From contig NZ_CP028858.1 in assembly GCF_003058365.1 (NCBI RefSeq), positions 992,001 through 1,056,000 on the forward strand: DNA of 64,000 bases. Direction: 5' to 3'. Under the pieces are notes generated by a model, which had not been told where the DNA came from, did no database searches, and worked only from the letters and a program-made list of their open reading frames with translations. Shown here piece by piece: positions 1-64,000 of the stretch. The DNA is from Halococcoides cellulosivorans (GTDB lineage Archaea > Halobacteriota > Halobacteria > Halobacteriales > Haloarculaceae). A program made the position numbers and the translations under genes. How positions within the stretch are numbered: the stretch's first letter is position 1; each line of letters begins with the position of its first letter.

Positions 1-587
1 GCGCCCAGATCGTAGTGGGCGATCGCCCGCGGCAGACCCGCCGCGAGCGCGCGGTCCACGCCGCGCTCGACGAGCCACTCGGTCAACGCCGAGCCCTCGT
101 GGCCCGAGTCGAGCGCGTCGCTGGCGACCCGGCACCGGTCGAGCGTCGCGGCGGCGGTCTGGACGACCCATCGATCGCGCGTCGCGGCGTCGACGGCGGT
201 GATCGTCTCCGGCCGGATCGACGAGTAGATCGCGTCGCTGTCCTCGGGTTCGAACGTGCGGGCCTTCCCCGTGAGCGCGACGAACGCCGGCGGGTCGGTG
301 CGTTCGAGAACGCGCTGGGCTTCGGGCTGGTACTGACCGGCATAACAGACGAACGCGCCCGTCGGGTCCGCGATGCGCCCGCGGAGCACGCCGTCGCTGA
401 CCGATTCGACCGACGTGAGCACGCCCACGACGAACACGCGATTGGCGCGGGCCCCGGTCGGGAGCGCGACGTACGTGGGCGCGCGCTCTTCGTCGCTCTC
501 GGAATACGACAGGGTCGCGTCGTCGAACTCCCGGGCGAACACGCGGACGCCGACCTCGCGGCGGCCCGGCCCGTCGTCGGCGCTCAT
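1..587 (-). CDS. RPA-associated protein (OB-fold, COG3390-like), 3' end cut by window edge
   Basis: An open frame runs from an ATG at 587 to the window edge (195 residues seen, no stop). It starts MSADDGPGRREVGVRVFA and has an OB-fold-like beta-rich N-terminal half. Its ATG overlaps the TGA of the RPA gene (ATGA), so the two are translationally coupled. In haloarchaea each RPA gene is typically followed by such an RPA-associated (rpap) gene whose product binds single-stranded DNA together with its RPA. The family call rests mainly on this position and on the visible fold; the C-terminal part lies outside the window. Confidence 0.8.
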   Translation of the reverse strand, partial: MSADDGPGRREVGVRVFAREFDDATLSYSESDEERAPTYVALPTGARANRVFVVGVLTSVESVSDGVLRGRIADPTGAFVCYAGQYQPEAQRVLERTDPPAFVALTGKARTFEPEDSDAIYSSIRPETITAVDAATRDRWVVQTAAATLDRCRVASDALDSGHEGSALTEWLVERGVDRALAAGLPRAIAHYDLG

Positions 588-1846
588 GTGCCCACCTCCT
601 GGAGGGCGGCCCGAGCGAGCGCCGCCGGATCGGCGTCGTTCTCGGTGAGTTCGTCGGCGGTGAGCGTCACGCCGTACTCGTCGACGCTCAGCGTTCCGCG
701 AACGCGATACTCCCGGCCGACGATCCGTTGGGCGATATGCTCTGCGACGACCGACTGGTCCATCGCCTCGCGGGCGGCGTCTTTGGCGTCCTCGACGTCG
801 CCGCCGTACACCCGCTCGGTGAGATCGCTGTCGAGCACGACCGTCGCGCTGTCGGTGCCGTCGTCGAAGACCGCCCGGACCCGGAGGTCGTCGACGCCCT
901 CGACCGCGCCGTGTTCGCGACACTGGCCCGACTGGATCACGCGATTGCAGTCGGGGCAGCGTTCGATCAGGCCCGATCCGTCCCTGAGTTCGAGGACGTG
1001 CCCGATCACCGCGACGTCGAACTGGCCGCCCGAGGCGCGGGCCTCGCGCAGCGTTCGCTCGGGCGCGTCCTCGATCGGCGTGACGCCGGACGCGGTCTCG
1101 ACGGTCGCGTACTCCGAGACGTTGACCGACGGTGCGCCCCGGAACTCCCGGACGAACACGTCCGTCACTCTCACCGTTTCGCCCTCGCCGATCGCGTCGT
1201 GTGGGTCCCAGTCGGTAAAGGGGAGGCGGGCGGTCTCGTCGGCGAGCACGCCACTCAGAATCTCGGTCTCGCCGTCGCGCCCGTCGATCGTGCGGCGCTC
1301 GCACTCCTCGACGCGGGCCTCGACGATCACGCCACGGTCGCCGGGTTCGAGGTCGACCAGATCGGCCTCGCCGCCCACGTCGTAGGGGACGTCGATCGGA
1401 TCGATCGCGGAGACCTGCGTGGACTCGCCGACGTTGAGTTCGGGCTCACCCTCCCACTCGCGGACGCCCGCGTTGCCGAGTTCGACCGCATCGCCGGCCG
1501 TGAGGCCGATGTCGTCCCACGCGGTAAAGGCGATGCGCCCGGTCTCGTCGGCGATCTGGCCCTCGCGGATCACCTGATCCTCGCCCTGGTAGCGGATCGA
1601 TCGCTTCCCGATCCGGAGGATCACACCCGAGACGGTGACCGAACCGTCCTCTGGAGAGACGTCGTCGATCGACACCGGTTCGGGCGCGCCCGACCGGTCG
1701 CCGCTGCCGTACTTGCGTCGCAGACTCTGTTTGGCCTCGTCGAGCGGGACGCTGTAAGAGATCAGGTTCTCCAGATCCTGCTCGATCGCCGCCTGATCGG
1801 CGTCGAGCCCGTCGGCCAGGTCCCGCGCTTCGGCTTCGAGATCCAT
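584..1846 (-). CDS. rpa1: replication factor A (single-stranded DNA-binding protein, RPA1-type)
   Basis: A 420-residue RPA that binds single-stranded DNA in replication and repair. Two clear OB folds are visible (about residues 57-148 and 163-250), each with the pattern of an ADETGR-type strand followed by an acidic D-x-x-D/G loop. A third OB fold contains a zinc-finger-like motif, CPDC at 297-300 followed by C309 and H312. Length, three OB folds and zinc site match the haloarchaeal RPA1 type rather than the shorter RPA3. It is the first gene of a two-gene unit with the downstream RPA-associated protein (4-nt overlap) and is divergent from hflX. The family is certain; the paralogue number is inferred. 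Confidence 0.93.
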   Translation of the reverse strand: MDLEAEARDLADGLDADQAAIEQDLENLISYSVPLDEAKQSLRRKYGSGDRSGAPEPVSIDDVSPEDGSVTVSGVILRIGKRSIRYQGEDQVIREGQIADETGRIAFTAWDDIGLTAGDAVELGNAGVREWEGEPELNVGESTQVSAIDPIDVPYDVGGEADLVDLEPGDRGVIVEARVEECERRTIDGRDGETEILSGVLADETARLPFTDWDPHDAIGEGETVRVTDVFVREFRGAPSVNVSEYATVETASGVTPIEDAPERTLREARASGGQFDVAVIGHVLELRDGSGLIERCPDCNRVIQSGQCREHGAVEGVDDLRVRAVFDDGTDSATVVLDSDLTERVYGGDVEDAKDAAREAMDQSVVAEHIAQRIVGREYRVRGTLSVDEYGVTLTADELTENDADPAALARAALQEVGT

Positions 1847-1962
1847 CTTGGCGGCGATTACGGGGCCACGCTCAAATAACCGCCGTGTCAGATGCCACCG
1901 CCGGGAGCGGACACCGACCGCCGGCGAACGTTCAAATGGATCCCGGCCGTACTGTTCGAGGA

Positions 1963-3273
1963 GTGACGGAGCACACAGCCGATCGCGCGGTGATCGTCAA
2001 ACGCGTCGACGAGGGCACCGCCACCACCGACGAGATCGAACAGCTGGCCCAGTCGGCGGGCTATCACCCGGTCGCGACGATCACGCAGACCCGTACCGAG
2101 GATCCCGCCTTTCACGTCGGCGAGGGGAAAGCCGACGAGATCGCCCGCTGCGTGGCGGCCACCGACGCGGGGATCGTCATCTTCGACAACCAGCTCGGCC
2201 CCTACCAGACGTTCAACCTCGGGAACAAACTCCCCGAGGGCGCCGAGATCCTCGATCGCTTTCGGTTGATCCTCGAAATCTTCGGCCAGCGCGCGACGAC
2301 CCGACCCGCACAGCTCCAGGTCGAACTCGCGGAGTTGCGCTACGAACTCCCGCGCGCGGAGGCCAAAGCCAGTCTGGCCAAACGCGAGGAACGGCCCGGG
2401 TTCATGGGGCTGGGCGAGTACGACGAGTCCCGCGAACGCGACATCAAGGCCCGCATTTCGCGCATTCGTGACGAACTCGACTCCGTCCAGGACGACGCGA
2501 AGCGCCGCCGCGAGACCCGCCGCGAGTCGGGGTTCGATCTCGTCGCACTCGCGGGCTACACCAACGCCGGGAAATCGACGCTATTGCGCCGTCTCGCCGT
2601 CGATCACGCCGTCGAGGAGAACGCCGAGAAACACCCCGATCTGCCCGAGACGGCGGCCTCCGAGGACCGACTGTTCACGACCCTGGAGACGACGACGCGG
2701 CGGGCCGACATCGACCGGCGTGACGTGCTCGTCACCGACACGGTCGGGTTCATCTCGTCGTTGCCTCACTGGCTGGTCGAGTCGTTCCGCTCGACGCTCG
2801 ACTCGGTGTATCGGGCCGATCTGGTCTTGCTCGTCGTCGACGTGAGCGAGTCGGTCGACGCGATCCACGAGAAACTCGTCACCGCCCACGACACGCTCTC
2901 CGAGCGCAACGAAGCGCCGATCTTGACGGTGCTCAACAAGACCGATCTGATCGACGACGCGGACCTCGACCGCAAGCGCGCGGCGCTGTCGGCGCTCGCG
3001 CCCGATCCGGTCGCCGTCAGCGCGCGGACCGGCGACGGCGTCGCGGCGCTCACGGATGCGATCGACGACCGCTTGCCGGACCTCGTCGAAGAACGGATCG
3101 TCGTGCCGCTGTCGGACGATTCGATGAGCGTCATCTCCTGGATCCACGACAACGCCCACGTGACCGACGTGGAGTACGGCGAGCAGGCCGTCGTGGAGTT
3201 CGAGGCCAAGCCCGCGACCATCGAGCGCGCGCGATCGAAAGTCCAGTCGCTGCCCGCGCCTGGGTCGGTCTGA
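1963..3273 (+). CDS. hflX: ribosome-associated GTPase HflX
   Basis: HflX is a TRAFAC-class GTPase that binds the 50S subunit and rescues or splits stalled ribosomes. With the GTG start at 1963 it has 437 residues: an N-terminal HflX domain with the DNQLGPYQTFNLGN-type signature, a basic coiled-coil linker (DIKARISRIRDELDS), then the G domain with G1 GYTNAGKST (about 198-206), G3 DTVGF (259-263) and G4 NKTD (325-328). The GTG was chosen because VTEHTADRAVIVKRVDEG aligns with the usual family start; an in-frame ATG at 1936 and an upstream start at 1885 would add unconserved residues. It is transcribed divergently from rpa1. Confidence 0.93.
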   Translation: MTEHTADRAVIVKRVDEGTATTDEIEQLAQSAGYHPVATITQTRTEDPAFHVGEGKADEIARCVAATDAGIVIFDNQLGPYQTFNLGNKLPEGAEILDRFRLILEIFGQRATTRPAQLQVELAELRYELPRAEAKASLAKREERPGFMGLGEYDESRERDIKARISRIRDELDSVQDDAKRRRETRRESGFDLVALAGYTNAGKSTLLRRLAVDHAVEENAEKHPDLPETAASEDRLFTTLETTTRRADIDRRDVLVTDTVGFISSLPHWLVESFRSTLDSVYRADLVLLVVDVSESVDAIHEKLVTAHDTLSERNEAPILTVLNKTDLIDDADLDRKRAALSALAPDPVAVSARTGDGVAALTDAIDDRLPDLVEERIVVPLSDDSMSVISWIHDNAHVTDVEYGEQAVVEFEAKPATIERARSKVQSLPAPGSV

Positions 3274-3302
3274 CCCGCGGGCCGTGACGTTCCGGGCGCG
3301 CA

Positions 3303-4550
3303 TCAGGCCGTCTCGGTCTCGCTGTTTTCGCCCGCCAAATCGTGATTGGCCCAGACACAGGCCCCGAGCACGAGCAACGACCCCACGAGCGGAGCCTGGA
3401 TGCGTCGCAAGACGCTCTCGGCCACCCACTGGGTAAGTCCGCCGAGTGCGCCAGGGAGGCTGGTCGCGAGAGCGGCCAGCGGGCCCGGCGGGACCGCGAG
3501 CCAGACGAGGAGTGTGCCAACCGCGAGCGGACGGATCGCCGGGTGGTCCTCGATGCGGACGGCGACGAGGACGAGCACAGGGACGGCGAGTGTGAAATAA
3601 AACGATTCGAGCGGGACGACCGCGAGCAAGCCGACGACGGTGGCGAGCAGCGCCGTCTCGACGCCGACCGGATCGTCGAGGTGTCGGTAACACGCCAGTA
3701 CGGGCGGGGCGACGATCGCGAGTGCGCCGATCCAGAGGCCCGTCCCACGGACGCCGAGCGCCGCGAGCGGGCGCATGAGCGTGACTGCCCCCGGCCAGAG
3801 CGACGGGCCGTCCGCGAACGCCGCCGTCGATGATTCGTCGAGCAGGACGGTCGTGACGTACGCCTGGGTCAGGTCGACGCCGATCGCGAGGCTGGCGAGC
3901 CACCCGCCGGCGACGACGAGCACGGCGACCGCGAGCGCGCGCCAGGACCGCTTGGCGGCCAGCCACGCCCACGCACCCGCCGGATACACTTTGACGAACG
4001 CGGCCAGTCCCAGGCCAAGTCCTGCGCGTCGTGGCCGGCCGCTGAGAGCCACGAGACAGCCACCGACGGCGCTGAGAGCGATCAGCGGCGAGAGCTGTCC
4101 CATCACGAGCGCGCTCGCGACGGGCCCGGCGACGAGGATCGTGAGTCCGGCCAGCGCCCGGTCGGTCGCCGGGAGCGGTGGCAGCCGGTCGTCGACGAGC
4201 CAGGCCAGGGTGAGCAGGGCCAACACGTTCACGCCGCTCTGGACGAGGAAGGCTCCGGTCGGGCCGATCGCGCCGTAGACGGTCGCCAGCACGGCGATCA
4301 CGGGCGGATACCGGAATCGAAAGCCGGGATGATCCACCGGGTGGACCGCGTAGACGGCCTCGCCGTCGAGGAGTGCGCGCCCGGCGCGAGCGTAGACGTC
4401 GGTCGCGATGCCGATCTGGTCGGGCCGGACGAGTACGAGCGAGAGGACACTTCCTACTCCCGCGAGGAGGCCCCCGACGAGTGCGATTCGGACCCACAGC
4501 CGTCCGTTCGCTGGCCCGACCGCTCGATCCGTGATCGGGCGCCGGTCCAT
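3303..4550 (-). CDS. GT87-like (DUF2029) polytopic membrane glycosyltransferase
   Basis: A 415-residue membrane protein with about ten hydrophobic segments. An N-terminal loop carries the GT87/DUF2029 pattern: an acidic D-x-Y stretch (TDVYARAGRALLDGEAVY) followed by FRFRYPP. Members of this family are polyprenyl-phosphate-dependent mannosyltransferases of the GT-C fold, but the sugar and acceptor cannot be read from this sequence. The ATG at 4550 is preferred over an upstream in-frame start at 4607, because a TTAAAT element near 4619-4624 would place the transcript start downstream of 4607. It converges on hflX and is divergent from the TrmB-family gene, with no pathway partner beside it. Confidence 0.75.
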   Translation of the reverse strand: MDRRPITDRAVGPANGRLWVRIALVGGLLAGVGSVLSLVLVRPDQIGIATDVYARAGRALLDGEAVYAVHPVDHPGFRFRYPPVIAVLATVYGAIGPTGAFLVQSGVNVLALLTLAWLVDDRLPPLPATDRALAGLTILVAGPVASALVMGQLSPLIALSAVGGCLVALSGRPRRAGLGLGLAAFVKVYPAGAWAWLAAKRSWRALAVAVLVVAGGWLASLAIGVDLTQAYVTTVLLDESSTAAFADGPSLWPGAVTLMRPLAALGVRGTGLWIGALAIVAPPVLACYRHLDDPVGVETALLATVVGLLAVVPLESFYFTLAVPVLVLVAVRIEDHPAIRPLAVGTLLVWLAVPPGPLAALATSLPGALGGLTQWVAESVLRRIQAPLVGSLLVLGACVWANHDLAGENSETETA

Positions 4551-4690
4551 GCCCTGGCTGAGCACGGCGCTCAAAGAAAGCTGACGGTCCGACTCGCGAG
4601 ACCGCAAGACGAAGGCAACATTTAACCGATACTGGACTCTCCAGAGGACATAATGCGGCCGGTGAGAGAACAGTCGGATCGTCGAGGGAG

Positions 4691-5767
4691 GTGTCGGCGG
4701 TGGATCGGGACGCGTTGAGTGCGGTCCTCGAAGATGCGGGCCTATCGCAGTACCAGGCCGAAGCGTACGTCACGGTGCTCGAACACGGGTCAGCGACGGC
4801 GACCGACGTCGCGAACGACAGCGAGGTGCCCGATCCCCGGATCTACGACGTGCTCCGGGACCTCGAACAACAGGGCTACGTCGAGACCTACCAGCAGGAC
4901 TCGCTTCGCGTCCGGGCGTTCAGTCCGGAACGGATCCGGTCTGACCTCCGCGATCGTGCCACACAGTTCGAATCCGCCGCCGACGAGATCGATCGCCGCT
5001 GGGAAGAGCCGTCGGTCGAATCCCACTCGGTCAACTTCGTCAAGCGCGAGCAGACCGTACTCGATCACGCCGAGGCCGCCATCGACGACGCCGAGTGTCA
5101 GGTGATGGTCGCGGCGAGTGCCGACCAGATCGACCACCTCGACCGGGCGCTCGGGGCCGCCGTCGATCGCGGCGTCTACGTGATGGTCGTGGTGTCCCCG
5201 ACCGAGGGCTGCTGTCTGCGTGATCGGATCGAATCGGGCGGCCTGGCGTCGTCGCTTCGTGTCCGGCCCGATCCGACGCCGTTTCTCACGCTGGTCGATC
5301 GGACGATCACGTGTTTCGCCCCGCACGACATGTCGCTGAACCGGTTCGGGATCATCGTCGACGCACCGAGCCACGCGTTCATCTTCCGGTGGTTTTACAC
5401 CGTCGCGATCTGGGAGACGGCGACGCAAGCGTTCGAGCGCGCTCACGATGCCGTCCGGATCTGTGTCAACCTCGGCCGGTGTGTTCGAGAACTCCGCCCG
5501 ATCCTGGCCGACGGCGCGACGGTTCGAGCGACAGTCCACGGCGCGAACACCCGGACCGGCGAGGCGGCCACGCTGACCGGGCGGATCACGGACGTCACGG
5601 TGCCGGGCGCGGCCGACACCGACGGAACGACGCCGACCGCTCACGGCTCCGGCCCGACTCTGGAAATCGAGGTCGACGGTGACCGCGTCGCGGTCGGTGA
5701 CTGGGGCGCGATCGTCGAACCGTACGAGGCGATGCGGATCGAGATCAGGTCGATCGACTGGCCCTGA
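4691..5767 (+). CDS. TrmB-family transcriptional regulator
   Basis: A 358-residue protein with an N-terminal TrmB-type winged helix (about residues 10-75, LEDAGLSQYQAEAYVTVLEH then PDPRIYDVLRDLEQQGYVE), a short amphipathic dimerisation helix, and a long C-terminal domain of the TrmB sugar-binding/PLD-like type ending in a small beta barrel. Family members in archaea control sugar transport and central carbon metabolism in response to sugars. GTG at 4691 follows a purine-rich GAGGGAG; a second GTG at 4700 is possible. No sugar transporter or glycosidase is adjacent, so the regulon is probably elsewhere. The next gene, folD, is co-directional but separated. Confidence 0.85.
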   Translation: MSAVDRDALSAVLEDAGLSQYQAEAYVTVLEHGSATATDVANDSEVPDPRIYDVLRDLEQQGYVETYQQDSLRVRAFSPERIRSDLRDRATQFESAADEIDRRWEEPSVESHSVNFVKREQTVLDHAEAAIDDAECQVMVAASADQIDHLDRALGAAVDRGVYVMVVVSPTEGCCLRDRIESGGLASSLRVRPDPTPFLTLVDRTITCFAPHDMSLNRFGIIVDAPSHAFIFRWFYTVAIWETATQAFERAHDAVRICVNLGRCVRELRPILADGATVRATVHGANTRTGEAATLTGRITDVTVPGAADTDGTTPTAHGSGPTLEIEVDGDRVAVGDWGAIVEPYEAMRIEIRSIDWP

Positions 5768-5804
5768 TCGGGACGTTCTTGGGCCCGCCGACCGGTGATC
5801 CGGT

Positions 5805-6692
5805 ATGACGACCGTCATCGACGGCAACGCCGTCGCGAGCGACCTGCGCGACCGACTGACTGGCCGTATCGACGACCTCGCGACCGAAGGTGTGACCCCG
5901 ACGCTCGCGACCGTCCTGATGAGTGACGATCCCGCCAGCGAGACGTACGTCTCGATGAAACAGTCCGACTGCGAGGAAGTCGGCATCGCGACCCGCGACG
6001 TCGAGATCGATCCCGATGCGCCCGCCGAGCGCCTGTTCGACACCCTCGACGACCTCAACAGCGATCCCGAGGTCGACGGCGTGCTCGTCCAGATGCCCAC
6101 GCCCGATCAGGTCGCGGACAGCGAGGTGATCCGTCGTCTCGACCCGATGAAAGACGTCGACGGCTTCCATCCCGAGAACGTCGGCCTGCTCGTCCGCGGT
6201 GATCCCCGCTACAAGCCCTGTACGCCCCACGGCGTCCAGCACCTCCTCGATCACGCCGGTGTCGAGACCGAAGGGGCCGACGTGGTCATCGTCGGCCGGT
6301 CGAACATCGTCGGCAAGCCGCTCGCGAACATGCTCCTCCAGAAAACAGCGGGCGGGAACGCGACCGTGACGGTCTGTCACTCCCGGACCGACGACCTGGC
6401 CGCACACACCGGCCGTGCGGACATCGTCGTCGCCGCCGCGGGCGTGCCCGAACTCGTCGACGGGTCGATGCTGGCCGAGGACTCTGTCGTGATCGACGTC
6501 GGCGTCAATCGCGTCGAGACCGAGGATGGTAGCACACTCGTCGGTGACGTCGCCTTCGACAGCGCCAGCGAACTCGCGAGCGCGATCACGCCGGTGCCCG
6601 GTGGCGTCGGCCCGATGACGCGGGCCATGCTCCTCTACAATACGGTCAAGGCCGCCCACCTCCGTCGCGATCTGGCGTTCGACGGTCTCTGA
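5805..6692 (+). CDS. folD: bifunctional methylene-tetrahydrofolate dehydrogenase / methenyl-tetrahydrofolate cyclohydrolase FolD
   Basis: FolD interconverts 5,10-methylene-THF, methenyl-THF and 10-formyl-THF in the cytoplasm for one-carbon metabolism. The 295-residue length fits the family. Visible motifs are SETYVSMKQSDCEEVGI, with the Tyr and Lys of the active site, the QMPTPDQ loop, the PMKDVDGFHPENVG signature, PCTPHG, the VVIVGRSNIVGKPLANML nucleotide-binding turn and the C-terminal PVPGGVGPMT. It is a single gene between a TrmB-type regulator and a lipid reductase gene. Folate-linked genes of this type occur in many haloarchaea. Confidence 0.95.
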   Translation: MTTVIDGNAVASDLRDRLTGRIDDLATEGVTPTLATVLMSDDPASETYVSMKQSDCEEVGIATRDVEIDPDAPAERLFDTLDDLNSDPEVDGVLVQMPTPDQVADSEVIRRLDPMKDVDGFHPENVGLLVRGDPRYKPCTPHGVQHLLDHAGVETEGADVVIVGRSNIVGKPLANMLLQKTAGGNATVTVCHSRTDDLAAHTGRADIVVAAAGVPELVDGSMLAEDSVVIDVGVNRVETEDGSTLVGDVAFDSASELASAITPVPGGVGPMTRAMLLYNTVKAAHLRRDLAFDGL

Positions 6693-6815
6693 GGCGCCGT
6701 CGATGAGGCTGCCATCCGTCCGTCTCGTGGGCTGAGTCACGGCGGGCGCGCTTAATGTGGCGAAGACCGCCGCTTCACGGCAGGTTTTTGTGAGCGCCCG
6801 GACAACCGTGGGTCA

Positions 6816-8189
6816 ATGCCGACCGAACGGTACGACGTCGTCGTCGTCGGCGGTGGGACAGGAGGGACGTTCGCCGCTGTGACCGCCGCCCGGGCGGGCG
6901 CGTCGGTCGTCCTCCTCGAACGCAAGTCCGAATCGGAGGCCGGCCACATCGCCTGTGGAGACGCGATCAAAGGCCAGGACACCTTCCCCGACGTGATCGA
7001 CCGCCAGCGGTTACGTGACGAGGCGTTCACCAACGAGGGCGTCACCCACGCCCTCTTCGAGGTGCCAAAGACCGGCCAGACGCTGGATTACGACTTCGGG
7101 GGTGTCGCGGGGTCGGTCCTCGACCGCAAGCGCTACGGCGAGATTCTCCTCGAAGAGACGATCGAGGCCGGTGTCGACATCCACTACGACACCGTCGTCA
7201 ACGACGTGATCCAGGACGGCGTCCAGGTCACGGGCGTCGAGGCCGTCAGCGAGGGGACGCCGACGACCTACGAGGCCGACGTGGTCATCGACGCGGCGGG
7301 GGCGCTCTCCTTGCTCCAGGACGTCGCGGATCTGGACGAGGCGACCTTCGACACGAACGTCACCTACTCGCAGTTCTGTTCGGCGTATCGTGAGGTCATC
7401 AGCGTCGACGAACCGGTCGAGTGGTCGGACGCCATCGTGTTCAAGCCCACCGCGGAACTCGGCTATCTCTGGTATTTCCCGCGCACCCCCACGGAGATCA
7501 ACGTCGGCGTGGGCTTCCAGATGACCGAGGAACCGATGCAACTCGTCCGGGCGATCCGCGAGGACGTCCAGAACCGCTCGGAGTTCGAAAACGCCACCGT
7601 CGAGGACAAACTCGGCGCTGCGCTTCCGACGCGGCGCCCGTACGACTCGGGGGTCGCGCCGGGGTATATCGCCGTCGGTGACGCCGCCGCGCACGTCAAT
7701 CCGACGACCGGTGGCGGCATTCCCGGTGCGGCGAAAGGCGGGCACTGGGCGGGGGAGGTCGCTGCGTCTGCCATTGCCGACGGCGACGTGAGCGAGGCCG
7801 GCCTCTGGGAGTACAACCACCGCGTCCAGACCGACTTCGGAAAGCGCTTCGCCGCGATGGATCTGTACAACATCTTCGGGACGGCCCGCGATATCGACGA
7901 TCTGGTCGATCTGCTCGCGGCGATGCCCGCCCAGCAGTTGATCGACGTCATCGGGAAGAAAGGCGAGGCATCGATGAACCTGGGCCTGAAACTCAAGGTC
8001 CTCGTGAAGACCCTCGGACACTGGGGCACCCTGCGTGACGTCTATCGGGTCAACGACCGGGCGTCCGAACTCAAGTCCATCTACGACGACTACCCGACCG
8101 ATCCCGACGCCTACCACGCCTGGCTCGACCGCCGCGATTCCTTCATGGACGACTACTACGATCTCGTCGGCGCGGAGCCCAAGTACTGA
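6816..8189 (+). CDS. geranylgeranyl reductase-family flavoprotein (digeranylgeranylglycerophospholipid reductase type)
   Basis: A 457-residue FAD-dependent reductase. The N-terminal Rossmann motif is VVVVGGGTGGTFAAVTAARAG, followed by the acidic end of strand two in LLERK. A second FAD motif is GYIAVGDAAAHVNPTTGGGI, and the GCGDAIKG-like stretch with the conserved Cys (HIACGDAIKG) is present. Enzymes of this family saturate the isoprenoid chains of archaeal membrane lipids or hydrogenate related isoprenoids (menaquinone, chlorophyll or dolichol side chains). Haloarchaea carry several paralogues, so the exact substrate is uncertain. The gene stands alone downstream of folD. Confidence 0.85.
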   Translation: MPTERYDVVVVGGGTGGTFAAVTAARAGASVVLLERKSESEAGHIACGDAIKGQDTFPDVIDRQRLRDEAFTNEGVTHALFEVPKTGQTLDYDFGGVAGSVLDRKRYGEILLEETIEAGVDIHYDTVVNDVIQDGVQVTGVEAVSEGTPTTYEADVVIDAAGALSLLQDVADLDEATFDTNVTYSQFCSAYREVISVDEPVEWSDAIVFKPTAELGYLWYFPRTPTEINVGVGFQMTEEPMQLVRAIREDVQNRSEFENATVEDKLGAALPTRRPYDSGVAPGYIAVGDAAAHVNPTTGGGIPGAAKGGHWAGEVAASAIADGDVSEAGLWEYNHRVQTDFGKRFAAMDLYNIFGTARDIDDLVDLLAAMPAQQLIDVIGKKGEASMNLGLKLKVLVKTLGHWGTLRDVYRVNDRASELKSIYDDYPTDPDAYHAWLDRRDSFMDDYYDLVGAEPKY

Positions 8190-8482
8190 GTCGGTCGATC
8201 GGGCCGTGTCGAGTCTGTTCACCGCTGTTGTGAGGCGACCGTTTCCGACGCTCCAGCGACCGCCCCGACCGGCCGATCGATCGGGTCCGATACCGCGATT
8301 GATACTCCGAATCGAAGATACCTTCCGGGCCGCCCCCTGTCGGTCGAACAGTGGACTCGGATCCGAGTCAACCGGTTATAGTATGTGAGAACTGGACCGA
8401 AGCATTAACCCAGAGTCGCGGGAAAAATAGTGATGATTGTTCCCATGGGACGTCAGATCACGACACGCCGAGGTGACGGGGT

Positions 8483-9862
8483 ATGAGTCTGGCGCGGTCG
8501 GTGGCGACGGTGTTGCTCGCGGGCCTGTTGTTCGCGTCGGTCCTGGGGGCGAACGCGACGGTGGCCGCCGACCAGACCGTCCTCGACGACGAGTTCGTTG
8601 CCGATCGACTGACCGACAGTGAGGTGACCGCGAGCGTCTCCGAGTCGTTGCTCGACGGAGTGGGCGACCAGCAGAGTGCGTTCGTCGACGACCGCGTCGA
8701 GAGCGTCGTCGAGGGCTACGTCGCGTCTCAGACCGATGCGCTCGTCTCGGAGGTGTACGCGTACCTCCACGGTGATCGCGCGGAGTTGACGCTCACGGTC
8801 GAGACCGCGCCGCTGATCGAGAACCTCTCGGCGGCCGCCGAACAGCGCGTCCGTGAGGAGGACCCGATCGCGCTCGTTCGGAACTACTCCGAGGGCTCGA
8901 TCGAGGAGCGCTTCGCCGGATCGACGTCGGTGACCAGCGACGATCTGGCGCGGTTGGACGACAACGCGAGTTCCTACGAGACGGTCCGGACGGAGGTGCG
9001 GGCTGACATCCGAGAGCGCGTGGTCGATGAACTGGTCGACGAACTGTACGCCGAGGTCACAACCGACGAACTGCTCGCGCTCGTGATCGACGACTACGAT
9101 CCCACGGCCTACTCCGACGCCGAGAAACAGCGACTGCTCGACGAGTACGACGCGGAGATTCGGGCGGCGCTCGAACAGCGCGTCGAACAGACTCGGGGCG
9201 AGGAGATCGATCGTCGCGTCCAGTCACGACTCGACGACCTGGCCGGATCGGTCTCGACGGACGAAGCGGACAACGTCTCCGCGGCGGCGACGGCGATGGG
9301 CGGCACCTACGTGCAGGGGGTCGCAGGCGAGATGGACTACGCCACGTTCGACACGCAGGTGACCGCGGCACAGGACACCCTCGCCGTCGCCGTCGGGGAT
9401 CGAGTCGCCGCCGACCTCCAGGCGCAACTGCCCGCAGAGATGGCGCTCGCGGAGTCGATGCCCGCCGAACAACGCTCCCAACTCGACACCGTCGCGAGCG
9501 CCGTCCAACTGCTCGACGTGCTGGTGTTCGTCTTCCCCGTCATCGCGATCGCTGCGATCGGCCTGCTCTTCTTGCTCACGGGATCGATCGGCCGGACCGC
9601 CGGCGTCACCGGTGTGACGCTTACGATCGTGGGCGTGCTCACCGTCGGCGGGTCGCTGATCGGCCGATCGCTGCTCGCAGACCGCCTGGCGGCGCTGCCC
9701 GAACCGATCGGCGGCGTGATCGAGTCGTTCGCCCTCGATACGATCGGTCAGGTGAGCGCCCAGTCGCTGTGGGTCCTGGTCGTGGGCCTCGCGTTCGTCG
9801 TGGTGGCCGTCGGCGTGCGATACCGCTCTCGAACCGAGTCGACCGTCGATCCGATGGCCTGA
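8483..9862 (+). CDS. secreted/membrane protein of unknown function with large extracytoplasmic domain
   Basis: A 459-residue protein that I do not recognise. It starts with a Sec-type signal or anchor (about residues 1-28, MSLARSVATVLLAGLLFASV). About 310 residues of acidic, mostly helical sequence follow, rich in DEL/VDELVDELY-like heptads, which would lie outside the cell. The C-terminus has three hydrophobic segments (around 342-368, 372-398 and 426-448) and a short basic tail (RYRSRTESTVDPMA). The layout resembles haloarchaeal stalk-like membrane proteins with a helical ectodomain. The ATG at 8483 is the only start directly before the signal sequence. It is convergent with aroC. Confidence 0.6.
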   Translation: MSLARSVATVLLAGLLFASVLGANATVAADQTVLDDEFVADRLTDSEVTASVSESLLDGVGDQQSAFVDDRVESVVEGYVASQTDALVSEVYAYLHGDRAELTLTVETAPLIENLSAAAEQRVREEDPIALVRNYSEGSIEERFAGSTSVTSDDLARLDDNASSYETVRTEVRADIRERVVDELVDELYAEVTTDELLALVIDDYDPTAYSDAEKQRLLDEYDAEIRAALEQRVEQTRGEEIDRRVQSRLDDLAGSVSTDEADNVSAAATAMGGTYVQGVAGEMDYATFDTQVTAAQDTLAVAVGDRVAADLQAQLPAEMALAESMPAEQRSQLDTVASAVQLLDVLVFVFPVIAIAAIGLLFLLTGSIGRTAGVTGVTLTIVGVLTVGGSLIGRSLLADRLAALPEPIGGVIESFALDTIGQVSAQSLWVLVVGLAFVVVAVGVRYRSRTESTVDPMA

Positions 9863-9898
9863 GCCACGCGTCGCGATCCGTTCTCAGGGCGTGCCCAG

Positions 9899-11092
9899 TC
9901 AGTCCTCGCTCGACGCACTCGTCGGGGCGTCCTCGGGGTCACGCTGTGGACTCGACGGGTGGTAGTCGGTGTCGTACTCGCCGGGCCGGTCGTCGAGGCG
10001 ATCGGGGTTGATCCGCCCGCCGAGCAGCATGAAATCGAGGATGGTGCATTCGAGCATCGCCTCGACGACGGGCACTGCCCGCGGCGGGAGCACCGGGTCG
10101 TGTCGCCCCGTAACGGTGATGTCCACGTCCTCTTCGCGCTCCCAGTCGACGGTGCGTTGCGTTTTCGGGATCGACGTCGGCGCGTGCCAGGTCACCTCGC
10201 CGGTGATCGGTGCGCCGGTGGTGATGCCGCCCTGGATGCCGCCGTGGTCGTTCTCCGCGGGGGTGACCCGACCGTCGGCGTCGAACTCGAAGGGATCGTT
10301 CCGGTCGATGCCCGCGACGGTCCGGGCGTCGGTCCCGAGGCCGAACTCGAAGGCTGTCACGGCGGGGATCGCGAACATCGCCCGGCCGAGGCGGGCGGGC
10401 AGGCCGTCGAAGCGGGGCGCGCCCAGGCCCGGGGGGACGCCCCGGACCTCGAAGGCGATCGAGCCACCGATCGAGTCGCCCTCGGACTGGTATTCGTCGA
10501 TGCGGTCGCGCATCTCTTCGGCGGTCTCGGGGTCGCCACACCGGACGTCGTTGTCTTCGACGTTCGCGCGGATCTCCTCGAAGGAGAGTTCGGGCGCGGT
10601 GATGTCGTCGATCTGGTCGACGTGCGCGGCGATCTCGACGTCGTAGTCCGATTGGTCGAGCACCTGTCGGGCGATCGCGCCCGCGGCGACCCAGTTGACC
10701 GTCTCGCGGGCCGAGGAGCGCCCGCCGCCGCCCCAGTTACGCGTGCCGAACTTCGCGGAGTAGGTGAAATCGCCGTGGCTCGGGCGTGGGGCCGTCACGA
10801 ACGGCTCGTATTTGCCCGAGCGGGCGTCTTTGTTCTGGATGTGCAGCCCGATCGGCGTCCCCGTAGTGTAGCCGTCCTGTATCCCGGACTCGATGGTCAC
10901 CGCGTCGGGTTCGTCCCGACTGGTGGTGATCATCGACTGGCCGGGCTTGCGCCGGTCGAGTTCGGCCTGGACATCCGCCGCGTCGAGTTCGACGCCCGCC
11001 GGACAGCCAGAGACGACACACCCCATCGCCTCGCCGTGGCTCTCGCCGTACGTCGTCAACTGGAAGAGTCGCCCGAACGAATTGCCGTTCAT
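9899..11092 (-). CDS. aroC: chorismate synthase
   Basis: Chorismate synthase makes chorismate from EPSP using reduced FMN, the last common step of aromatic biosynthesis. The frame gives 397 residues from the ATG at 11092, which begins MNGNSFGRLFQLTTYGESHG, the classic N-terminal signature. Other motifs are GCVVSGCPAG, the FGTRNWGGGGRSSARET flavin and substrate loop, and the RHDP motif near the C-terminus. An upstream in-frame extension (35 residues) is basic, unconserved and clearly not coding. The C-terminus has an extra acidic Ser-rich tail. It stands alone rather than in an aro operon. Confidence 0.96.
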   Translation of the reverse strand: MNGNSFGRLFQLTTYGESHGEAMGCVVSGCPAGVELDAADVQAELDRRKPGQSMITTSRDEPDAVTIESGIQDGYTTGTPIGLHIQNKDARSGKYEPFVTAPRPSHGDFTYSAKFGTRNWGGGGRSSARETVNWVAAGAIARQVLDQSDYDVEIAAHVDQIDDITAPELSFEEIRANVEDNDVRCGDPETAEEMRDRIDEYQSEGDSIGGSIAFEVRGVPPGLGAPRFDGLPARLGRAMFAIPAVTAFEFGLGTDARTVAGIDRNDPFEFDADGRVTPAENDHGGIQGGITTGAPITGEVTWHAPTSIPKTQRTVDWEREEDVDITVTGRHDPVLPPRAVPVVEAMLECTILDFMLLGGRINPDRLDDRPGEYDTDYHPSSPQRDPEDAPTSASSED

Positions 11093-11332
11093 GCTCGCCC
11101 ACTGAGTGGCGCGCGCACGTAAGCGTTGCAGTCCCGGTCGGCGTGGGTGGCGGTGGTGCGATCCGAACCCCCTCGATTCGTGAACCACCTCTACCACAGC
11201 GGGGCCCCACGCCGCGATCGCCCTCGATATCTTGCCCCCGAATCACTCATTATCGGCCGTATACGGGCCTGAGGGGGCCGATTAATCCGCTGTACCAAAT
11301 CGGCTTTCACGGGTGGTCCCCACACTCTGTGT

Positions 11333-11581
11333 ATGAGCACCACAGCGGAGGTGGGTGGTGGGAGCGGGCAACTCTCGAACAAACAGCGGCGGATCCTGGC
11401 GTACCTCATCGAACACGCCGACGACCAGACGTACTTCAAGTCGCGGCTGATCGGTGACGAACTCGGCCTCTCGCCCAAGGAGGTCGGCACGAACATGCGA
11501 TCGCTTCAGGACGGCGAGTTCGCCGTCGACATCGAGAAGTGGGGCTATTCGTCCTCGACGACGTGGATGGTCACGCAGTGA
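11333..11581 (+). CDS. small winged-helix-like protein (DUF7123-like), haloarchaeal
   Basis: An 82-residue protein with a single winged helix-turn-helix-like domain: LSNKQRRILAYLIEHADDQ (helix 1), YFKSRLIGDELGLSPKEVG (helices 2-3) and a short wing ending EKWGYSSSTTWMV. It resembles a conserved small haloarchaeal family (DUF7123-like, from memory). A role in DNA binding is inferred from the fold pattern only. The ATG at 11333 follows a 240-bp non-coding stretch, and the next gene is convergent. Confidence 0.65.
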   Translation: MSTTAEVGGGSGQLSNKQRRILAYLIEHADDQTYFKSRLIGDELGLSPKEVGTNMRSLQDGEFAVDIEKWGYSSSTTWMVTQ

Positions 11582-11599
11582 GCCGCAGACGGGCCGTTT

Positions 11600-12217
11600 T
11601 CAGGCCCGGTCGATTCGGACGAGATCGTCGGCGTCGGCGGCCAGATCGAGTGCCTCGGGGCCGAACGACCCCGCGTATCGGACGATCAACAGCAGGAGCG
11701 TCTCCGGGCGCAGTAGGGCGGCCCCATCGCGCCGGTCGAGCAGCCCAGCGGCCTCCAAATCGCCCGCGCGCTGACTGATCGTCGCTCGCGAGACGCCGAT
11801 GCGGTCCGCGAGCCGTGCGCCGGTCGCCTCGGGGTCGCGCAGCCAGTGGACGATCATCGCCCGTGGGGTCTCCCGGCGGAGATACCCGAGCGCGATCTGT
11901 TCGAACTCGTCGAACCGGTCGGCGGGGAAGTATCGTCGGAAATCGCCGTCCTTGCGGGTCTCGATCACGCCCTCCTCGACGAGTCGATCGAGGTGGTGTT
12001 GGGCCTCACCGGTCCCGAGTTGGAGGTCGTCACGCAGTTTCGAGAAGTGTGCGCCGGGCGTGCGATCGAGATAGCCCGCGATTGCGTCCGGACGGTCACT
12101 GTCGCTCGCGGACGCGTCGTCGGTCGCGAGCGTGGCGAGCGGGCTTGCCGCCCCGATCGACGCGAATCGGCGGAGCGTCGCTCGCTTGTTCTCGTCGATC
12201 GGCCCCTCTCCGACCAT
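11600..12217 (-). CDS. winged helix-turn-helix transcriptional regulator (two wHTH units)
   Basis: A 205-residue regulator with two winged-helix units. The first (about residues 45-100) reads IAGYLDRTPGAHFSKLRDDLQLGTGEAQHHLDRLVEEGVIE, typical of the haloarchaeal ArsR/MarR-like proteins. The second (about 110-165) reads TPRAMIVHWLRDPEATGARLADRIGVSRATISQRAGDLEAAGLL. The N-terminus has a short hydrophobic, twin-arginine-like stretch (RRFASIGAASPLATL), but no proper signal follows. Its target is unknown. It lies 111 bp downstream of the stomatin-like gene in the same direction and could be read through from it. Confidence 0.78.
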   Translation of the reverse strand: MVGEGPIDENKRATLRRFASIGAASPLATLATDDASASDSDRPDAIAGYLDRTPGAHFSKLRDDLQLGTGEAQHHLDRLVEEGVIETRKDGDFRRYFPADRFDEFEQIALGYLRRETPRAMIVHWLRDPEATGARLADRIGVSRATISQRAGDLEAAGLLDRRDGAALLRPETLLLLIVRYAGSFGPEALDLAADADDLVRIDRA

Positions 12218-12328
12218 TGCCCCGAATCAGGTGATTCCCGAATAAAACGTCTTCGACCGTTCTCGGTGGGCGTCGCCCGACGGCTCGGCGCTCGGCGGTC
12301 GATCAGCGGCCGGTCTCAGGCCGTATCC

Positions 12329-13444
12329 TCACTCGATGTCCTCGACGTCCTCGGGCACGTCGTCGATGTCGGCCGACTCGATCGACGGCTCGTCGGCGCC
12401 CTGCTTGATCGCCTGGGCCTGCTCTTCCATGCCCTCGATGTCGATTTCGGTGTCTTCGATCTCACCGATGATCTCCGCGATGTCGTCGATACCGAGCAGT
12501 TCGCGCGTCTCGTCGTCGAAGTCGAGACTCTCCAGGTCGGGTTCGTTCCCCGACGTGTCCGCCCCCGTGAGATGCTGGCCGTACCGACTGACCAGCGAGG
12601 TCAACTCCTGGGGCAGGACAAACGTCTGTGACTCGCCCTGGCCGATCGACTCCAGGGTCTCCATGCCTTTCTCGATGACGGCGCGTTCACCCATGGACTC
12701 GGCGGATTTCGCGCGCAGCACCGTCGAGATGGCGTCCCCCTGGGCTTCGAGGATCTGGCTTTGCTTTTTCCCCTGGGCGCGGATGATGTCCGACTGTTTT
12801 TCCCCCTGGGCTTCCTCGATCGCCGAGCGGCGTTCCCCCTGGGCTTCGAGGATCATCGCGCGGCGTTTGCGCTCCGCGGAGGTCTGCTGTTCCATCGCCT
12901 GCTGGACGTCTTTCGAGGGGTTGACCTCACGAACCTCGACCGACTCGACGCGAATCCCCCACTCGTCGGTGGGTTCGTCGAGTTCCTCGCGGATCTTCGC
13001 GTTGATCTCCTGGCGCTTGTTGAGCGTGTCGTCGAGTTCCATGTCGCCCAGCACCGCCCGCAGCGTCGTCTGGGCGAGATTCGAGACCGCACGCTCGTAG
13101 TTTTCGACTTCGAGGAACGCCTTCTTGGCGTTCATCACCTTGATGTAGACCACGGCGTCGGCCCGGACCGGCGAGTTGTCCCGCGTGATGGCCTCCTGGG
13201 CGGGCACGTCCAACGTCTGAGTCCGCATGTCGAACGTCTGGGTCGCGGAGACGAACGGAGGCACAAAGGAGATCCCCGGTTCGAGCAGTCCACGGTACTC
13301 ACCCAGCACCGTCAACGCCTTCTTCTCGTAGGCGTCGACGATGACGACCGACTGCCAGAGGGCCACGACGACGATCGCGAGGACGATCAGCGCGATCAGC
13401 GTCAGGCCCGCCGGCAGCGTCTGCAGCGGAATGATCGATAGCAT
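12329..13444 (-). CDS. SPFH/band-7 (stomatin-like) membrane scaffold protein
   Basis: A 371-residue stomatin/prohibitin homologue. One N-terminal membrane segment (about 10-32) is followed by the band-7 domain (VIVDAYEKKALTVLGEYRG through RVESVEVREV), then a long coiled coil with repeated EAQG units (EAQGERRSAIEEAQGEKQ and three more), and an acidic tail. Such proteins form membrane microdomain scaffolds and work with NfeD-type partners. The NfeD-like gene is immediately upstream in the same orientation, the conserved stomatin-operon arrangement. The ATG at 13444 directly precedes the membrane helix. Confidence 0.92.
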   Translation of the reverse strand: MLSIIPLQTLPAGLTLIALIVLAIVVVALWQSVVIVDAYEKKALTVLGEYRGLLEPGISFVPPFVSATQTFDMRTQTLDVPAQEAITRDNSPVRADAVVYIKVMNAKKAFLEVENYERAVSNLAQTTLRAVLGDMELDDTLNKRQEINAKIREELDEPTDEWGIRVESVEVREVNPSKDVQQAMEQQTSAERKRRAMILEAQGERRSAIEEAQGEKQSDIIRAQGKKQSQILEAQGDAISTVLRAKSAESMGERAVIEKGMETLESIGQGESQTFVLPQELTSLVSRYGQHLTGADTSGNEPDLESLDFDDETRELLGIDDIAEIIGEIEDTEIDIEGMEEQAQAIKQGADEPSIESADIDDVPEDVEDIE

Positions 13445-13573
13445 GACGAATTGCGCTTCGAGTCTCCCGGTAAAAAAGGGTTGGGTCGGGCGATCGATCT
13501 GGGTCGAGTCGATCGCTCGCCCGGAGGTGATCGACCGATCGCTCGGGGTGAATCGGGTGATCGGTCGACCCGA

Positions 13574-14110
13574 TCACTCCGTTTCGCGTTCTCTCTGGGT
13601 TGTGGCGGCGTCGGCAGCCAACTCCCGATCGATCTCGTCGATGGCGGCCATCGACTCGACTTCGAGGACGTTCCCGCCGCCCGGATCGACGACGATCACG
13701 CGATCGCCCTCTTCGATCGTCCCCCGGAACGCGCGGGCCTTGTAGATCGGGTTGAATCCACCCTCGTCGAGTTTCACCTCGCCGTCGGTCTCGGTCACGC
13801 GTTCGGTCACGCGCCCGGTCGACCCGCGGAGCGAGTCCGAATCGGTGGTCTGAGCGATCCCTTTCCCGCCGTAGAAATCGAACTCGCGATAGCCGTAGAA
13901 GGCCCCAGCGCCGGTGATCAGCGCCGTGGCGGCCATCAGCAGGGGGAGTGCGATCCCCTCCAGTGGCGCGAGCACGCCGACCAACCCCGCCGCGAGTAGC
14001 GCGATGCCGAGGACGATGAAGTGCCCGCTGGGAACGAACGCCTCCATGATGACCAGTCCGGCCCCCGCGAGCAACACGAGCGTCGCCAACCCGTCGAGCA
14101 GATCGACCAT
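13574..14110 (-). CDS. NfeD-like membrane protein (stomatin partner)
   Basis: A 178-residue protein with three or four membrane helices (MVDLLDGLATLVLLAGAGLV onward, then LGIALLAAGLVGVLA and ALPLLMAATALITGAGAF) and a C-terminal OB-fold of the NfeD type (LRGSTGRVTERVT...GDRVIVVDPGGGNVLEVE). NfeD partners modulate stomatin-like proteins. The ATG at 14110 begins right at the first helix; the longer in-frame extension to 14239 is arginine-rich and unconserved. The gene precedes the band-7 gene by 129 bp in one direction and follows the amphi-Trp gene by 80 bp. Confidence 0.88.
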   Translation of the reverse strand: MVDLLDGLATLVLLAGAGLVIMEAFVPSGHFIVLGIALLAAGLVGVLAPLEGIALPLLMAATALITGAGAFYGYREFDFYGGKGIAQTTDSDSLRGSTGRVTERVTETDGEVKLDEGGFNPIYKARAFRGTIEEGDRVIVVDPGGGNVLEVESMAAIDEIDRELAADAATTQRERETE

Positions 14111-14190
14111 ACGCCCGTTTGGACCGGCCGGCAAGTAAAGGCTGGCAGCGACCGCCGGGACTCCACTTCGCCTCCTCGACGACCGCCCGA

Positions 14191-14466
14191 TCACTCGATT
14201 TCGACGTCGCCGCCGGAACTGTCCTCGCCTTCGTCCCACTCCAGTTCGAACTCGACGCTGAGTTCGGTGTTCGGTGCGCGCCCCTCGCGCTCGGCTTTGA
14301 TCTCGAAGGTCGGGCGGTCGGGCACGTCCAGTGAGACCGACTCTTCGCCCGCGCGGATCGTGATATCCTCGCCAGCGTCGAGTTTGTCCGCCACGGAGCG
14401 CAGCGTTGCAGCGATCTCTCCACGGGTCTGGTCGCGTTCGGTCTCGAAGATGACTTCTTCGGGCAT
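14191..14466 (-). CDS. amphi-Trp domain-containing small protein
   Basis: A 91-residue acidic protein matching the amphi-Trp family pattern: MPEEVIFETERDQTRGEIAA, LRSVADKLDAGEDITIRAG, and a C-terminal strand of alternating residues ending SVEFELEWDEGED. The family is common in haloarchaea and its biochemical role is not established. The ATG at 14466 is the only good start. Upstream lies the AT-rich divergent promoter region of the GH3 gene. It is co-directional with the NfeD and stomatin genes and may form one transcription unit with them. Confidence 0.82.
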   Translation of the reverse strand: MPEEVIFETERDQTRGEIAATLRSVADKLDAGEDITIRAGEESVSLDVPDRPTFEIKAEREGRAPNTELSVEFELEWDEGEDSSGGDVEIE

Positions 14467-14650
14467 ACCCTAACGACGGCCGGACTGCTTATAAAGGTCG
14501 AGGGTGGGCCGACGAACGGACACGACCGACGTGACGAGTGGTTTCGTCGCCACTGCCGACGGACCGTCAGCCCCGCGATTTCGGACCGATGGTAGACATA
14601 TCGGACTGCTGTGTAGAATATATCACTGCCGACAATTATGAAAATATACT

Positions 14651-14660
14651 AAAACTTTAT
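14651..14660 (+). promoter_or_regulatory. AT-rich TATA-box candidate for the GH3 gene
   Basis: The element aaaactttat lies about 30 bp before the ATG at 14689, the spacing expected for a leaderless haloarchaeal transcript. It sits in a markedly AT-rich pocket (about 14605-14665) that also contains agaatatatc and gaaaatatac, so alternative TATA boxes or an operator are possible. Confidence 0.45.
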
Positions 14661-14688
14661 CCCTCGTCCGGCAGAGGTCTCGGCCGCA

Positions 14689-17301
14689 ATGTCAGACGAC
14701 AATACAGACGGAGACGACGTCCCGACGGAGAGAGCGGGCCCCTCGCGTCGGACGTTCGTGAAAGCGGCTGGCGCGGCGACAGCGGCGGCAACGATCGGCG
14801 CGGGCGCGGAGACGGCGGTCGCTCAGGATCTGCCGATTCCGGCGCTCGTGAATCGGATGTCCGTTCGAGAGAAAGCCGCGCAGATGATCCAGCCGGTGAT
14901 CGGATCGCTCGACCCGACCACTGAGTCCAGTCACGACAACGTCGAGACCGTCGGGGACATCGTCGGTGAGATCGGCGCGGGATCCGTCCTCTCGGGCGGG
15001 GCGATGCCGCCGACGACCGATCCCGAGGCGCTGGTCGCCGGCATCAACGAACTGCAGGAGTACGCCATCGAGAACTCACCACACGGCATTCCGTTTTTCT
15101 ACGGCATCGACGGTACTCACGGCGCGGCCTACGTCGACGGCGCGACGGCGTTGCCCCAGCGACACAACATGGGTGCGACACGCGATCCGGACCTGATCGA
15201 ACGGGCCGAAGAACACACCGCCGCAATGATCGCCGCGACGGGCATTCACGAGACCTACGCCCCGACGATCGAACTCCAGCGTGACCCCCGCTGGGGCCGG
15301 TATTTCGAGGGGATCAGCGAGTCGACGAAAGTCCTTGGCGATATCTCGCGCGCACGCAACCGCGCGCTCGAAGGCCACGATCGGGTCACCGCGACGCCCA
15401 AACACTTCGCGGGCTACGAGATCCCCACGAACGGCAACGACCGGTCTGCGGTCAACACCTCGATGCGTGACCTTCGGGAGACACTCCTCCCGCCGTTCGA
15501 GGTCACCCTTGCGGAGGGCGCGGGCATGGTGATGGTCAACAGCGGGTCGGTCAACGGCGTCCCCGCTCACGTCTCGCAGTGGCTGTTGACCGACCTCCTT
15601 CGCGGTGAGTACGGCTTCGAGGGCGTGATCCTCACCGACTGGAACGATCTCTACCGGCTGATCGGGATTCACGATCTGTTCCCGGACACGCGGGCGGGCA
15701 AGAAGATGGCCGTCCGGGCCGCGATCGCGGCGGGCGTCGACATGGCGATGCTCGGTGGCGGCAACGAGGGTCGCCCGCTCGATCCACGCGAGTTCGTCAC
15801 CTACGTCGACGAACTCGTCGAGAGTGGCGATCTCACCGAACAGCGGATCGACGCGTCGGTCCGCCGCATCCTCGAACTCAAACAGGACCTGGGGCTGTTC
15901 GACGATCCCTACGCCGACGAGTCGCTGGTCACCGACCTGGTCGGCAACGACGAGTCCGTCGCAACCTCGACGGAGATCGCACGCGAGTCGCTCGTCCTTC
16001 TGAAAAACGAACCCGTGACGGAGGGTGGCGACCCCGTTTTGCCGCTCGCGGGTGACGAAGACCTCCTGGTGACGGGCCCGGGTGTCGATCCGGAGACGGG
16101 CATCGAGAACCGCATTCTGATGCAGTACGGCGGCTGGACGCTCGGCTGGCAGGGCATCGAGGCCGGATCGCTCTCCGAGGGCGGGCCCCGTCCCGCCGGC
16201 GACTCCATGATCGCGGCGTTGCGGGACCACCACGACGGGGCGATCACACACGTCCCCACGGACTTCGATCGCACCGAGTGGTGGCAAGGCGAGTGGCACC
16301 CCGAAGAGGGTGCGCCCAATCACTCCAGCGAGAACGGCGACTACGGCTTTACGGACGATCAGCGTAGTGCCGTCGAGAGCGCGGCGCCCGAGGCCGACGC
16401 CGTGGTCGTCGTCATCGGTGAGGGGCCACACAACGAGGGGTTCGGTGATCGTGATTCCCTCGAACTGCCCGAGACCCAACGAGAGATCATCGCGACCGTC
16501 GAGGCGGCCACCGACGACGAGACACCGATCGTCGCCGTCGAGTACGCCGGCAGTCCCCGAGGGAATCAGGAGAGTTTCGGGCCGCTCGACGCGGTGCTGT
16601 ACGCGGGTCAGCCCGCAACCGGTGGCGGGACCGCCATCGCGGAGACGCTTCTCGGTGCGTACAATCCCTCGGGCCGACTCGGCTTCTCCTGGCCCCAACA
16701 GGTCGGGCACGGCCCGCTGCATCACAACGCCTGGCCCGGCAACGGGCACGACCCCACCTACCCCTATGGGCACGGACTCTCCTACACCACCTTCGAGTAC
16801 GCCAACCTCTCGGTGTCACCCGCGACGGTCGACGATCCCGCTCGCGAGACCGTCACGCTCGGCGTCGACGTGACGAACACCGGCGACATGGCCGGCGAGC
16901 ACGTCGTCGAGGTGTACAACACCACCGCCTACGGCACGGTCATGCACCGCGATACTCGGGTCGTGGGCTACGAGCGCGTGTCGCTCGATCCCGGTGAGAC
17001 CACCAGAGCCGAGGTCGAGATCGATCTGGCCGCCCTGGAGGTCGTCGCGGGCGACGTGCCCGGCCTCGGGCCGAAACACGTCGAGGCCACCGACTACGTG
17101 CTGACGGTCGATCCCGAAAGCGACCTCTCGACGACGCTGACGGTGACCGAACCGGGAAGCGTCTTGGAGGGTATCACGCCGCCCGACGGCTCCGACACTG
17201 GCCCGGGGCAGGGCCGGGGCCCACCACGCGGTCGTGGGAACGGACGCGCACGCGGCCGGCGGTCCAGCCTCATCGATCGGCTCGCTGGGCGCGATCCGTA
17301 G
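14689..17301 (+). CDS. Tat-exported GH3 beta-glucosidase/beta-glycosidase
   Basis: An 870-residue GH3 enzyme that hydrolyses beta-linked glucosides or xylosides. It has a twin-arginine leader (RRTFVK at 20-25 then an Ala-rich core ending AVAQ), so the mature enzyme acts outside the cell. The GH3 N-terminal barrel (about 60-400) contains KHF (238-240) and the nucleophile motif GVILTDW with D317. The C-terminal alpha/beta sandwich (about 425-690) and an Fn3-like domain (about 700-810) follow. The last 30 residues are strikingly Gly/Arg-rich (GRGPPRGRGNGRARGRR), odd in an acidic proteome. It would convert cello-oligosaccharides released by the GH12 enzymes encoded further along. Confidence 0.93.
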   Translation: MSDDNTDGDDVPTERAGPSRRTFVKAAGAATAAATIGAGAETAVAQDLPIPALVNRMSVREKAAQMIQPVIGSLDPTTESSHDNVETVGDIVGEIGAGSVLSGGAMPPTTDPEALVAGINELQEYAIENSPHGIPFFYGIDGTHGAAYVDGATALPQRHNMGATRDPDLIERAEEHTAAMIAATGIHETYAPTIELQRDPRWGRYFEGISESTKVLGDISRARNRALEGHDRVTATPKHFAGYEIPTNGNDRSAVNTSMRDLRETLLPPFEVTLAEGAGMVMVNSGSVNGVPAHVSQWLLTDLLRGEYGFEGVILTDWNDLYRLIGIHDLFPDTRAGKKMAVRAAIAAGVDMAMLGGGNEGRPLDPREFVTYVDELVESGDLTEQRIDASVRRILELKQDLGLFDDPYADESLVTDLVGNDESVATSTEIARESLVLLKNEPVTEGGDPVLPLAGDEDLLVTGPGVDPETGIENRILMQYGGWTLGWQGIEAGSLSEGGPRPAGDSMIAALRDHHDGAITHVPTDFDRTEWWQGEWHPEEGAPNHSSENGDYGFTDDQRSAVESAAPEADAVVVVIGEGPHNEGFGDRDSLELPETQREIIATVEAATDDETPIVAVEYAGSPRGNQESFGPLDAVLYAGQPATGGGTAIAETLLGAYNPSGRLGFSWPQQVGHGPLHHNAWPGNGHDPTYPYGHGLSYTTFEYANLSVSPATVDDPARETVTLGVDVTNTGDMAGEHVVEVYNTTAYGTVMHRDTRVVGYERVSLDPGETTRAEVEIDLAALEVVAGDVPGLGPKHVEATDYVLTVDPESDLSTTLTVTEPGSVLEGITPPDGSDTGPGQGRGPPRGRGNGRARGRRSSLIDRLAGRDP

Positions 17302-17536
17302 CGCTCACGTCGGGTTCTCTGACCGACGGTCGGGTCCTCGGCGCTGTTCGTGCGTCCGTCGCACCGCAGAGAAGTGCTCCGGCAGGGACTGAGCGAAATC
17401 TTCGATTTCGCGAGGGTCGAACGGCGGCTTGCTGCCGTTCGGAATTCGAACCACGCCCAGACGTGCTCGCTCCGCTGCGTGCGACTGGTCTGCTCCGAAT
17501 ACCGCTGTCCGCGTCCTTCTTCGTTCCTCAGAATAG
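17302..17536. other. non-coding stretch downstream of tRNA-Glu
   Basis: No credible gene was seen between the GH3 stop and the tRNA. The stretch contains a partial copy of the tRNA-Glu 3' end (17373-17388), a second T-loop-like fragment (ggaattcgaacc near 17440-17452) and a gtgctcgct motif. It looks like the scar of past integration at the tRNA. Confidence 0.5.
17373..17388 (-). repeat. 16-bp partial copy of the tRNA-Glu 3' end (att-like)
   Basis: The 16 bases agtgctccggcaggga are identical to 17535-17550, which cover the 3' acceptor end of tRNA-Glu plus two flanking bases. The copy lies 162 bp downstream of the real tRNA end. Direct repeats of a tRNA 3' end are the usual mark of tyrosine-recombinase integration; no integrase remains here. 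Confidence 0.6.
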
Positions 17537-17611
17537 TGCTCCGGCAGGGATTCGAACCCTGGTCCTTGCCGTGAGAGGGCAAGATGATTGGCCGGACTAC
17601 ACCACCGGAGC
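17537..17611 (-). tRNA. tRNA-Glu (anticodon CTC)
   Basis: Read on the minus strand, the 75-nt gene begins GCTCCGGTGGTGTAGTCCGG and ends with the T-arm GGTTCGAATCC and acceptor CCGGAGC plus discriminator A. The acceptor stem GCTCCGG/CCGGAGC pairs fully. The anticodon arm is CTTGCC-CTCTCAC-GGCAAG, so the anticodon is CTC (glutamate). CCA is not encoded and no intron is seen. Confidence 0.96.
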
Positions 17612-17662
17612 GTGCATCATTGGCTTCGTGCGTTCGTAAATAACCGTTGCGCTTTCCGGCGG

Positions 17663-18703
17663 TCACTGAGAGTCGTTCGCGTTCCCCGTGGGCCCACCGA
17701 CGCCCTCGGGGACGGCCTCTGGCAGGCAGACGATGTTCTCGCGGCCCACTTTGAGTTTGAAGATCTGCTCGTCGTCGGCCATGCCCGAGAGCACCATGCT
17801 CGTTTTCGATTTCGACCAGCCGGTCGCCTCGACGATGGCCGTCTGTTTCATCCGCCCGTCGGCGTCCTCCAGGAGTCCGATCACGCGTCGATCGTCCGGG
17901 AGGTGCTCGGGATCGGTCGTGGGCGGAGCGGGCGGTTCGGCCTCACTCTCCTCGTCGGACGGTGATCGGCGGACCCACCAGCCCACCAGGAGCGCGACGA
18001 CGAGCGCCATGAGTCCGGCGACCGCAAGCGCACCGGTGGTGGCGAGGCCCCGCCGGTCGTCGGTCGCGATCTGGCGGGTCTCGATCGTCAGCCCGTCGAG
18101 CGTTCGCGGGCCGACGTACTCGGCGGTCGTGTTCGAGGCCGCGGATGGCTCTGGCGTGGCGCTCTGGAGAGCGAGGCCTGCTCCGGTCTCGACGACCAGT
18201 CGGTGGTCGTTACTGAGCGCGATCTGCACTGGAATCTCGACGGCCAGTTCGTCGGTCGCAGCGGCCTCCGTCGTGAGTCCGCGCACGCGGAACTGGATCG
18301 ATCGGACGCCCTCGGTCTGGAGGCCGCCCCCCGTGGCGATTCTGGACTCCCGATCGATCACCGCGACGCTCGTCGATCGACCGGTCCGATCCTCGATCCG
18401 GTCGAGCGTCTGGGTCGCCAGTCGCTCGGTCTCCGCGAACAGCGGCGTCGAGGACGACCGAAACCGCTCGATCGCGGTCTCGTTCGGGAGTCGCTGTGCG
18501 TACGCGACGGTGACCGTCGTCGAGCCGTTCGACCCGACCTGGACGGTCACCGTCGCGCGGTCGACCGACTCGGTCGGCGGTGCGAACAGCGTCGGCTCTG
18601 CGGTTGCCGCGACCGGCGGTCCGGCGACACCGCCGACGAGCAGTACGATCGTGACGATCGCGAGGTGGCGACGACATCGTCGATCGGTGCAGTCCTCGAC
18701 CAT
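17663..18703 (-). CDS. membrane-anchored protein with extracytoplasmic domain and cytoplasmic winged helix
   Basis: A 346-residue protein with an N-terminal signal or anchor (about 12-33, HLAIVTIVLLVGGVAG), an ectodomain of about 180 residues rich in beta strands and N-glycosylation sequons, one membrane helix (about 224-245, LAVAGLMALVVALLVGWWV) and a C-terminal winged helix (RRVIGLLEDADGRMKQTAIV, then WSKSKTSMVLSGMADDEQI). This is the architecture of the DUF7343-type haloarchaeal wHTH proteins and suggests a one-component transmembrane sensor that binds DNA from the membrane. The signal and targets are unknown. It lies 11 bp downstream of a small co-directional gene and converges on the tRNA-Glu region. 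Confidence 0.75.
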   Translation of the reverse strand: MVEDCTDRRCRRHLAIVTIVLLVGGVAGPPVAATAEPTLFAPPTESVDRATVTVQVGSNGSTTVTVAYAQRLPNETAIERFRSSSTPLFAETERLATQTLDRIEDRTGRSTSVAVIDRESRIATGGGLQTEGVRSIQFRVRGLTTEAAATDELAVEIPVQIALSNDHRLVVETGAGLALQSATPEPSAASNTTAEYVGPRTLDGLTIETRQIATDDRRGLATTGALAVAGLMALVVALLVGWWVRRSPSDEESEAEPPAPPTTDPEHLPDDRRVIGLLEDADGRMKQTAIVEATGWSKSKTSMVLSGMADDEQIFKLKVGRENIVCLPEAVPEGVGGPTGNANDSQ

Positions 18704-18714
18704 ACTGACCGGAG

Positions 18715-19122
18715 TCAGGGCCAGTCCTCGCGGCCCGTGTCGGTGCGGCTATCCGGCGGCTCCGGGTCACCGAGTTCCCAGTCGGCGGCGTCGGCGGCCT
18801 CCTCGATCGGGAGGAACTCCCAGCCACTCTGGGTGGCGATCGATTCGTCCTCGGGCAGTCCGATGTAGACGTACCGGTCGGTCTCGAACTGGGTGCGGAC
18901 GTTCGCCAGGCTGGTCTCGCGATCTTTCGGCCCGGAGAAGAAGTCCTGTCTGATCCGGTGGGTGCGGGCAAAGGAGGTCACCGCCGGCGTCGGCGCGTCG
19001 GCCACGATCCCGATGTACTCGGTCCACCGCCGGGCGTCGTCGACGACGGTGTCCGGTGCGGCCAGCGATCGCATCGCTTCGAGATCGAACGCCAGCGTCA
19101 TCGATCCGCTGGATCCGTCCAT
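18715..19122 (-). CDS. conserved haloarchaeal hypothetical protein (DUF7124-like)
   Basis: A 135-residue soluble acidic protein with the pattern MTLAFDLEAMRSLAAPDTVV, HRIRQDFFSGPKDRE and YVYIGLPEDESIA. It resembles a small conserved haloarchaeal family (DUF7124, recalled and not checked) of unknown function. The alternation of strands and helices (IGIVADAPTPAVTSF, RYVYIGL) suggests a compact alpha/beta fold. The start may be M1 at 19122 or M8 at 19101. It is the upstream partner of the membrane winged-helix protein, 11 bp apart. Confidence 0.65.
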   Translation of the reverse strand: MDGSSGSMTLAFDLEAMRSLAAPDTVVDDARRWTEYIGIVADAPTPAVTSFARTHRIRQDFFSGPKDRETSLANVRTQFETDRYVYIGLPEDESIATQSGWEFLPIEEAADAADWELGDPEPPDSRTDTGREDWP

Positions 19123-19231
19123 ACGACTGAATCGAGCGCCCCGTTCGAAACCCTGACGATCGGGTCACGGCGGCTGGCGTCGACCGCTCGGCTCGATGGT
19201 CCGGGTCACCGGGGGTCGCTGGGCCGGGCGA

Positions 19232-20500
19232 TCAGCGTTCGAGCGTCTCCAGGGGCGCGATACGGGCGATACGCGTGCCCGCGGCGATCCCCGCGACGGT
19301 GCTCGTGACGACCGCGACCGCCAGCCCACCGGCCAGGACCCGCGTGTCCGGCGCGAGCAACCCCTCGAACCCGACGAGTTCGGTGACCAGCCACTCCAGG
19401 CCGGCGGCGACCGGGATCGTGAGCGAAACGCCGATCAGCCCGCCCACGACGCCGAGCACGACGGCTTCGACGGTGACGACACCGACGAGCGTCGTCGTCG
19501 AGGTGCCGAGCGCCCGCAGTGCGGCGAGTTCGTAGCGCTGGCGATCGACGTGTCCGAGCATGAGATTCGTCGTGAGCGCGACGCCCGCGACGACCGCGAG
19601 CACGATCATCACGACGCCGCTCGCGAGCACGAGTGCCTGCTCTTCGAGGATGGATCTGAGCTGTTCGCTGTTCGTCCGGACGGTCAGATCGGGCCGCTCG
19701 GCCTCGATCTCTGCGGCGACGGCCTCGGGATCCGCGCCCTCCTTGAGGGCGACGGTGATAAAGGAGGCGCCGTCGGTGCGCGCCGACCCGGTGATCTCCT
19801 GGAGTTCGCTCAAATGGAAGATCGCGGTCGACCCGCCGAGGAAGGTCCGGTACGTCGGGGAGATGCCTACAACGGTGTACTCGCGTCCGCGCGCGCCCGC
19901 GACGGTCCCGCCGACGTGGACGGTTTCCCCCACCGAGACGCCGAGTCGTGTCGCGGTCTGATTGTCGAGGACGACTGCCTGGCTCGTCGGCCCGTCGTAC
20001 GTTCCGTTCGCGTAGTGCAAATCTCCCGTCGAAAAGCCTTCACCGCGCGTGATCTGGACCGAGGGGCCACTCGCGGGGGCGCCGACGCCGATGACGGTCT
20101 CCAGGGCGTCGGGATCCGATCCGACGTAGACGGTCTGAAAGCTCATCGGCACGGCCGTCTGAACGTCGGGTCGCCGGTCGAGATCCGCGGCCAGTCGGTG
20201 GGCGTCGACCAGCGGCGTTTCGAGCCCACCGATCGCGCCGGGCGTAATGCGCGTCGCGCCGGCGGTCACCCACAGGTCGCGATCGGCCTGTTCGAACATC
20301 TGCTCGCCGGTCGCGACGACACCCAGGCCCAGACTCGCGAGGATCGTCGTCGCGAGCACGGCGACGACGATGCCCACGACGGCGAGGAGCGTTCGCGTTC
20401 GATCGTGGCGGAGTTGCGCCCCGGCGAGCCCACAGATCGCGCGGGCTCGTGCCGCCACCCGGCGCAGGGCGGCCAGCGGCGCGATCACCACCCCTCTCAT
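19232..20500 (-). CDS. ABC transporter permease, MacB/FtsX type (second permease)
   Basis: A 422-residue MacB/LolC-type permease: one N-terminal membrane helix (about 36-58, TLLAVVGIVVAVLATTILASL), a large periplasmic-type MacB_PCD domain (about 60-290), and three C-terminal helices of the FtsX domain (about 295-320, 345-375 and 385-410) with the motif RYELAALRALGTS. Exporters of this type move lipids, lipoproteins or peptides by mechanotransmission. It overlaps the first permease gene by 4 nt (ATGA) and is last in the ATPase-permease-permease unit. The substrate cannot be deduced. Confidence 0.88.
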   Translation of the reverse strand: MRGVVIAPLAALRRVAARARAICGLAGAQLRHDRTRTLLAVVGIVVAVLATTILASLGLGVVATGEQMFEQADRDLWVTAGATRITPGAIGGLETPLVDAHRLAADLDRRPDVQTAVPMSFQTVYVGSDPDALETVIGVGAPASGPSVQITRGEGFSTGDLHYANGTYDGPTSQAVVLDNQTATRLGVSVGETVHVGGTVAGARGREYTVVGISPTYRTFLGGSTAIFHLSELQEITGSARTDGASFITVALKEGADPEAVAAEIEAERPDLTVRTNSEQLRSILEEQALVLASGVVMIVLAVVAGVALTTNLMLGHVDRQRYELAALRALGTSTTTLVGVVTVEAVVLGVVGGLIGVSLTIPVAAGLEWLVTELVGFEGLLAPDTRVLAGGLAVAVVTSTVAGIAAGTRIARIAPLETLER

Positions 20501-21723
20501 CGCGCCATCGCCTCCAGCGGATCGGTCCGGCGAGCGACCCAGAGCGGGTAGACGACCGCGAGCGCGCCGATCGCGAGCGCGACGCCGAGGCCGACGGCGA
20601 TCAACAGGGGGTCGAACAGCGCGACACGGCCGAGGCCCGCGACGCGTGCGGCGACGCCGTTCACCGCGGCGATCGTCGCGATCCCGAGGCCGACGCCGGC
20701 GACCCCACCGATCGCGGCGACGACGATCGTCTGGGTGCCGACGATCCAGGCGCGAGACCGTCCGGAGAGCCCGATCGCCGCGAGGACGGCCAGCTGTCGG
20801 CGGTCGTCGGTGACTTCCAGGCCCATCAGCGTCGCGACAAAGAGTACGCCGACGACGAGTGTCGTGATCGTGGCGGCGATCGCCATCGCCAGCGGCAGGT
20901 TCGCCTCCGAGAGTTGATCGCGGCCGAGTCCCGTGCCGGTCACGACGTCGGTCTCCGGGTATCGCGCCCCGATCGACTCGCGGACTGACCGGTCGTGTGC
21001 GCGAACGAGGATGCGATCGGCCAGATCACCCTCGTCGGCCCCGGTCGCGGCCTGGAGTTCCGCGAGGTGGACGACGACCACGGGCGCGGTCGTGAGTTCG
21101 CCCGCGAGGCCCTCATCCTCGACCGCCCGGACGGTGAACCGATCGCCCCGCAGAGCGAGCGAATCGCCGTTCCCGACGGCGAGCAACTCCGCAGTCGCGC
21201 CGGAGACGACGGCCTCGCCCGTTCGCGGACCGGCATAGCTCCCGTTCGCGTAGTGAGGGTCGCTCGGCGAGAGCGCCGCGCCGGGAAGCGCCTCGCTGTC
21301 CTGGCCGTCGGGCGGGCCGATCACGCCCATCAGGACGGCGTACTCGGTGCGATTACCCGCCGAGACGGGGAGGATCGTCACCTGGACGGGCGTGGCGTAG
21401 GCGACACGGTCGTCGCTCGCAATCGAGTTCGTGACCTCGTGGACCTGGCCCAGCCGTGGCCCGTCGACGCCGACGACGACCGACCGCGCGGTCGCGCCAT
21501 CGGGGACGATCCAGTAGTCGACGGTCTCTCCGGCCACGACGGTCCCGCCCGCGAGGCCGAGCGAGACGCCACCGATGGTCACGAGCAACGCGACGGCGAT
21601 AGCGATGCCCGTGATCGTCACGAGCACGCGCGTCGAGGGCTGGCCCGCGACCCGGCGGATCCCGACGCCGACGAGCGCGCGTCGTCGCGAGAGCCACCGG
21701 TGGATCCGTTCGCGCATCGTCAC
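20497..21723 (-). CDS. ABC transporter permease, MacB/FtsX type (first permease)
   Basis: A 408-residue paralogue of the next permease, with the same layout: N-terminal helix (about 29-55), extracytoplasmic MacB-like domain with YANGSYAGPRTGEAVVSG (compare YANGTYDGPTSQAVVLDN in the partner), and three C-terminal FtsX helices with RRQLAVLAAIGLSGRS. The two permeases probably form a heterodimer. The GTG start at 21723 overlaps the ATPase stop codon (GTGA); an ATG two codons later is an alternative. It sits in the middle of a three-gene exporter operon. Confidence 0.88.
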   Translation of the reverse strand: MTMRERIHRWLSRRRALVGVGIRRVAGQPSTRVLVTITGIAIAVALLVTIGGVSLGLAGGTVVAGETVDYWIVPDGATARSVVVGVDGPRLGQVHEVTNSIASDDRVAYATPVQVTILPVSAGNRTEYAVLMGVIGPPDGQDSEALPGAALSPSDPHYANGSYAGPRTGEAVVSGATAELLAVGNGDSLALRGDRFTVRAVEDEGLAGELTTAPVVVVHLAELQAATGADEGDLADRILVRAHDRSVRESIGARYPETDVVTGTGLGRDQLSEANLPLAMAIAATITTLVVGVLFVATLMGLEVTDDRRQLAVLAAIGLSGRSRAWIVGTQTIVVAAIGGVAGVGLGIATIAAVNGVAARVAGLGRVALFDPLLIAVGLGVALAIGALAVVYPLWVARRTDPLEAMAR

Positions 21724-22466
21724 CCCTCGGTCTCGCCGTTCACGCGGCCGTCGCGCAGTTCGAGCACGCGATCGGCCCGGTCGACGGCCTGGTCGTCGTG
21801 AGAGGCCAACACGACCGCGCGGTCCTCCGCGACCGCGGCGAGCGCGTCGAGAATGCGCTCGCCCGTCGCGGTGTCGAGTTCACCCGTCGGCTCGTCAGCG
21901 ATCACGATGTCTGGATCGGGCGCGAGCGCGCGTGCGATCGCGACGCGCTGGCGCTCTCCGCCGGAGAGTTCGCCCGGTGCGTGATCGGCGCGATCCGAGA
22001 GCCCGACCGTCGCGAGTGCCTCCTCGGCGCGCGATCGCCGCTCGGCCTTGGAATGGCCGGCCTCGATCAGCGCGACCGCGACGTTCGACCGCGCGGACAG
22101 CGCGGGCAAGAGGTGAAATCGCTGGAAGACGATCCCGACGCTCTCCTGTCGGAGCCGACGCCGACCCCGGGCCGATAACGCGGCGGTGTCCTGGCCCCGA
22201 ATGCGGACCTGGCCGGCGGTGGGCACGTCGAGGGCCCCCAGCAAGTGGAGCAGTGTCGACTTGCCGCTGCCGCTCGGTCCGACGATCCCCAGAATCTCGC
22301 CGCGCTCGACGAAAAGAGAGACACCGTCGAGGGCGCGCACTTCGGGGCCCGCGCGCCGGAATCGTCCGGTCGATCGACGGTAGGTGCGCTCGACCGACTC
22401 ACACGCGATCAGCGGCGCGGACGACGCGGCGGACATTGCAGACGCGTCTCCGGGACGGCGAGACAT
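21720..22466 (-). CDS. ABC transporter ATP-binding protein, MacB/LolD type
   Basis: An ATPase of about 248 residues that powers the two adjacent FtsX-type permeases. Walker A is GPSGSGKST, the Q-loop is IVFQRFHLLPALSARSNV, the signature is LSGGERQRVAIARAL, Walker B is DIVIADEPTGELD, and the switch His lies in LASHDD. ATG at 22466 was chosen; ATG at 22436 is also plausible, and a start at 22520 would add unconserved residues. It is the first gene of the unit and diverges from nuoJ1. Confidence 0.9.
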   Translation of the reverse strand: MSRRPGDASAMSAASSAPLIACESVERTYRRSTGRFRRAGPEVRALDGVSLFVERGEILGIVGPSGSGKSTLLHLLGALDVPTAGQVRIRGQDTAALSARGRRRLRQESVGIVFQRFHLLPALSARSNVAVALIEAGHSKAERRSRAEEALATVGLSDRADHAPGELSGGERQRVAIARALAPDPDIVIADEPTGELDTATGERILDALAAVAEDRAVVLASHDDQAVDRADRVLELRDGRVNGETEG

Positions 22467-22592
22467 AATGGTGCTGTCTGCGATCCTGACGCATCGATCA
22501 CCGGTTTCGTAAGCGTTCAAAAGCGAGTCTTGGGCTCGTCGGCTGTCTCAAGAGCAATCTTGAAACGTCTGCCGGTCACAGACTGCCGTAAG

Positions 22593-22871
22593 ATGGGAGG
22601 CCCAGAACTCTTCGCGTTCGCGCTGTTCGCGGTCATCACACTCGGTGGCGCGATCGGCGTCGTCGTGCTGGACGAACTCTGGCACGCCGCGCTATCGCTC
22701 GGGACCGCACTTCTCGGGGTGGCGGTGCTGTACGTCCTCGCAGGAGCCCCGCTGGTCGGCGCGATTCAGGTGCTCGTGTACGTCGGTGGTGTCCTCATTC
22801 TGATCACGTTCGCCGTGATGCTCACCGACGGCGATCGGACGATCGACCTGCCGGTCGGGGGGAACCGATGA
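22593..22871 (+). CDS. nuoJ1: NADH-quinone oxidoreductase-like subunit J, N-terminal half (NuoJ1)
   Basis: A 92-residue membrane protein, the first part of NuoJ: three helices (LFAFALFAVITLGGAIGVVV, then LWHAALSLGTALLGVAVLYVL and GAIQVLVYVGGVLILITFAVML). The GAIQVLVYVGGVLILITFAVML stretch is the conserved pi-bulge helix of NuoJ. NuoJ is split into two polypeptides here, as is usual in haloarchaea. The ATG at 22593 was chosen at the first helix; upstream in-frame sequence overlaps the divergent ABC gene. It overlaps nuoJ2 by 4 nt and opens a J1-J2-K-L-M-N block that here stands apart from nuoA-I. Confidence 0.92.
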   Translation: MGGPELFAFALFAVITLGGAIGVVVLDELWHAALSLGTALLGVAVLYVLAGAPLVGAIQVLVYVGGVLILITFAVMLTDGDRTIDLPVGGNR

Positions 22872-23158
22872 GTCGACCGCGCCTCGACCGGGGGATCGAT
22901 CTCCGGGCCGCGTTCGGTGTGGGGACGCTGTTCGTCGTCCTCGCGTGGGTGTTCGCGACCGCCGATCTGGGGCCCGCTGCGGGGTTCGGCACGGACTCGG
23001 TCACCGACGGCGTCGGCTTCGCGCTGCTCGGTCTGATCGACGCCTCGCCGCTGGTCACCGAGGGCTTTCTGCTCGCCTTCATCCTGCTGGCGGTCGTCCT
23101 CGACGCCGCACTCGGTGGCGCGGTCCACCTCGCGCGACGCGAGGGAGGTGAACACTGA
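22868..23158 (+). CDS. nuoJ2: NADH-quinone oxidoreductase-like subunit J, C-terminal half (NuoJ2)
   Basis: A 96-residue membrane protein with two helices: an N-terminal one (AFGVGTLFVVLAWVFATADLG) and a C-terminal one (TEGFLLAFILLAVVLDAALGGAVHLARRE). Its position between NuoJ1 and NuoK, and the final AVHLARR-type end, identify it as the second half of NuoJ. It overlaps nuoJ1 (ATGA), and its last base is shared with the nuoK start. The nuoK Shine-Dalgarno site lies inside its 3' end. Confidence 0.88.
   Translation: MSRPRLDRGIDLRAAFGVGTLFVVLAWVFATADLGPAAGFGTDSVTDGVGFALLGLIDASPLVTEGFLLAFILLAVVLDAALGGAVHLARREGGEH
23144..23151 (+). promoter_or_regulatory. perfect Shine-Dalgarno site for nuoK
   Basis: GGAGGTGA, complementary to the 3' end of archaeal 16S rRNA, lies 6 nt before the nuoK ATG at 23158, within the nuoJ2 coding end. 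The nuo genes rely on strong internal ribosome sites, unlike the leaderless genes around them. Confidence 0.7.
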
Positions 23159-23460
23159 TGGTCCCGATCGAGTACTATCTCGTGGTCTCGGCCGCCCTGT
23201 TCTGTATCGGCCTGTTCGGCGTGCTCGCCCGCCGGAACGCGCTCCGATTCCTGATGTCGGTCGAACTCCTCCTCAACGCGGGCGCGCTCAACCTCGTCGC
23301 GTTCTCCCACCACTGGGGAAATCTGACGGGCCAAACGTTCGCCCTGTTTATCATGGCGCTGGCCGCCGCCGAAGTCGCGGTCGGTATCGGCATCGTCCTC
23401 GTGCTCAACCGGACGCTCGGGACGATCGACGTCACCGTTCCGCGGGGGCTGGAGGGGTAA
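23158..23460 (+). CDS. nuoK: NADH-quinone oxidoreductase-like subunit K
   Basis: A 100-residue NuoK with three membrane helices. The family motif is visible: YYLVVSAALFCIGLFGVLARRN, then the conserved Glu in FLMSVELLLNAGALNLVAF, and the second conserved Glu in LAAAEVAVGIGIVLVL. The two glutamates form part of the membrane proton path. It is translated from a strong Shine-Dalgarno site and lies directly upstream of nuoL. Confidence 0.96.
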   Translation: MVPIEYYLVVSAALFCIGLFGVLARRNALRFLMSVELLLNAGALNLVAFSHHWGNLTGQTFALFIMALAAAEVAVGIGIVLVLNRTLGTIDVTVPRGLEG

Positions 23461-23461
23461 C

Positions 23462-25471
23462 ATGGCGGTGACGACTGCCGCTGCGGGCGTCATCGCCGCG
23501 CCACTGATCGCCTTCGTCGCCGTCCTCCTCGTGGGCCGGTGGCTGCCGAAACGCGGCGCGTCGATCGGAATCCTCGGCACGGCGACGTCGCTCGCACTCG
23601 CGGTCTGGATCGCGCTGCAGGTCGCCGGCGGGATCGACCCCGAGGTCGCCAACAGCGTCGTCTACACGTTCGCGACTGGCGTCGAGGGCGCGCCGACACT
23701 CGAATTCGGCCTCCTGATCGATCCGCTGTCGGCGCTGGTCGGCGTCATCGTCGCGCTGATCGCGACGCTCGTGCTGGTCTTCTCGCTCGGATATATGAAC
23801 GACGAGGGCGAGACCGGCCTCCCGCGATACTACGCCGAACTCTCACTGTTTACGTTCAGTATGCTCGCGTTCGTCTACGCGAGCAATCTTTTGATGGCGT
23901 TCGTGTTCTTCGAACTCGTCGGCCTCTGTTCGTACCTCCTCATTGGCTTCTGGTTCCGCGAACCCGGGCCCGCCAGCGCGGCGAAGAAGGCCTTTCTCGT
24001 GACGCGGTTCGGGGACTATTTCTTCCTGATCGGCACCGTCGCGGTGATCGTCATGTTCGGGACGACCCGCTTCGCGGGGCCGGAGAGCCTTCCGGCGGCC
24101 GCCGCCGACGCCATCGACGCTGGGACGCAATTCGCGGGGCTCGGCCCGCAGACGGCGATCACGGTCGTCGCACTGCTGATTCTAGGCGGCGCGATCGGGA
24201 AGTCCGCACAGTTTCCCCTCCATACGTGGCTGCCCGACGCGATGGAGGGCCCCACGCCGGTCTCGGCGCTGATCCACGCCGCGACGATGGTCGCCGCGGG
24301 TGTCTATCTGATCGCTCGGCTGTACGGATTCTACGCGCTCTCCCCGACCGCACTCGCGGTCGTCGCGCTCGTCGGCGGGGTCACGGCGCTGTTCGCAGCG
24401 TCGATGGGCGTCGTCGCCCAGGAACTCAAGCAGGTGCTCGCGTACTCGACGATCAGCCAGTACGGCTATATGATGCTCGCGCTCGGTGCGGGCGGCTACG
24501 TCGCTGGCGTGTTCCATTTGACGACGCACGCGATGTTCAAGGCCCTGCTCTTCCTGGGCGCTGGCGCGGTGATCGTCGCGACCCACCACGAGGAGAACAT
24601 GTGGGAACTCGGTGGGCTGCGATCGAAACTGCCCTGGACGTACGCATCCTTCCTCGCGGGGTCGCTCGCGCTCGCGGGCATCGTGCCGTTCGCGGGCTTC
24701 TGGTCGAAAGACGAGGTGCTCTACGAGGCGCTCGATCACGGGTTGTCGGATCCAGTGCTGCTCGTCGCGTACGCGCTCGGCTTGCTCGCGGTCCCGGTCA
24801 CGGGCTTCTATACGTTCCGGATGGTCCGGCTGACTTTCCACGGCGAATCGCGGTCCGACCACGCGCGTGACGCCCACGCCGTCGGCTGGTCGATGCGGAT
24901 CCCGATGGCGGTGCTCGCCGTCGGCGCGCTCGCGGCCGGGTGGATCAACATGGCACCCTTAGAGGAGGTCGGCGTCCACGCGACCTTCCTTCACGACTGG
25001 CTGGACCGCTCGCTCGCGGTCGGCCTCTCGACGGACGCCGCCCACTACGGCGACCTGCTCGGCGCGGCGGGCTACGAAGCCGCGCACCTCTCACCGATTC
25101 TCCCGGCGCTCGTCTCGCTGACGCTCGCGCTCGTCGGCGCGGGCAGCGCGTGGTGGCTCTATCGGGAGCCTCGCGAGCACACCGACCGGCTCGGCCCGCT
25201 CAAGCGCCTGCTCGCGCACAACTACTACCAGGACGAGTACCAGGTCTGGCTGGCGCGGGGCCTGGTCGCGCCGACCGCCGCGGTGCTCGATCGGTTCGAC
25301 CGGTCGGGGATCGACGGGTCGGTCGACGGCACGAGTACCGTGACGCTGGCCGCCGCCGACCGCGCGAGTCGCCTGCAGTCGGGGATCGTCACCCACTACC
25401 TGACGATCATCACGGTGGCGGTCGCCCTTCTCATCGTCGCCGTCGGCCTGCTCGGGGGGTGGCTCCAATGA
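23462..25471 (+). CDS. nuoL: NADH-quinone oxidoreductase-like subunit L (proton pump)
   Basis: A 669-residue antiporter-like subunit with about 16 membrane helices. Conserved features are the FFELVGLCSYLLIGFWF helix with the key Glu, the helix with KSAQFPLHTWLPDAMEGPTPVSALIHAATMV carrying the pump Lys, and the broken-helix region QELKQVLAYSTISQYGYM. The C-terminal part contains the amphipathic HL-helix region and ends in a final membrane helix (IITVAVALLIVAVGLLGG). The ATG follows the nuoK stop by 1 nt, and the end overlaps nuoM by 4 nt. Confidence 0.96.
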   Translation: MAVTTAAAGVIAAPLIAFVAVLLVGRWLPKRGASIGILGTATSLALAVWIALQVAGGIDPEVANSVVYTFATGVEGAPTLEFGLLIDPLSALVGVIVALIATLVLVFSLGYMNDEGETGLPRYYAELSLFTFSMLAFVYASNLLMAFVFFELVGLCSYLLIGFWFREPGPASAAKKAFLVTRFGDYFFLIGTVAVIVMFGTTRFAGPESLPAAAADAIDAGTQFAGLGPQTAITVVALLILGGAIGKSAQFPLHTWLPDAMEGPTPVSALIHAATMVAAGVYLIARLYGFYALSPTALAVVALVGGVTALFAASMGVVAQELKQVLAYSTISQYGYMMLALGAGGYVAGVFHLTTHAMFKALLFLGAGAVIVATHHEENMWELGGLRSKLPWTYASFLAGSLALAGIVPFAGFWSKDEVLYEALDHGLSDPVLLVAYALGLLAVPVTGFYTFRMVRLTFHGESRSDHARDAHAVGWSMRIPMAVLAVGALAAGWINMAPLEEVGVHATFLHDWLDRSLAVGLSTDAAHYGDLLGAAGYEAAHLSPILPALVSLTLALVGAGSAWWLYREPREHTDRLGPLKRLLAHNYYQDEYQVWLARGLVAPTAAVLDRFDRSGIDGSVDGTSTVTLAAADRASRLQSGIVTHYLTIITVAVALLIVAVGLLGGWLQ

Positions 25472-27009
25472 TTCTCGAAGCACTGATCGCGATCGCACTG
25501 CTCGGTGGCCTGGCCACTTTCCTCGCGCCCGACGAGTACGCGGGCCGTCTCGCGGCGGCGATCAGCCTGCTCCCGCTGGGTGGGTCGCTGTACGCCTGGC
25601 GGACGTTCGACGGGACGGGCAACGCCCTGCTCGGCGGGCAGATGGCCTTCGAGACCGACGTTGCGTGGTTCGAACTCGGGGGGTACGCGATCGACTGGCA
25701 CGTCGGCGTCGACGGGATATCGCTGCCGCTGGTCGTGCTCGCAACGTTTCTCACGACCGCCGCCATCGCGAGTGCGTGGTCGACGATCGACGAGCGCGAA
25801 TCGCAGTTCTACGGCCTCGTCCTGGTGCTCGAAGCCGCGATGATCGGCGTGTTCGTCGCGATGGACTTCATCATCTGGTTCGTCTTCTGGGAGGGCGTCC
25901 TCGTCCCGATGTACATCCTCATCGGGGTCTGGGGCGGCGACAATCGCCGGTACGCCGCGATCAAGTTCCTGATCTACACGAACGTCGCGAGTCTGGTCGC
26001 CTTCGTCGGCGTACTCGCACTGTTCGTCGGCCTGCCCGAGGCGACGTTCGGACTCCCCGAACTCGCTGATGGCCTGCGATCGGGGGCGCTCGAAGGCTAC
26101 GCCGGGATCGACGCCGCGACGCTGACGCTGCTCGCCTTCGTCGCGACGTTCGCGGGCTTCGCGGTGAAGGTGCCGCTCGTGCCCGTCCACACCTGGCTGC
26201 CCGACGCCCACGTCGAGGCCCCCACGCCCGCGTCGGTGCTGCTCGCGGGCGTCCTCCTGAAGATGGGGACGTACGCACTCCTCCGTTTCAACGTGACCAT
26301 GATGCCCGAGACGATGGCTCGACTCGCCGTTCCGATCGCGATCCTCGCGGTCGTGAGCGTCCTCTACGGCGCGTTGCTCGCGCTTGCACAGAACGATCTC
26401 AAACGCATCGTCGCGTACTCCTCGATCTCGTCGATGGGGTACGTCCTGCTCGGACTCGTCGCGCTCAGCCTCTACGGCCTGGGCGGGGCGACCTTCCAGA
26501 TGGTCAGTCACGGGCTGATCTCCGGGGCCCTGTTCATGATCGTCGGTGTGATCTACCACCGCACGCACACCCGGGACGTCGAGACGCTGTCGGGGCTGGC
26601 CGACCGGATGCCGCTCACGGCGGCGGCGTTCGTCGCCGCGGCGTTCGCCTACATGGGCCTGCCGCTGATGAGCGGGTTCGCCGCCGAACTGTTCGTGTTC
26701 ATCGGCGGGATGCAGTCGGCGGTCGTCCCTCTCGCGCCGCTCGTGACGGCGGTCGCGATGTTCGGCATCGTCGTCGTCGCGGGCTACCTGCTCTGGGCGA
26801 TGCAGCGCACCCTGTTCGGCCCGGCGGGATCGGGCTATCCCGTCGACCGCGCGAGTGCGCGCGAACTCGTCCCGATCGGGATCGTCCTCGCGGCCGTGAT
26901 CGCACTCGGCGTCGCGCCCGACCTGTTCTGGCCGACGATCCAGCGCGCGAGCGCACCCGTCCTCCAGGATCTCGGTGAGGTCGCGACCGTCCTGGGAGGT
27001 GGGCTGTAA
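25468..27009 (+). CDS. nuoM: NADH-quinone oxidoreductase-like subunit M (proton pump)
   Basis: A 513-residue antiporter-like membrane subunit. Key sequences are MDFIIWFVFWEGVLVPMYIL with the conserved Glu, the pump-Lys helix AVKVPLVPVHTWLPDAHVEAP, and ALAQNDLKRIVAYSSISSMGY. The true start is the ATG at 25468 (MILEALIAIALLGG), overlapping the nuoL stop; the same frame is open far upstream but only as a shadow of nuoL. It ends in TAATG shared with nuoN. Confidence 0.96.
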   Translation: MILEALIAIALLGGLATFLAPDEYAGRLAAAISLLPLGGSLYAWRTFDGTGNALLGGQMAFETDVAWFELGGYAIDWHVGVDGISLPLVVLATFLTTAAIASAWSTIDERESQFYGLVLVLEAAMIGVFVAMDFIIWFVFWEGVLVPMYILIGVWGGDNRRYAAIKFLIYTNVASLVAFVGVLALFVGLPEATFGLPELADGLRSGALEGYAGIDAATLTLLAFVATFAGFAVKVPLVPVHTWLPDAHVEAPTPASVLLAGVLLKMGTYALLRFNVTMMPETMARLAVPIAILAVVSVLYGALLALAQNDLKRIVAYSSISSMGYVLLGLVALSLYGLGGATFQMVSHGLISGALFMIVGVIYHRTHTRDVETLSGLADRMPLTAAAFVAAAFAYMGLPLMSGFAAELFVFIGGMQSAVVPLAPLVTAVAMFGIVVVAGYLLWAMQRTLFGPAGSGYPVDRASARELVPIGIVLAAVIALGVAPDLFWPTIQRASAPVLQDLGEVATVLGGGL

Positions 27010-28463
27010 TGCTCGTCGATCTCGCGCCGGTGCTCGCACTCGGTTTGACGGCACTCGCGCTCTTTGCCGCCGACAGTATCCACCCCGTTCCCGACGCGAA
27101 CGATCGCCGCATCCTCTACGGCGTCACGATCGTCGGCGTCGGCGCGGCGGCGGTGCTGGCTGCCGCTCGCCTCGTCACTGGCGGCGGGGCCGAGACGTTC
27201 TTCGCGGGCCACATCGTCGTCGACGAGTTGACGCTCGTGCTCTGGACGATCGTCGCGGGCGTCGCGACGCTCGTCGTCCTCGCGAGCATCGACGTCTGTG
27301 CCAACCGCAAGTGGGCGGCGGAGTACCTCTCTTTGATCGTGCTCGCGACCGCGGGGATGGCGCTGATGGCGGCCGCGCGGAGTTTCGTCGTGCTCGTGAT
27401 CGCGCTCGAACTGACGAGTCTGCCCTCGTACGTCCTCGTCGCGTTCCGCAAAGACGACGAGCGGTCGGTCGAGGCCGGGACGAAGTACTTCCTCGTGGGT
27501 GCGCTCGCGTCCGCCCTGCTGATCTACGGTGTCACGCTGCTCTACGGGGCGACCGGGACGCTCACCTTCGAGGGCGTCGCTGCGGCGATCGACGGCGCGT
27601 CGCCGGGCCTGCTCGGGATCGGTATCGTGCTCGTCATCGTTGGGCTCGCCTTTAAGACGGCGAGCGTGCCCGTCCACTTCTGGGCCCCCGACGCCTACGA
27701 CGGCGCACCGACGCCGGTCTCGGCGCTCCTCTCGTCGGCGTCGAAGGCCGCCGGGTTCGTCATCGCGATCCGGGTGTTCACGACGGCACTGCCCGTCGAG
27801 GCACTCGTCGGCGTCGTCGACGTAACCCTATTGTTCGCGGTGCTCGCGGTCGCGACGATGCTCGTCGGCAACCTCGCGGCGGCGACCCAATCGTCGGTCA
27901 AGCGCATGCTCGCCTATTCGTCGATCGGACACGCGGGCTACGTGCTGGTCGCGCTGGCATCGCTCGGCGCGAGTTCGCTCGCGCTCGGCGGTGGCCTGCT
28001 CCATCTCGCGGTGTACGGCGCGATGAACACGGGCGCCTTCCTCGTCGTCGCGCTCGTCGAACTCCGCGGGCGGGGCCGGGAGTTCGACGCCTTCGCGGGC
28101 CTGGGCGAGCGCGCACCCGTCGCCGCCGTCGCGATGAGTGTGTTCCTGCTCAGTCTGGCGGGCCTGCCCGTCGGCGGGGGCTTCCTCTCGAAGTACCTTC
28201 TCTTCGCGGGCGCGATCGACGCCGGGCTGTGGTGGCTCGCGGTGGTCGGTCTCGCGACGAGTGCGCTCTCGGTGTACTACTACGCGCGCGTCCTACGCGC
28301 GATGTGGTTCGAATCCAGCGATGCGCCGGGCCTCGATGCGACGCCGGTCGCGCTGTATCTCGCGATCGTGATCGCAGCCGTCCTCACCGTCGGCCTGCTC
28401 GTCGGCGGGGCTGGCGTGCTCGCTCCGCAGATCGACGCCGCGACCGCCGCGCTCTCCCCCTGA
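27009..28463 (+). CDS. nuoN: NADH-quinone oxidoreductase-like subunit N (proton pump)
   Basis: A 484-residue antiporter-like subunit with about 14 helices. It shows the LVIALELTSLPSYVLVAFRKDD helix with the conserved Glu, the Lys helix GLAFKTASVPVHFWAPDAYDGAPTPVSALLSSASKAAG and the SSVKRMLAYSSIGHAGYV segment. Its ATG shares a base with the nuoM stop, after a GGGAGGTG ribosome site. It is the last gene of the second nuo block; the convergent GH12 genes follow after 256 bp. Confidence 0.96.
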   Translation: MLVDLAPVLALGLTALALFAADSIHPVPDANDRRILYGVTIVGVGAAAVLAAARLVTGGGAETFFAGHIVVDELTLVLWTIVAGVATLVVLASIDVCANRKWAAEYLSLIVLATAGMALMAAARSFVVLVIALELTSLPSYVLVAFRKDDERSVEAGTKYFLVGALASALLIYGVTLLYGATGTLTFEGVAAAIDGASPGLLGIGIVLVIVGLAFKTASVPVHFWAPDAYDGAPTPVSALLSSASKAAGFVIAIRVFTTALPVEALVGVVDVTLLFAVLAVATMLVGNLAAATQSSVKRMLAYSSIGHAGYVLVALASLGASSLALGGGLLHLAVYGAMNTGAFLVVALVELRGRGREFDAFAGLGERAPVAAVAMSVFLLSLAGLPVGGGFLSKYLLFAGAIDAGLWWLAVVGLATSALSVYYYARVLRAMWFESSDAPGLDATPVALYLAIVIAAVLTVGLLVGGAGVLAPQIDAATAALSP

Positions 28464-28719
28464 TCGTCCAACATTTCGGTCGTCGCGAGTGAATCGCCGT
28501 TCTCGGTGTGGGCCTCGTCCGCGACCTGTCGGTGACGTCGGACGGCACCGATCGTCACGTCGACAGCGACGCGGAGTTTCTCACGATATCGCGGGTCGAC
28601 CGACGTGCGGGTCACCACCGGTCGCGTTCGTCGGTCGACGCGCTCGGAAGACTCGACGAGTCGATCGTATCGCACGAAAGAAAAAGGCCGCTCGCCACAC
28701 GTTCAGGCTGGCCGGCCGA

Positions 28720-30369
28720 TCAGACCATCTCGAACAGTGCGAGGACGTCCTGCATGCCGACGCTGCCGTCACCGTCGAAGTCGTAGTACTCTGCGTTGTT
28801 CCGGGCCGAGGTCGACTCGGAGTTCTGGAACAGCACGTTCACGTCGGGGAAGTTCAGCTCTCCGTCACCCGAGAGGTCCTCGTACAGACCGTCGCCGTCG
28901 GGGTCGGTCGCGCCCTGTGGCCAGGTCGGGCCGGTCGGATCGTCCGTTCCGACCGAAATCGTTGTCGACGGGGTCGACGCGTCGATGGGCGTGCCGGCCC
29001 CGTCGATCTGGAGGGTCGTGATCGAGGTCGAGAGGTCGGCCGATCCATCGCTCTGGCCGTCGAGGCTGAGTGTCGCCAGAAGCACGTCGGTCTCGCCGCC
29101 GCTGTAACTGTCGACGGCGTCACTCGCCTTGATCGTCACGGCAGATCCGTCGTCGGTGGTGCTCGCGGAGCTCACGTCGCTGAACTCGTACGGGAAGCTT
29201 GCGGGGTCCGCGCCACGTCCGGTGGGGAACTGCAGGACGCTCGAATCGCTCACCGAGATGTCGAGTTCGTACCCCGCGAGGCCGCCGGAGGGCACCTGAT
29301 CGAGGACCACGTCCACGGCCACGCTGTCGCCGGCGTCGATCGACGACGAGGACGGCTCCAGCAAGAGCTGCGAGCCGCCGTCGTTCGGGTCGTCAGTGGG
29401 CGTGGGTTCGTCGGTGGGCGTGGGGTCGTCGGTGGGCGTGGGGTCGTCGGTCGGGGTCGGATCGGTGGGCGTGGGGTCGTCGCTTGCGGACCCGTTGCCC
29501 GCCGTGTAGGTCGTCCCGTTGACGGTCAGCCCGAAGTGGTTGAACGTGATCGACCCGCTCGCGTACCCCTGGTACTCGGTCCCGAGTTCGACGCCCGTGA
29601 AGATCATGTCGCCGCTGGGGTTGAACCGCTGATCCATGTCGTCCATGACGACCGTCAGGTCGACCTTGCCGGTCTCCATGCCGCCGTCGACCCAGTAGAT
29701 CAGCTGCGGTGCGCCGGTCCCGCCGTCGTTGTTGGCCCAGAACCGGATCGTGTTTCCGAACTGGTCGGAGCCAACCTCTTCCCAGGGCTGGTTCCACTCC
29801 CAGGCACTGCGGTGCTCTTCGTTCCCCCTGAGGACGAGCATGACCTCGTAGTCGTTGGCGGTCGGCTGATTCTCGACGGGATACTCGTTGAGCAGCCACC
29901 ACTCCTCGGCAAGGTTCCACTCCCCTCCCGAGATGTTGATATCGGTGTCGATCTCCATCACGAGCTCGTCGATGTTCCGCCGCTCTGTCGGGAACGGGGG
30001 CGTGTTCGTGCTCTTGCCCCACGGGCGGTCACCGATGTACAGCTGGGGATAGTTGATGGAGCCACCCTGGCCCGTGAAGTCCCAGCCGAAACTCCCGTCG
30101 TCGTTGCGCCAGATGCACTGCGGGGCTTCCGAGTCGCCCCACTGGTTGTCGATCAGCGCGACGTCCTCGGTAACCGTGACCTCCTCGTAGGTCTCCTGGC
30201 CGTCACAGATCTCTTCGGCTTTCGCCCCGGATGCCAGCGACGCGCTGCCGAGCGCGACGGCCCCGGCCCCCGTCGCGAGGCCAGCCTTCAGGAACTGGCG
30301 TCGCGATCGATCGCTCACTTCGGTGTACTGTCCCCCGTCCGTCGTCTTCTCTGTATTGTTGTCTGTCAT
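28720..30369 (-). CDS. Tat-exported GH12 endo-beta-glucanase with linker, cohesin-like domain and dockerin-like domain
   Basis: A 549-residue extracellular enzyme. Order: twin-arginine leader (RRQFLK at 23-28); GH12 domain (about 45-290) with INYPQLYIGDRPWG, the nucleophile motif YEVMLVL (E175) and the acid/base motif ELGTEY (E265), matching Pyrococcus EglA-type GH12; a Thr-Pro-Asp linker (about 296-331); a cohesin-like beta sandwich (about 335-475) with SIDAGDSVAVDVVLDQVPS and GLAGYELDISVSDSSVLQF; and a C-terminal dockerin-like module (about 483-549) with loops DLSGDGELNFPD and DFDGDGSVGMQD. GH12 enzymes cut beta-1,4-glucan or xyloglucan. ATG at 30369 follows a good TATA box; an upstream in-frame start at 30420 would lie before it. 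Cohesin plus dockerin in one enzyme is unusual. Confidence 0.88.
   Translation of the reverse strand: MTDNNTEKTTDGGQYTEVSDRSRRQFLKAGLATGAGAVALGSASLASGAKAEEICDGQETYEEVTVTEDVALIDNQWGDSEAPQCIWRNDDGSFGWDFTGQGGSINYPQLYIGDRPWGKSTNTPPFPTERRNIDELVMEIDTDINISGGEWNLAEEWWLLNEYPVENQPTANDYEVMLVLRGNEEHRSAWEWNQPWEEVGSDQFGNTIRFWANNDGGTGAPQLIYWVDGGMETGKVDLTVVMDDMDQRFNPSGDMIFTGVELGTEYQGYASGSITFNHFGLTVNGTTYTAGNGSASDDPTPTDPTPTDDPTPTDDPTPTDEPTPTDDPNDGGSQLLLEPSSSSIDAGDSVAVDVVLDQVPSGGLAGYELDISVSDSSVLQFPTGRGADPASFPYEFSDVSSASTTDDGSAVTIKASDAVDSYSGGETDVLLATLSLDGQSDGSADLSTSITTLQIDGAGTPIDASTPSTTISVGTDDPTGPTWPQGATDPDGDGLYEDLSGDGELNFPDVNVLFQNSESTSARNNAEYYDFDGDGSVGMQDVLALFEMV
29390..29476 (-). repeat. 18-bp tandem repeat encoding the TPTDDP linker
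   Basis: Units of the type tcgtcggtgggcgtgggg start at 29390, 29408, 29426 and 29444 (the first and fourth slightly changed), followed by a 15-bp partial unit at 29462. They encode the (D)DPTPTD linker between the GH12 and cohesin-like domains. The copy number is likely variable between strains. Confidence 0.85.
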
Positions 30370-30400
30370 AAATGCCGAGCCGTGATGTTCCCCTACGCCT

Positions 30401-30410
30401 TTATTATATG
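30401..30410 (-). promoter_or_regulatory. TATA box of the first GH12 gene
   Basis: On the minus strand the element reads catataataa, centred about 36 bp before the ATG at 30369, predicting a leader of about 10 nt. It is one of the best TATA matches in the window and supports the shorter GH12 start. Confidence 0.65.
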
Positions 30411-30506
30411 GCTTCGCCACTCAAAAATTAATCGAAAATCTGCCGATCTCACCTCCAGCGCCCCTATCTGACGGCAAATCGACTGGAACCCGAACACGGC
30501 GGCCGG

Positions 30507-31655
30507 TCAGACCCGTTCGAACAGCGCGAGCACGTCCTGGGAGTCGAGGTCGTCGTCGCCGTCGAAGTCGTAGTACTGGCTGTTGTCCTGGGTGACCGAC
30601 TGATCGGTGTTCTGGAACAGGCGGTTCACGTCGGGGAAGTTCAGCGTTCCGTCACCCGAGAGGTCTTCGTACAGGTCGTCGCCGTCGGGGTCGGTCGCCC
30701 CGTCGGGCCAACTCGGGCCGTCCTGGGTCGTGGTGGTCGGGTCCGGCGTCGTGGTCGTTTCGACCTGTCCCGCCCCGCTCTCGTAGGTCTGGCCGTTGAT
30801 CGTCACGTCGAACTGCTGGAAGTGAGTCTCGCCACTGGAGTACGGCCAGTACTCGTTGCCCAGTTCGATCCCCGTGATGAACAGCGACGGGTCGACCCCG
30901 AGGTCGTTCGTACAGTAGTCGACGATCGGCTTCAGATCGAACTTCCCGTTCCGGGGCCCGCCCTGGACTTTGAAGATGTGGAAGGTCGCCCCGGTTCCCC
31001 CGGAGGGGTAGGTCGTCCAGTGGTCGACGGTGTTGCCGAACTGGTCGGTCCAGACGTTCCCGCGCTCGACGCCGGAGTGGCCGTGGCCACCGCCCCAGTC
31101 GAGATACAGCATGATCTCGTGGGTGTGGGTCTCGGCGTTCTCCGTCGGATCCTCTTCCGCGAGCCACCACTCCTCGACGAAGTCCCACTCGCCACCGCTC
31201 GCCGAGATGTCGACGTCGACCTCGATCCAGAGTTCCTCGACGTCTTGCTGGCGAATCGGGAACGCATCCGCTCCCGAATCGTTCCCCCAGGGGCGGGTGC
31301 CACAGTACACCTCCGGATAGTTGATGTCCCAGTCACCGACGGAGTCGCCCGACTCGGCGTCCCAGTCCCACCCGTACGTCCCGTCGTCTTCGATCCAGAT
31401 GCACTGGGCCGCCGACGGCAGCGACCACTCGTTGTCGAGCATCTTGAACGAGTCGTTGATCGACCACTCGACCTCTTCTTCCTCCAGGGTCCCCTGCTGG
31501 TCGCAGTGTTCTTCGATTCGCGCTCCCGAAGCCAGCGACGCACTCCCCAGTGCGAGTGCCCCGGCCCCGGTCGCAAGCCCGCCTTTCAGGAACTGCCGTC
31601 GCGACCGTGGCGTTCTCGATTCCCCCGCCGTCGATGTGCGCTCGAAATCTGTCAT
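30507..31655 (-). CDS. Tat-exported GH12 endo-beta-glucanase with dockerin-like domain
   Basis: A 382-residue paralogue of the neighbouring GH12 enzyme. It has a twin-arginine leader (RRQFLK at 19-24), a GH12 domain (about 40-295) with INYPEVYCGTRPWG, nucleophile motif HEIMLYL (E180) and acid/base motif ELGNEYW (E268), a short Thr-rich linker (TTTTPDPTTTTQDG), and a C-terminal dockerin-like module (about 316-382) with loops DLSGDGTLNFPD and DFDGDDDLDSQD. It lacks the cohesin-like domain of its partner. The ATG at 31655 is preferred over a TTG three codons upstream. The tandem GH12 pair probably arose by duplication; each gene has its own AT-rich upstream region. Confidence 0.9.
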   Translation of the reverse strand: MTDFERTSTAGESRTPRSRRQFLKGGLATGAGALALGSASLASGARIEEHCDQQGTLEEEEVEWSINDSFKMLDNEWSLPSAAQCIWIEDDGTYGWDWDAESGDSVGDWDINYPEVYCGTRPWGNDSGADAFPIRQQDVEELWIEVDVDISASGGEWDFVEEWWLAEEDPTENAETHTHEIMLYLDWGGGHGHSGVERGNVWTDQFGNTVDHWTTYPSGGTGATFHIFKVQGGPRNGKFDLKPIVDYCTNDLGVDPSLFITGIELGNEYWPYSSGETHFQQFDVTINGQTYESGAGQVETTTTPDPTTTTQDGPSWPDGATDPDGDDLYEDLSGDGTLNFPDVNRLFQNTDQSVTQDNSQYYDFDGDDDLDSQDVLALFERV

Positions 31656-31677
31656 GGTTTCCAATGCCCCGTGGTAT

Positions 31678-31692
31678 TGAGAATTTTTCTCA
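31678..31692. promoter_or_regulatory. 15-bp palindrome upstream of the second GH12 gene
   Basis: TGAGAATTTTTCTCA has 6-bp arms around a TTT centre. It lies 23-37 bp before the ATG at 31655, that is, where the TATA box of a short-leader transcript would be. A second AT stretch (aaatttttccc) lies just upstream. It could be a TATA region overlapped by an operator. Confidence 0.4.
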
Positions 31693-31831
31693 TAGAGCCA
31701 CTAAAATTTTTCCCTGGATGCGGATGGAACGGTCGTCGCGAACCGCGTCGTGGGGGTCGTCTTCGGCTTGCGCTGTGGCCCGGTCGGATCGGGTGGTCGT
31801 CCTTTTGTATCAGGGGTGTCCACTCCCATCC

Positions 31832-32401
31832 ATGACGACGATACTCGGGATCGCCGGGAGTCGCCGGTCCGGGAGCTACACACGACAGGCCGTCGAGCAC
31901 GTCATCGAGAGGGCCGCCGATCGGGGTGTCGAGACCCGCCTCGTCGCGCTTCGGGAGTACGATCTGCCGCCGTTCGATCCGGATCGACCGGACGTCGGTG
32001 ACGCGCCGGCGCTCCGTGAGGCACTCCGTGGGGCCGATGCGGTCTGTCTCGGCACGCCCGTCTATCACGGCTCCTATTCCTCGCCGCTGAAGACCGCACT
32101 CGATTACAGCGGGTTCGACGAGTTCGAGGAGACGACCGTCGGGCTCTGTTGTGTCGCTGGCGGTCGATTCCCCGTCACCGCGCTCGATCACCTGCGAACG
32201 GTCTGTCGCTCGCTCGACGCCTGGGTGCTTCCCCACCAGGTCGCCGTCCCACGGGCGAGTTCGGTGTTCGCGGACGGCGTGCCGACCGACGACGAGATCG
32301 AAGCGATGCTCACCGATCTCGGGACCGACCTCGTCGAGTACGCTCACATCGATCGCGATCCGGGCACCTTCGAGAGTGCCGAGAACGTCGGCGGCGACTG
32401 A
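31832..32401 (+). CDS. NADPH-dependent FMN reductase family protein
   Basis: A 189-residue flavodoxin-fold reductase. It opens ILGIAGSRRSGSYTRQAVEHV, the FMN phosphate loop, and carries the family motif CLGTPVYHGSYSSPLKTALDY followed by VGLCCVAGGRFPVTALDHLR. Such enzymes reduce FMN or azo/quinone compounds with NAD(P)H. The ATG at 31832 was chosen because the family starts with this strand; the open frame upstream is not coding. It is divergent from the GH12 genes and co-directional with the glycosyltransferase 45 bp further on. Confidence 0.88.
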   Translation: MTTILGIAGSRRSGSYTRQAVEHVIERAADRGVETRLVALREYDLPPFDPDRPDVGDAPALREALRGADAVCLGTPVYHGSYSSPLKTALDYSGFDEFEETTVGLCCVAGGRFPVTALDHLRTVCRSLDAWVLPHQVAVPRASSVFADGVPTDDEIEAMLTDLGTDLVEYAHIDRDPGTFESAENVGGD

Positions 32402-32446
32402 ATCGTAACGAGTGACTTTTTGTCGGGCGCTGCCCTTCCATGGACT

Positions 32447-33577
32447 ATGCGTGTCGCGGTCGTCGCACGGGAACTGAACGCGACCCCCGAGGGGCGGGCC
32501 CGGCGGCGACTCGCGACGCTGGTCGACTCGCTCGCGAGTCGTGGCCACAGCGTCGCCGTCGTCTGCCATCCCTGGTGGGCTGTCGACGGCGAGAGCGAGG
32601 CCGACGGGTCGGAGCCGGGAGCGTCGGGGCAGTCGGCCTCGGACGACGAATCGCCACCCGAGGGGGCGTCACCGGCCCGTCGGGTGACCGTCGACGGCGT
32701 CCGGTATTTCGGGGTGCCGCGGAAACGGCGGTGGCCCTTCTCGCTGATCAGGTCGCTCGTCGGCTTCGATCCGGACGTGATCCACACGACGGCACGGCCG
32801 GCCCAGACCGTCGCCGCGAGCGTCGCGGGCTCACTCGCACGCTCACCCCTGGTCGTCGAGTACGCCTCGCCGTCCGCGCCGACCAGCCGATCTGACCGCC
32901 TCGGACTGAGCGAACCCGCGGCGGTCGTCACCCCCTCGGAACTCGTCCAGACCCGTGTTCGCGAACAGCTCCGATCGGACGATCACGTCCGGATCCTCCC
33001 CACGAGCGTCGACGTGGACCGGATCCACGCGATCGACCCGGTCGGAGAGGACGACGCGGTCTTCGCCGCACCGCTCGACGGCAGTTCCGGACTCGACGAC
33101 CTCTTGCTCGCGCTCGCGGAGTTGCGCGACCGGGATTTCTCAGTGTCAGTGTTCGGTGAGGGCTCGCGCCGGGCGGCCCTGGAGGTCCAGACGCGTGATC
33201 TCCGGATCGACGGTCGGGTCACTTTTCGGGGCTGGCCCGACGCCGAGGACCGCATCGCACGCTATCGCGGGGCGCACACGTTTGTCCAGGCCGCCCGGAT
33301 CGAACCGTTCGCGGAGGAACTGCTCCGCGCGCTCGTCGCCGGCTGTGTCGGCATCGTCGAGTACCAGGCCGACTCCTCGGCTCACGAGTTGATCGTCCAC
33401 CGGGACCGGCACTTCCGGGTGACCGATCCCGAAGAGATCGCGGATGCCCTCCTCGCGGCCGGCGACATCGACCGCCAGACCGCGAGTACGGAGTTCGACG
33501 AATACGACCACGAGACCGTCCTCGAACGGTATCTCGACCTGTATCGCGAGTTGGGTCGGCGCTTTGGCTGGCTCTAG
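32447..33577 (+). CDS. glycosyltransferase family 4-like protein
   Basis: A 376-residue GT-B-type glycosyltransferase. The N-terminal half begins MRVAVVARELNATPEG and runs through SLASRGHSVAVVCHPWW and FDPDVIHTTARPAQTVAAS. The second half contains the nucleotide-sugar region (DLLLALAELRDRDFSVSVFGEG and RVTFRGWPDAEDRIARYRGAHTFVQAARIEPFAEELLRALVAG). The usual E-x7-E motif appears as EPFAEELLRA, somewhat diverged. The activity is uncertain, probably surface glycan or glycoprotein assembly. ATG at 32447 is preferred over an in-frame start nine codons earlier. It has an acidic low-complexity insert at about 45-75. Confidence 0.78.
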   Translation: MRVAVVARELNATPEGRARRRLATLVDSLASRGHSVAVVCHPWWAVDGESEADGSEPGASGQSASDDESPPEGASPARRVTVDGVRYFGVPRKRRWPFSLIRSLVGFDPDVIHTTARPAQTVAASVAGSLARSPLVVEYASPSAPTSRSDRLGLSEPAAVVTPSELVQTRVREQLRSDDHVRILPTSVDVDRIHAIDPVGEDDAVFAAPLDGSSGLDDLLLALAELRDRDFSVSVFGEGSRRAALEVQTRDLRIDGRVTFRGWPDAEDRIARYRGAHTFVQAARIEPFAEELLRALVAGCVGIVEYQADSSAHELIVHRDRHFRVTDPEEIADALLAAGDIDRQTASTEFDEYDHETVLERYLDLYRELGRRFGWL

Positions 33578-33722
33578 CGGTGCTGGACTGCGAGTGACTG
33601 ATTCAGGCCGGGGTCCTCCGAATCGTATCGAACTGCCCTCGAAAGCATCCGCTGGTGGTGCCGACCTCTGTTCGATTCTCGACGGATGAATCGGACGGGC
33701 CGATATCGAGGGCCAAACGGAG

Positions 33723-34139
33723 TCAATCTCGAAATTCTTGCCAGGCGAGTCCGAGAACACCGATCACGACGAAGAACGAGCCAGTGAGGAGCAATCCCCA
33801 CATGATGAGTGCATTCCTGCCGCCCCCGTCAGACACGACCGCCGAGACCTCGTACGTCGACTCCTCGGAGGTAACGTACTCTCCACCGAATGGGACGTCC
33901 TCGTCCGTTTCTGCGGACCCGTTCGAGAGGAGCGCATCAGCGAACAAGCGACGCTTCTCGTCCGAGAGGGACCGATACTGGGTGACTGTGGCGTGGTCGG
34001 GAACGTCGCTGGCGTTCACTTCCTGGATGTCGATACTCGTGGCTGTCGATGACGATTCGAAGGCCGTCACACCGCCAGAGAACGTGAACACCAGCAGTAT
34101 CGAGCCAACGAGCACCGCTGTCCAGAACACGTCTTTCAT
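33723..34139 (-). CDS. hypothetical membrane protein with lower GC content
   Basis: A 138-residue protein I do not recognise. It has an N-terminal membrane helix (about 5-27, FWTAVLVGSILLVFTFSGGV), a 75-residue extracytoplasmic loop rich in Ser, Thr and Asp, and a C-terminal membrane helix (about 112-132, LIMWGLLLTGSFFVVIGVLGL). The codon third positions are clearly less GC-rich than in the neighbours, suggesting recent acquisition. An ATG at 34139 fits an AT-rich element about 29 bp upstream; a GTG at 34160 next to GGAGG is an alternative. Confidence 0.55.
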   Translation of the reverse strand: MKDVFWTAVLVGSILLVFTFSGGVTAFESSSTATSIDIQEVNASDVPDHATVTQYRSLSDEKRRLFADALLSNGSAETDEDVPFGGEYVTSEESTYEVSAVVSDGGGRNALIMWGLLLTGSFFVVIGVLGLAWQEFRD

Positions 34140-34259
34140 TTCAATTCGCTTTGTAGCCACTCCTCCTTATCATTACACATTTCGTGTGTCGGCGTTCAGA
34201 CGGCCGTCCTCGAACGGTCTCTCGACCCAAATCGGGACTTCGGCCGACGATTCGACTGG

Positions 34260-34496
34260 CTAGCGATGGCGCACCGAGACGACCGTGCCCACCTCGTCAC
34301 CGACTTCCTCGACGGAAACGTCGACGCCGAGCAGTGCGTCACCGATGGCGTCTTCTGCAATCGCCTGGAGTTCGTCGCCATGGGGGTCGTCGGTCCGGAG
34401 GTGGACCTGTGTGAGTCCGCGATTCTCACCGACGCTGTCGACGGGGTACTCTGTCCGTTCGAACGCGTCCCGGAGTTGATCGGTAGTGTCGGTCAC
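34260..34496 (-). CDS. small acidic hypothetical protein
   Basis: A 78-residue acidic protein with a GTG start (MTDTTDQLRDAFERTEYPVD, then LRTDDPHGDELQAIAEDAIGDALLGVDVSVEEVGDEVGTVVSVRHR). The pattern of helix followed by two strands suggests a compact alpha/beta fold. I do not recognise the family. It lies downstream of the por operon in the same direction, 102 bp after porB, and codon use looks normal for the genome. Confidence 0.5.
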   Translation of the reverse strand: MTDTTDQLRDAFERTEYPVDSVGENRGLTQVHLRTDDPHGDELQAIAEDAIGDALLGVDVSVEEVGDEVGTVVSVRHR

Positions 34497-34598
34497 GACT
34501 CGTCGGTCTCACGCCGAGCCATTAAGCCCTCCGGCGATTCCGACGACAGAAACAGATCGTTCGAGTACGGACCGTCGCCCCTGACTCGCTGACTGCGA

Positions 34599-35555
34599 TC
34601 AGGCGTCGATGCCCAGGTCTTCGGCACGCCCGTCGATCCAGGCCTGCAACTCCGCAAGGCCCTCTTCGTCTCCGTCCTCGCCGACGAGGTGACTGAATCG
34701 CTTCTGGTACTTGACGAACTCCTCGATCGGCTTGCGGTCGCTGACCTTCCGAATGTTCGTGATCTCGCCGCCCTCCATCTCGAAGACGGGGAACAGGCCG
34801 GTTTCGACCGCGAGGCGGGCGAGTTCGACCGTCTTCGAGGAGTCGTAGCCCCACCCGACCGGACAGGGCGCGTAGACGTGGAGGAACTTCGGCCCGTCAC
34901 GTTCGAGCGCGGTCTCGATTTTCTGCTTGAAGTCGTGGGGGTTCGAGATCGACGCCGTCGCGACGTAATCGACGCCGTGGGCGGCGGCGATCGACGCCAT
35001 GTCTTTCTTGTTGGTGTCGTTGCCGACCGAGGCCTCACCGTGTGGCGAGGTCGTCGTCTCCGCGCCGTAGGGCGTCTGACTCGACCGCTGGACGCCCGTG
35101 TTCATGTACGCCTCGTTGTCGTACATGATGTAGGTCACGTCGTGACCCCGCTCCATCATCCCCGAGAGGGCCCGAAAGCCGATGTCGGCGGTCGCGCCGT
35201 CGCCACCGACCGCGATGATATTGAGGTCGTCCTCGTCTGCGACGTCGAGGTGGTCGGGGTCGCGCCGATCGAACGCCTGGTAGGCGGCCTCGATGCCGGA
35301 GGCGACCGAGGCGGCGTTCTCGAAGATGTTGTGGATGTAACTGACACCCCACGCGCTCTCGGGGTACGGCGTCGAGACGACCTCCATACACCCGGTCGGC
35401 TGGGCGATGATGGTGTTCTCGCCGGCGGCCTCCGTGATGTACTTCATCGCGTTCGCGGGACCGCACCCCGCACACGCGCGGTGGCCGGCGTTCCACAGTT
35501 CTCCCTCGTGATCGATCTCGTCGGTGTAGTCCTGTTCCTGTAATTCGGAGCTCAT
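34599..35555 (-). CDS. porB: pyruvate:ferredoxin oxidoreductase (pyruvate synthase) beta subunit
   Basis: A 318-residue thiamine-diphosphate-binding subunit. Motifs: HRACAGCGPANAMKY (cluster Cys pair), QPTGCMEV, the TPP/Mg motif AVGGDGATADIGFRALSGMMERGHDVTYIMYDNEAYMNTG, and the PCPVGWGYD stretch with the last Cys. It oxidises pyruvate to acetyl-CoA and CO2 and reduces ferredoxin. ATG at 35555, one base after the porA stop and behind a GGAGG site, is preferred over a start inside porA at 35585. It is last in the porG-D-A-B operon. Confidence 0.93.
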   Translation of the reverse strand: MSSELQEQDYTDEIDHEGELWNAGHRACAGCGPANAMKYITEAAGENTIIAQPTGCMEVVSTPYPESAWGVSYIHNIFENAASVASGIEAAYQAFDRRDPDHLDVADEDDLNIIAVGGDGATADIGFRALSGMMERGHDVTYIMYDNEAYMNTGVQRSSQTPYGAETTTSPHGEASVGNDTNKKDMASIAAAHGVDYVATASISNPHDFKQKIETALERDGPKFLHVYAPCPVGWGYDSSKTVELARLAVETGLFPVFEMEGGEITNIRKVSDRKPIEEFVKYQKRFSHLVGEDGDEEGLAELQAWIDGRAEDLGIDA

Positions 35556-35556
35556 C

Positions 35557-36783
35557 TCAGATCCCTCCGCTGATGATGTCTTCACGCAGTTGCGGCCAGG
35601 ATTCGCTCTCCGAGAAGTCCATCACGTCGGTGGCGGTCTCGGCGTCCGCGACGATCGCTTTGATGTCCTCGCTGGTCACGTCCCGACCGGCCATGCCGAG
35701 GATGTACGTCTTCATCGGCGGCTGGTGCTCGGCGTGGTAGAGTGCGCTCTTGATCTCGCTGGCGAGCGCGCTCTCGAAGCCCTGGGAGTTCTCTTTGGTG
35801 AGCACGGCGACCTGGTGAGCGCCCGACAGGGCGTCGCGCAACTGCTCGGCGGGGAACGGCCGGTGGACGCGCGGGCGGACGAGTCCGACGAGTTCACCGT
35901 CGGCGCGCATCTCGTCGATGACGCCACGGATCGTGCCACAGATCGAGCCGAGCGCGACGATGACCGTCTCGGCGTCGTCGGCGCGATACGTGTCGATCAT
36001 GCCGTCGTACTCGGTGTAGTCGCGGCCGAAGACGTCGTCGAACTCCTCGACGGCGTCGGTCCAGACGTCGCGGGCGTCCTCCAGGGCGGCCTGGACCTCG
36101 TAGCGCGCTTCGGTCCAGTGCTCGGGGCGGGCGTACGCCCCCATCGTCGCCGGGTCCGACGGGTCGAGCGTGTAGGCGGGGTCCCGCGGCGGGAGGAACT
36201 CACTGACTTCGGCCTCGGTCGGGATGTTGGCGGGTTCCTGCACGTGAGTCAGGATGAACCCGTCGAAATTCGAGAGCGCGGGCAGGTTGACCTGTTCAGC
36301 GACTTTGAAGCTCAAGAGGACGTGGTCGATGGCTTCCTGGACGTCCTCGGCGTGGAACTGCATCATCCCGCCGTCGCGCTCTGCGAAACAGTCGGTGTGG
36401 TCGGCCCAGATCGAGAGCGGGCCCGACAGCGACCGGTTGGCGACCGCCATCACGATCGGCAGGCGGTGCCCCGCCGCCGTGAACAGCGGTTCACTCATCA
36501 GCTTCAGGCCCTGGCTCGACGTGGCCGAGAACGCTCGTGCGCCCGCGGCGGACGCGCCGATACACGTCGAAGCGGCGTTGAACTCGCTGTCGACTTTGAT
36601 GAACTCCGAGTCGATGTCGCCGTCAGCGACGATCTCGGAGAGCTTCTCGACGACGCCCGTCTGGGGCGTGATCGGGTAGGCGCTGATCACGTCGGGGTCG
36701 ATCGCGGCGACGCCTTTCGCGACCGCCGACGTGCCTTTCATCACCTGGGTGTCCTCGCCGGGTGTGGAGTCTGCTGTCGCCAT
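35557..36783 (-). CDS. porA: pyruvate:ferredoxin oxidoreductase alpha subunit
   Basis: A 408-residue alpha subunit with the pyrimidine-binding domain: KGTSAVAKGVAAIDPDVISAYPITPQTGVVEKL, EFNAASTCIGASAAGARAFSATSSQGLKLMSE, then domain II with VRPRVHRPFPAEQL. The YPITPQTG motif and length match the separate alpha chain of four-subunit enzymes, not the gamma-alpha fusion of the usual haloarchaeal two-subunit type. Close similarity within the family means 2-oxoisovalerate or another oxoacid cannot be excluded as substrate, but the extended domain favours pyruvate. It begins 1 nt after porD. Confidence 0.93.
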   Translation of the reverse strand: MATADSTPGEDTQVMKGTSAVAKGVAAIDPDVISAYPITPQTGVVEKLSEIVADGDIDSEFIKVDSEFNAASTCIGASAAGARAFSATSSQGLKLMSEPLFTAAGHRLPIVMAVANRSLSGPLSIWADHTDCFAERDGGMMQFHAEDVQEAIDHVLLSFKVAEQVNLPALSNFDGFILTHVQEPANIPTEAEVSEFLPPRDPAYTLDPSDPATMGAYARPEHWTEARYEVQAALEDARDVWTDAVEEFDDVFGRDYTEYDGMIDTYRADDAETVIVALGSICGTIRGVIDEMRADGELVGLVRPRVHRPFPAEQLRDALSGAHQVAVLTKENSQGFESALASEIKSALYHAEHQPPMKTYILGMAGRDVTSEDIKAIVADAETATDVMDFSESESWPQLREDIISGGI

Positions 36784-36784
36784 C

Positions 36785-37069
36785 TCAGCTGTCCTCCCGG
36801 ATCATCTCGATGGCGTCGGTCGGGCACTCCTCGGCACAGATGCCACAGCCCTTGCAGTAGTCCAGGTCGATGCCGTACAGCTGATCGTCGACCTGTTTGG
36901 CGGCCTGGTCCGGACAGTACGTATCACACTGTCCACAGCCGATGCAGGCGTCGGCGTCGATGACCGGACGGAACTGCCGCCAGGATCCGGTCTTGTTCAC
37001 CAGTGAGGTGTTGGGCTGTGCGACGGCACCGGTCGAAATCGAGAGATTCTCGTATGGATCTGAACTCAT
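36785..37069 (-). CDS. porD: pyruvate:ferredoxin oxidoreductase delta subunit (2[4Fe-4S] ferredoxin)
   Basis: A 94-residue ferredoxin-like delta subunit. Two cluster motifs are visible, CIGCGQCDTYCP and CKGCGICAEECP, each C-x2-C-x2-C-x3-CP. A PorD-type N-terminal extension reads GSWRQFRPVIDADAC. It passes electrons from the alpha/beta TPP site to free ferredoxin. Its ATG overlaps the porG stop (ATGA), and its stop lies 1 nt before porA, indicating tight coupling. Confidence 0.95.
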   Translation of the reverse strand: MSSDPYENLSISTGAVAQPNTSLVNKTGSWRQFRPVIDADACIGCGQCDTYCPDQAAKQVDDQLYGIDLDYCKGCGICAEECPTDAIEMIREDS

Positions 37070-37611
37070 GCCTGGACCTCCGTGAACGCGTCGTTGGATG
37101 CTGCGACGTTCTGTTCACCGATCTCGCCGCCGAACTTCCGTGTGATGACCTCTTCGAGGCTGTCCCGAGACAACGCTTCTGTCGCGCCCGCGAACGCGCC
37201 GAGCAGCGCCGTGTTCATGATCGGCTTGCCCAGATGCTCCAGGGCGATCTCGGTCGCGTCGACCGTCAGGAGCTCACCCGACGTCTCGATGGCCACCTCC
37301 GAGGGATCTTTCCCGGTGTTGACGATGATGAGGCCGTCGTCGGTCAGCCCCTCGGTGACGTCGACGTACTCCAGCAGGCTCGTGTCCTGGACGATCACCA
37401 CGTCCGGTTCGTCGACCTGACTCCGGTCGGTGATCTTCGACTCGTCGAACCGCGCGAACGCCTCGACCGGCGCTCCACGCCGTTCGACACCGAATGCGGG
37501 GAATGCTTGCGCCCAGATGCCCTCCTCGTGGGCCGCCTGCGCGAGCAACTGTGCCAGGGTGACCGATCCCTGACCGCCTCGTCCGTGAATGCGTATTTCT
37601 GTCTTGTCCAT
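37066..37611 (-). CDS. porG: pyruvate:ferredoxin oxidoreductase gamma subunit
   Basis: A 181-residue gamma subunit: MDKTEIRIHGRGGQGSVTLAQLLAQAA, GIWAQAFPAFGVERRGAPVEAF and NTALLGAFAGAT are the family signature. It carries part of the CoA-binding surface. The ATG at 37611 is certain from homology; a longer open frame to 37734 runs through the promoter and is not coding. It is the first gene of porG-D-A-B. The upstream region has a TATA box and two inverted repeats. Confidence 0.94.
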   Translation of the reverse strand: MDKTEIRIHGRGGQGSVTLAQLLAQAAHEEGIWAQAFPAFGVERRGAPVEAFARFDESKITDRSQVDEPDVVIVQDTSLLEYVDVTEGLTDDGLIIVNTGKDPSEVAIETSGELLTVDATEIALEHLGKPIMNTALLGAFAGATEALSRDSLEEVITRKFGGEIGEQNVAASNDAFTEVQA

Positions 37612-37683
37612 ATCGTCCACCTCTTGGTTGTGTGGGTGGGGTCCCGCCGGGACCCAGCACCCACCCTTACATACTGTTATGTC

Positions 37684-37695
37684 ACGAACGTTCGT
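37684..37695. promoter_or_regulatory. 12-bp perfect palindrome ACGAACGTTCGT in the por promoter
   Basis: The palindrome lies directly downstream of the TATA element as read toward porG, between TATA and the expected transcript start near 37676, an ideal position for a repressor operator. The porG leader would be about 65 nt. Confidence 0.55.
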
Positions 37696-37700
37696 CAGTG

Positions 37701-37704
37701 TATA
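37701..37704 (-). promoter_or_regulatory. TATA element of the por operon
   Basis: On the minus strand the context is GGGGGTATACACTG. The TATA core lies about 90 bp before the porG ATG. It sits between the C5-N6-G5 repeat (at the BRE position) and the 12-bp palindrome. Confidence 0.45.
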
Positions 37705-37721
37705 CCCCCTAAATTGGGGGA
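37704..37721. promoter_or_regulatory. inverted repeat ACCCCC-N6-GGGGGA next to the por TATA element
   Basis: The core ccccctaaattggggg has 5-bp G/C arms around 6 bp. It overlaps the upstream edge of the por TATA element. A second element with the same ACCCCC-N6-GGGGG core lies at 37932-37949 on the nuoA side. Confidence 0.45.
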
Positions 37722-37925
37722 GTTTAAGGCCCATCCCGCGGGTTTTTCATGATTCTCTCGGAACGAATGTAACCGACCGGACCATTCTATAATCAACGAC
37801 CATGTCATACGTTTTCTGATATCGGCGGCTCAGCCGCCTCGGCAGACGGATTCCCACGACGGATGTATCGCCGGCGACAGAAGCTATCAGATCGAGGGAT
37901 CGATCTGGTGGTTCGGGCCCGCGGT

Positions 37926-37955
37926 GGTTGGACCCCCAATAGCGGGGGTTCGACC
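37926..37955. promoter_or_regulatory. 12-bp hairpin with ACCCCC-N6-GGGGGT core upstream of nuoA
   Basis: The arms 37926-37937 and 37944-37955 pair over 12 bp (two G-T wobbles) around the loop aatagc. The core matches the element at 37704-37721, so it may be a second copy of the same operator. It lies about 150 bp upstream of the nuoA ATG. Confidence 0.45.
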
Positions 37956-38106
37956 CTGCGGTCGGGGTGGCGGCCGCCGTTCGGTCGACGCCGAAGAGGC
38001 CGACCGCCGTCGACGTCGGCGGCTTGGGCCGGTCGAATGGCCACGAAGGGGCAACGACCTCTCCACACTGAACCCTTAACTATCCGCCCGTACAAGCGCG
38101 TCCAAC

Positions 38107-38514
38107 ATGACCGATCCCTGGATCGCGGTCGGGGCGTTCGGCGTCGTCGCGCTCGCCATCCCGCTGAGTATGATGGCGGTCTCGGCGCTGATTCGCCCGA
38201 ACGTTCCCGAACCAGACAAGCGGGCCACCTACGAGAGCGGTGAAGTCCCGACGGGTGGGACCCACATCCGATTCAACATCCAGTATTACATGGTCGCGCT
38301 GTTGTTCGTGGTGTTCGACATCGAAACGGTCCTGATCGTCCCCTGGACCGTCGTCTACAGTCGCGCCGTCGAGATGGCTGGCCTCGTGCGTGCGCTCGCC
38401 CCGATACTCGTGTTCATCGGCATTCTGGTCGTCGGACTCGGCTGGGCCTGGCGCAACGGGGCCGTCCGCTGGGTGCGCAGTGATCGCGCCGAGGGCGTGG
38501 AGGCTCACTCATGA
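38107..38514 (+). CDS. nuoA: NADH-quinone oxidoreductase-like subunit A
   Basis: A 135-residue membrane subunit with three helices. The family motif YESGEVPTGGTHIRFNIQYYMVALLFVVFDIE is fully visible, including the conserved acidic pair FDIE, followed by the third helix (APILVFIGILVVGLGWAWRNG). It is the first gene of nuoA-B-CD-H-I, overlaps nuoB by 4 nt (ATGA), and is divergent from porGDAB. Confidence 0.95.
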   Translation: MTDPWIAVGAFGVVALAIPLSMMAVSALIRPNVPEPDKRATYESGEVPTGGTHIRFNIQYYMVALLFVVFDIETVLIVPWTVVYSRAVEMAGLVRALAPILVFIGILVVGLGWAWRNGAVRWVRSDRAEGVEAHS

Positions 38515-39203
38515 GTACGGACCGCTCGCTGCCCGAGGAGGCCCGCGATTCGAAACAGGCCGCCCGTCGGGGAGAGGGCCCCGACAACCGCTTCAACTCC
38601 CGTCTGCGAGACGTCTTCGGCACGTCGCCGTTCATCCTCACCAAGTTCGACCAGTTCATGAACTGGGTGCGGGGCAACTCGATGTTCATGCTCCAGTTCG
38701 GGATCGCGTGCTGTTCGATCGAGATGATGCACACCTACGCGGTCAAACACGACCTCGATCGGTTCGGTGCGGGCGTTCCCCGAGCGTCCCCGCGTCAGGC
38801 CGACGTGATGATCGTTCCCGGGACGATCGTCTCGAAGTTCGCTCCCCGGATGAAGCGGGTCTACGACCAGGTCCCCGAACCCAAGTTCGTGGTCGGGATG
38901 GGGTCGTGTACGATCTCCGGGGGCCCGTTCCAGGAGGGCTACAATGTCGTCAAAGGTGCCGAGGAAGTCATCCCCGTCGACATCCACGTCCCCGGCTGTC
39001 CGCCCCGGCCCGAGGCGCTGGTCTACGGTGTCCTCAAACTCCAGGAGCGCATCCAGCACGGCGAGTCCGCACCGGTGACGGTCAAACCGTACGAACTCGA
39101 ACAGTTCGGTGACCTCGAACGCGACGAGTTGATCGAGAAACTTGCCGACGACATCGACGAGGACGATCTCGTCATGCGGTACAACTGGGCTGATTCGCCA
39201 TGA
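38511..39203 (+). CDS. nuoB: NADH-quinone oxidoreductase-like subunit B (N2 cluster)
   Basis: A 230-residue subunit that holds the terminal cluster N2. The ligands are in FGIACCSIEMMH (Cys pair), GSCTISGG and PGCPPRPEAL. An acidic haloarchaeal N-terminal extension (about 40 residues) and C-terminal tail flank the core. It overlaps nuoA and nuoCD by 4 nt each. Confidence 0.96.
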   Translation: MSTDRSLPEEARDSKQAARRGEGPDNRFNSRLRDVFGTSPFILTKFDQFMNWVRGNSMFMLQFGIACCSIEMMHTYAVKHDLDRFGAGVPRASPRQADVMIVPGTIVSKFAPRMKRVYDQVPEPKFVVGMGSCTISGGPFQEGYNVVKGAEEVIPVDIHVPGCPPRPEALVYGVLKLQERIQHGESAPVTVKPYELEQFGDLERDELIEKLADDIDEDDLVMRYNWADSP

Positions 39204-40858
39204 GCGTCGACACACCCGAGACGAGTGAAGCATCGATCGAGGGCGTCGATATCGGTCGGATCGAGACCCTGCTCGGGGAGCAGGTCCTCGGACGGGACGA
39301 TCACGCGAACGCGCCCGCGATCGTGATCGACCGCGAGAGCGTCCAGTCCGTGCTGGGGACGCTTCGCGACGAGGCGGGCTTCGATCACTGTGCTTGCGTG
39401 ACTGCCCAACCCTACCGCGATCGCTACGAGACGATCTATCACCTGCGCTCGTACGACGACCCCACTCGCGAACTGTCGGTCGTCGTCCCCACGCCCGCCG
39501 ACGACCCGGTCAGCGAGTCCGCCGCGCCGATCTACCGAACGGCGAACTACCACGAACGGGAGGCCTACGACCTCGTGGGCATCGAGTACGACGATCACCC
39601 CGATCTGCGGCGCATCCTCTTGCCCGAGACCTGGCAGGGCCACCCCCTCGGCCCGGATTACGACCAGACCGAACCCCAGGTGGTCTCACTGCGCGAGCAC
39701 GTCAACCCGATCGCGGACAACCACGAGGCCGGCGACACGCTGTTTTTGAACATCGGGCCGCACCACCCCGCGACCCACGGCGTGCTTCACGTGAAGACCG
39801 TCCTCGACGGCGAGGAGGTCGCAGACGTCGACCCCGACATCGGCTATCTCCACCGGTGTGAAGAGCAGATGTGCCAGCAGAGCGACTATCGCTATCAGAT
39901 CATGCCGTACCCCGACCGGTGGGACTACGCGCCGGGCGGGATCCTCAACGAGTGGGCCTACGCGCGCACCATCGAGGACCTGGTCGACGTCGACGTTCCG
40001 GAGTACGCCCAGTTGCTCCGGACGATGAGTGCGGAACTCACGCGGATGGCCTCACACCTGCTCGCGGTCGGAACCTTTGGCCTCGACGTCTACGGCGACT
40101 TCACGGCGATCTTCATGTACGCCGTCCAGGACCGCGAGGACATCCAGAGCCTGCTGGAGGCGCTGACCGGCCAGCGGCTGATGTTCAACTACCTCCGGAT
40201 CGGCGGGGTCGCCTTCGATCTGCCCGATCCGCGCGAGGAATTCTTCGCGGACGTGCGAGACTTCCTCGACGGGTTCGTCGACAGCATCGAGGAGTACCAC
40301 GACCTCATCACGGGCAACGAAATCTTCCAGATGCGGTGTATCGACACCGGCGTCTTGCCCGCCGACGTCGCGAAATCGGTCGGCGCGACCGGGCCGGTCG
40401 CCCGGGGGTCGGGGATCGATTACGACCTCAGGCGTGACGATCCCTACGGGATGTATCCCGAGTTGGACTGGGATGTCGTCACCCAGGACAACGGCGACAA
40501 CTACGCGCGCGTGCTCGTTCGCATGCGCGAACTCGAAGAGTCCGCGAAGATCGTCCGCCAGTGTGTCGACCGCCTCGAATCGTATCCCGCCGAGGACCGC
40601 CAGATCCAGTCGAACGTCCCGCGGACGATCAAACCCGACCCCGACGCCGAGATCTATCGGGCGGTCGAGGCCGCGAAAGGCGAACTCGGGATCTACATTC
40701 GGAGTGACGGCACGGCCCAGCCAGCCCGGTTCAAGATCCGGAGTCCGTGTTTCTCGAACCTGCAGACGCTGCCGACGATGGCCGAGGGTGAGTTCCTCGC
40801 GGACATGATCGCCTCGCTCGGCAGTCTCGACGTCGTCCTCGGGGAGGTGGACCGATGA
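39200..40858 (+). CDS. nuoCD: NADH-quinone oxidoreductase-like subunits C and D fused
   Basis: A 552-residue fusion. The NuoC part (about 30-170) contains YDLVGIEYDDHPDLRRILLP and EREAYD-like residues. The NuoD part (about 175-552) begins NIGPHHPATHGVLH and contains EEQMCQQSDYRYQIMPYPDRWDY and PARFKIRSPCFSNL. The His/Asp residues near the quinone site are present in GPHHPATHG. The fusion is normal in haloarchaea and in some bacteria. It overlaps nuoB and nuoH by 4 nt. Confidence 0.95.
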   Translation: MSVDTPETSEASIEGVDIGRIETLLGEQVLGRDDHANAPAIVIDRESVQSVLGTLRDEAGFDHCACVTAQPYRDRYETIYHLRSYDDPTRELSVVVPTPADDPVSESAAPIYRTANYHEREAYDLVGIEYDDHPDLRRILLPETWQGHPLGPDYDQTEPQVVSLREHVNPIADNHEAGDTLFLNIGPHHPATHGVLHVKTVLDGEEVADVDPDIGYLHRCEEQMCQQSDYRYQIMPYPDRWDYAPGGILNEWAYARTIEDLVDVDVPEYAQLLRTMSAELTRMASHLLAVGTFGLDVYGDFTAIFMYAVQDREDIQSLLEALTGQRLMFNYLRIGGVAFDLPDPREEFFADVRDFLDGFVDSIEEYHDLITGNEIFQMRCIDTGVLPADVAKSVGATGPVARGSGIDYDLRRDDPYGMYPELDWDVVTQDNGDNYARVLVRMRELEESAKIVRQCVDRLESYPAEDRQIQSNVPRTIKPDPDAEIYRAVEAAKGELGIYIRSDGTAQPARFKIRSPCFSNLQTLPTMAEGEFLADMIASLGSLDVVLGEVDR

Positions 40859-41916
40859 TTCCGGCCGTCACGCTGCCCGAGCAGTTCGTCGAGTGGTTCG
40901 GCCTCGACCCGGCGAATCCGATCGCCGTGTTCGCGATGGGCCTGCTCGCTGCCGCGGGCGTCGCCTCGTTCGTGCTCGCCCAGACTGCGCTCGCGGGCCC
41001 GTGGGCCAAACGCAAGATCACCGCCAAGTTCACCGACCGGATTTCGGTCAATCAGCACGGGCCGTGGGGGATTTTCATCATCGTCGCGGACTCCATTCGA
41101 TTGCTCTCGAAAGAACTGATCATTCCCGAGGGCGCGGACCGGCCGGCCTACGACCTCGCACCGCTCGTGCTCGCGGGATCGGCCCTGCTCGGCTTCGCGG
41201 TGATTCCGCTGGGATCGGGCATCCAGGTTGCCGACCCAGAGATCGGCCTGGTCTACGTGTTCGCGGTCTCCTCGATCGCGTCGCTGGGCCTGCTGATGGC
41301 CGGATACGCTTCGAACAACAAGTACTCGTTTCTGGGTGGACTCCGCGCGGTCGCCCAGAATATCGCCTACGAGATTCCGCTCGTCCTGACCGGCGTCTCG
41401 GTCGTGCTCTTTACCGGCACCCTCCAGTTGAGTGCGATCGTCGAGGCTCAACAGCAGACGCTCGTCCAACTCGGCCCGATCGCGATTCCGATGTGGTTCG
41501 GCCTGCTCAATCCGTTCGCGTTCGCCATCTTCTTCGCGGCGAACCTCGCGGAGGTCGGCCGCAATCCCTTCGACATCCCCGAGGCGCCGACCGAACTCGT
41601 CGGGGGGTACCAGACCGAGTACGGCAGCGTCTACTTCGTCCTGTTCTACCTGGGAGAGTTCATCCACATCTTCCTCGGCGGGGCGATCATCGCAACCTTG
41701 TTCCTCGGTGGACCCGCCGGGCCTGGTCCGGAGATCCTCGGCCTGTTCTGGTTCACGCTGAAGATCTGGGCGGTCTTCCTCGTGACGCAGTGGGCCCGCT
41801 CGGCGGTGCCCCGCGTGCGGATCGATCAGTTGATCGACTTCGGCTGGAAACGCCTGCTCGTATTGGCGTTCGCGAACTTCGTGGTGACGGCCGTCGCCGT
41901 GGGGGTGCTCGCATGA
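40855..41916 (+). CDS. nuoH: NADH-quinone oxidoreductase-like subunit H
   Basis: A 353-residue membrane subunit with eight helices that contacts the quinone. Conserved loops are KFTDRISVNQHGPWGIFIIVADSIRLLSKE, AQNIAYEIPLVLTG and NLAEVGRNPFDIPEAPTELVGGYQTEYG with its conserved glutamates. It starts after GGGGAGGTG inside nuoCD and ends in ATGA, which starts a 19-codon mini-ORF. Confidence 0.95.
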   Translation: MIPAVTLPEQFVEWFGLDPANPIAVFAMGLLAAAGVASFVLAQTALAGPWAKRKITAKFTDRISVNQHGPWGIFIIVADSIRLLSKELIIPEGADRPAYDLAPLVLAGSALLGFAVIPLGSGIQVADPEIGLVYVFAVSSIASLGLLMAGYASNNKYSFLGGLRAVAQNIAYEIPLVLTGVSVVLFTGTLQLSAIVEAQQQTLVQLGPIAIPMWFGLLNPFAFAIFFAANLAEVGRNPFDIPEAPTELVGGYQTEYGSVYFVLFYLGEFIHIFLGGAIIATLFLGGPAGPGPEILGLFWFTLKIWAVFLVTQWARSAVPRVRIDQLIDFGWKRLLVLAFANFVVTAVAVGVLA

Positions 41917-41972
41917 GTTCGCTCCCGACTGCGGTCCGGCCCCCGGCGACGCTCGGAGGTGACGCTCCATGA
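41913..41972 (+). CDS. 19-codon mini-ORF bridging nuoH and nuoI
   Basis: An ATG at 41913 overlaps the nuoH stop (ATGA). The 19-residue frame MSSLPTAVRPPATLGGDAP ends in a TGA that overlaps the nuoI ATG (again ATGA). This could be a translational-coupling relay or chance. The frame contains the nuoI Shine-Dalgarno site, which alone may explain the spacer. Confidence 0.3.
   Translation: MSSLPTAVRPPATLGGDAP
41955..41962 (+). promoter_or_regulatory. perfect Shine-Dalgarno site for nuoI
   Basis: GGAGGTGA lies 6 nt before the nuoI ATG at 41969. It fixes the nuoI start and is the same octamer used for nuoK in the other nuo block. Confidence 0.7.
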
Positions 41973-42430
41973 TCGGCATCCTCAAAGGACTCGCGACGAC
42001 GATGAAACACGCACTCGACGGCAACACCATCACTGTCGAGTACCCCAAAGACGCCCCCGACGTCGAGGACCGGTTCCGAGGGGTCCACAAGTGGTCCGAA
42101 CAGCGGTGTATCTGGTGTCGCCAGTGTGAGAAAGTCTGTCCGAACGACACCATCCAGATCGTCATGGACGAAGACCGCAACGGCGAACAGTACAACCTCC
42201 ACATTGGGCAGTGCATCTACTGTCGGCTGTGTGAGGAGGTCTGTCCGACCGAAGCGATCGTCCTCACCGAGAACTTCGAGTTCGTCGGTGACACCAAAGA
42301 CGATCTGGCGTACGCCAAAGAGGAGTTGAAAAACGTCCCCTGGTACGAGAAGACCGACCCCGTCGCCGCGCGTGAACCCGACCGTGAGGCCTGGGTCGGA
42401 GAGGGTGACGGCGAGATCGATTATCAGTAG
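41969..42430 (+). CDS. nuoI: NADH-quinone oxidoreductase-like subunit I (2[4Fe-4S])
   Basis: A 153-residue ferredoxin-like subunit with cluster motifs CIWCRQCEKVCP and CIYCRLCEEVCP that hold N6a and N6b. With no NuoE, F or G encoded nearby it is likely the electron entry point, as in ferredoxin- or F420-linked complexes. Here the nuo string stops: no nuoJ follows, which in other haloarchaea comes next; nuoJ1-N lie 20 kb to the left in this window. Confidence 0.96.
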   Translation: MIGILKGLATTMKHALDGNTITVEYPKDAPDVEDRFRGVHKWSEQRCIWCRQCEKVCPNDTIQIVMDEDRNGEQYNLHIGQCIYCRLCEEVCPTEAIVLTENFEFVGDTKDDLAYAKEELKNVPWYEKTDPVAAREPDREAWVGEGDGEIDYQ

Positions 42431-42493
42431 TCCCGATCCGTTCCGCGGCCCGTCTGACGAACCTATTTAGGGCCGGCCGTCGAACCGCCGACT

Positions 42494-42715
42494 ATGACGG
42501 CACTCACGCTCGGCGTCGGAGTTCTGGCAGCGTTCGTCGGACTGGCGATGTTGCTCGGTCCCCAGTACGTCCTCCGGGCGAACGCAGCGGTGACCGGGGC
42601 CGACGAAACGGTCGCACTCGATGGCCTCGCCAACTACGTGTTCCGTGGGTTGGGCCTGTTGCTCGTGATCATCGGCGTCGGCCTGTCCTATTCGAGCGAT
42701 CTCGTCGCGATGTGA
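42494..42715 (+). CDS. small two-helix membrane protein
   Basis: A 73-residue protein with two membrane helices (LTLGVGVLAAFVGLAMLLGP and YVFRGLGLLLVIIGVGLSY) joined by a short acidic loop (TGADETVALDGLAN). I do not recognise a family with certainty. It lies 63 bp downstream of nuoI in the same direction and could be part of that transcript, but no role in complex I can be claimed. Confidence 0.5.
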   Translation: MTALTLGVGVLAAFVGLAMLLGPQYVLRANAAVTGADETVALDGLANYVFRGLGLLLVIIGVGLSYSSDLVAM

Positions 42716-42807
42716 TCGCCGCCACGATCGAGTGAGTCGGCGCTGCCGGTCTGGACGAGTGGCGACCGGTATGGGCGCTTTTTGTCGTCGGCTGTCGTGG
42801 TCGTCGT

Positions 42808-43262
42808 ATGCCACGTGTCGAGCACACGGGTCTACCCCGTCAAGGGCCTCGACGGGATCGCGTGCGACACCGCTCGGATCGACGAGTGGGGGATACTCGC
42901 GCACGATCGCCGCTACGTCCTGCTGGACGCGTCGGGTGAGATTCCCAACGGCAAGCGCACGGCGGCCATCCACCGCATCGAGAGCGCTTTCGATCCCGAC
43001 GGGCACCGACTGACCGTCGAGACGCCGGCGGTCGACCGCCCCGAGACGGGCCCGTCGGTGATCAGCACGGCGACCCTGGAGGCCGTCGCTGACTGGTTCG
43101 ACCTGTCCGTCGAGAGCGTGCGCCGACGCCTGCGAGCGAACGTCGAGGTCGCGGGGGTGCCCGCGTTCTGGGAGGGCCGCTTCGTCGGGCCCCTCGGGGT
43201 CGGTGTTCACGAGGCCGGCCACACGGCGTCGCCCGATCAGCCTCCGGCGAAACGAGCGCGCA
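42808..43262 (+). pseudogene. decayed MOSC N-terminal domain (MOSC/molybdenum cofactor sulfurase-like) gene
   Basis: The frame reading STRVYPVKGLDGIACDTARI, GILAHDRRYVLLDASGEIPNGKRTAAIHRI and FWEGRFVGP is the beta-barrel start of MOSC_N proteins. Its natural ATG (42808, MPRVEH) is in another frame; a 2-nt deletion at about 42823-42832 (acacggg for acacgcggg) would explain the shift. After FWEGRFVGPLG the homology stops, so the catalytic MOSC core with its Cys is missing, and the next gene begins at 43300. It looks like a gene broken at both ends of the domain. Sequencing error explains the first defect but not the second. Confidence 0.6.
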
Positions 43263-43299
43263 CCAGTAGAACGAAGTGGGCCCTGCACGGAACCCCGAT

Positions 43300-44307
43300 A
43301 TGGACGCAGTGGTGCTGGCCGGTGGCTTCGCCACCCGGCTCTGGCCGATCACTCGTGACCGCCCGAAGATGTTTCTTCCGATCGGTGACACGACAGTCGT
43401 CGATCGCATCTTCCGAGACCTCGAAGACGACGACCGCGTCGACGACGTCTACGTTTCGACCAACGAGGAGTTCGCGGACGATTTCCGCGAGCACCTGGCC
43501 GACTCGGAGTTCGAGAAGCCGGCCGTCTCCGTCGAGGACGCCAGCGCCGAGAGCGAGAAGTTCGGCGTCGTCGGCGCGCTCGGACAACTCGTCGACCGCG
43601 AAGGGATCGATTCGGACACGCTCGTCATCGCGGGCGACAACCTCATTAGCTTCGGCCTCTCGGAGTTCATCGATACCTTCGAAGAGAACGGCGATACCAC
43701 GATCGCCGCCTACGACGTCGGTGACCTCGAACGCGCGACCCAGTACGGTGTGATCGACGTCGACGGCGATCGCGTCACGGAATTCCAGGAGAAGCCGGAC
43801 GATCCGCCGAGCACGCTCGTCTCCATCGCGTGCTATGCGTTCACCGCCGAGACGCTCGGCCTGTTCGAGACGTATCTCTCCGGCGATAACAACCCCGACG
43901 AGCCGGGCTGGTTTATAACCTGGCTGATCGATCGTGAACCCGTGCGCGCCTTCCCGTTCGAGGGCGCGTGGTTCGACATCGGCACGCCCGACGGCTATCT
44001 CGACGCCGTGTCGTGGTATCTCGACGGTGGGACGCTCGTCCACCCCGACGCTCGCGTCGAGGACAGTGATCTGGGCGCGAACGTTCACGTGATGGAGGGC
44101 GCGACCGTGACGGACTCCACGCTCGAACGCTCGGTCGTGTTCCCGAACGCCACGCTTCGATCGTGTCAGATCTTCTCGTCGATCATCGATCAGAACACCC
44201 AACTCGAAGAAGTGACGCTGTCGAACGCCCAGATCGGGGCGTACACCTCGCTGGTTCAGGAACCGCCGGTGTCTGCGATCTGGGAGCAGAATCGCGATTC
44301 GCAGTAG
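43300..44307 (+). CDS. sugar-phosphate nucleotidyltransferase (glucose-1-phosphate type)
   Basis: A 335-residue enzyme with the NTP_transferase signature at its start (VVLAGGFATRLWPITRDRPKMFLPI), the sugar-binding stretches GDNLISFGLSEFID and EKPDDPPSTLVSIACYAF, and a C-terminal left-handed beta-helix (HPDARVEDSDLGANVHVMEGATV). It activates a sugar phosphate to NDP-sugar, probably NDP-glucose for the adjacent GT4 synthase. The ATG at 43300 starts the signature; a start at 43276 is less likely. It opens the alpha-glucan cluster and converges on malQ. Confidence 0.88.
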   Translation: MDAVVLAGGFATRLWPITRDRPKMFLPIGDTTVVDRIFRDLEDDDRVDDVYVSTNEEFADDFREHLADSEFEKPAVSVEDASAESEKFGVVGALGQLVDREGIDSDTLVIAGDNLISFGLSEFIDTFEENGDTTIAAYDVGDLERATQYGVIDVDGDRVTEFQEKPDDPPSTLVSIACYAFTAETLGLFETYLSGDNNPDEPGWFITWLIDREPVRAFPFEGAWFDIGTPDGYLDAVSWYLDGGTLVHPDARVEDSDLGANVHVMEGATVTDSTLERSVVFPNATLRSCQIFSSIIDQNTQLEEVTLSNAQIGAYTSLVQEPPVSAIWEQNRDSQ

Positions 44308-44340
44308 GCATCGCGTCGTCGCCCGGCTTCGATCGACTGC

Positions 44341-45816
44341 CTACCGCAACGCGGCGTCGGTGGTCGCGCGCAGGCGGTCCGCGAGCGCGTCGTCGAGCGC
44401 CCCCGCGGGCAGTCGCCACGTCCAGTCGTCGCCACCCGCGGGGTCGTTGAGCCGACTCTCGGAGCCCAGATCGAGGAGGTCCTGAACGGGTGCGATCGCG
44501 AGCGCGGCGTCGGACTGCCAGACCGCTTCGAGTAGGTCCCAGACCGCGCGCTCGGCGTCGGTCGCGAGCGCGTACTCCAGACAGGAGCGCTGGCGGTCGT
44601 CGAGGCTCTCGACGTAGCCGCGTGCAGTGTTCGTGTCGTGCGTGGAAGTGTACGCGACGCTCCGTTCGGGATAGCCCGCGGGCTTGTGGCGATGCCGTTC
44701 GGCACACCAGTCCGCGTAGTGGGGCACACGCATCCCTGGGAATTCGAAGCGGTCGCGCAGGGTCGCGAGCGCGTCGTCCAGAAAGCCCAGATCCTCGACG
44801 ATGAACGGCAACGCGCCGTGTTCGGCCCGGACGCGCTCGAAGAACGCTGCGCCGGGGCCCGCGCGCCACTCGCCCGCGGCGGGATCCGATTTCTCGGCGG
44901 GGATCGCCCAGAACGACTCGAACGCTTTGAAGTGATCGATGCGCACGCGATCCACCAGTGCGAGCAGGCGATCGAGTCGCGCGACCCACCAGTCGTACTC
45001 CGGCGCGAGCGCGTCCCAGTCGTAGACGGGCATGCCCCAGCGCTGGCCGTCGTCGCCGGGGTTGGGCGGGACGCCCGCGACCGCCGCGGGGTGGCCGTCC
45101 GCGCGGAGGTCGAACGCCTCGCGATGCGCCCAGACGTCCGCCGAGTCCCACGCGACGTAGATCGGCAGGTCACCGATCAGATCGATTCCGCGGTCGGCGG
45201 CGGCCGCACGGAACCGCTGCCACTGCTCGTCGAAGATCCACTGGACGAACGCGTGATAGGCGATCCGGTCGGCGCGCTCGGTGCGGATCGTCTCTATGGC
45301 GTCGGGATCGCGGCTCGCGAACTCCGCTGGCCAGTCGGCCCAGGGCTGGCCGTCGAACCGCTCGCGCAGCGTGACGAACAGCGAATAGTCGGCCAGCCAC
45401 CCCGCTTCGCGCTCGCGGAACGCCTCGAAGGTCGCGCGTTCCTCGTCGGTCGCCCGGTCTCGAAACCCCTCGAAGGCTGCCTCCAGGCAGTCCTCGGTGA
45501 ACGGGACGACGCGATCGTAGTCGACCCGATCGGTCCGGGGTGCGTCCGCGAGCGCGTCCGCCGACAGCCATCCCCGATCGACGAGATCGGTCAGATCGAC
45601 GAACAACGGGTTGCCCGCGAACGTCGAGACCGACGCGTACGGCGAGTGGCCGTGGACGCCCTGGGTCGGATTGATCGGACAGACCTGCCAGACCGACTGA
45701 TCGGCCCGGTCGAGCCAGTCGAGCACCGCGGTGGTCGCGCCCAGATCACCGATGCCGTGGGGGCCGGGCAGCGAACTCAAATGCAAGAAGATTCCACTCT
45801 CTCGATCGAGCGCCAT
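44341..45816 (-). CDS. malQ: 4-alpha-glucanotransferase (amylomaltase, GH77)
   Basis: A 491-residue GH77 enzyme that transfers maltosyl units between alpha-1,4-glucans. The N-terminus SGIFLHLSSLPGPHGIGDLG and WQVCPINPTQGVHGHSPYAS are typical. The catalytic stretch VRIDHFKAFESFWAIP holds the nucleophile Asp; FIVEDLGFL holds the acid/base region; YTSTHDTNTARG the third Asp. The ATG at 45816 (MALDRESGIFLHLS) was chosen over an upstream in-frame start at 45867. It acts in the cytoplasm. It diverges from the GT4 gene across 145 bp. Confidence 0.94.
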   Translation of the reverse strand: MALDRESGIFLHLSSLPGPHGIGDLGATTAVLDWLDRADQSVWQVCPINPTQGVHGHSPYASVSTFAGNPLFVDLTDLVDRGWLSADALADAPRTDRVDYDRVVPFTEDCLEAAFEGFRDRATDEERATFEAFREREAGWLADYSLFVTLRERFDGQPWADWPAEFASRDPDAIETIRTERADRIAYHAFVQWIFDEQWQRFRAAAADRGIDLIGDLPIYVAWDSADVWAHREAFDLRADGHPAAVAGVPPNPGDDGQRWGMPVYDWDALAPEYDWWVARLDRLLALVDRVRIDHFKAFESFWAIPAEKSDPAAGEWRAGPGAAFFERVRAEHGALPFIVEDLGFLDDALATLRDRFEFPGMRVPHYADWCAERHRHKPAGYPERSVAYTSTHDTNTARGYVESLDDRQRSCLEYALATDAERAVWDLLEAVWQSDAALAIAPVQDLLDLGSESRLNDPAGGDDWTWRLPAGALDDALADRLRATTDAALR

Positions 45817-45961
45817 GGACTGAGCAGTCGGGCCCCGCCCAAGAAGGCGGTGGTTGGCGTCTGGCACCCATCGAGTGCGTCAATTTGGTGCCCTCGAACG
45901 AACCCGTCAGATCCCCGCCGGAACCAACCGGTAAGTACACCCCCCTCTAATCGCCGGCCAA

Positions 45962-47011
45962 ATGGTTCCGCACGTCCTCATGCTGGGCTGGGGGTTCCCC
46001 CCGAACGTGAGTGGTGGTCTCGACACGGCCGTCGGTGAACTGTTCGAGCAGTTCGACACTCGCGACGACGTGGCGATCGATCTGGTCCTCCCCGAGGAGT
46101 ACGCCCCCGACCGCCCGCACGTCCACGGCGTGCCCACGGGCGAGGGCGACGTCCGCGAGCGGATCAACCGCCTCTCGGAGACGTTCGTCGATCGGGCGGC
46201 CGACGCCGACATCGTCCACACCCACGACTGGTTCGGCTACGGCCCCGGGTCACGCGCGCACGCCGCTCACGACATCGAGTGGGTGACGACCTACCACTCG
46301 CTGACGAGCGATCGGAATCGCGATCCGCCCGCCCGCGAACGCGAGACCGAACAGCGCATCGTCGATCAGGCCGATCACCTCGTCGCCGTCAGCGATCTGG
46401 TCCGCCGATCGATCGACGCCGAATACGGCGGCGAGTCGCACGTCATCCACAACGGCTTCTCCAGCGTCGAGGCGACGGGCCGGGATCTCAAAGCCGAGTT
46501 GGACGTCGCGGGCGACATGCTGTTTTTCGTCGGCCGGCACACCCACCAGAAAGGCATCGAACACCTCGTCTACGCGCTCGACCGGTTCGATCCCGGCGAG
46601 GTGACGCTCGTCGTCGGCGGGACGGGCCACCTGACCGACCGATTGAAAGCGTTCGTCGACCTGCTCGGTATCGAGGAGATGGTCGAGTTCGTGGGCTACG
46701 TGCCCGAACCCGACCTCGGGGATTACTACGCCAGCGCTGACGCGTTCGTCTCGCCGTCGCTGTCGGAACCGTTCGGTATCACGATCGTCGAATCGCTGTC
46801 GGTCGGGACGCGCGTCGTCGCGTGTGAGTCCGGCGCCGCCGAGGTGCTCCCCGAGGGCTGTCTGACCGAGGTCGACCCCCACTCACGCTCGATCGCGCGT
46901 GGGATCCGCGAGGCGCTCGATGCGGGTCCGCTCCCGGCATACGACCCACGCGGCTGGGACACCGTGGCCGACGAACACGTGGAGTTCTACCGCTCGATTT
47001 TGGCGGACTGA
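45962..47011 (+). CDS. GT4-type glycosyltransferase, probable glycogen synthase
   Basis: A 349-residue GT-B enzyme. It begins MVPHVLMLGWGFPPNVSGGLDTAVGEL, with the glycine-rich loop, continues with DIVHTHDWFGYGPG and FFVGRHTHQKGIEHLVYALDRF, and has the catalytic E-x7-E in SEPFGITIVESLSVG. The order GGL-loop plus HDWF resembles starch/glycogen synthases of archaea. Its partners (nucleotidyltransferase, MalQ, GH13, GH15) support a storage-glucan role; an alternative acceptor is possible. Its 3' end overlaps the convergent gene by 25 bp. Confidence 0.82.
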   Translation: MVPHVLMLGWGFPPNVSGGLDTAVGELFEQFDTRDDVAIDLVLPEEYAPDRPHVHGVPTGEGDVRERINRLSETFVDRAADADIVHTHDWFGYGPGSRAHAAHDIEWVTTYHSLTSDRNRDPPARERETEQRIVDQADHLVAVSDLVRRSIDAEYGGESHVIHNGFSSVEATGRDLKAELDVAGDMLFFVGRHTHQKGIEHLVYALDRFDPGEVTLVVGGTGHLTDRLKAFVDLLGIEEMVEFVGYVPEPDLGDYYASADAFVSPSLSEPFGITIVESLSVGTRVVACESGAAEVLPEGCLTEVDPHSRSIARGIREALDAGPLPAYDPRGWDTVADEHVEFYRSILAD

Positions 47012-47454
47012 CCCGCCCTCGACTCGTCGTCGCACAAGACGCGTACGTCGGTCACGGGTTCGGGGTGGACCACCCGGAAGCCAGTCTCCGTCGGCGTCAC
47101 GCCCATGCGTTCCGGCCGGGCCCGTGCCGACCCGTACGTGCTCTGCTCGCTCATGCCCTCGTAGGGACTGTCAGCGACGCCGTCGGTCGCTCCGTCGTAG
47201 GGGCTGTCGCCGCGCGGGGGCGCATCGCTGATCCCCTCGTACGGGCTGTCGTCGCGCGGGCCTTCGCTGCCGTCGTAGGGGCTCTCGCCCGGCCGATGCG
47301 ACGTCGGTTCGTCCTCGTCGGCCTCCGGCGGGAGGTAGACCCGCTCGCCCGATGCGGACTCGACGACGACCGCTGCGGACCGACTGCCTGCGACCCGAAC
47401 GATCGTGCGGTCGTCGTCGATCTCGGTCGTGATCGTCACCGATTGCGTGCTCAT
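46987..47454 (-). CDS. hypothetical protein with four SPY(D/E)G repeats
   Basis: A 155-residue soluble protein. The N-terminal part (about 1-45) is a small beta domain (MSTQSVTITTEIDDDRTIVRV, then AAVVVESASGERVYLPP). The middle (about 55-100) is low-complexity with four SPYDG/SPYEG units spaced by about 13-15 residues (ESPYDGSEG, DSPYEGISD, DSPYDGATD, DSPYEGMSE). The C-terminus returns to ordered sequence (GFRVVHPEPVTDVRVLCDD). I do not recognise a function. It overlaps the glycosyltransferase convergently by 25 bp and is divergent from the GH13 gene. Confidence 0.6.
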   Translation of the reverse strand: MSTQSVTITTEIDDDRTIVRVAGSRSAAVVVESASGERVYLPPEADEDEPTSHRPGESPYDGSEGPRDDSPYEGISDAPPRGDSPYDGATDGVADSPYEGMSEQSTYGSARARPERMGVTPTETGFRVVHPEPVTDVRVLCDDESRAGQSAKIER

Positions 47455-47533
47455 GGAGATCCTTTCACCTCGACGGTCGTAAGGTTGAGCTTATCCGAAG
47501 GAAAAAGACCACCCCGCCCTCTGGTTCGAGTAG

Positions 47534-49465
47534 ATGCACCATCCCGGACCACCGCGATTCATCGCTGCGGGCGAGACGATCGACCTCGCCCCACGCGATC
47601 CCGATCCCGACGCGACCTATCGCTGGTCGCTGACGACGCCCGACGACTCGGCGGTCAGCGTCGGCACCGACCCGGTCGAACAGTTCACGCCCGACGTCTC
47701 GGGGACCTACGTCGCCCACCTCGACGCCCCCGACGGCACGCACGATCAGACGATCCACGTCTTCGGCCCCGAGGCCAGTACGGGCCTCGTCGAGGGCGAA
47801 CGGTCGGGCGAGTCCGGATCGCCTGCCTACAGCGCCCCCGAAGCGGCCGATCGTGACCCCGGCGGTCGTCCGCGCGTTCACCTCGACGGGCACGTCGAGG
47901 ACGACCGGGTCGTCGTCCACGCCGCGGCGCTGCCCAACCCCGCGGGCGAGGAGTCGCCCGCCGACCTCGACGTGGCCTTCCTCGTCGACGATCGCGATTC
48001 GATCGACCGCCGCCTCCTCGACGTCGACGGGCGCGAGATAGCGATTCCGATCGCCGCGATCGACGACCGCGTGCGGATCTCCGCCAGCGCAGTCGGCGGC
48101 GCTGGCTACAGCGTCCCCGATGCGATCGAGATCGAGGTGTCGGACGAGGCGGTCACGATCGACCGGCCGTACGACCCGCCCGAGTGGGCCGTCGACGCCC
48201 AGATCTACGAGATCTACGTCCGGACGTTCCCGGGCCAGGACGCCGCCGCGGACGGCGAGGGCCACGCGGCGGGCGAGCGGTCGGTGTTCGACGCGATCGT
48301 CGATCGACTCGACTACATCCAGTCGCTCGGCGTCGACACCCTCTGGCTCACGCCCGTCCTGGAGAACGACCACGCGCCCCACGGCTACAACATCACGGAC
48401 TTCTTCGCGATCGCCGAGGATCTGGGCACGCGCGAGGACTACGAGCGCCTGATCGAGGCGGCCCACGAGCGCGATCTGCGCGTCCTGTTCGACCTGGTCT
48501 GCAATCACACCGCGCGCGATCACCCGTACTATCAGGCCGCCGTCGGCGACCCCGACAGCGCCCACCACGAGTTTTACGAGTGGCGTGGGCCGGGCGAGCC
48601 AGAGACGTACTTCGACTGGGAGTACATCGCGAACGTCGACTTCTCGAAGCTGCGCGTCCGCAGACACATGCTCGACGCGGTCGACGAGTGGGCGCCGCTG
48701 GTCGATGGCTTCCGCATCGACATGGCGTGGGCGGTGCCCGATTCGTTCTGGAAGGAGGTCCACGACCGGGTGAAAGCACTCGATGCGGAGTTTCTCCTCC
48801 TGGACGAGACGATCCCGTACATCCCGGACTTCCAGGACGGCTGTTTCGACATGCACTTCGACTCGACGACCTACGCCGCGCTCCGGCGGGTGGGCAACGG
48901 CGAGGACGCTGATGCCCTTCTGGGGGCGATCGACGAGCGCGCGGAGATCGGGTTCCCGCCGCACGCGGGGTTCATGCTGTACGCCGAGAACCACGACGAG
49001 TCCCGCTACATCGTCGACTGTGGCCGCGAGTCCGCGATGGCGGCGGCGGGCGCGTTGTTCACCTTGCCCGGGTCGCCACTGCTGTATGCCGGCCAGGAGT
49101 TCGGCCAGCGCGGCAAGCGCGACGATCTGGCGTGGGCTCACGCCGACGAACCGCTGCGGGAGTTCGTCCGGTCGCTGGCCGACGTTCGGAGCACCGATCC
49201 TGCCCTGTCGGCGCGGGCGGACTGCCGGCGCGTCGCGTACACCGTCGCGGACGGCTGGCCGGACCGGGTCACCGCGTTCGCCCGTGTCACCGACGACGCG
49301 GCCAGTGTCGTCGTGCTCAACTTCGGTGAGGACGCGGCGACGGTGACGGTCCCGGCGGCCGCCAGCGACCACGATGCGGTCACCGACGAGCGGATCGGAA
49401 CGCCCGACGGGCTGGTCGTCGAGCGGGTCGCGGTCCTGCCCGCCGATCGATCCCGCCTCGACTGA
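47534..49465 (+). CDS. cytoplasmic GH13 alpha-amylase/maltodextrin-hydrolase-like enzyme
   Basis: A 643-residue GH13 enzyme without a signal peptide. The N-terminal 210 residues form Ig-like beta domains (TYRWSLTTPDDSAVSVG onward). The TIM barrel begins DAQIYEIYVRTFPG and carries DTLWLTPVLENDHAPHGYN, LFDLVCNHTARDHPYYQ, nucleophile D396 in DGFRIDMAW, acid/base E425 in LLLDET, and D488 in AENHDES. A C-terminal beta domain follows. It probably trims alpha-1,4/1,6-glucans inside the cell. It precedes the GH15 gene by 54 bp in one direction. Confidence 0.93.
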   Translation: MHHPGPPRFIAAGETIDLAPRDPDPDATYRWSLTTPDDSAVSVGTDPVEQFTPDVSGTYVAHLDAPDGTHDQTIHVFGPEASTGLVEGERSGESGSPAYSAPEAADRDPGGRPRVHLDGHVEDDRVVVHAAALPNPAGEESPADLDVAFLVDDRDSIDRRLLDVDGREIAIPIAAIDDRVRISASAVGGAGYSVPDAIEIEVSDEAVTIDRPYDPPEWAVDAQIYEIYVRTFPGQDAAADGEGHAAGERSVFDAIVDRLDYIQSLGVDTLWLTPVLENDHAPHGYNITDFFAIAEDLGTREDYERLIEAAHERDLRVLFDLVCNHTARDHPYYQAAVGDPDSAHHEFYEWRGPGEPETYFDWEYIANVDFSKLRVRRHMLDAVDEWAPLVDGFRIDMAWAVPDSFWKEVHDRVKALDAEFLLLDETIPYIPDFQDGCFDMHFDSTTYAALRRVGNGEDADALLGAIDERAEIGFPPHAGFMLYAENHDESRYIVDCGRESAMAAAGALFTLPGSPLLYAGQEFGQRGKRDDLAWAHADEPLREFVRSLADVRSTDPALSARADCRRVAYTVADGWPDRVTAFARVTDDAASVVVLNFGEDAATVTVPAAASDHDAVTDERIGTPDGLVVERVAVLPADRSRLD

Positions 49466-49519
49466 GACAATATCCGCGTCGGTCGGGGGTTTATTGCCTG
49501 GCTTGCGCTTGAGTCAGGT

Positions 49520-52500
49520 ATGCGGCTGACGACGGCCCTCAACGAATACAAGCGGTCCCGGCACGACCGGTTCCCCGAGGAATCGCGGACCACCCGGGGA
49601 TCGTTCTCGGGGTTCGACGACCGACTGGTCCACGTCGACCCCCACGGCTCGATCCGGGACTACTCCTCCCCGCTGTCGGGGCTGTACGGGATCGATCGCT
49701 CACAGCTCGGCATCGAGACGGCGGACGGCGTCCACTGGTTTGCCGACCTGGACACCATCCGCCAGCACTACTATCGCGACACCCGACTGGTCGAGACCGA
49801 GTACGACGCCGGATCGTACACCGTCCACCAGTACGATCTGACGCTCGGGCGGGCCCACGTCACCCACGTCGAACTCCGGGGGTCGGTCCCGCCAGACGCC
49901 CGCCTGGTCGCGTTCGTCACGATGGCGCCCGAAGGCAAGGAAGGCGGTGTCGGCGCGCTGATCCACGACGACGGCGGGCCGGGCGGCACGCAGGCCCTGG
50001 AGGTGTATCACCGGACCGAACACGACTATCTCGCGGCGTCGACGGGGCTGGATTCGGTCCGCGGGCAACGCCCCGAGCAGTTCGACGAACTGCTCGACGA
50101 CGACCCCGTCGAGTTCCCGCGCGGTGACGACATTCGCACCTACGACCAGACCCGTCTGACCGGCGATTTCGTCGTGACCGCGCCGCTCGAACGCGCCGGG
50201 CGTGGCTCGCGGACGACGCTCGTGAGTCAACTCTCCGATCACGGCGAGATCACGCGCGGCACTGCGCTCGCAGACCTTCGCCGGTGTGCGATCGATCACG
50301 ACAGCGCCGAGTCGCTCCGGGCCGCCGCGCGCGACCGGACGGTCGTCTCCGTCCCGGAGTCCGTCCCGCGCTCTGATCTCGTCCGGTCGGACGTCCGCGT
50401 GCTCGATCTGCTGAGCGTGCGCTCTGGCGGGCACATCGCCGCCCCCGAGTTCGACACCTTTTTCGCGAACTCCGGGGGGTATGGCTACGTCTGGTTCCGC
50501 GACGACGCCGCCGTCGCGACGCACCTCCTCGCGGCGGGCGATCGGTTCGGCCTGGCGGTCACCGGCGCGGCCGAGCGCAGCGCGAAATTCCACTGTCGGA
50601 ATCAGTTGCCCGACGGCACCTGGCCCCACCGCGTCTGGGCGGTCGACGGGTCGCTCGCGCCGGGGTGGGCCAACGCCAACGTCGAGCGTAACGACGACTC
50701 CGTCGAATATCAGGCCGACCAGACCGCGTCGGTCACGGCCTTCCTCGCGACCGTCCTCGACGAGCGCCACGGCCACCTCGACGAGTCGCTGACCGTCGAC
50801 ATTCGCGAGACGATCGTCGACGCCGTCGACGCCATCGAGCGCGACCTCGCAGACAACGGCCTGCCCGCGCCGTGTCAGAACGTCTGGGAGGACTCGGTCG
50901 GGCAGTTCTGTCACACCGCCGCCGAGACGCTGCGCGCGCTCTCGCTGGTCGCGGACGCGCCGATCCGCCAGCCGATGCGCGAGCGCGCGCTCACCATCGC
51001 CGAGACCGTCCTCGAAGGGATCGACCAGCTGTGGGATCCCGATCGGGAGGCGTACGTGATGGCGTTGATCGACGGAGAGCCCGACGGCCGGATCGACGCC
51101 GCGAGCGTCGCGCTCGTCGAGGCCGTCCTCGCGTACGACGCCGTCGAGGGCACGATCGTCGACCAGCGGCTCCTCGATCGCCTCCGCTCGCACGTCGAGA
51201 CGGTGATCGAGACGCTGTATCGCGACCCCGACGGGCCTGTCGAGGGCCTCGTCCGCTACGAGGACGACCGCTGGCGACGCGCCGAGCAGACGGAGCCGAA
51301 GATCTGGTCGGTCGCGACGGCCTGGGCCGCGCTCGCGAGTGCCCGCCTGGGGACGGCGTTCGAACAGCGCGACGCCGACGGGAGTGGCCTGCTGGAGCGG
51401 GCGGGCGAACTGTACGCACTGCTCGGTCCGGACGGGCCGTTGACCACCGACGCGGGCTATCTTGCCGAGCAGGTCTTCGACGACGGCACCCCCGACAGCG
51501 CGAGTCCGCTGGGCTGGTCGCACGCGCTCCGTCTGCACACGACTGCCGTGCTCGATGCAGCGGACGCACTCCCCTCGACCGCCGAGATCGAAGGCCCCGC
51601 CGAGCGCCCGACGTGGACGACCGGCGAGAAGTTCGGCGTGCTGACGGCCGCCGACCACGAGGTCGACGACCCGTCGCGCGTGTGGGCGACGCTCACGCGC
51701 GGTGCGGTCACCGAGGTCCGGTTCCCGCGGGTCGATCTGATGAACCTCCGGACGCTCGACTTTCTCGTTCGATCGGTCGACGACGAGTCGACGATCCGGA
51801 CCCACCGCGAGACGCGTCGGGCCGACGACGACCTCGACCGCCAGGTCGAACCGCGCGCCGACGACTCGCTGCGGTTCGCGCACGTCTTCGAGACGACGCC
51901 CGACGCCAACCACGACTGGACGCTCACCGTCGAGTACGCCACCGATCCCGCCCACGACGCGCTGGTCGCCGCCCTCGACTTCGAGGCTCACGACGGCGGC
52001 GACTACGAGGTGTACGCCGTCGCAGACGTCGCGCTCACGAACTCCGCGGCCGCCGATCGCGGCATTCGACTCGGATCGAAGGGCCAGCGTCATCTCGCGG
52101 CCCGGGATCCGACGGCCTACACCGCCGACGCCGACGAGCCACTGCTCGCTGACGAGGACGGCGAAGCCTACTCCGCCGCGGTCGCGATGGCCTCCCGGAG
52201 TCGGTTCGACTGGGCGACCGTCGCCGCGGCGGGCAGCGAGGAGTTGCGCGCGCTGTTCCGCGACGGGCAGGTGCCCGAGACCCGGACCGCCGTCGACGGC
52301 GCGAACGTCGTCTTGCTCGGCCGCGTCGGGACCGGCACGGCGGTCGCGGAGTCGATCGCGCTGGGCTTCGCGCGCCACGCCGACACCGCCGCGGCGCTCG
52401 GCGCGGCGACCGGCGCGCTCGATCGGGGGTACGACACCGTCGTCGACGCCTACGACGCCACGTGGGCCGAGCGACTCGACGGCGTCACCCTGCCCGATTC

Positions 52501-54070
52501 GGTCGCTGACGATCCCGATCTCGCCGCCCAGTATCGGACCGCGCTGATGTGTCTGCACGCCGTCGGGGACAAGACGTTCGCGGGCGCGTCGATCGCCTCG
52601 CCGTCGGTGCCCTGGGGCGTCGCCGTCACCGCCGACGAACCACGGGGGTACGGCTACAACTTCGTCTGGTCGCGCGACCTCTATCAGGTGTTCTCGGTGT
52701 TCGAGACGGTCGGCGCGCTCGACGTCGCCCGCTCACAGCTCGAATACATCTACGAGTACCAGCAATCCGAGACCGGATTCATCCCACAGAACACCTACGT
52801 CAACGGCATCACGCGGTGGGGCGGCGAGCAGATGGACAACATCTCCTTCCCGCAGGTGATGGCCTATCAACTCTCCGAGGCTGGCATCGGGTTCGACGAC
52901 GCCGACTATTCGTTCGAGAACGTGCGCCGATCGGCGAACTACGTCGCGCTCAACGGCCCGGAGACCGCCCAGGAGCGCTGGGAAGAGGAGGCTGGCTTCT
53001 CGCCCTCGTCGATCGCGACCGAGATCGCGGGGCTGGTTTGTGCGAGTCACCTCGCCGAGACGACCGATCGGAACGCCGACGCGCTGGTCTGGCTCGCCGT
53101 CGCCGACCACTGGGCCGAGCGTGTCGAGGAGTGGACCGCGACCACGACCGGCAGCGACCATCACCGTGAGACGCCCTATTACGTCCGGGTCACCCGCGAC
53201 GGCGACCCCGACGCGGGTCACCTCCGGACGCTCGCCAACGACGGCCCGACGCTCGACGAGCGCGACGTGATCGACGCGGGCTTTCTCGAACTCACGCGGT
53301 TGGGCATCCGCCCCGCCGACCACCCCGTCGTCGAGAACTCCGTCGCGGAGGTCGACGCGACCATCCGGGTCGACGTCGACGACGCCGCCGCGTTCTATCG
53401 GTACAACGGCGACGGCTACGGCGAGCGCGAGCGCGGCGACAAAGGCGGGCCCTGGTCGCCCGAGCACTCGGGCAAGGGCCGGCTCTGGCCGTTGCTCACC
53501 GGCGAGCGCGGCGAGTACGAACTCCTCGCCGACGACCCCGACATCGGAGCCGCGGACTGCCTGCGCGCGATCGAGCAGTTCGCCAATTCGGGGCGGATGA
53601 TCGCCGAGCAGGTCTGGGATCGCGAAGTCGCGACCGACTACAACTGGGAATTCGGCGAGGGCACCGGGTCGGCGACGCCGCTCGCGTGGTCGATGGCCCA
53701 GTTCGTCCGCCTGGCCCACGGTGTCAGCGCGGGCGAACCCGTCGAGACGCCCGCGATCGTCCGCGAGCGCTATCGGGACGGCCGGTTCGCGACCGACGAC
53801 CCGATCGAGGCCGCCGACGGCGGTCGCGATGGCCCCTCGCTCCGGGTCGACGTGCGCCACCAGGGCAACGACCTCGTGGTCTCGGGCGAGACCGACGGCG
53901 CTCGCGTCGCCGTCACGACGCCCGTCGGGAGTCAGAGTTTCGCCGTCGCAGACGGGACCTTCGAGGGCACGGTCCCGGTCGATCCCGGCGAGAACCAGGT
54001 GATCGTCGCCGCCGCGAGCGAGGACGATCTCACCGCGGCCACGACGACCGTCGAGCGCTTCCGTTTGTAG
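49520..54070 (+). CDS. double GH15 (glucoamylase/glucodextranase-type) enzyme, two catalytic halves in one chain
   Basis: A 1516-residue cytoplasmic protein with two GH15 units. Half one (about 1-690) has an N-terminal beta domain, the barrel stretch YGYVWFRDDAAVATHLL, acid motif NVWED (E457) and base motif LAEQVFDD (E650). Half two (about 700-1400) starts with a glucodextranase-type N domain, then GYGYNFVWSRDLYQVFSVF, acid motif RWEEEAG (E1155/1156) and base motif IAEQVWD (E1363) followed by GSATPLAWS. A final Ig-like unit (about 1435-1516) resembles glucodextranase C-terminal domains. Both halves keep the catalytic glutamates, so both may be active. Most family members have a single unit of about 650-800 residues. 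It likely releases glucose from the cluster's alpha-glucan. Confidence 0.9.
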   Translation: MRLTTALNEYKRSRHDRFPEESRTTRGSFSGFDDRLVHVDPHGSIRDYSSPLSGLYGIDRSQLGIETADGVHWFADLDTIRQHYYRDTRLVETEYDAGSYTVHQYDLTLGRAHVTHVELRGSVPPDARLVAFVTMAPEGKEGGVGALIHDDGGPGGTQALEVYHRTEHDYLAASTGLDSVRGQRPEQFDELLDDDPVEFPRGDDIRTYDQTRLTGDFVVTAPLERAGRGSRTTLVSQLSDHGEITRGTALADLRRCAIDHDSAESLRAAARDRTVVSVPESVPRSDLVRSDVRVLDLLSVRSGGHIAAPEFDTFFANSGGYGYVWFRDDAAVATHLLAAGDRFGLAVTGAAERSAKFHCRNQLPDGTWPHRVWAVDGSLAPGWANANVERNDDSVEYQADQTASVTAFLATVLDERHGHLDESLTVDIRETIVDAVDAIERDLADNGLPAPCQNVWEDSVGQFCHTAAETLRALSLVADAPIRQPMRERALTIAETVLEGIDQLWDPDREAYVMALIDGEPDGRIDAASVALVEAVLAYDAVEGTIVDQRLLDRLRSHVETVIETLYRDPDGPVEGLVRYEDDRWRRAEQTEPKIWSVATAWAALASARLGTAFEQRDADGSGLLERAGELYALLGPDGPLTTDAGYLAEQVFDDGTPDSASPLGWSHALRLHTTAVLDAADALPSTAEIEGPAERPTWTTGEKFGVLTAADHEVDDPSRVWATLTRGAVTEVRFPRVDLMNLRTLDFLVRSVDDESTIRTHRETRRADDDLDRQVEPRADDSLRFAHVFETTPDANHDWTLTVEYATDPAHDALVAALDFEAHDGGDYEVYAVADVALTNSAAADRGIRLGSKGQRHLAARDPTAYTADADEPLLADEDGEAYSAAVAMASRSRFDWATVAAAGSEELRALFRDGQVPETRTAVDGANVVLLGRVGTGTAVAESIALGFARHADTAAALGAATGALDRGYDTVVDAYDATWAERLDGVTLPDSVADDPDLAAQYRTALMCLHAVGDKTFAGASIASPSVPWGVAVTADEPRGYGYNFVWSRDLYQVFSVFETVGALDVARSQLEYIYEYQQSETGFIPQNTYVNGITRWGGEQMDNISFPQVMAYQLSEAGIGFDDADYSFENVRRSANYVALNGPETAQERWEEEAGFSPSSIATEIAGLVCASHLAETTDRNADALVWLAVADHWAERVEEWTATTTGSDHHRETPYYVRVTRDGDPDAGHLRTLANDGPTLDERDVIDAGFLELTRLGIRPADHPVVENSVAEVDATIRVDVDDAAAFYRYNGDGYGERERGDKGGPWSPEHSGKGRLWPLLTGERGEYELLADDPDIGAADCLRAIEQFANSGRMIAEQVWDREVATDYNWEFGEGTGSATPLAWSMAQFVRLAHGVSAGEPVETPAIVRERYRDGRFATDDPIEAADGGRDGPSLRVDVRHQGNDLVVSGETDGARVAVTTPVGSQSFAVADGTFEGTVPVDPGENQVIVAAASEDDLTAATTTVERFRL

Positions 54071-54077
54071 GGGTCTG

Positions 54078-54500
54078 TTATTCGCCGGTCTGCCTGGCGA
54101 CGATCGCCAGGCCGACCCGCCAGGGGCCGAGCAGCGCGAGGCCGACGCCCGTCGCGACCAGCGCGAAGGAGAGCGCGACGTTGCCGGGGAAGAACTGCGT
54201 CGAGCGGAGCGCGAGTGCGATGAGGACCGCGACGACCCACGCGAGCACGGTCCGGCCCGCGACGCTGGGGAGCGACTCGGCCCAGCCAGGAGCGTACGCT
54301 CGCGTGGCGAGCGCGGCGAGCGTCCAGCCGGTGAGAAAGCTGATCGCCGTCATCGCGATGTCTCCGCCCTGTGCGACGGGGTCCTCGCCGTGGCCCATCG
54401 TCGCGCCAAGGACGACGAACAGCGTAACGAGCGTGAGGTCGCCCGACGCGGCGATGGCGGTGAGTCGGGTGCGTGCGACGTGGTTCGAGAGGAATGGCAT
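54078..54500 (-). CDS. DUF3054-family membrane protein
   Basis: A 140-residue protein with four membrane helices: LTLVTLFVVLGATMGHGE, IAMTAISFLTGWTLAALAT, TVLAWVVAVLIALALRS and LSFALVATGVGLALLGPWRVG. The GATMGHGED and TGWTLAALATRAY motifs fit DUF3054, a family of unknown function common in haloarchaea and actinobacteria. The ATG at 54500 is well placed before the first helix. It is convergent with the GH15 gene, 7 bp apart. Confidence 0.8.
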   Translation of the reverse strand: MPFLSNHVARTRLTAIAASGDLTLVTLFVVLGATMGHGEDPVAQGGDIAMTAISFLTGWTLAALATRAYAPGWAESLPSVAGRTVLAWVVAVLIALALRSTQFFPGNVALSFALVATGVGLALLGPWRVGLAIVARQTGE

Positions 54501-54631
54501 TGGCGGTGGTGAGGGGGAGAGGGTCTTGAGGGGACGGATATCGGCTGTGAAGAGGAACTGGCGGTGATTGGCACCCGGTGCGTCCGAGAATTTATCCCCG
54601 TCTTTCGAGTGAGCAATCCCTGACCGACTGG

Positions 54632-54727
54632 CTACTCGTCGTCTTCGGGCGAGGCGGCCAGCGCTTCGTACAACTCTGGGTTCGCCTCGACGTCTTTCGC
54701 CATCTCTATTTCAGCGTCCCAGTTCAT
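54632..54727 (-). CDS. very small ORF (31 aa, or 23 aa from an internal ATG)
   Basis: The frame reads MNWDAEIEMAKDVEANPELY and ends EALAASPEDDE, an acidic composition typical of real haloarchaeal proteins. A TATAAA box at 54740-54745 would start transcripts near 54716, so the internal ATG at 54703 (MAKDVEANPEL) fits a short leader better. It may be a small protein or the remnant of an antitoxin-like gene. The family is unknown. Confidence 0.3.
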   Translation of the reverse strand: MNWDAEIEMAKDVEANPELYEALAASPEDDE

Positions 54728-54739
54728 TCTTGATCTCCA

Positions 54740-54745
54740 TTTATA
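54740..54745 (-). promoter_or_regulatory. TATA box upstream of the small ORF
   Basis: On the minus strand the context is CAGTATAAATGG, a near-consensus archaeal TATA box in an otherwise gene-poor stretch. It lies about 40 bp before the internal ATG at 54703. Confidence 0.45.
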
Positions 54746-54844
54746 CTGGCGAGATTTAGAGTCTTGGATCGGGAGTATCGGGTTACTCTAGTTGCCCTTT
54801 AAGAATCAATTTCGTCGCTGTGCCGTTTGAAAAATCGAATGAAG

Positions 54845-54866
54845 TGGGCCAACGCGGATTTGAACC
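54845..54866 (-). repeat. 22-bp direct copy of the tRNA-Ile 3' end (att-like)
   Basis: The 22 bases from 54845 to 54866 are identical to 55000-55021, the 3' 22 bases of tRNA-Ile. The copy lies 155 bp downstream of the real end. This is typical of an attachment-site duplication left after integration at a tRNA gene. Confidence 0.7.
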
Positions 54867-54918
54867 AGAGGAAGACGGTTGTGCTCGCTCGCGGTGCTCG
54901 CTGCGCGCACTGCGACTT

Positions 54919-54943
54919 CCAGGGCTCAAACCCGCTCGGCCCA
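54919..54943 (+). repeat. degenerate inverted copy of a tRNA 3' end
   Basis: The complement of this stretch reads TGGGCCGAGCGGGTTTGAGC and continues like a tRNA T-arm, similar with a few changes to the tRNA-Ile 3' end. It may derive from another tRNA or from an older inverted insertion. Confidence 0.3.
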
Positions 54944-54999
54944 TTCACCATTGCGACGGACTCGTCGCTATCGTTCCTCGTTGCGACGCGGCAGGAGAA

Positions 55000-55073
55000 T
55001 GGGCCAACGCGGATTTGAACCGCGGACCTCCCGGTTATCAGCCGAGCGCTCAACCTAACTGAGCTATTGGCCC
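55000..55073 (-). tRNA. tRNA-Ile (anticodon GAT)
   Basis: Read on the minus strand, the 74-nt gene begins GGGCCAATAGCTCAGTTAGG and ends with T-arm GGTTCAAATCC and acceptor TTGGCCC plus A. The acceptor stem GGGCCAA/TTGGCCC pairs fully. The anticodon loop CTGATAA gives anticodon GAT (isoleucine). CCA is not encoded and no intron is present. Confidence 0.97.
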
Positions 55074-55140
55074 GTGCGAGCGCATTTCTTCGTATTGTAG
55101 GGGATCGTTTAAGCGTTGTCTTTCGGTCGCCGTCCGGCGA

Positions 55141-55728
55141 TCACTCGTCGTCGAAGTCGATCGGCGTGGCGTCGTCCGGATCGAACTCGTCGTCGCTGTC
55201 GGGGCCGCCAGCGCCGGACGGCCCCGGGCCGGGCCCTGGACCGGGACCGCCAGGCCCCGGACCGCCCGGACCCGGGCCGGGACCCGGACCCCCGGGGCCG
55301 CCCGGGTTCCCGCCGGGGACGCCGCCGACGTAGATCTGCCCGGAGAGCAACCCGTCGAGTTCCCGATCGATGTACGGACTCACGACGTAGGTCTGGAGCA
55401 CCGAGCGGATGGGCCCGCGGGTGATCGGGATCACCAGCAGGAAGCCCAGCGCGTCGGTGACGACACCCGGCGTGAGCAAAAAGGCCGCCGCGACGAGCAA
55501 GAGTGCGCCGTCGAAGACCTGCTCGGCGGGCAACTCCCCGCGCTGGAGGCGATCGCGCAGCTTTCGGATCGTGTACCGCCCCTCCGCGCGCACGAGGAGC
55601 ATGCCGATCAGCCCCGTGAGCACGACGAGCAACACCGTCGGGGCGAACCCGATCCGGGTCGCGATCGGCACGAGGAGGAGTGCGTCGATCAGCGGGATCA
55701 GCAGGACTGACGCGTAGGCCCAGCGCAT
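55141..55728 (-). CDS. fxsA: FxsA family membrane protein with Gly/Pro-rich tail
   Basis: A 195-residue protein whose first 120 residues match FxsA: MRWAYASVLLIPLIDALLLVP, VVLTGLIGMLLVRAEG and VAAAFLLTPGVVTDALGFLLVIP. The tail (about 140-195) has a run of GGPGPG-type units followed by an acidic end (DSDDEFDPDDATPIDFDDE). FxsA in Escherichia coli suppresses F-plasmid exclusion of phage T7; its archaeal role is unknown. It is divergent from dtdA across 90 bp. Confidence 0.9.
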   Translation of the reverse strand: MRWAYASVLLIPLIDALLLVPIATRIGFAPTVLLVVLTGLIGMLLVRAEGRYTIRKLRDRLQRGELPAEQVFDGALLLVAAAFLLTPGVVTDALGFLLVIPITRGPIRSVLQTYVVSPYIDRELDGLLSGQIYVGGVPGGNPGGPGGPGPGPGPGGPGPGGPGPGPGPGPSGAGGPDSDDEFDPDDATPIDFDDE

Positions 55729-55817
55729 CGATCGATCCTATCGGGGCCGTCCTGAAACACCTTTCGAGCGATTCGACGACCCGACGAGTTTAGGGACCAC
55801 GCCGTCCGAGGGCGCGC

Positions 55818-57098
55818 GTGATCGGGATTCTCGCCAGCGAACGCGATCCGGCCTCACTCGCCATCCGGGACGCGCTCGACACGCTTCTCGACTGGACGAC
55901 CGTCGACGACTATCGCCGCTCCGCGGACGGCCAGTTCGCCATGCGCACCGTCGATGAGTTGCATCTCCACGTCGAGCACCCCGAGGACGCCTTCCCACCC
56001 ATCGATCGGTTGCTCGTCGTCTCGAAACACGCCGGCGAGACGGGGCGATTGCTCACCGCGCACCCGCCGGGCAACGTCGCGAGCGCAGACCACGGGGGCG
56101 ACCCCGCGACGCTCCCGCCCGCCGATCCCCGGGGCCTCGACGCGATTCAGACGACGCTCAGCGAGCACGCGCCCGAGGCCTACGAGGTGGGCATGGAGTG
56201 CACTCACCACGGCCCGACCGCGGTGAGCGTGCCGATCACGTTCGTCGAGATCGGCAGCGACGAGGCCGCGTGGGCCGACGACGAGGCCGCCCGGGCGGTC
56301 GCCCGCGCGATCGCGGCGCTGCCCGAGGCCCTCGACGCCGTCGCCACCGATCGCGCGATCGCGGGCTTCGGCGGCGGGCACTACGTCCCTCGCTTCGAGC
56401 GCATCCAGCGCGAGACCGACTGGTCGGTCGGCCACGTCGCGGCGGACTGGACGCTCGACGACGGGGAGGTGACGCCCGCCGTGATCGAACGCGTCGTCGC
56501 GGCTTCGGACGCACGGTGTGCGGTGATCGATGGCGATCGACCCGCCGTGCGCGAGGTGCTGGCAGCGACGGACACCCGTGTCGTCGGCGAGACCTGGCTC
56601 CGGGCCGCCGACGGCGTCGCGCTCGACCGGATCGACGCGCTCGAAGACGCCCTCGGTTCGATCGACGACGGCCTCCTGGTTGGCGACCTGGCGGCGACCG
56701 CTCCCGACTGGTCGGTCGAACGGATTCCCGACGCCCTGCTCGCACTCGCGCGGTCGATCGATCGCGCGGCGACCGATCGTGTCCTTCGTGAACACTGCGT
56801 CGCCGTTGCACGCGAGGCCGACACACCGACCGGCCGGGTTGCGGTCGGGCCGGCGGGCCTGCCCATCGATCCGTTGCTGGACATCGTCGACCGTGAGGCC
56901 CACGTTCGCCGCGCGGACGGGGTCGTCGTGATCGAACGCCGTGTGTTCGACCCCGAGGCGGCCCACGCGATGGGCGTCCCAGAGGGCCCGACCTTCGGCC
57001 GCCTCGCGAACGGGGAACGGGTGACCGTCGACGACGAGGTGATCGATCCGGACGCCGTCCACCGGATCGAGACCACTCGAATCGACCTGATGTCGTGA
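55818..57098 (+). CDS. dtdA: D-aminoacyl-tRNA deacylase (archaeal/plant type)
   Basis: A 426-residue enzyme that removes D-amino acids from tRNA. It begins with a GTG (MIGILASERDPASLAIRDAL) and contains the DUF516/DtdA signatures LLVVSKHAGETGRLLTAHPPGN, VGMECTHHGPTAVSVPITFVEIGS and GFGGGHYVPRFERI, with the metal-binding His residues. A C-terminal extension of about 170 residues is typical of haloarchaeal members. The GTG lies at the conserved family start; no upstream alternative is better. Confidence 0.93.
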   Translation: MIGILASERDPASLAIRDALDTLLDWTTVDDYRRSADGQFAMRTVDELHLHVEHPEDAFPPIDRLLVVSKHAGETGRLLTAHPPGNVASADHGGDPATLPPADPRGLDAIQTTLSEHAPEAYEVGMECTHHGPTAVSVPITFVEIGSDEAAWADDEAARAVARAIAALPEALDAVATDRAIAGFGGGHYVPRFERIQRETDWSVGHVAADWTLDDGEVTPAVIERVVAASDARCAVIDGDRPAVREVLAATDTRVVGETWLRAADGVALDRIDALEDALGSIDDGLLVGDLAATAPDWSVERIPDALLALARSIDRAATDRVLREHCVAVAREADTPTGRVAVGPAGLPIDPLLDIVDREAHVRRADGVVVIERRVFDPEAAHAMGVPEGPTFGRLANGERVTVDDEVIDPDAVHRIETTRIDLMS

Positions 57099-57235
57099 TC
57101 GGGAAGTCCCCGAATCGAACGGTCACGATCCGGATATTATTTTCGGAGGGATCTTGATTTCTCGGCCCTCGGCGCTGAAACAGAGGGTTTCCTCCAGGAT
57201 GGAGTCCGTCAGACGTTCGTCACACGAAGGCAAAG

Positions 57236-57244
57236 AATAATAAT
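57236..57244 (+). promoter_or_regulatory. TATA-box candidate for ftsZ1
   Basis: The element aataataat is centred about 31 bp before the ftsZ1 ATG at 57271, predicting a leaderless or near-leaderless transcript. The 172 bp between dtdA and ftsZ1 otherwise contain nothing recognisable. Confidence 0.45.
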
Positions 57245-57270
57245 GGTAGGACCGCAATGTGGGTTTAAAT

Positions 57271-58434
57271 ATGGACTCGATCATCGACGACGCGATGGAC
57301 GACGCCGAGGAGTCGGCGGAACCGACCGACGATCCGCCTGTCGAGACGACGACCGACGACTCGACGAGCGACGAGATGCCGTCCTCGGGCATGATGACCG
57401 ACGACGAACTCCAGGACGTCGTCGGTGAACTCGAAACCCAGATCACCGTGATCGGGGCCGGCGGGGCCGGCGGGAACACCGTCACGCGGATGATGCAGGA
57501 GGGCATCCACGGTGCGAAACTCGTCGCCGCCAACACCGACGCCCAGCACCTGGCCGACGAGGTGCGCGCGGACTCGAAGATCCTCATCGGGCGCAAGCGC
57601 ACCGGCGGGCGCGGCGCTGGCTCGGTCCCGAAGATCGGTGAGGAGGCCGCCCAGGAGAACATCGAGGACATCACTCAGTCGATCGATGGCTCCGATATGG
57701 TGTTCGTGACGGCGGGGCTGGGCGGCGGCACCGGCACCGGCGCCGCGCCCGTCATCGCCCAGGCCGCTCAGGAACAGGGCGCGCTCACGATTTCGATCGT
57801 GACGATCCCGTTCACCGCGGAGGGCGAGCGCCGCCGGGCGAACGCCGACGCCGGCCTGGAGCGTCTCCGCTCGGTCTCCGATACCGTCATCGTCGTCCCG
57901 AACGACCGCCTGCTCGATTACGCGCCGTCGATGCCGCTGCAGGACGCGTTCAAGATCTGCGATCGCGTGCTCATGCGGTCGGTCAAGGGCATGACCGAAC
58001 TGATCACGATGCCCGGTCTGGTCAACGTCGACTTCGCCGACGTCCGGACGATCATGGAGAACGGTGGCGTCGCGATGATCGGCCTCGGGGAGAGTGATTC
58101 GGAGAACAAGGCCCAGGACTCGATTCGGTCGGCGCTCCGATCACCCCTGCTCGACGTGGAGTTCGACGGCGCGAACAGCGCGCTCGTCAACGTCGTCGGT
58201 GGCCCCGACATGTCGATCGAAGAGGCCGAAGGCGTCGTCGAGGAGATCTACGACCGGATCGACCCCGATGCGCGCATCATCTGGGGCGCGTCGATCAACC
58301 AGGACTTCGAGGGCAAGATGGAGACGATGATCGTCGTCACCGGTGTCGAGTCCCCGCAGATCTACGGCCAGAGCGAACAGGCCGACGAAGAGGCCGCCAC
58401 GCAGGTTGCCGACGATATCGACTACGTGGAATAG
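57271..58434 (+). CDS. ftsZ1: cell division protein FtsZ1
   Basis: A 387-residue tubulin-family GTPase that organises the division ring. Motifs are [17 protein letters not shown], the tubulin signature [16 protein letters not shown], and the T7 loop [13 protein letters not shown]. The N-terminal acidic extension ([17 protein letters not shown]...) is the haloarchaeal FtsZ1 hallmark. The ATG at 57271 was chosen over an in-frame start 12 nt upstream. In most haloarchaea ftsZ1 is followed directly by secE and spt5; here a chitinase gene is inserted between them. Confidence 0.96.
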
Positions 58435-58437
58435 TGA

Positions 58438-58454
58438 CTCGATTTTTAATCGAG
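58438..58454. terminator. hairpin just after the ftsZ1 stop
   Basis: CTCGAT and ATCGAG pair around ttttaa-type loop sequence (6-bp stem). It follows the ftsZ1 stop by 3 nt and is the first of two closely spaced hairpins before the chitinase gene. The termination role is inferred. Confidence 0.4.
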
Positions 58455-58466
58455 GTGGAGTAGAGA

Positions 58467-58483
58467 CGCGATCTTCGATCGCG
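58467..58483. terminator. second hairpin between ftsZ1 and the chitinase
   Basis: CGCGATC and GATCGCG form a 7-bp stem with a TTC loop. Together with the hairpin at 58438-58454 it may insulate ftsZ1 from the inserted chitinase gene. Confidence 0.4.
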
Positions 58484-58576
58484 GTGAAATTGTGACGCGA
58501 TTTAATTGCTGAGTATACTGACTCGATCTCTGTCTGTTGCCGACGACTATTTCTCACATCGTGGTCTACTCGAATT

Positions 58577-60271
58577 ATGGTCGACGCTCGGACTCTCCGG
58601 TCCTGGCGAGCGGTCGGCGTCCTCGCGTTCGCAATCGCTCTCGTCGTCGCGAGCGGGCCGGCCCCGGCGATGGGTCGAACTGCGAACACCACCGGGCCGC
58701 CAGCGATCGCGGACGCTCCACCGACCGATCCCGACGGAGACGGCCTGTACGAGGATCTGAACGGCAACGGCCACTGGGGATTTCCGGACGTCAACCTCCT
58801 CTTCCAGCACACCGACGATCCACGCGTCGTCGATCACACCGCGGCGTACGACTTCGACGGCGACGGACAGGTCGATATGCAGGACGTCCTCGCGCTGTTC
58901 GAACACGACCGTCTCGTCGCACGGGCCACACTCGATCCCGCGGGGTCGGTCACTCCGGGCACGACGGTCACGCTCGACGGCAGGAACTCGACTGCCTCGA
59001 CCAGTATCGACGCCTACACCTGGCGGGTGAACGGGTCCCGCGTGGGAGCGGGCGAGACCGCGACGATCGAGGTCACCGATCCCGGTCCGAAGCGGGTGAC
59101 GCTTACGGTCCGTGATGCCGACGGGCGGACGGCAACGACCACCGAGACCATCACGGTGCGATCGGCCGACCAGCGCGTGATCGGCTACTATCGATCGTGG
59201 TCGCGATACCAGCGCGACTACCGGCCCGCGGACGTGCCGCTCGATCGGGTGACCCACCTGAACTACGCCTTTCTCGACGTCCGATCGAACGGGACGGTCG
59301 TGCTGGGCGATTCCTGGGGCGACCGGCAGAACCTCAGGGCGTTCCGCAATCGGAGTCGTGCCCACCCCGAGACGACGATGCTGCTCTCGATCGGCGGGTG
59401 GAGCTATTCCGAGGCGTTCTCCGATGCGGCGATGACGCCCGAACGCCGCGAGCGGTTCGCTGAGTCTGCGGTCCGCATCATGCGCACCTACGAGTTCGAC
59501 GGCATCGACGTCGACTGGGAGTACCCCGGCGGCGGTGGCGCGCCAGGTAACACCGTCCGCCCCGACGACGCCCACAACTTCACGCTGTTGATGGAAACGC
59601 TCGACGAGCACCTCGAACGCGCGGGCGAGGCCGACGGGCGTGAGTACACCACGTCGATCGCCGTCTCGGCCGATCCCGAGAAAGTCGACCGACTCGAATG
59701 GGATCGCCTCGAAGCTCACGTCGATCTGGTGAATCTGATGACCTACGACTACGGCGGACCTTGGAGTGAGACCACCGGGCATAACGCCCCGCTCGACCGA
59801 CCGGAGACCGCGGCGGTCGACAGCGTGAGCGAGGCGACGCGCTCGTTCGCAGACACCGGGTACCCCATGGAGCGCGTTCAGGTGGGCGTCCCGTTCTACG
59901 GGCGTGGGTTCGCGGGCGTCGAGAACGGTACGGCCCACGTCGGCCAGGCGTTTTCGGGAACGCCCGACGGCACCTACGGGACGAGCGGGGTCTACACCGC
60001 ACGCGATATCGAACAGCGACTCAACGACTCTGCGGCCGGGTACCGATTTCACGAGGCGGCCGCCGCGCCGACGCTCTATCTTCCCGACCGGGAGATACTG
60101 ATCAGCTACGAGAACGAGCGCTCGATTCGTGCGAAAGCTCGCTTCGCCCGCCGGTCGGGAACGGGCGGGGTGATGGTCTGGGCGCTCGGACAGGATCCGC
60201 GGGCGCGACTGCTCGCGGCGATCCGGGCGGCGCTCACCACGTCAGATCGTCCTTCCACAGCATACAAATAA
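58577..60271 (+). CDS. secreted GH18 chitinase with N-terminal dockerin-like module and PKD domain
   Basis: A 564-residue exported enzyme. A Sec-type signal (about 1-32, WRAVGVLAFAIALVVASGPA) is followed by a dockerin-like module (about 49-112) with DPDGDGLYEDL, loop DLNGNGHWGFPD and loop DFDGDGQVDMQD, then a PKD-type Ig domain (about 115-195) and GH18 (about 200-555) with SIGGWSYSE and the catalytic DGIDVDWE (308-315). It would hydrolyse chitin or chitooligosaccharides. The dockerin sequence is very close to those at the C-terminus of the GH12 enzymes but sits at the N-terminus. The gene separates ftsZ1 from secE, an insertion into a conserved string. Confidence 0.92.
   Translation: MVDARTLRSWRAVGVLAFAIALVVASGPAPAMGRTANTTGPPAIADAPPTDPDGDGLYEDLNGNGHWGFPDVNLLFQHTDDPRVVDHTAAYDFDGDGQVDMQDVLALFEHDRLVARATLDPAGSVTPGTTVTLDGRNSTASTSIDAYTWRVNGSRVGAGETATIEVTDPGPKRVTLTVRDADGRTATTTETITVRSADQRVIGYYRSWSRYQRDYRPADVPLDRVTHLNYAFLDVRSNGTVVLGDSWGDRQNLRAFRNRSRAHPETTMLLSIGGWSYSEAFSDAAMTPERRERFAESAVRIMRTYEFDGIDVDWEYPGGGGAPGNTVRPDDAHNFTLLMETLDEHLERAGEADGREYTTSIAVSADPEKVDRLEWDRLEAHVDLVNLMTYDYGGPWSETTGHNAPLDRPETAAVDSVSEATRSFADTGYPMERVQVGVPFYGRGFAGVENGTAHVGQAFSGTPDGTYGTSGVYTARDIEQRLNDSAAGYRFHEAAAAPTLYLPDREILISYENERSIRAKARFARRSGTGGVMVWALGQDPRARLLAAIRAALTTSDRPSTAYK
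60261..60270 (+). promoter_or_regulatory. TATA-like element for secE inside the chitinase 3' end
   Basis: The element catacaaata is centred about 26 bp before the secE ATG at 60292 and overlaps the chitinase stop codon. It would let secE-spt5 be transcribed independently of the inserted gene. Confidence 0.4.
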
Positions 60272-60291
60272 GCGCGCGGTGTGGACATGGT

Positions 60292-60462
60292 ATGGAGATT
60301 CCGACAGAGCTCAGTTCGTACATTCGGGTGCTCAAGCTGGCGAGCACACCGTCCTGGGAGGAGTTCTCACAGGTCGCGAAGATCGCCGGCGCGGGCATCC
60401 TCCTGGTCGGGATGATCGGATTCCTGATCTTCGCGATCATGTCGTTTATCCCCGGGGCCTAA
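60292..60462 (+). CDS. secE: preprotein translocase subunit SecE
   Basis: A 56-residue SecE (Sec61-gamma homologue): [20 protein letters not shown], then [20 protein letters not shown] and a single membrane helix ([14 protein letters not shown]). It is the small essential clamp of the SecY channel. Length, the amphipathic cytoplasmic helix and the position directly before spt5 make the call firm. The stop lies 1 nt before the spt5 ATG. Confidence 0.93.
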
Positions 60463-60463
60463 G

Positions 60464-60901
60464 ATGTCGATCTACGCAGTCAAGACCACGGCCAGTCAGG
60501 AACAGACCGTCGCGGACATGATCATGAACCGCGAGGAAGAAACCATCCACGCCGCGCTCGCACCGGACTCGCTGACCTCCTACGTCATGGTCGAGGCCGA
60601 CGAGTCGGCGGTCTTCGAGCGCATCAGCGACGAGATCCCCCACATGCGCGGGGTCGTCCCCGGCGAGTCCGGACTCGGTGAGGTCGAACACTTCCTCTCA
60701 CCGAAACCCGACGTCGAGGGCATTGCCGAAGGCGACATCGTCGAGTTGATCGCCGGGCCGTTCAAAGGCGAGAAAGCACAGGTCCAGCGCATCGACGAGA
60801 GCAAAGACCAGGTGACCGTCGAACTCTACGAGGCGACGGTCCCGATTCCGGTGACGGTGCGTGGCGATCAGATTCGCGTGCTCGACTCGGACGAACGCTG
60901 A
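60464..60901 (+). CDS. spt5: transcription elongation factor Spt5 (NusG homologue)
   Basis: A 145-residue Spt5: an NGN domain ([48 protein letters not shown]) and a C-terminal KOW domain ([27 protein letters not shown]). It binds the RNA polymerase clamp with Spt4 and keeps elongation processive. It is coupled to secE, an arrangement conserved in archaea. Confidence 0.95.
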
Positions 60902-60910
60902 AGCAGTCTG

Positions 60911-61585
60911 TTATTCGTCGGTCGTTTCGGCATCCTCGTCAGCTTCGGTGTCCTCGCTGACGGCGACCTGGGCCGGTCGGAGGACGGTCCCGGCCATGAC
61001 ATAGCCCGCCCGATGGACTTCTGCGACCGTTCCGCCGGGCTGATCGGCGTCGATCGTCGCGAGCACTTCGTGGCGCTCGGGGTCGACCGCGTCGCCGGGT
61101 ACGGGATCGACGCGCTCGACGCCTTCCGACTCGAAGACCTGATCGAACTGCCGGAGGGTGGATTCGAGCCCGGATTCGAGGTCGTCGCCGTGATCGAGCG
61201 CGCGCTGGAGGTTGTCGCGGACGTCGAGCAAACGCTCCACCAGGTCGCGGGTCGCGCGCTCACGATACTGCTCTTTGTCGCGTTTGGCGCGCTTTTTGTA
61301 GTTCTGGAAGTCGGCTTTCGTGTGTTTCAGTGCGGACTCCAGGTCGTCGATGCGCTCCTCGCGGTCCGCGAGTTCGGCGTCACGATCCGCGACGGTCTCG
61401 CGGAGGTCGACGATCTCTGCGGCGACGTCCGTGGGGTCGCGCTCGTCGAGGTCGGCGGCGAGTTCCTCGATCTGATCGTCGCGCTCCTGGCTGTCGTCTG
61501 GCTCGGTCGCCTCGTCGGCGTCTGCCGGCTCACTGTCGTCGTCCGCTGGCTGGTCCTCGGGCGTTACTGACTCCTGATCGGTCAT
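60911..61585 (-). CDS. grpE: nucleotide exchange factor GrpE
   Basis: A 224-residue GrpE that releases ADP from DnaK. A long acidic N-terminus (TPEDQPADDDSEPAD...) leads into the coiled coil (about 75-120), then the family core NYKKRAKRDKEQYRERATRDLVERLLDVRDNLQRALDHGDD and the beta domain ending EVHRAGYVMAGTVLRPAQVAVS. The ATG at 61585 (MTDQESVTP) is preferred over an in-frame start nine codons earlier. It is convergent with spt5 (9 bp apart); dnaK is not in the window. Confidence 0.93.
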   Translation of the reverse strand: MTDQESVTPEDQPADDDSEPADADEATEPDDSQERDDQIEELAADLDERDPTDVAAEIVDLRETVADRDAELADREERIDDLESALKHTKADFQNYKKRAKRDKEQYRERATRDLVERLLDVRDNLQRALDHGDDLESGLESTLRQFDQVFESEGVERVDPVPGDAVDPERHEVLATIDADQPGGTVAEVHRAGYVMAGTVLRPAQVAVSEDTEADEDAETTDE

Positions 61586-61656
61586 ACACGAAGTGAGCCG
61601 CTTTGGGCTCAAAAGGGTTGAGAAAGCGCGCGGTGTCGGCCCTGCCGGCCTGTCGT

Positions 61657-63102
61657 TCAGTACGTCCGCGCGAAGTACGCCGTCCGTGCGGCCGGCTCAC
61701 CACAGATCGCACACTCCTCGTGAATCGGGTCGTCCTCGAAGGGCACCATCACGATCTCGGCGGCGACGGCGTCTTTGATCGGCGCCTCACAGGCCTCGTC
61801 ACCACACCAGCCCGCCTCGACGTAGCCGCCGTGCTGGCCGATCGTGCCCAGGATCTCTTCGCGGGAGTCGGCCTCGCGGATCGCGCCGTCCAGGGTCTGT
61901 TCGGCGGCGGCGTACAGTTTGGCGTACACCTCGTCGAGGTGGTCGTCGACGGTGTCGCTGATTCCTGCGCGCTCGACACTGATTTGTTCGCCGTCGGGCC
62001 GGTGGACGAGTGTCGCGCTTTCCTCCTCGACCTCGTTCGGTCCGACCTCGATACGTAGCGGGACGCCCTTGAGCTCCCACTCGTTGTACTTGAATCCCGG
62101 ATTGCGGTTGTCGCGGTCGTCCAGTCCGACCCGGAGGCCTGCGCTATCGAGGTCTGCAGCGATCTCATCGGCGTATTCGAGGACGTGCTCTTTCGAGTCG
62201 GCGTCCCAGATCGGAACGATCACGACCTGTTCGGGCGCGAGCGTCGGCGGGAGGACGAGCCCCTGCTCGTCGCTGTGGAGCATGACGAGCGCGCCGATCG
62301 CTCGCCACGAGAGTCCCCACGAGGTGGTGTGGGCGACACAGTCGTCCTCGTCTTCGTCGGCGTAGGTGATGTCGAACGCCTCCGCGAAGGAGGTTCCGAG
62401 ATAGTGCGAGGTCGCGGCCTGGACCGACTTACCGTCGGGCATCAGCGTCTCGACGGTCGTCGTCATCTCCGCGCCGGGGAATTTGTCGTGGTCGGGCTTG
62501 CGCCCCGTCAGCGCGGGCATCGCGAGGACGTCCTCGTACAGCCGTTCGTACTGATCCAGCCGTGTCATCGTCTCCTCGCGGGCCGACTGCTCGTCGCGGT
62601 GGGCGGTGTGGCCTTCCTGCCAGAGGAACTCCTTGGTCCGGAAAAACGGCTTCGTCTCGGTGGCTTCCCACCGGACGACCGAACACCACTGGTTGAGCCG
62701 CATCGGCAGGTCCCGATGCGAGCGGATCCAGTCGGCCATGAAGGGGGCGATGATCGACTCGCTGGTCGGGCGGACCGCCAGTCGCTCGTCGAGTTCCTCG
62801 TGGCCGCCGTGGGTGGTCCAGGCCACCTCGGGGTCGAACCCCTCGACGATGTCCTTTTCGCGTTCGAGAAAGCTCTCGGGGATGAACATCGGGAAGTAGG
62901 TGTTCTGGACGCCCGTCGCCTTGAACTCGGCGTCGAGGTGGTCCTGAATGCCCTCCCAGATGGCGTAGCCACGCGGGCGTGTGACGATGAACCCACCCAT
63001 CGGCGCGTAGTCAGCGAGTTCGGCTTTCTGGACGACTTCGGCGTACCAGTCGCCCGTCGCGTGGGACTTCGATTCGGTGATCCCCAGGTCCTGTTCGCTC
63101 AT
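61657..63102 (-). CDS. proS: prolyl-tRNA synthetase (archaeal/eukaryal type)
   Basis: A 481-residue class II synthetase that charges tRNA-Pro. Motif 1 region is PRGYAIWEGIQDHLDAEF; motif 2 is FFRTKEFLWQEGHTAH; the TSE loop is VRPTSESIIAPFMADWIRSHRDLP. The C-terminal domain carries a four-Cys zinc site (CGDEACEAP and CAICGEPA) and ends with Tyr, as in archaeal ProRS. The ATG at 63102 (MSEQDLGITESKSHATGDWY) is the conserved start. It is followed by grpE in the same direction after 71 bp. Confidence 0.95.
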   Translation of the reverse strand: MSEQDLGITESKSHATGDWYAEVVQKAELADYAPMGGFIVTRPRGYAIWEGIQDHLDAEFKATGVQNTYFPMFIPESFLEREKDIVEGFDPEVAWTTHGGHEELDERLAVRPTSESIIAPFMADWIRSHRDLPMRLNQWCSVVRWEATETKPFFRTKEFLWQEGHTAHRDEQSAREETMTRLDQYERLYEDVLAMPALTGRKPDHDKFPGAEMTTTVETLMPDGKSVQAATSHYLGTSFAEAFDITYADEDEDDCVAHTTSWGLSWRAIGALVMLHSDEQGLVLPPTLAPEQVVIVPIWDADSKEHVLEYADEIAADLDSAGLRVGLDDRDNRNPGFKYNEWELKGVPLRIEVGPNEVEEESATLVHRPDGEQISVERAGISDTVDDHLDEVYAKLYAAAEQTLDGAIREADSREEILGTIGQHGGYVEAGWCGDEACEAPIKDAVAAEIVMVPFEDDPIHEECAICGEPAARTAYFARTY

Positions 63103-63204
63103 ACGGGCACCAGCCAGGCGGCGTTGAAACCGTCTCCGATTTCGACGGGGGAGTCGTTTCAAAACCAGAAGTCGATCGCCCTGCTTTTACATACGGGGGC
63201 CCCT

Positions 63205-63627
63205 ATGTCACGAAGTACCATGCACGTGTCGGGGGACGATCGATCGGCGACCGAGGTGACACAGACCCGAGTGCTGGTCGTCGACGACGATCCGACGGTC
63301 GTGGATCTGGCGAGTCAGTACCTCGAACACGACCTCGTGGACGTCTCGATCACGGTCGAGACCGACCCCCAGGCGGCGATCGAGCGGATCCGGACCGGCG
63401 CGATCGACTGTGTGATCTGTGATTACAGCATGCCGACCGTCGACGGACTGGACGTTCTCGACGTCGTCGAGCGCGAGGCTCCGGGGACGGCGTTCGTGTT
63501 GTTCACCGGCTCGCCCGACGAGGCCGTCTACGACCGCATCGACGACGAGAGCGTCGATCGGTTCATCCGCAAGGGTGAGGCGGACGCGTTCGGTCGCCTC
63601 GCTACGGCGGTCGAGGAGTTGCGGTAA
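63205..63627 (+). CDS. stand-alone response regulator receiver protein
   Basis: A 140-residue single receiver domain: RVLVVDDDPTVVDLA with the acidic pocket, phosphoacceptor Asp in DCVICDYSMP, Thr in VLFTGSP, and Lys in FIRKGEAD. No output domain follows. The start may be ATG 63205 or ATG 63220 (MHVSG); a TTTTACAT element near 63184-63191 favours the second. It is divergent from proS. A histidine kinase is not in view. A second receiver gene converges on it. Confidence 0.88.
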   Translation: MSRSTMHVSGDDRSATEVTQTRVLVVDDDPTVVDLASQYLEHDLVDVSITVETDPQAAIERIRTGAIDCVICDYSMPTVDGLDVLDVVEREAPGTAFVLFTGSPDEAVYDRIDDESVDRFIRKGEADAFGRLATAVEELR

Positions 63628-63676
63628 GTGGGCGCGGTCCAACAGGTAGTCGGAGGTCGGGGTTCTGGGCGGCCGC

Positions 63677-64000
63677 TCAGTTCGTGACGGCGTCGCGGAT
63701 GTCGTCGGCCAGTTGGGTGTACTGGTCTGGTCCCTCACCCTTCCGGACGTAGCCCGTCGGAGATTCGTCGTCGAGTTCCTGGCGAATATCGCGGGCGTCG
63801 CGGCCCGTAAACAGGAAAAACGGCATCGACGCGTCGCGATCGCGGATCGCTTCGAGGAGGTCGGTCCCCGTCATCTCGGGCATCGTGTAGTCGCTGACGA
63901 CACAGTCGACTGGTTCGGTCTCGAAGTGATCGAGCGCCGCGCTGGTGGAGGTGACGGCCGTCACCGAGAGGTCGTCAGACTGTTCGAGAAACGTCTCCGC
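63677..64000 (-). CDS. response regulator receiver domain, 5' end cut by window edge
   Basis: An open frame from the right edge to a stop at 63677 (107 residues seen). It contains the phosphoacceptor in DCVVSDYTMPEMTGTDLLEAI, Thr in FLFTGRDAR and Lys in YVRKGEGPDQY, and ends after one receiver domain (LADDIRDAVTN). Upstream residues AETFLEQSDDLSVTAVTS continue the receiver, so the start and acidic pocket lie beyond the window. It resembles the neighbouring receiver and is convergent with it. Confidence 0.88.
   Translation of the reverse strand, partial: AETFLEQSDDLSVTAVTSTSAALDHFETEPVDCVVSDYTMPEMTGTDLLEAIRDRDASMPFFLFTGRDARDIRQELDDESPTGYVRKGEGPDQYTQLADDIRDAVTN

Follow-up and report, generated by a model that had tools for sequence, protein, structure and literature searches.

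Two neighbouring genes of the haloarchaeon Halococcoides cellulosivorans encode secreted cellulase-like enzymes that end in dockerins, and one of the two chains also carries a sandwich domain resembling a cohesin. This raises the question of whether the pair forms a small device of its own or is part of a larger assembly. Cellulosomes, plug-and-socket assemblies of enzymes for the breakdown of cellulose, have been described from bacteria, and cohesins and dockerins of archaea have been treated as non-cellulosomal. Here, we propose, with a probability of roughly three in four, that the two enzymes belong to an archaeal cell-surface cellulosome.

Both genes lie on the reverse strand of the 64,000-nucleotide stretch that we analysed (the window) and are separated by 86 bp. 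P0001 (28720..30420, 566 aa) comprises a Tat signal, a GH12-type catalytic domain (29485..30216, about residues 69-312), a linker rich in proline, threonine and aspartate that was delimited from the sequence (29371..29484), a cohesin of a divergent haloarchaeal type (28930..29370) and a C-terminal dockerin with two F-hand-like calcium loops and an extra DPDGDG loop (28723..28908); its translation probably starts at the ATG of residue 18 (30369). P0002 (30507..31664, 385 aa) consists of a Tat signal, a GH12-type catalytic domain, a threonine linker and a dockerin matching PF00404 (30510..30695). Both signals contain the motif RRQFLKxGLATGAG and matched the Pfam family TAT_signal with 21.9 bits (P0001) and 24.4 bits (P0002). 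The Pfam scan of the two proteins gave no GH12 match. A sequence search of P0002 against the PDB retrieved the GH12-type cellulases 3wx5 (E 4.5e-5) and 1h0b (3.1e-4), which we take to be GH12 entries. The catalytic domain of P0001 was assigned by its 40% identity to that of P0002 and by the conservation of E183 and E271 (P0002 numbering) in both domains, a candidate GH12 catalytic pair. Open reading frames, TAT_signal, PDB and Dockerin_1 matches all agree with an earlier sequence-only reading of the locus as a tandem pair of Tat-exported GH12-type enzymes with C-terminal dockerins. When each protein was scored on its own, the dockerins reached 21.2 bits (P0001) and 16.5 bits (P0002), both below the Dockerin_1 cut-off of 22.9; in the whole-genome scan, P0001 exceeded it with 25.0 bits and P0002 stayed below. 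The calcium loops quoted for the two modules are present, but with 69% identity the modules are not near-identical as had been stated.

The only other dockerin protein of the window is P0003 (58577..60271, forward strand), a GH18 chitinase with a signal and a PKD domain. As predicted for this chitinase, its dockerin (58724..58906, matching PF00404) is of the same type; it is located at the N-terminus instead of the C-terminus. H. cellulosivorans reportedly does not grow on chitin (PMC4569967).

The sandwich domain of P0001 is predicted to be a cohesin by its fold. PF00963 is its best Pfam match, with 14-17 bits below the gathering score of 24.1. After 54 relatives had been aligned, the module was modeled with AF2 and reached a pLDDT of 92.7 and a pTM of 0.88. 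All 26 Foldseek matches at E<=1e-3 were cohesins, followed by an antibody as first non-cohesin (E 1.2e-3, TM 0.28). VIA-align ranked only cohesins or cohesin-like modules at positions 1-46 (Z 16.2 to 11.6), among them the cohesin-like module of Clostridium perfringens (16.2) and the cohesins of C. thermocellum (1ohz, 14.5) and Archaeoglobus (14.4), and the first non-cohesin appeared at rank 47 with Z 11.5. Neither search found another Ig-like family that fitted the sandwich better than cohesins do. Profile comparison points in the same direction: hhalign against those haloarchaeal cohesins that Pfam detects, and that themselves match PDB cohesins, gave a probability of 97.6 (E 2.6e-12), and a profile of the genome's own cohesins retrieved ScaC (5lxv) from the PDB at 4.9e-4. 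The wider 54-sequence profile was too broad and lost its specificity in the PDB sequence search, where it found one weak cohesin (E 0.69) below chance matches to beta-clamps.

The genome (one contig, 2,723,120 bp) contains 69 matches to PF00404, 49 of them above the cut-off, and 67 form a single family, the remaining two being a fragment and a member of a separate classical pair. Within this family the mean identity is 62%; the module is C-terminal in 64 cases, and a twin-arginine motif occurs near the N-terminus of 50 of the proteins. The loop aspartates at positions 9, 20, 41 and 52 are invariant in all 67 members, and P0001 and the genome's dockerins combine a PF00404 match with two F-hand calcium loops, as dockerins of type I do. 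A scan of 65 dockerin proteins revealed 22 GH5, five GH10 and three GH9 enzymes as well as GH43, esterases, CBM6/35, lectins and fn3, that is, the many dockerin-bearing enzymes for plant polysaccharides expected of a cellulosome. Recent duplication was considered as the cause of the uniformity of the dockerins but accounts for it less well: among conserved residues, identity at four-fold degenerate sites is only 54% (39% at random), so that the sequences are better read as being under selection, although this is not proven.

On the receptor side Pfam alone would mislead, because the scaffoldin cohesins score as nothing significant there. With the P0001 module as query, 11 more copies were found in the genome, and profiles recovered 15 divergent cohesins in nine proteins, missed by Pfam or below its threshold. 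One of these proteins (G000:C1:381689-383887, 732 aa) has a twin-arginine signal and combines an N-terminal domain with three cohesins in tandem and a dockerin; as judged from its sequence, this is the layout of a scaffoldin. Among the 67 family members, its dockerin deviates most (z -3.2) and lacks the otherwise near-invariant residues P19, N22, Q26, Q51 and E58. The N-terminal domain, modeled with a pLDDT of 89.7, has its nearest folds in CBM8, CBM30, CBM29 and CBM11 (best Foldseek match CBM11, 7.7e-4; VIA Z 12.0 to CBM8), which suggests by fold only that it is CBM-like. Anchoring at the cell surface through a cohesin protein, a further trait of cellulosomes, is indicated by PGF-CTERM anchors above the cut-off on two cohesin proteins of 267 aa (1864935-1865738) and 1665 aa. 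In addition, a 669-aa protein with three cohesins adjoins another cohesin protein, of 905 aa, which has a hydrophobic segment at its C-terminus. With about 67 dockerin proteins, 15 divergent cohesins, a separate three-cohesin scaffoldin and anchored cohesins in the genome, the minimal two-gene device that had been proposed for this locus is too small a description. The putative scaffoldins have three to six visible cohesins each versus dozens of dockerins, which counts against a cellulosome. A search for GH48 gave no match, but its control gave none either.

Above its threshold, PF00963 detects only two classical cohesins in the genome, both at 2196219-2198362 (L035:9220-11360). They belong to a separate classical cohesin-dockerin pair, in which a NosD-like protein containing both modules adjoins a protein with one cohesin and a hydrophobic segment at the C-terminus, and were rejected as the main receptor of the 67 dockerins. 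Two large GLUG-repeat proteins (L045:363-4424 and L014:4300-8079) each contain cohesins and a dockerin.

Comparison with 195 genomes of the order places these modules in a wider context. The cohesin family occurs in 69 genomes, the haloarchaeal dockerin in 85 and both in 64, a co-occurrence (64/69) that is inflated by shared ancestry and by cohesins and dockerins located in the same protein. No genome other than those of H. cellulosivorans and Natronobiforma has as many as 12 scored GH5 matches. Natronobiforma cellulositropha (G174) shows a layout like that of H. cellulosivorans. It has 47 dockerins and a putative GH5 scaffoldin whose cohesins number at least five and which runs off the end of its contig, on which a membrane-anchored single cohesin and many dockerin genes are also found. 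Another contig end carries a near-identical cohesin, a CBM5/12 above the cut-off and a PKD domain, and the two ends (C23/C60) could be parts of one scaffoldin gene. Two dockerins share 62-75% identity when they come from one genome and 36-52% when they come from different genomes; in terms of sequence, the dockerin code is genome-specific, with Natronobiforma having its own. In the cohesin tree, the scaffoldin modules of Halococcoides group apart from those of Natronobiforma, with weakly supported deep forks, which fits separate amplification. Three other genomes (G067, G114, G137) combine several GH5 enzymes with a small number of dockerins and with few P0001-type cohesins or none at all. A two-gene locus that is widespread among the haloarchaea (L116-L133) combines a PhoX phosphatase ending in cohesin and dockerin with a small membrane-anchored cohesin; it is likely a surface-tethering pair and possibly the ancestor of the larger systems. 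On balance we favor, with less assurance than for the cellulosome itself, a history in which a cellulosome working at salt saturation arose through separate amplification of such a PhoX-dockerin/anchored-cohesin pair in Halococcoides and in Natronobiforma, using cohesins that evade Pfam.

What sequences and models show are the modules with their counts and architectures, the fold of the cohesin, the surface anchors and the parallel systems of other haloarchaea; binding, specificity and a two-tier assembly we infer from these. Some 66 secreted proteins, enzymes as well as accessory components, would plug their near-uniform dockerins into the divergent cohesins. Enzyme dockerins would occupy the cohesins of the scaffoldin at 381689-383887, whose own different dockerin would in turn dock onto a cohesin anchored at the cell, for instance that of the 267-aa PGF-CTERM protein, while its CBM-like domain would hold the substrate. 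P0002 would then be an ordinary dockerin enzyme. P0001 would act as an enzyme-adaptor that inserts its dockerin into a scaffoldin and offers its own cohesin as a further socket, by which the complex would be extended or branched. The published physiology of HArcel strains is consistent with a cell-surface cellulosome: all of their activity on amorphous cellulose was bound to the cells, which colonised the fibres, and no accumulation of reducing sugars was seen (PMC4569967). HArcel1 and the Natronobiforma strains AArcel2/5 have been described as cellulose specialists with dockerins left unmentioned (PMC10267330).

A simpler arrangement would be tethering in one step, in which single enzymes dock on the two PGF-CTERM cohesin proteins of 267 and 1665 aa and the tandem cohesins matter little. 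The wide distribution of the PhoX-dockerin and anchored-cohesin locus and the presence of anchored cohesins in H. cellulosivorans itself would fit this arrangement. However, both specialists have proteins with three or five cohesins that contain a CBM-like domain or lie near CBM5/12, and the scaffoldin dockerin differs from the enzyme type, so we regard one-step tethering as unlikely. Should the dockerins instead be substrate-binding modules, as has been stated for the haloarchaeal dockerin (PMC10963439, PMC13260240), the enzymes would act free and the cohesin-like domains would be structural spacers. That cellulases can work without a cohesin-dockerin system is illustrated by the GH5 enzymes of G067, G114 and G137 with their few dockerins and cohesins. 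Yet the calcium loops are intact, the sequence codes are genome-specific, dockerins co-occur with cohesins, and the same module is attached to many cargo families including PhoX phosphatases, which have no polysaccharide substrate. As substrate binding also gives no reason for proteins with tandem or anchored cohesins, it seems a very unlikely role.

P0001 could also polymerize without any other protein if its dockerin bound the cohesin of its own or a sister chain, since both modules reside in one chain, the dockerin is of the enzyme type and the cohesin is closest to the scaffoldin cohesins (49-50% identical). Exclusive self-binding is nevertheless extremely improbable because dozens of other proteins carry the same dockerin, and the short spacer between cohesin and dockerin may argue against docking within the chain. 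Self-association of P0001 as such, which the sequence-only reading had put forward, is possible but is not the interpretation that we favor.

The proposed cellulosome shares several features with those of clostridia (Clostridium thermocellum CipA/OlpA), such as dockerin-tagged GH5, GH9 and GH10 enzymes, a putative scaffoldin that joins tandem cohesins to a domain of CBM-like fold, a distinct scaffoldin dockerin and surface-anchored cohesins. It differs in being archaeal, aerobic and salt-saturated, in Tat export, in cohesins below Pfam detection and in the extra DPDGDG loop before the dockerin. Clostridia anchor their complexes by SLH domains and have a main scaffoldin with nine cohesins, whereas H. 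cellulosivorans has PGF-CTERM anchors and three cohesins; GH48, found in clostridial cellulosomes, was not detected in H. cellulosivorans by the search with the silent control. P0001 resembles the catalytic scaffoldin ScaA of Acetivibrio cellulolyticus, in which a GH9 catalytic domain shares its chain with cohesin and dockerin, but has a GH12-type domain in place of GH9 and a single cohesin; the Natronobiforma protein combines GH5 with several cohesins. Archaeoglobus fulgidus (cohesin structure 2xdh) likewise has archaeal cohesins and dockerins, which are non-cellulosomal there. In ANME archaea, scaffoldin-like proteins have been reported that combine a dockerin with as many as five cohesins; the common dockerin cargo there consists of binding proteins of ABC transporters (PMC9012536), in contrast to the cellulases and hemicellulases of the cellulose-growing haloarchaea. 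Dockerin enzymes and multi-cohesin scaffolds called from genomes define cellulosomes of soda-lake bacteria, which live in related habitats but use SLH anchoring; no Natronobiforma cellulosome was called in that study (PMC11700989). We found no prior report of an archaeal cellulosome in the open-access literature, likely because the cohesins escape Pfam.

If true, the proposal would take the cellulosome beyond the bacteria into a second domain of life and into settings that are aerobic and saturated with salt, and would explain both the cell-bound activity on insoluble cellulose and what distinguishes specialist degraders. Cohesin-dockerin pairs that withstand salt would also become available for the design of enzyme complexes, and one can directly test whether docking at molar salt depends on calcium.

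Module-rich genomes are not confined to the two specialists, with 33 dockerins in G127 and 16 in G166. A 544-aa protein of G166 (L135) and a 541-aa protein of G061 (L134) each contain three cohesins together with a dockerin. In a further haloarchaeon, G087 (C1:460000-499800; L101, L102), a cluster of subtilases (Peptidase_S8), most of them with Pfam-detectable cohesins and a C-terminal dockerin, contains 14 cohesins within about 21 kb and looks like a multi-protease cohesin-dockerin system.
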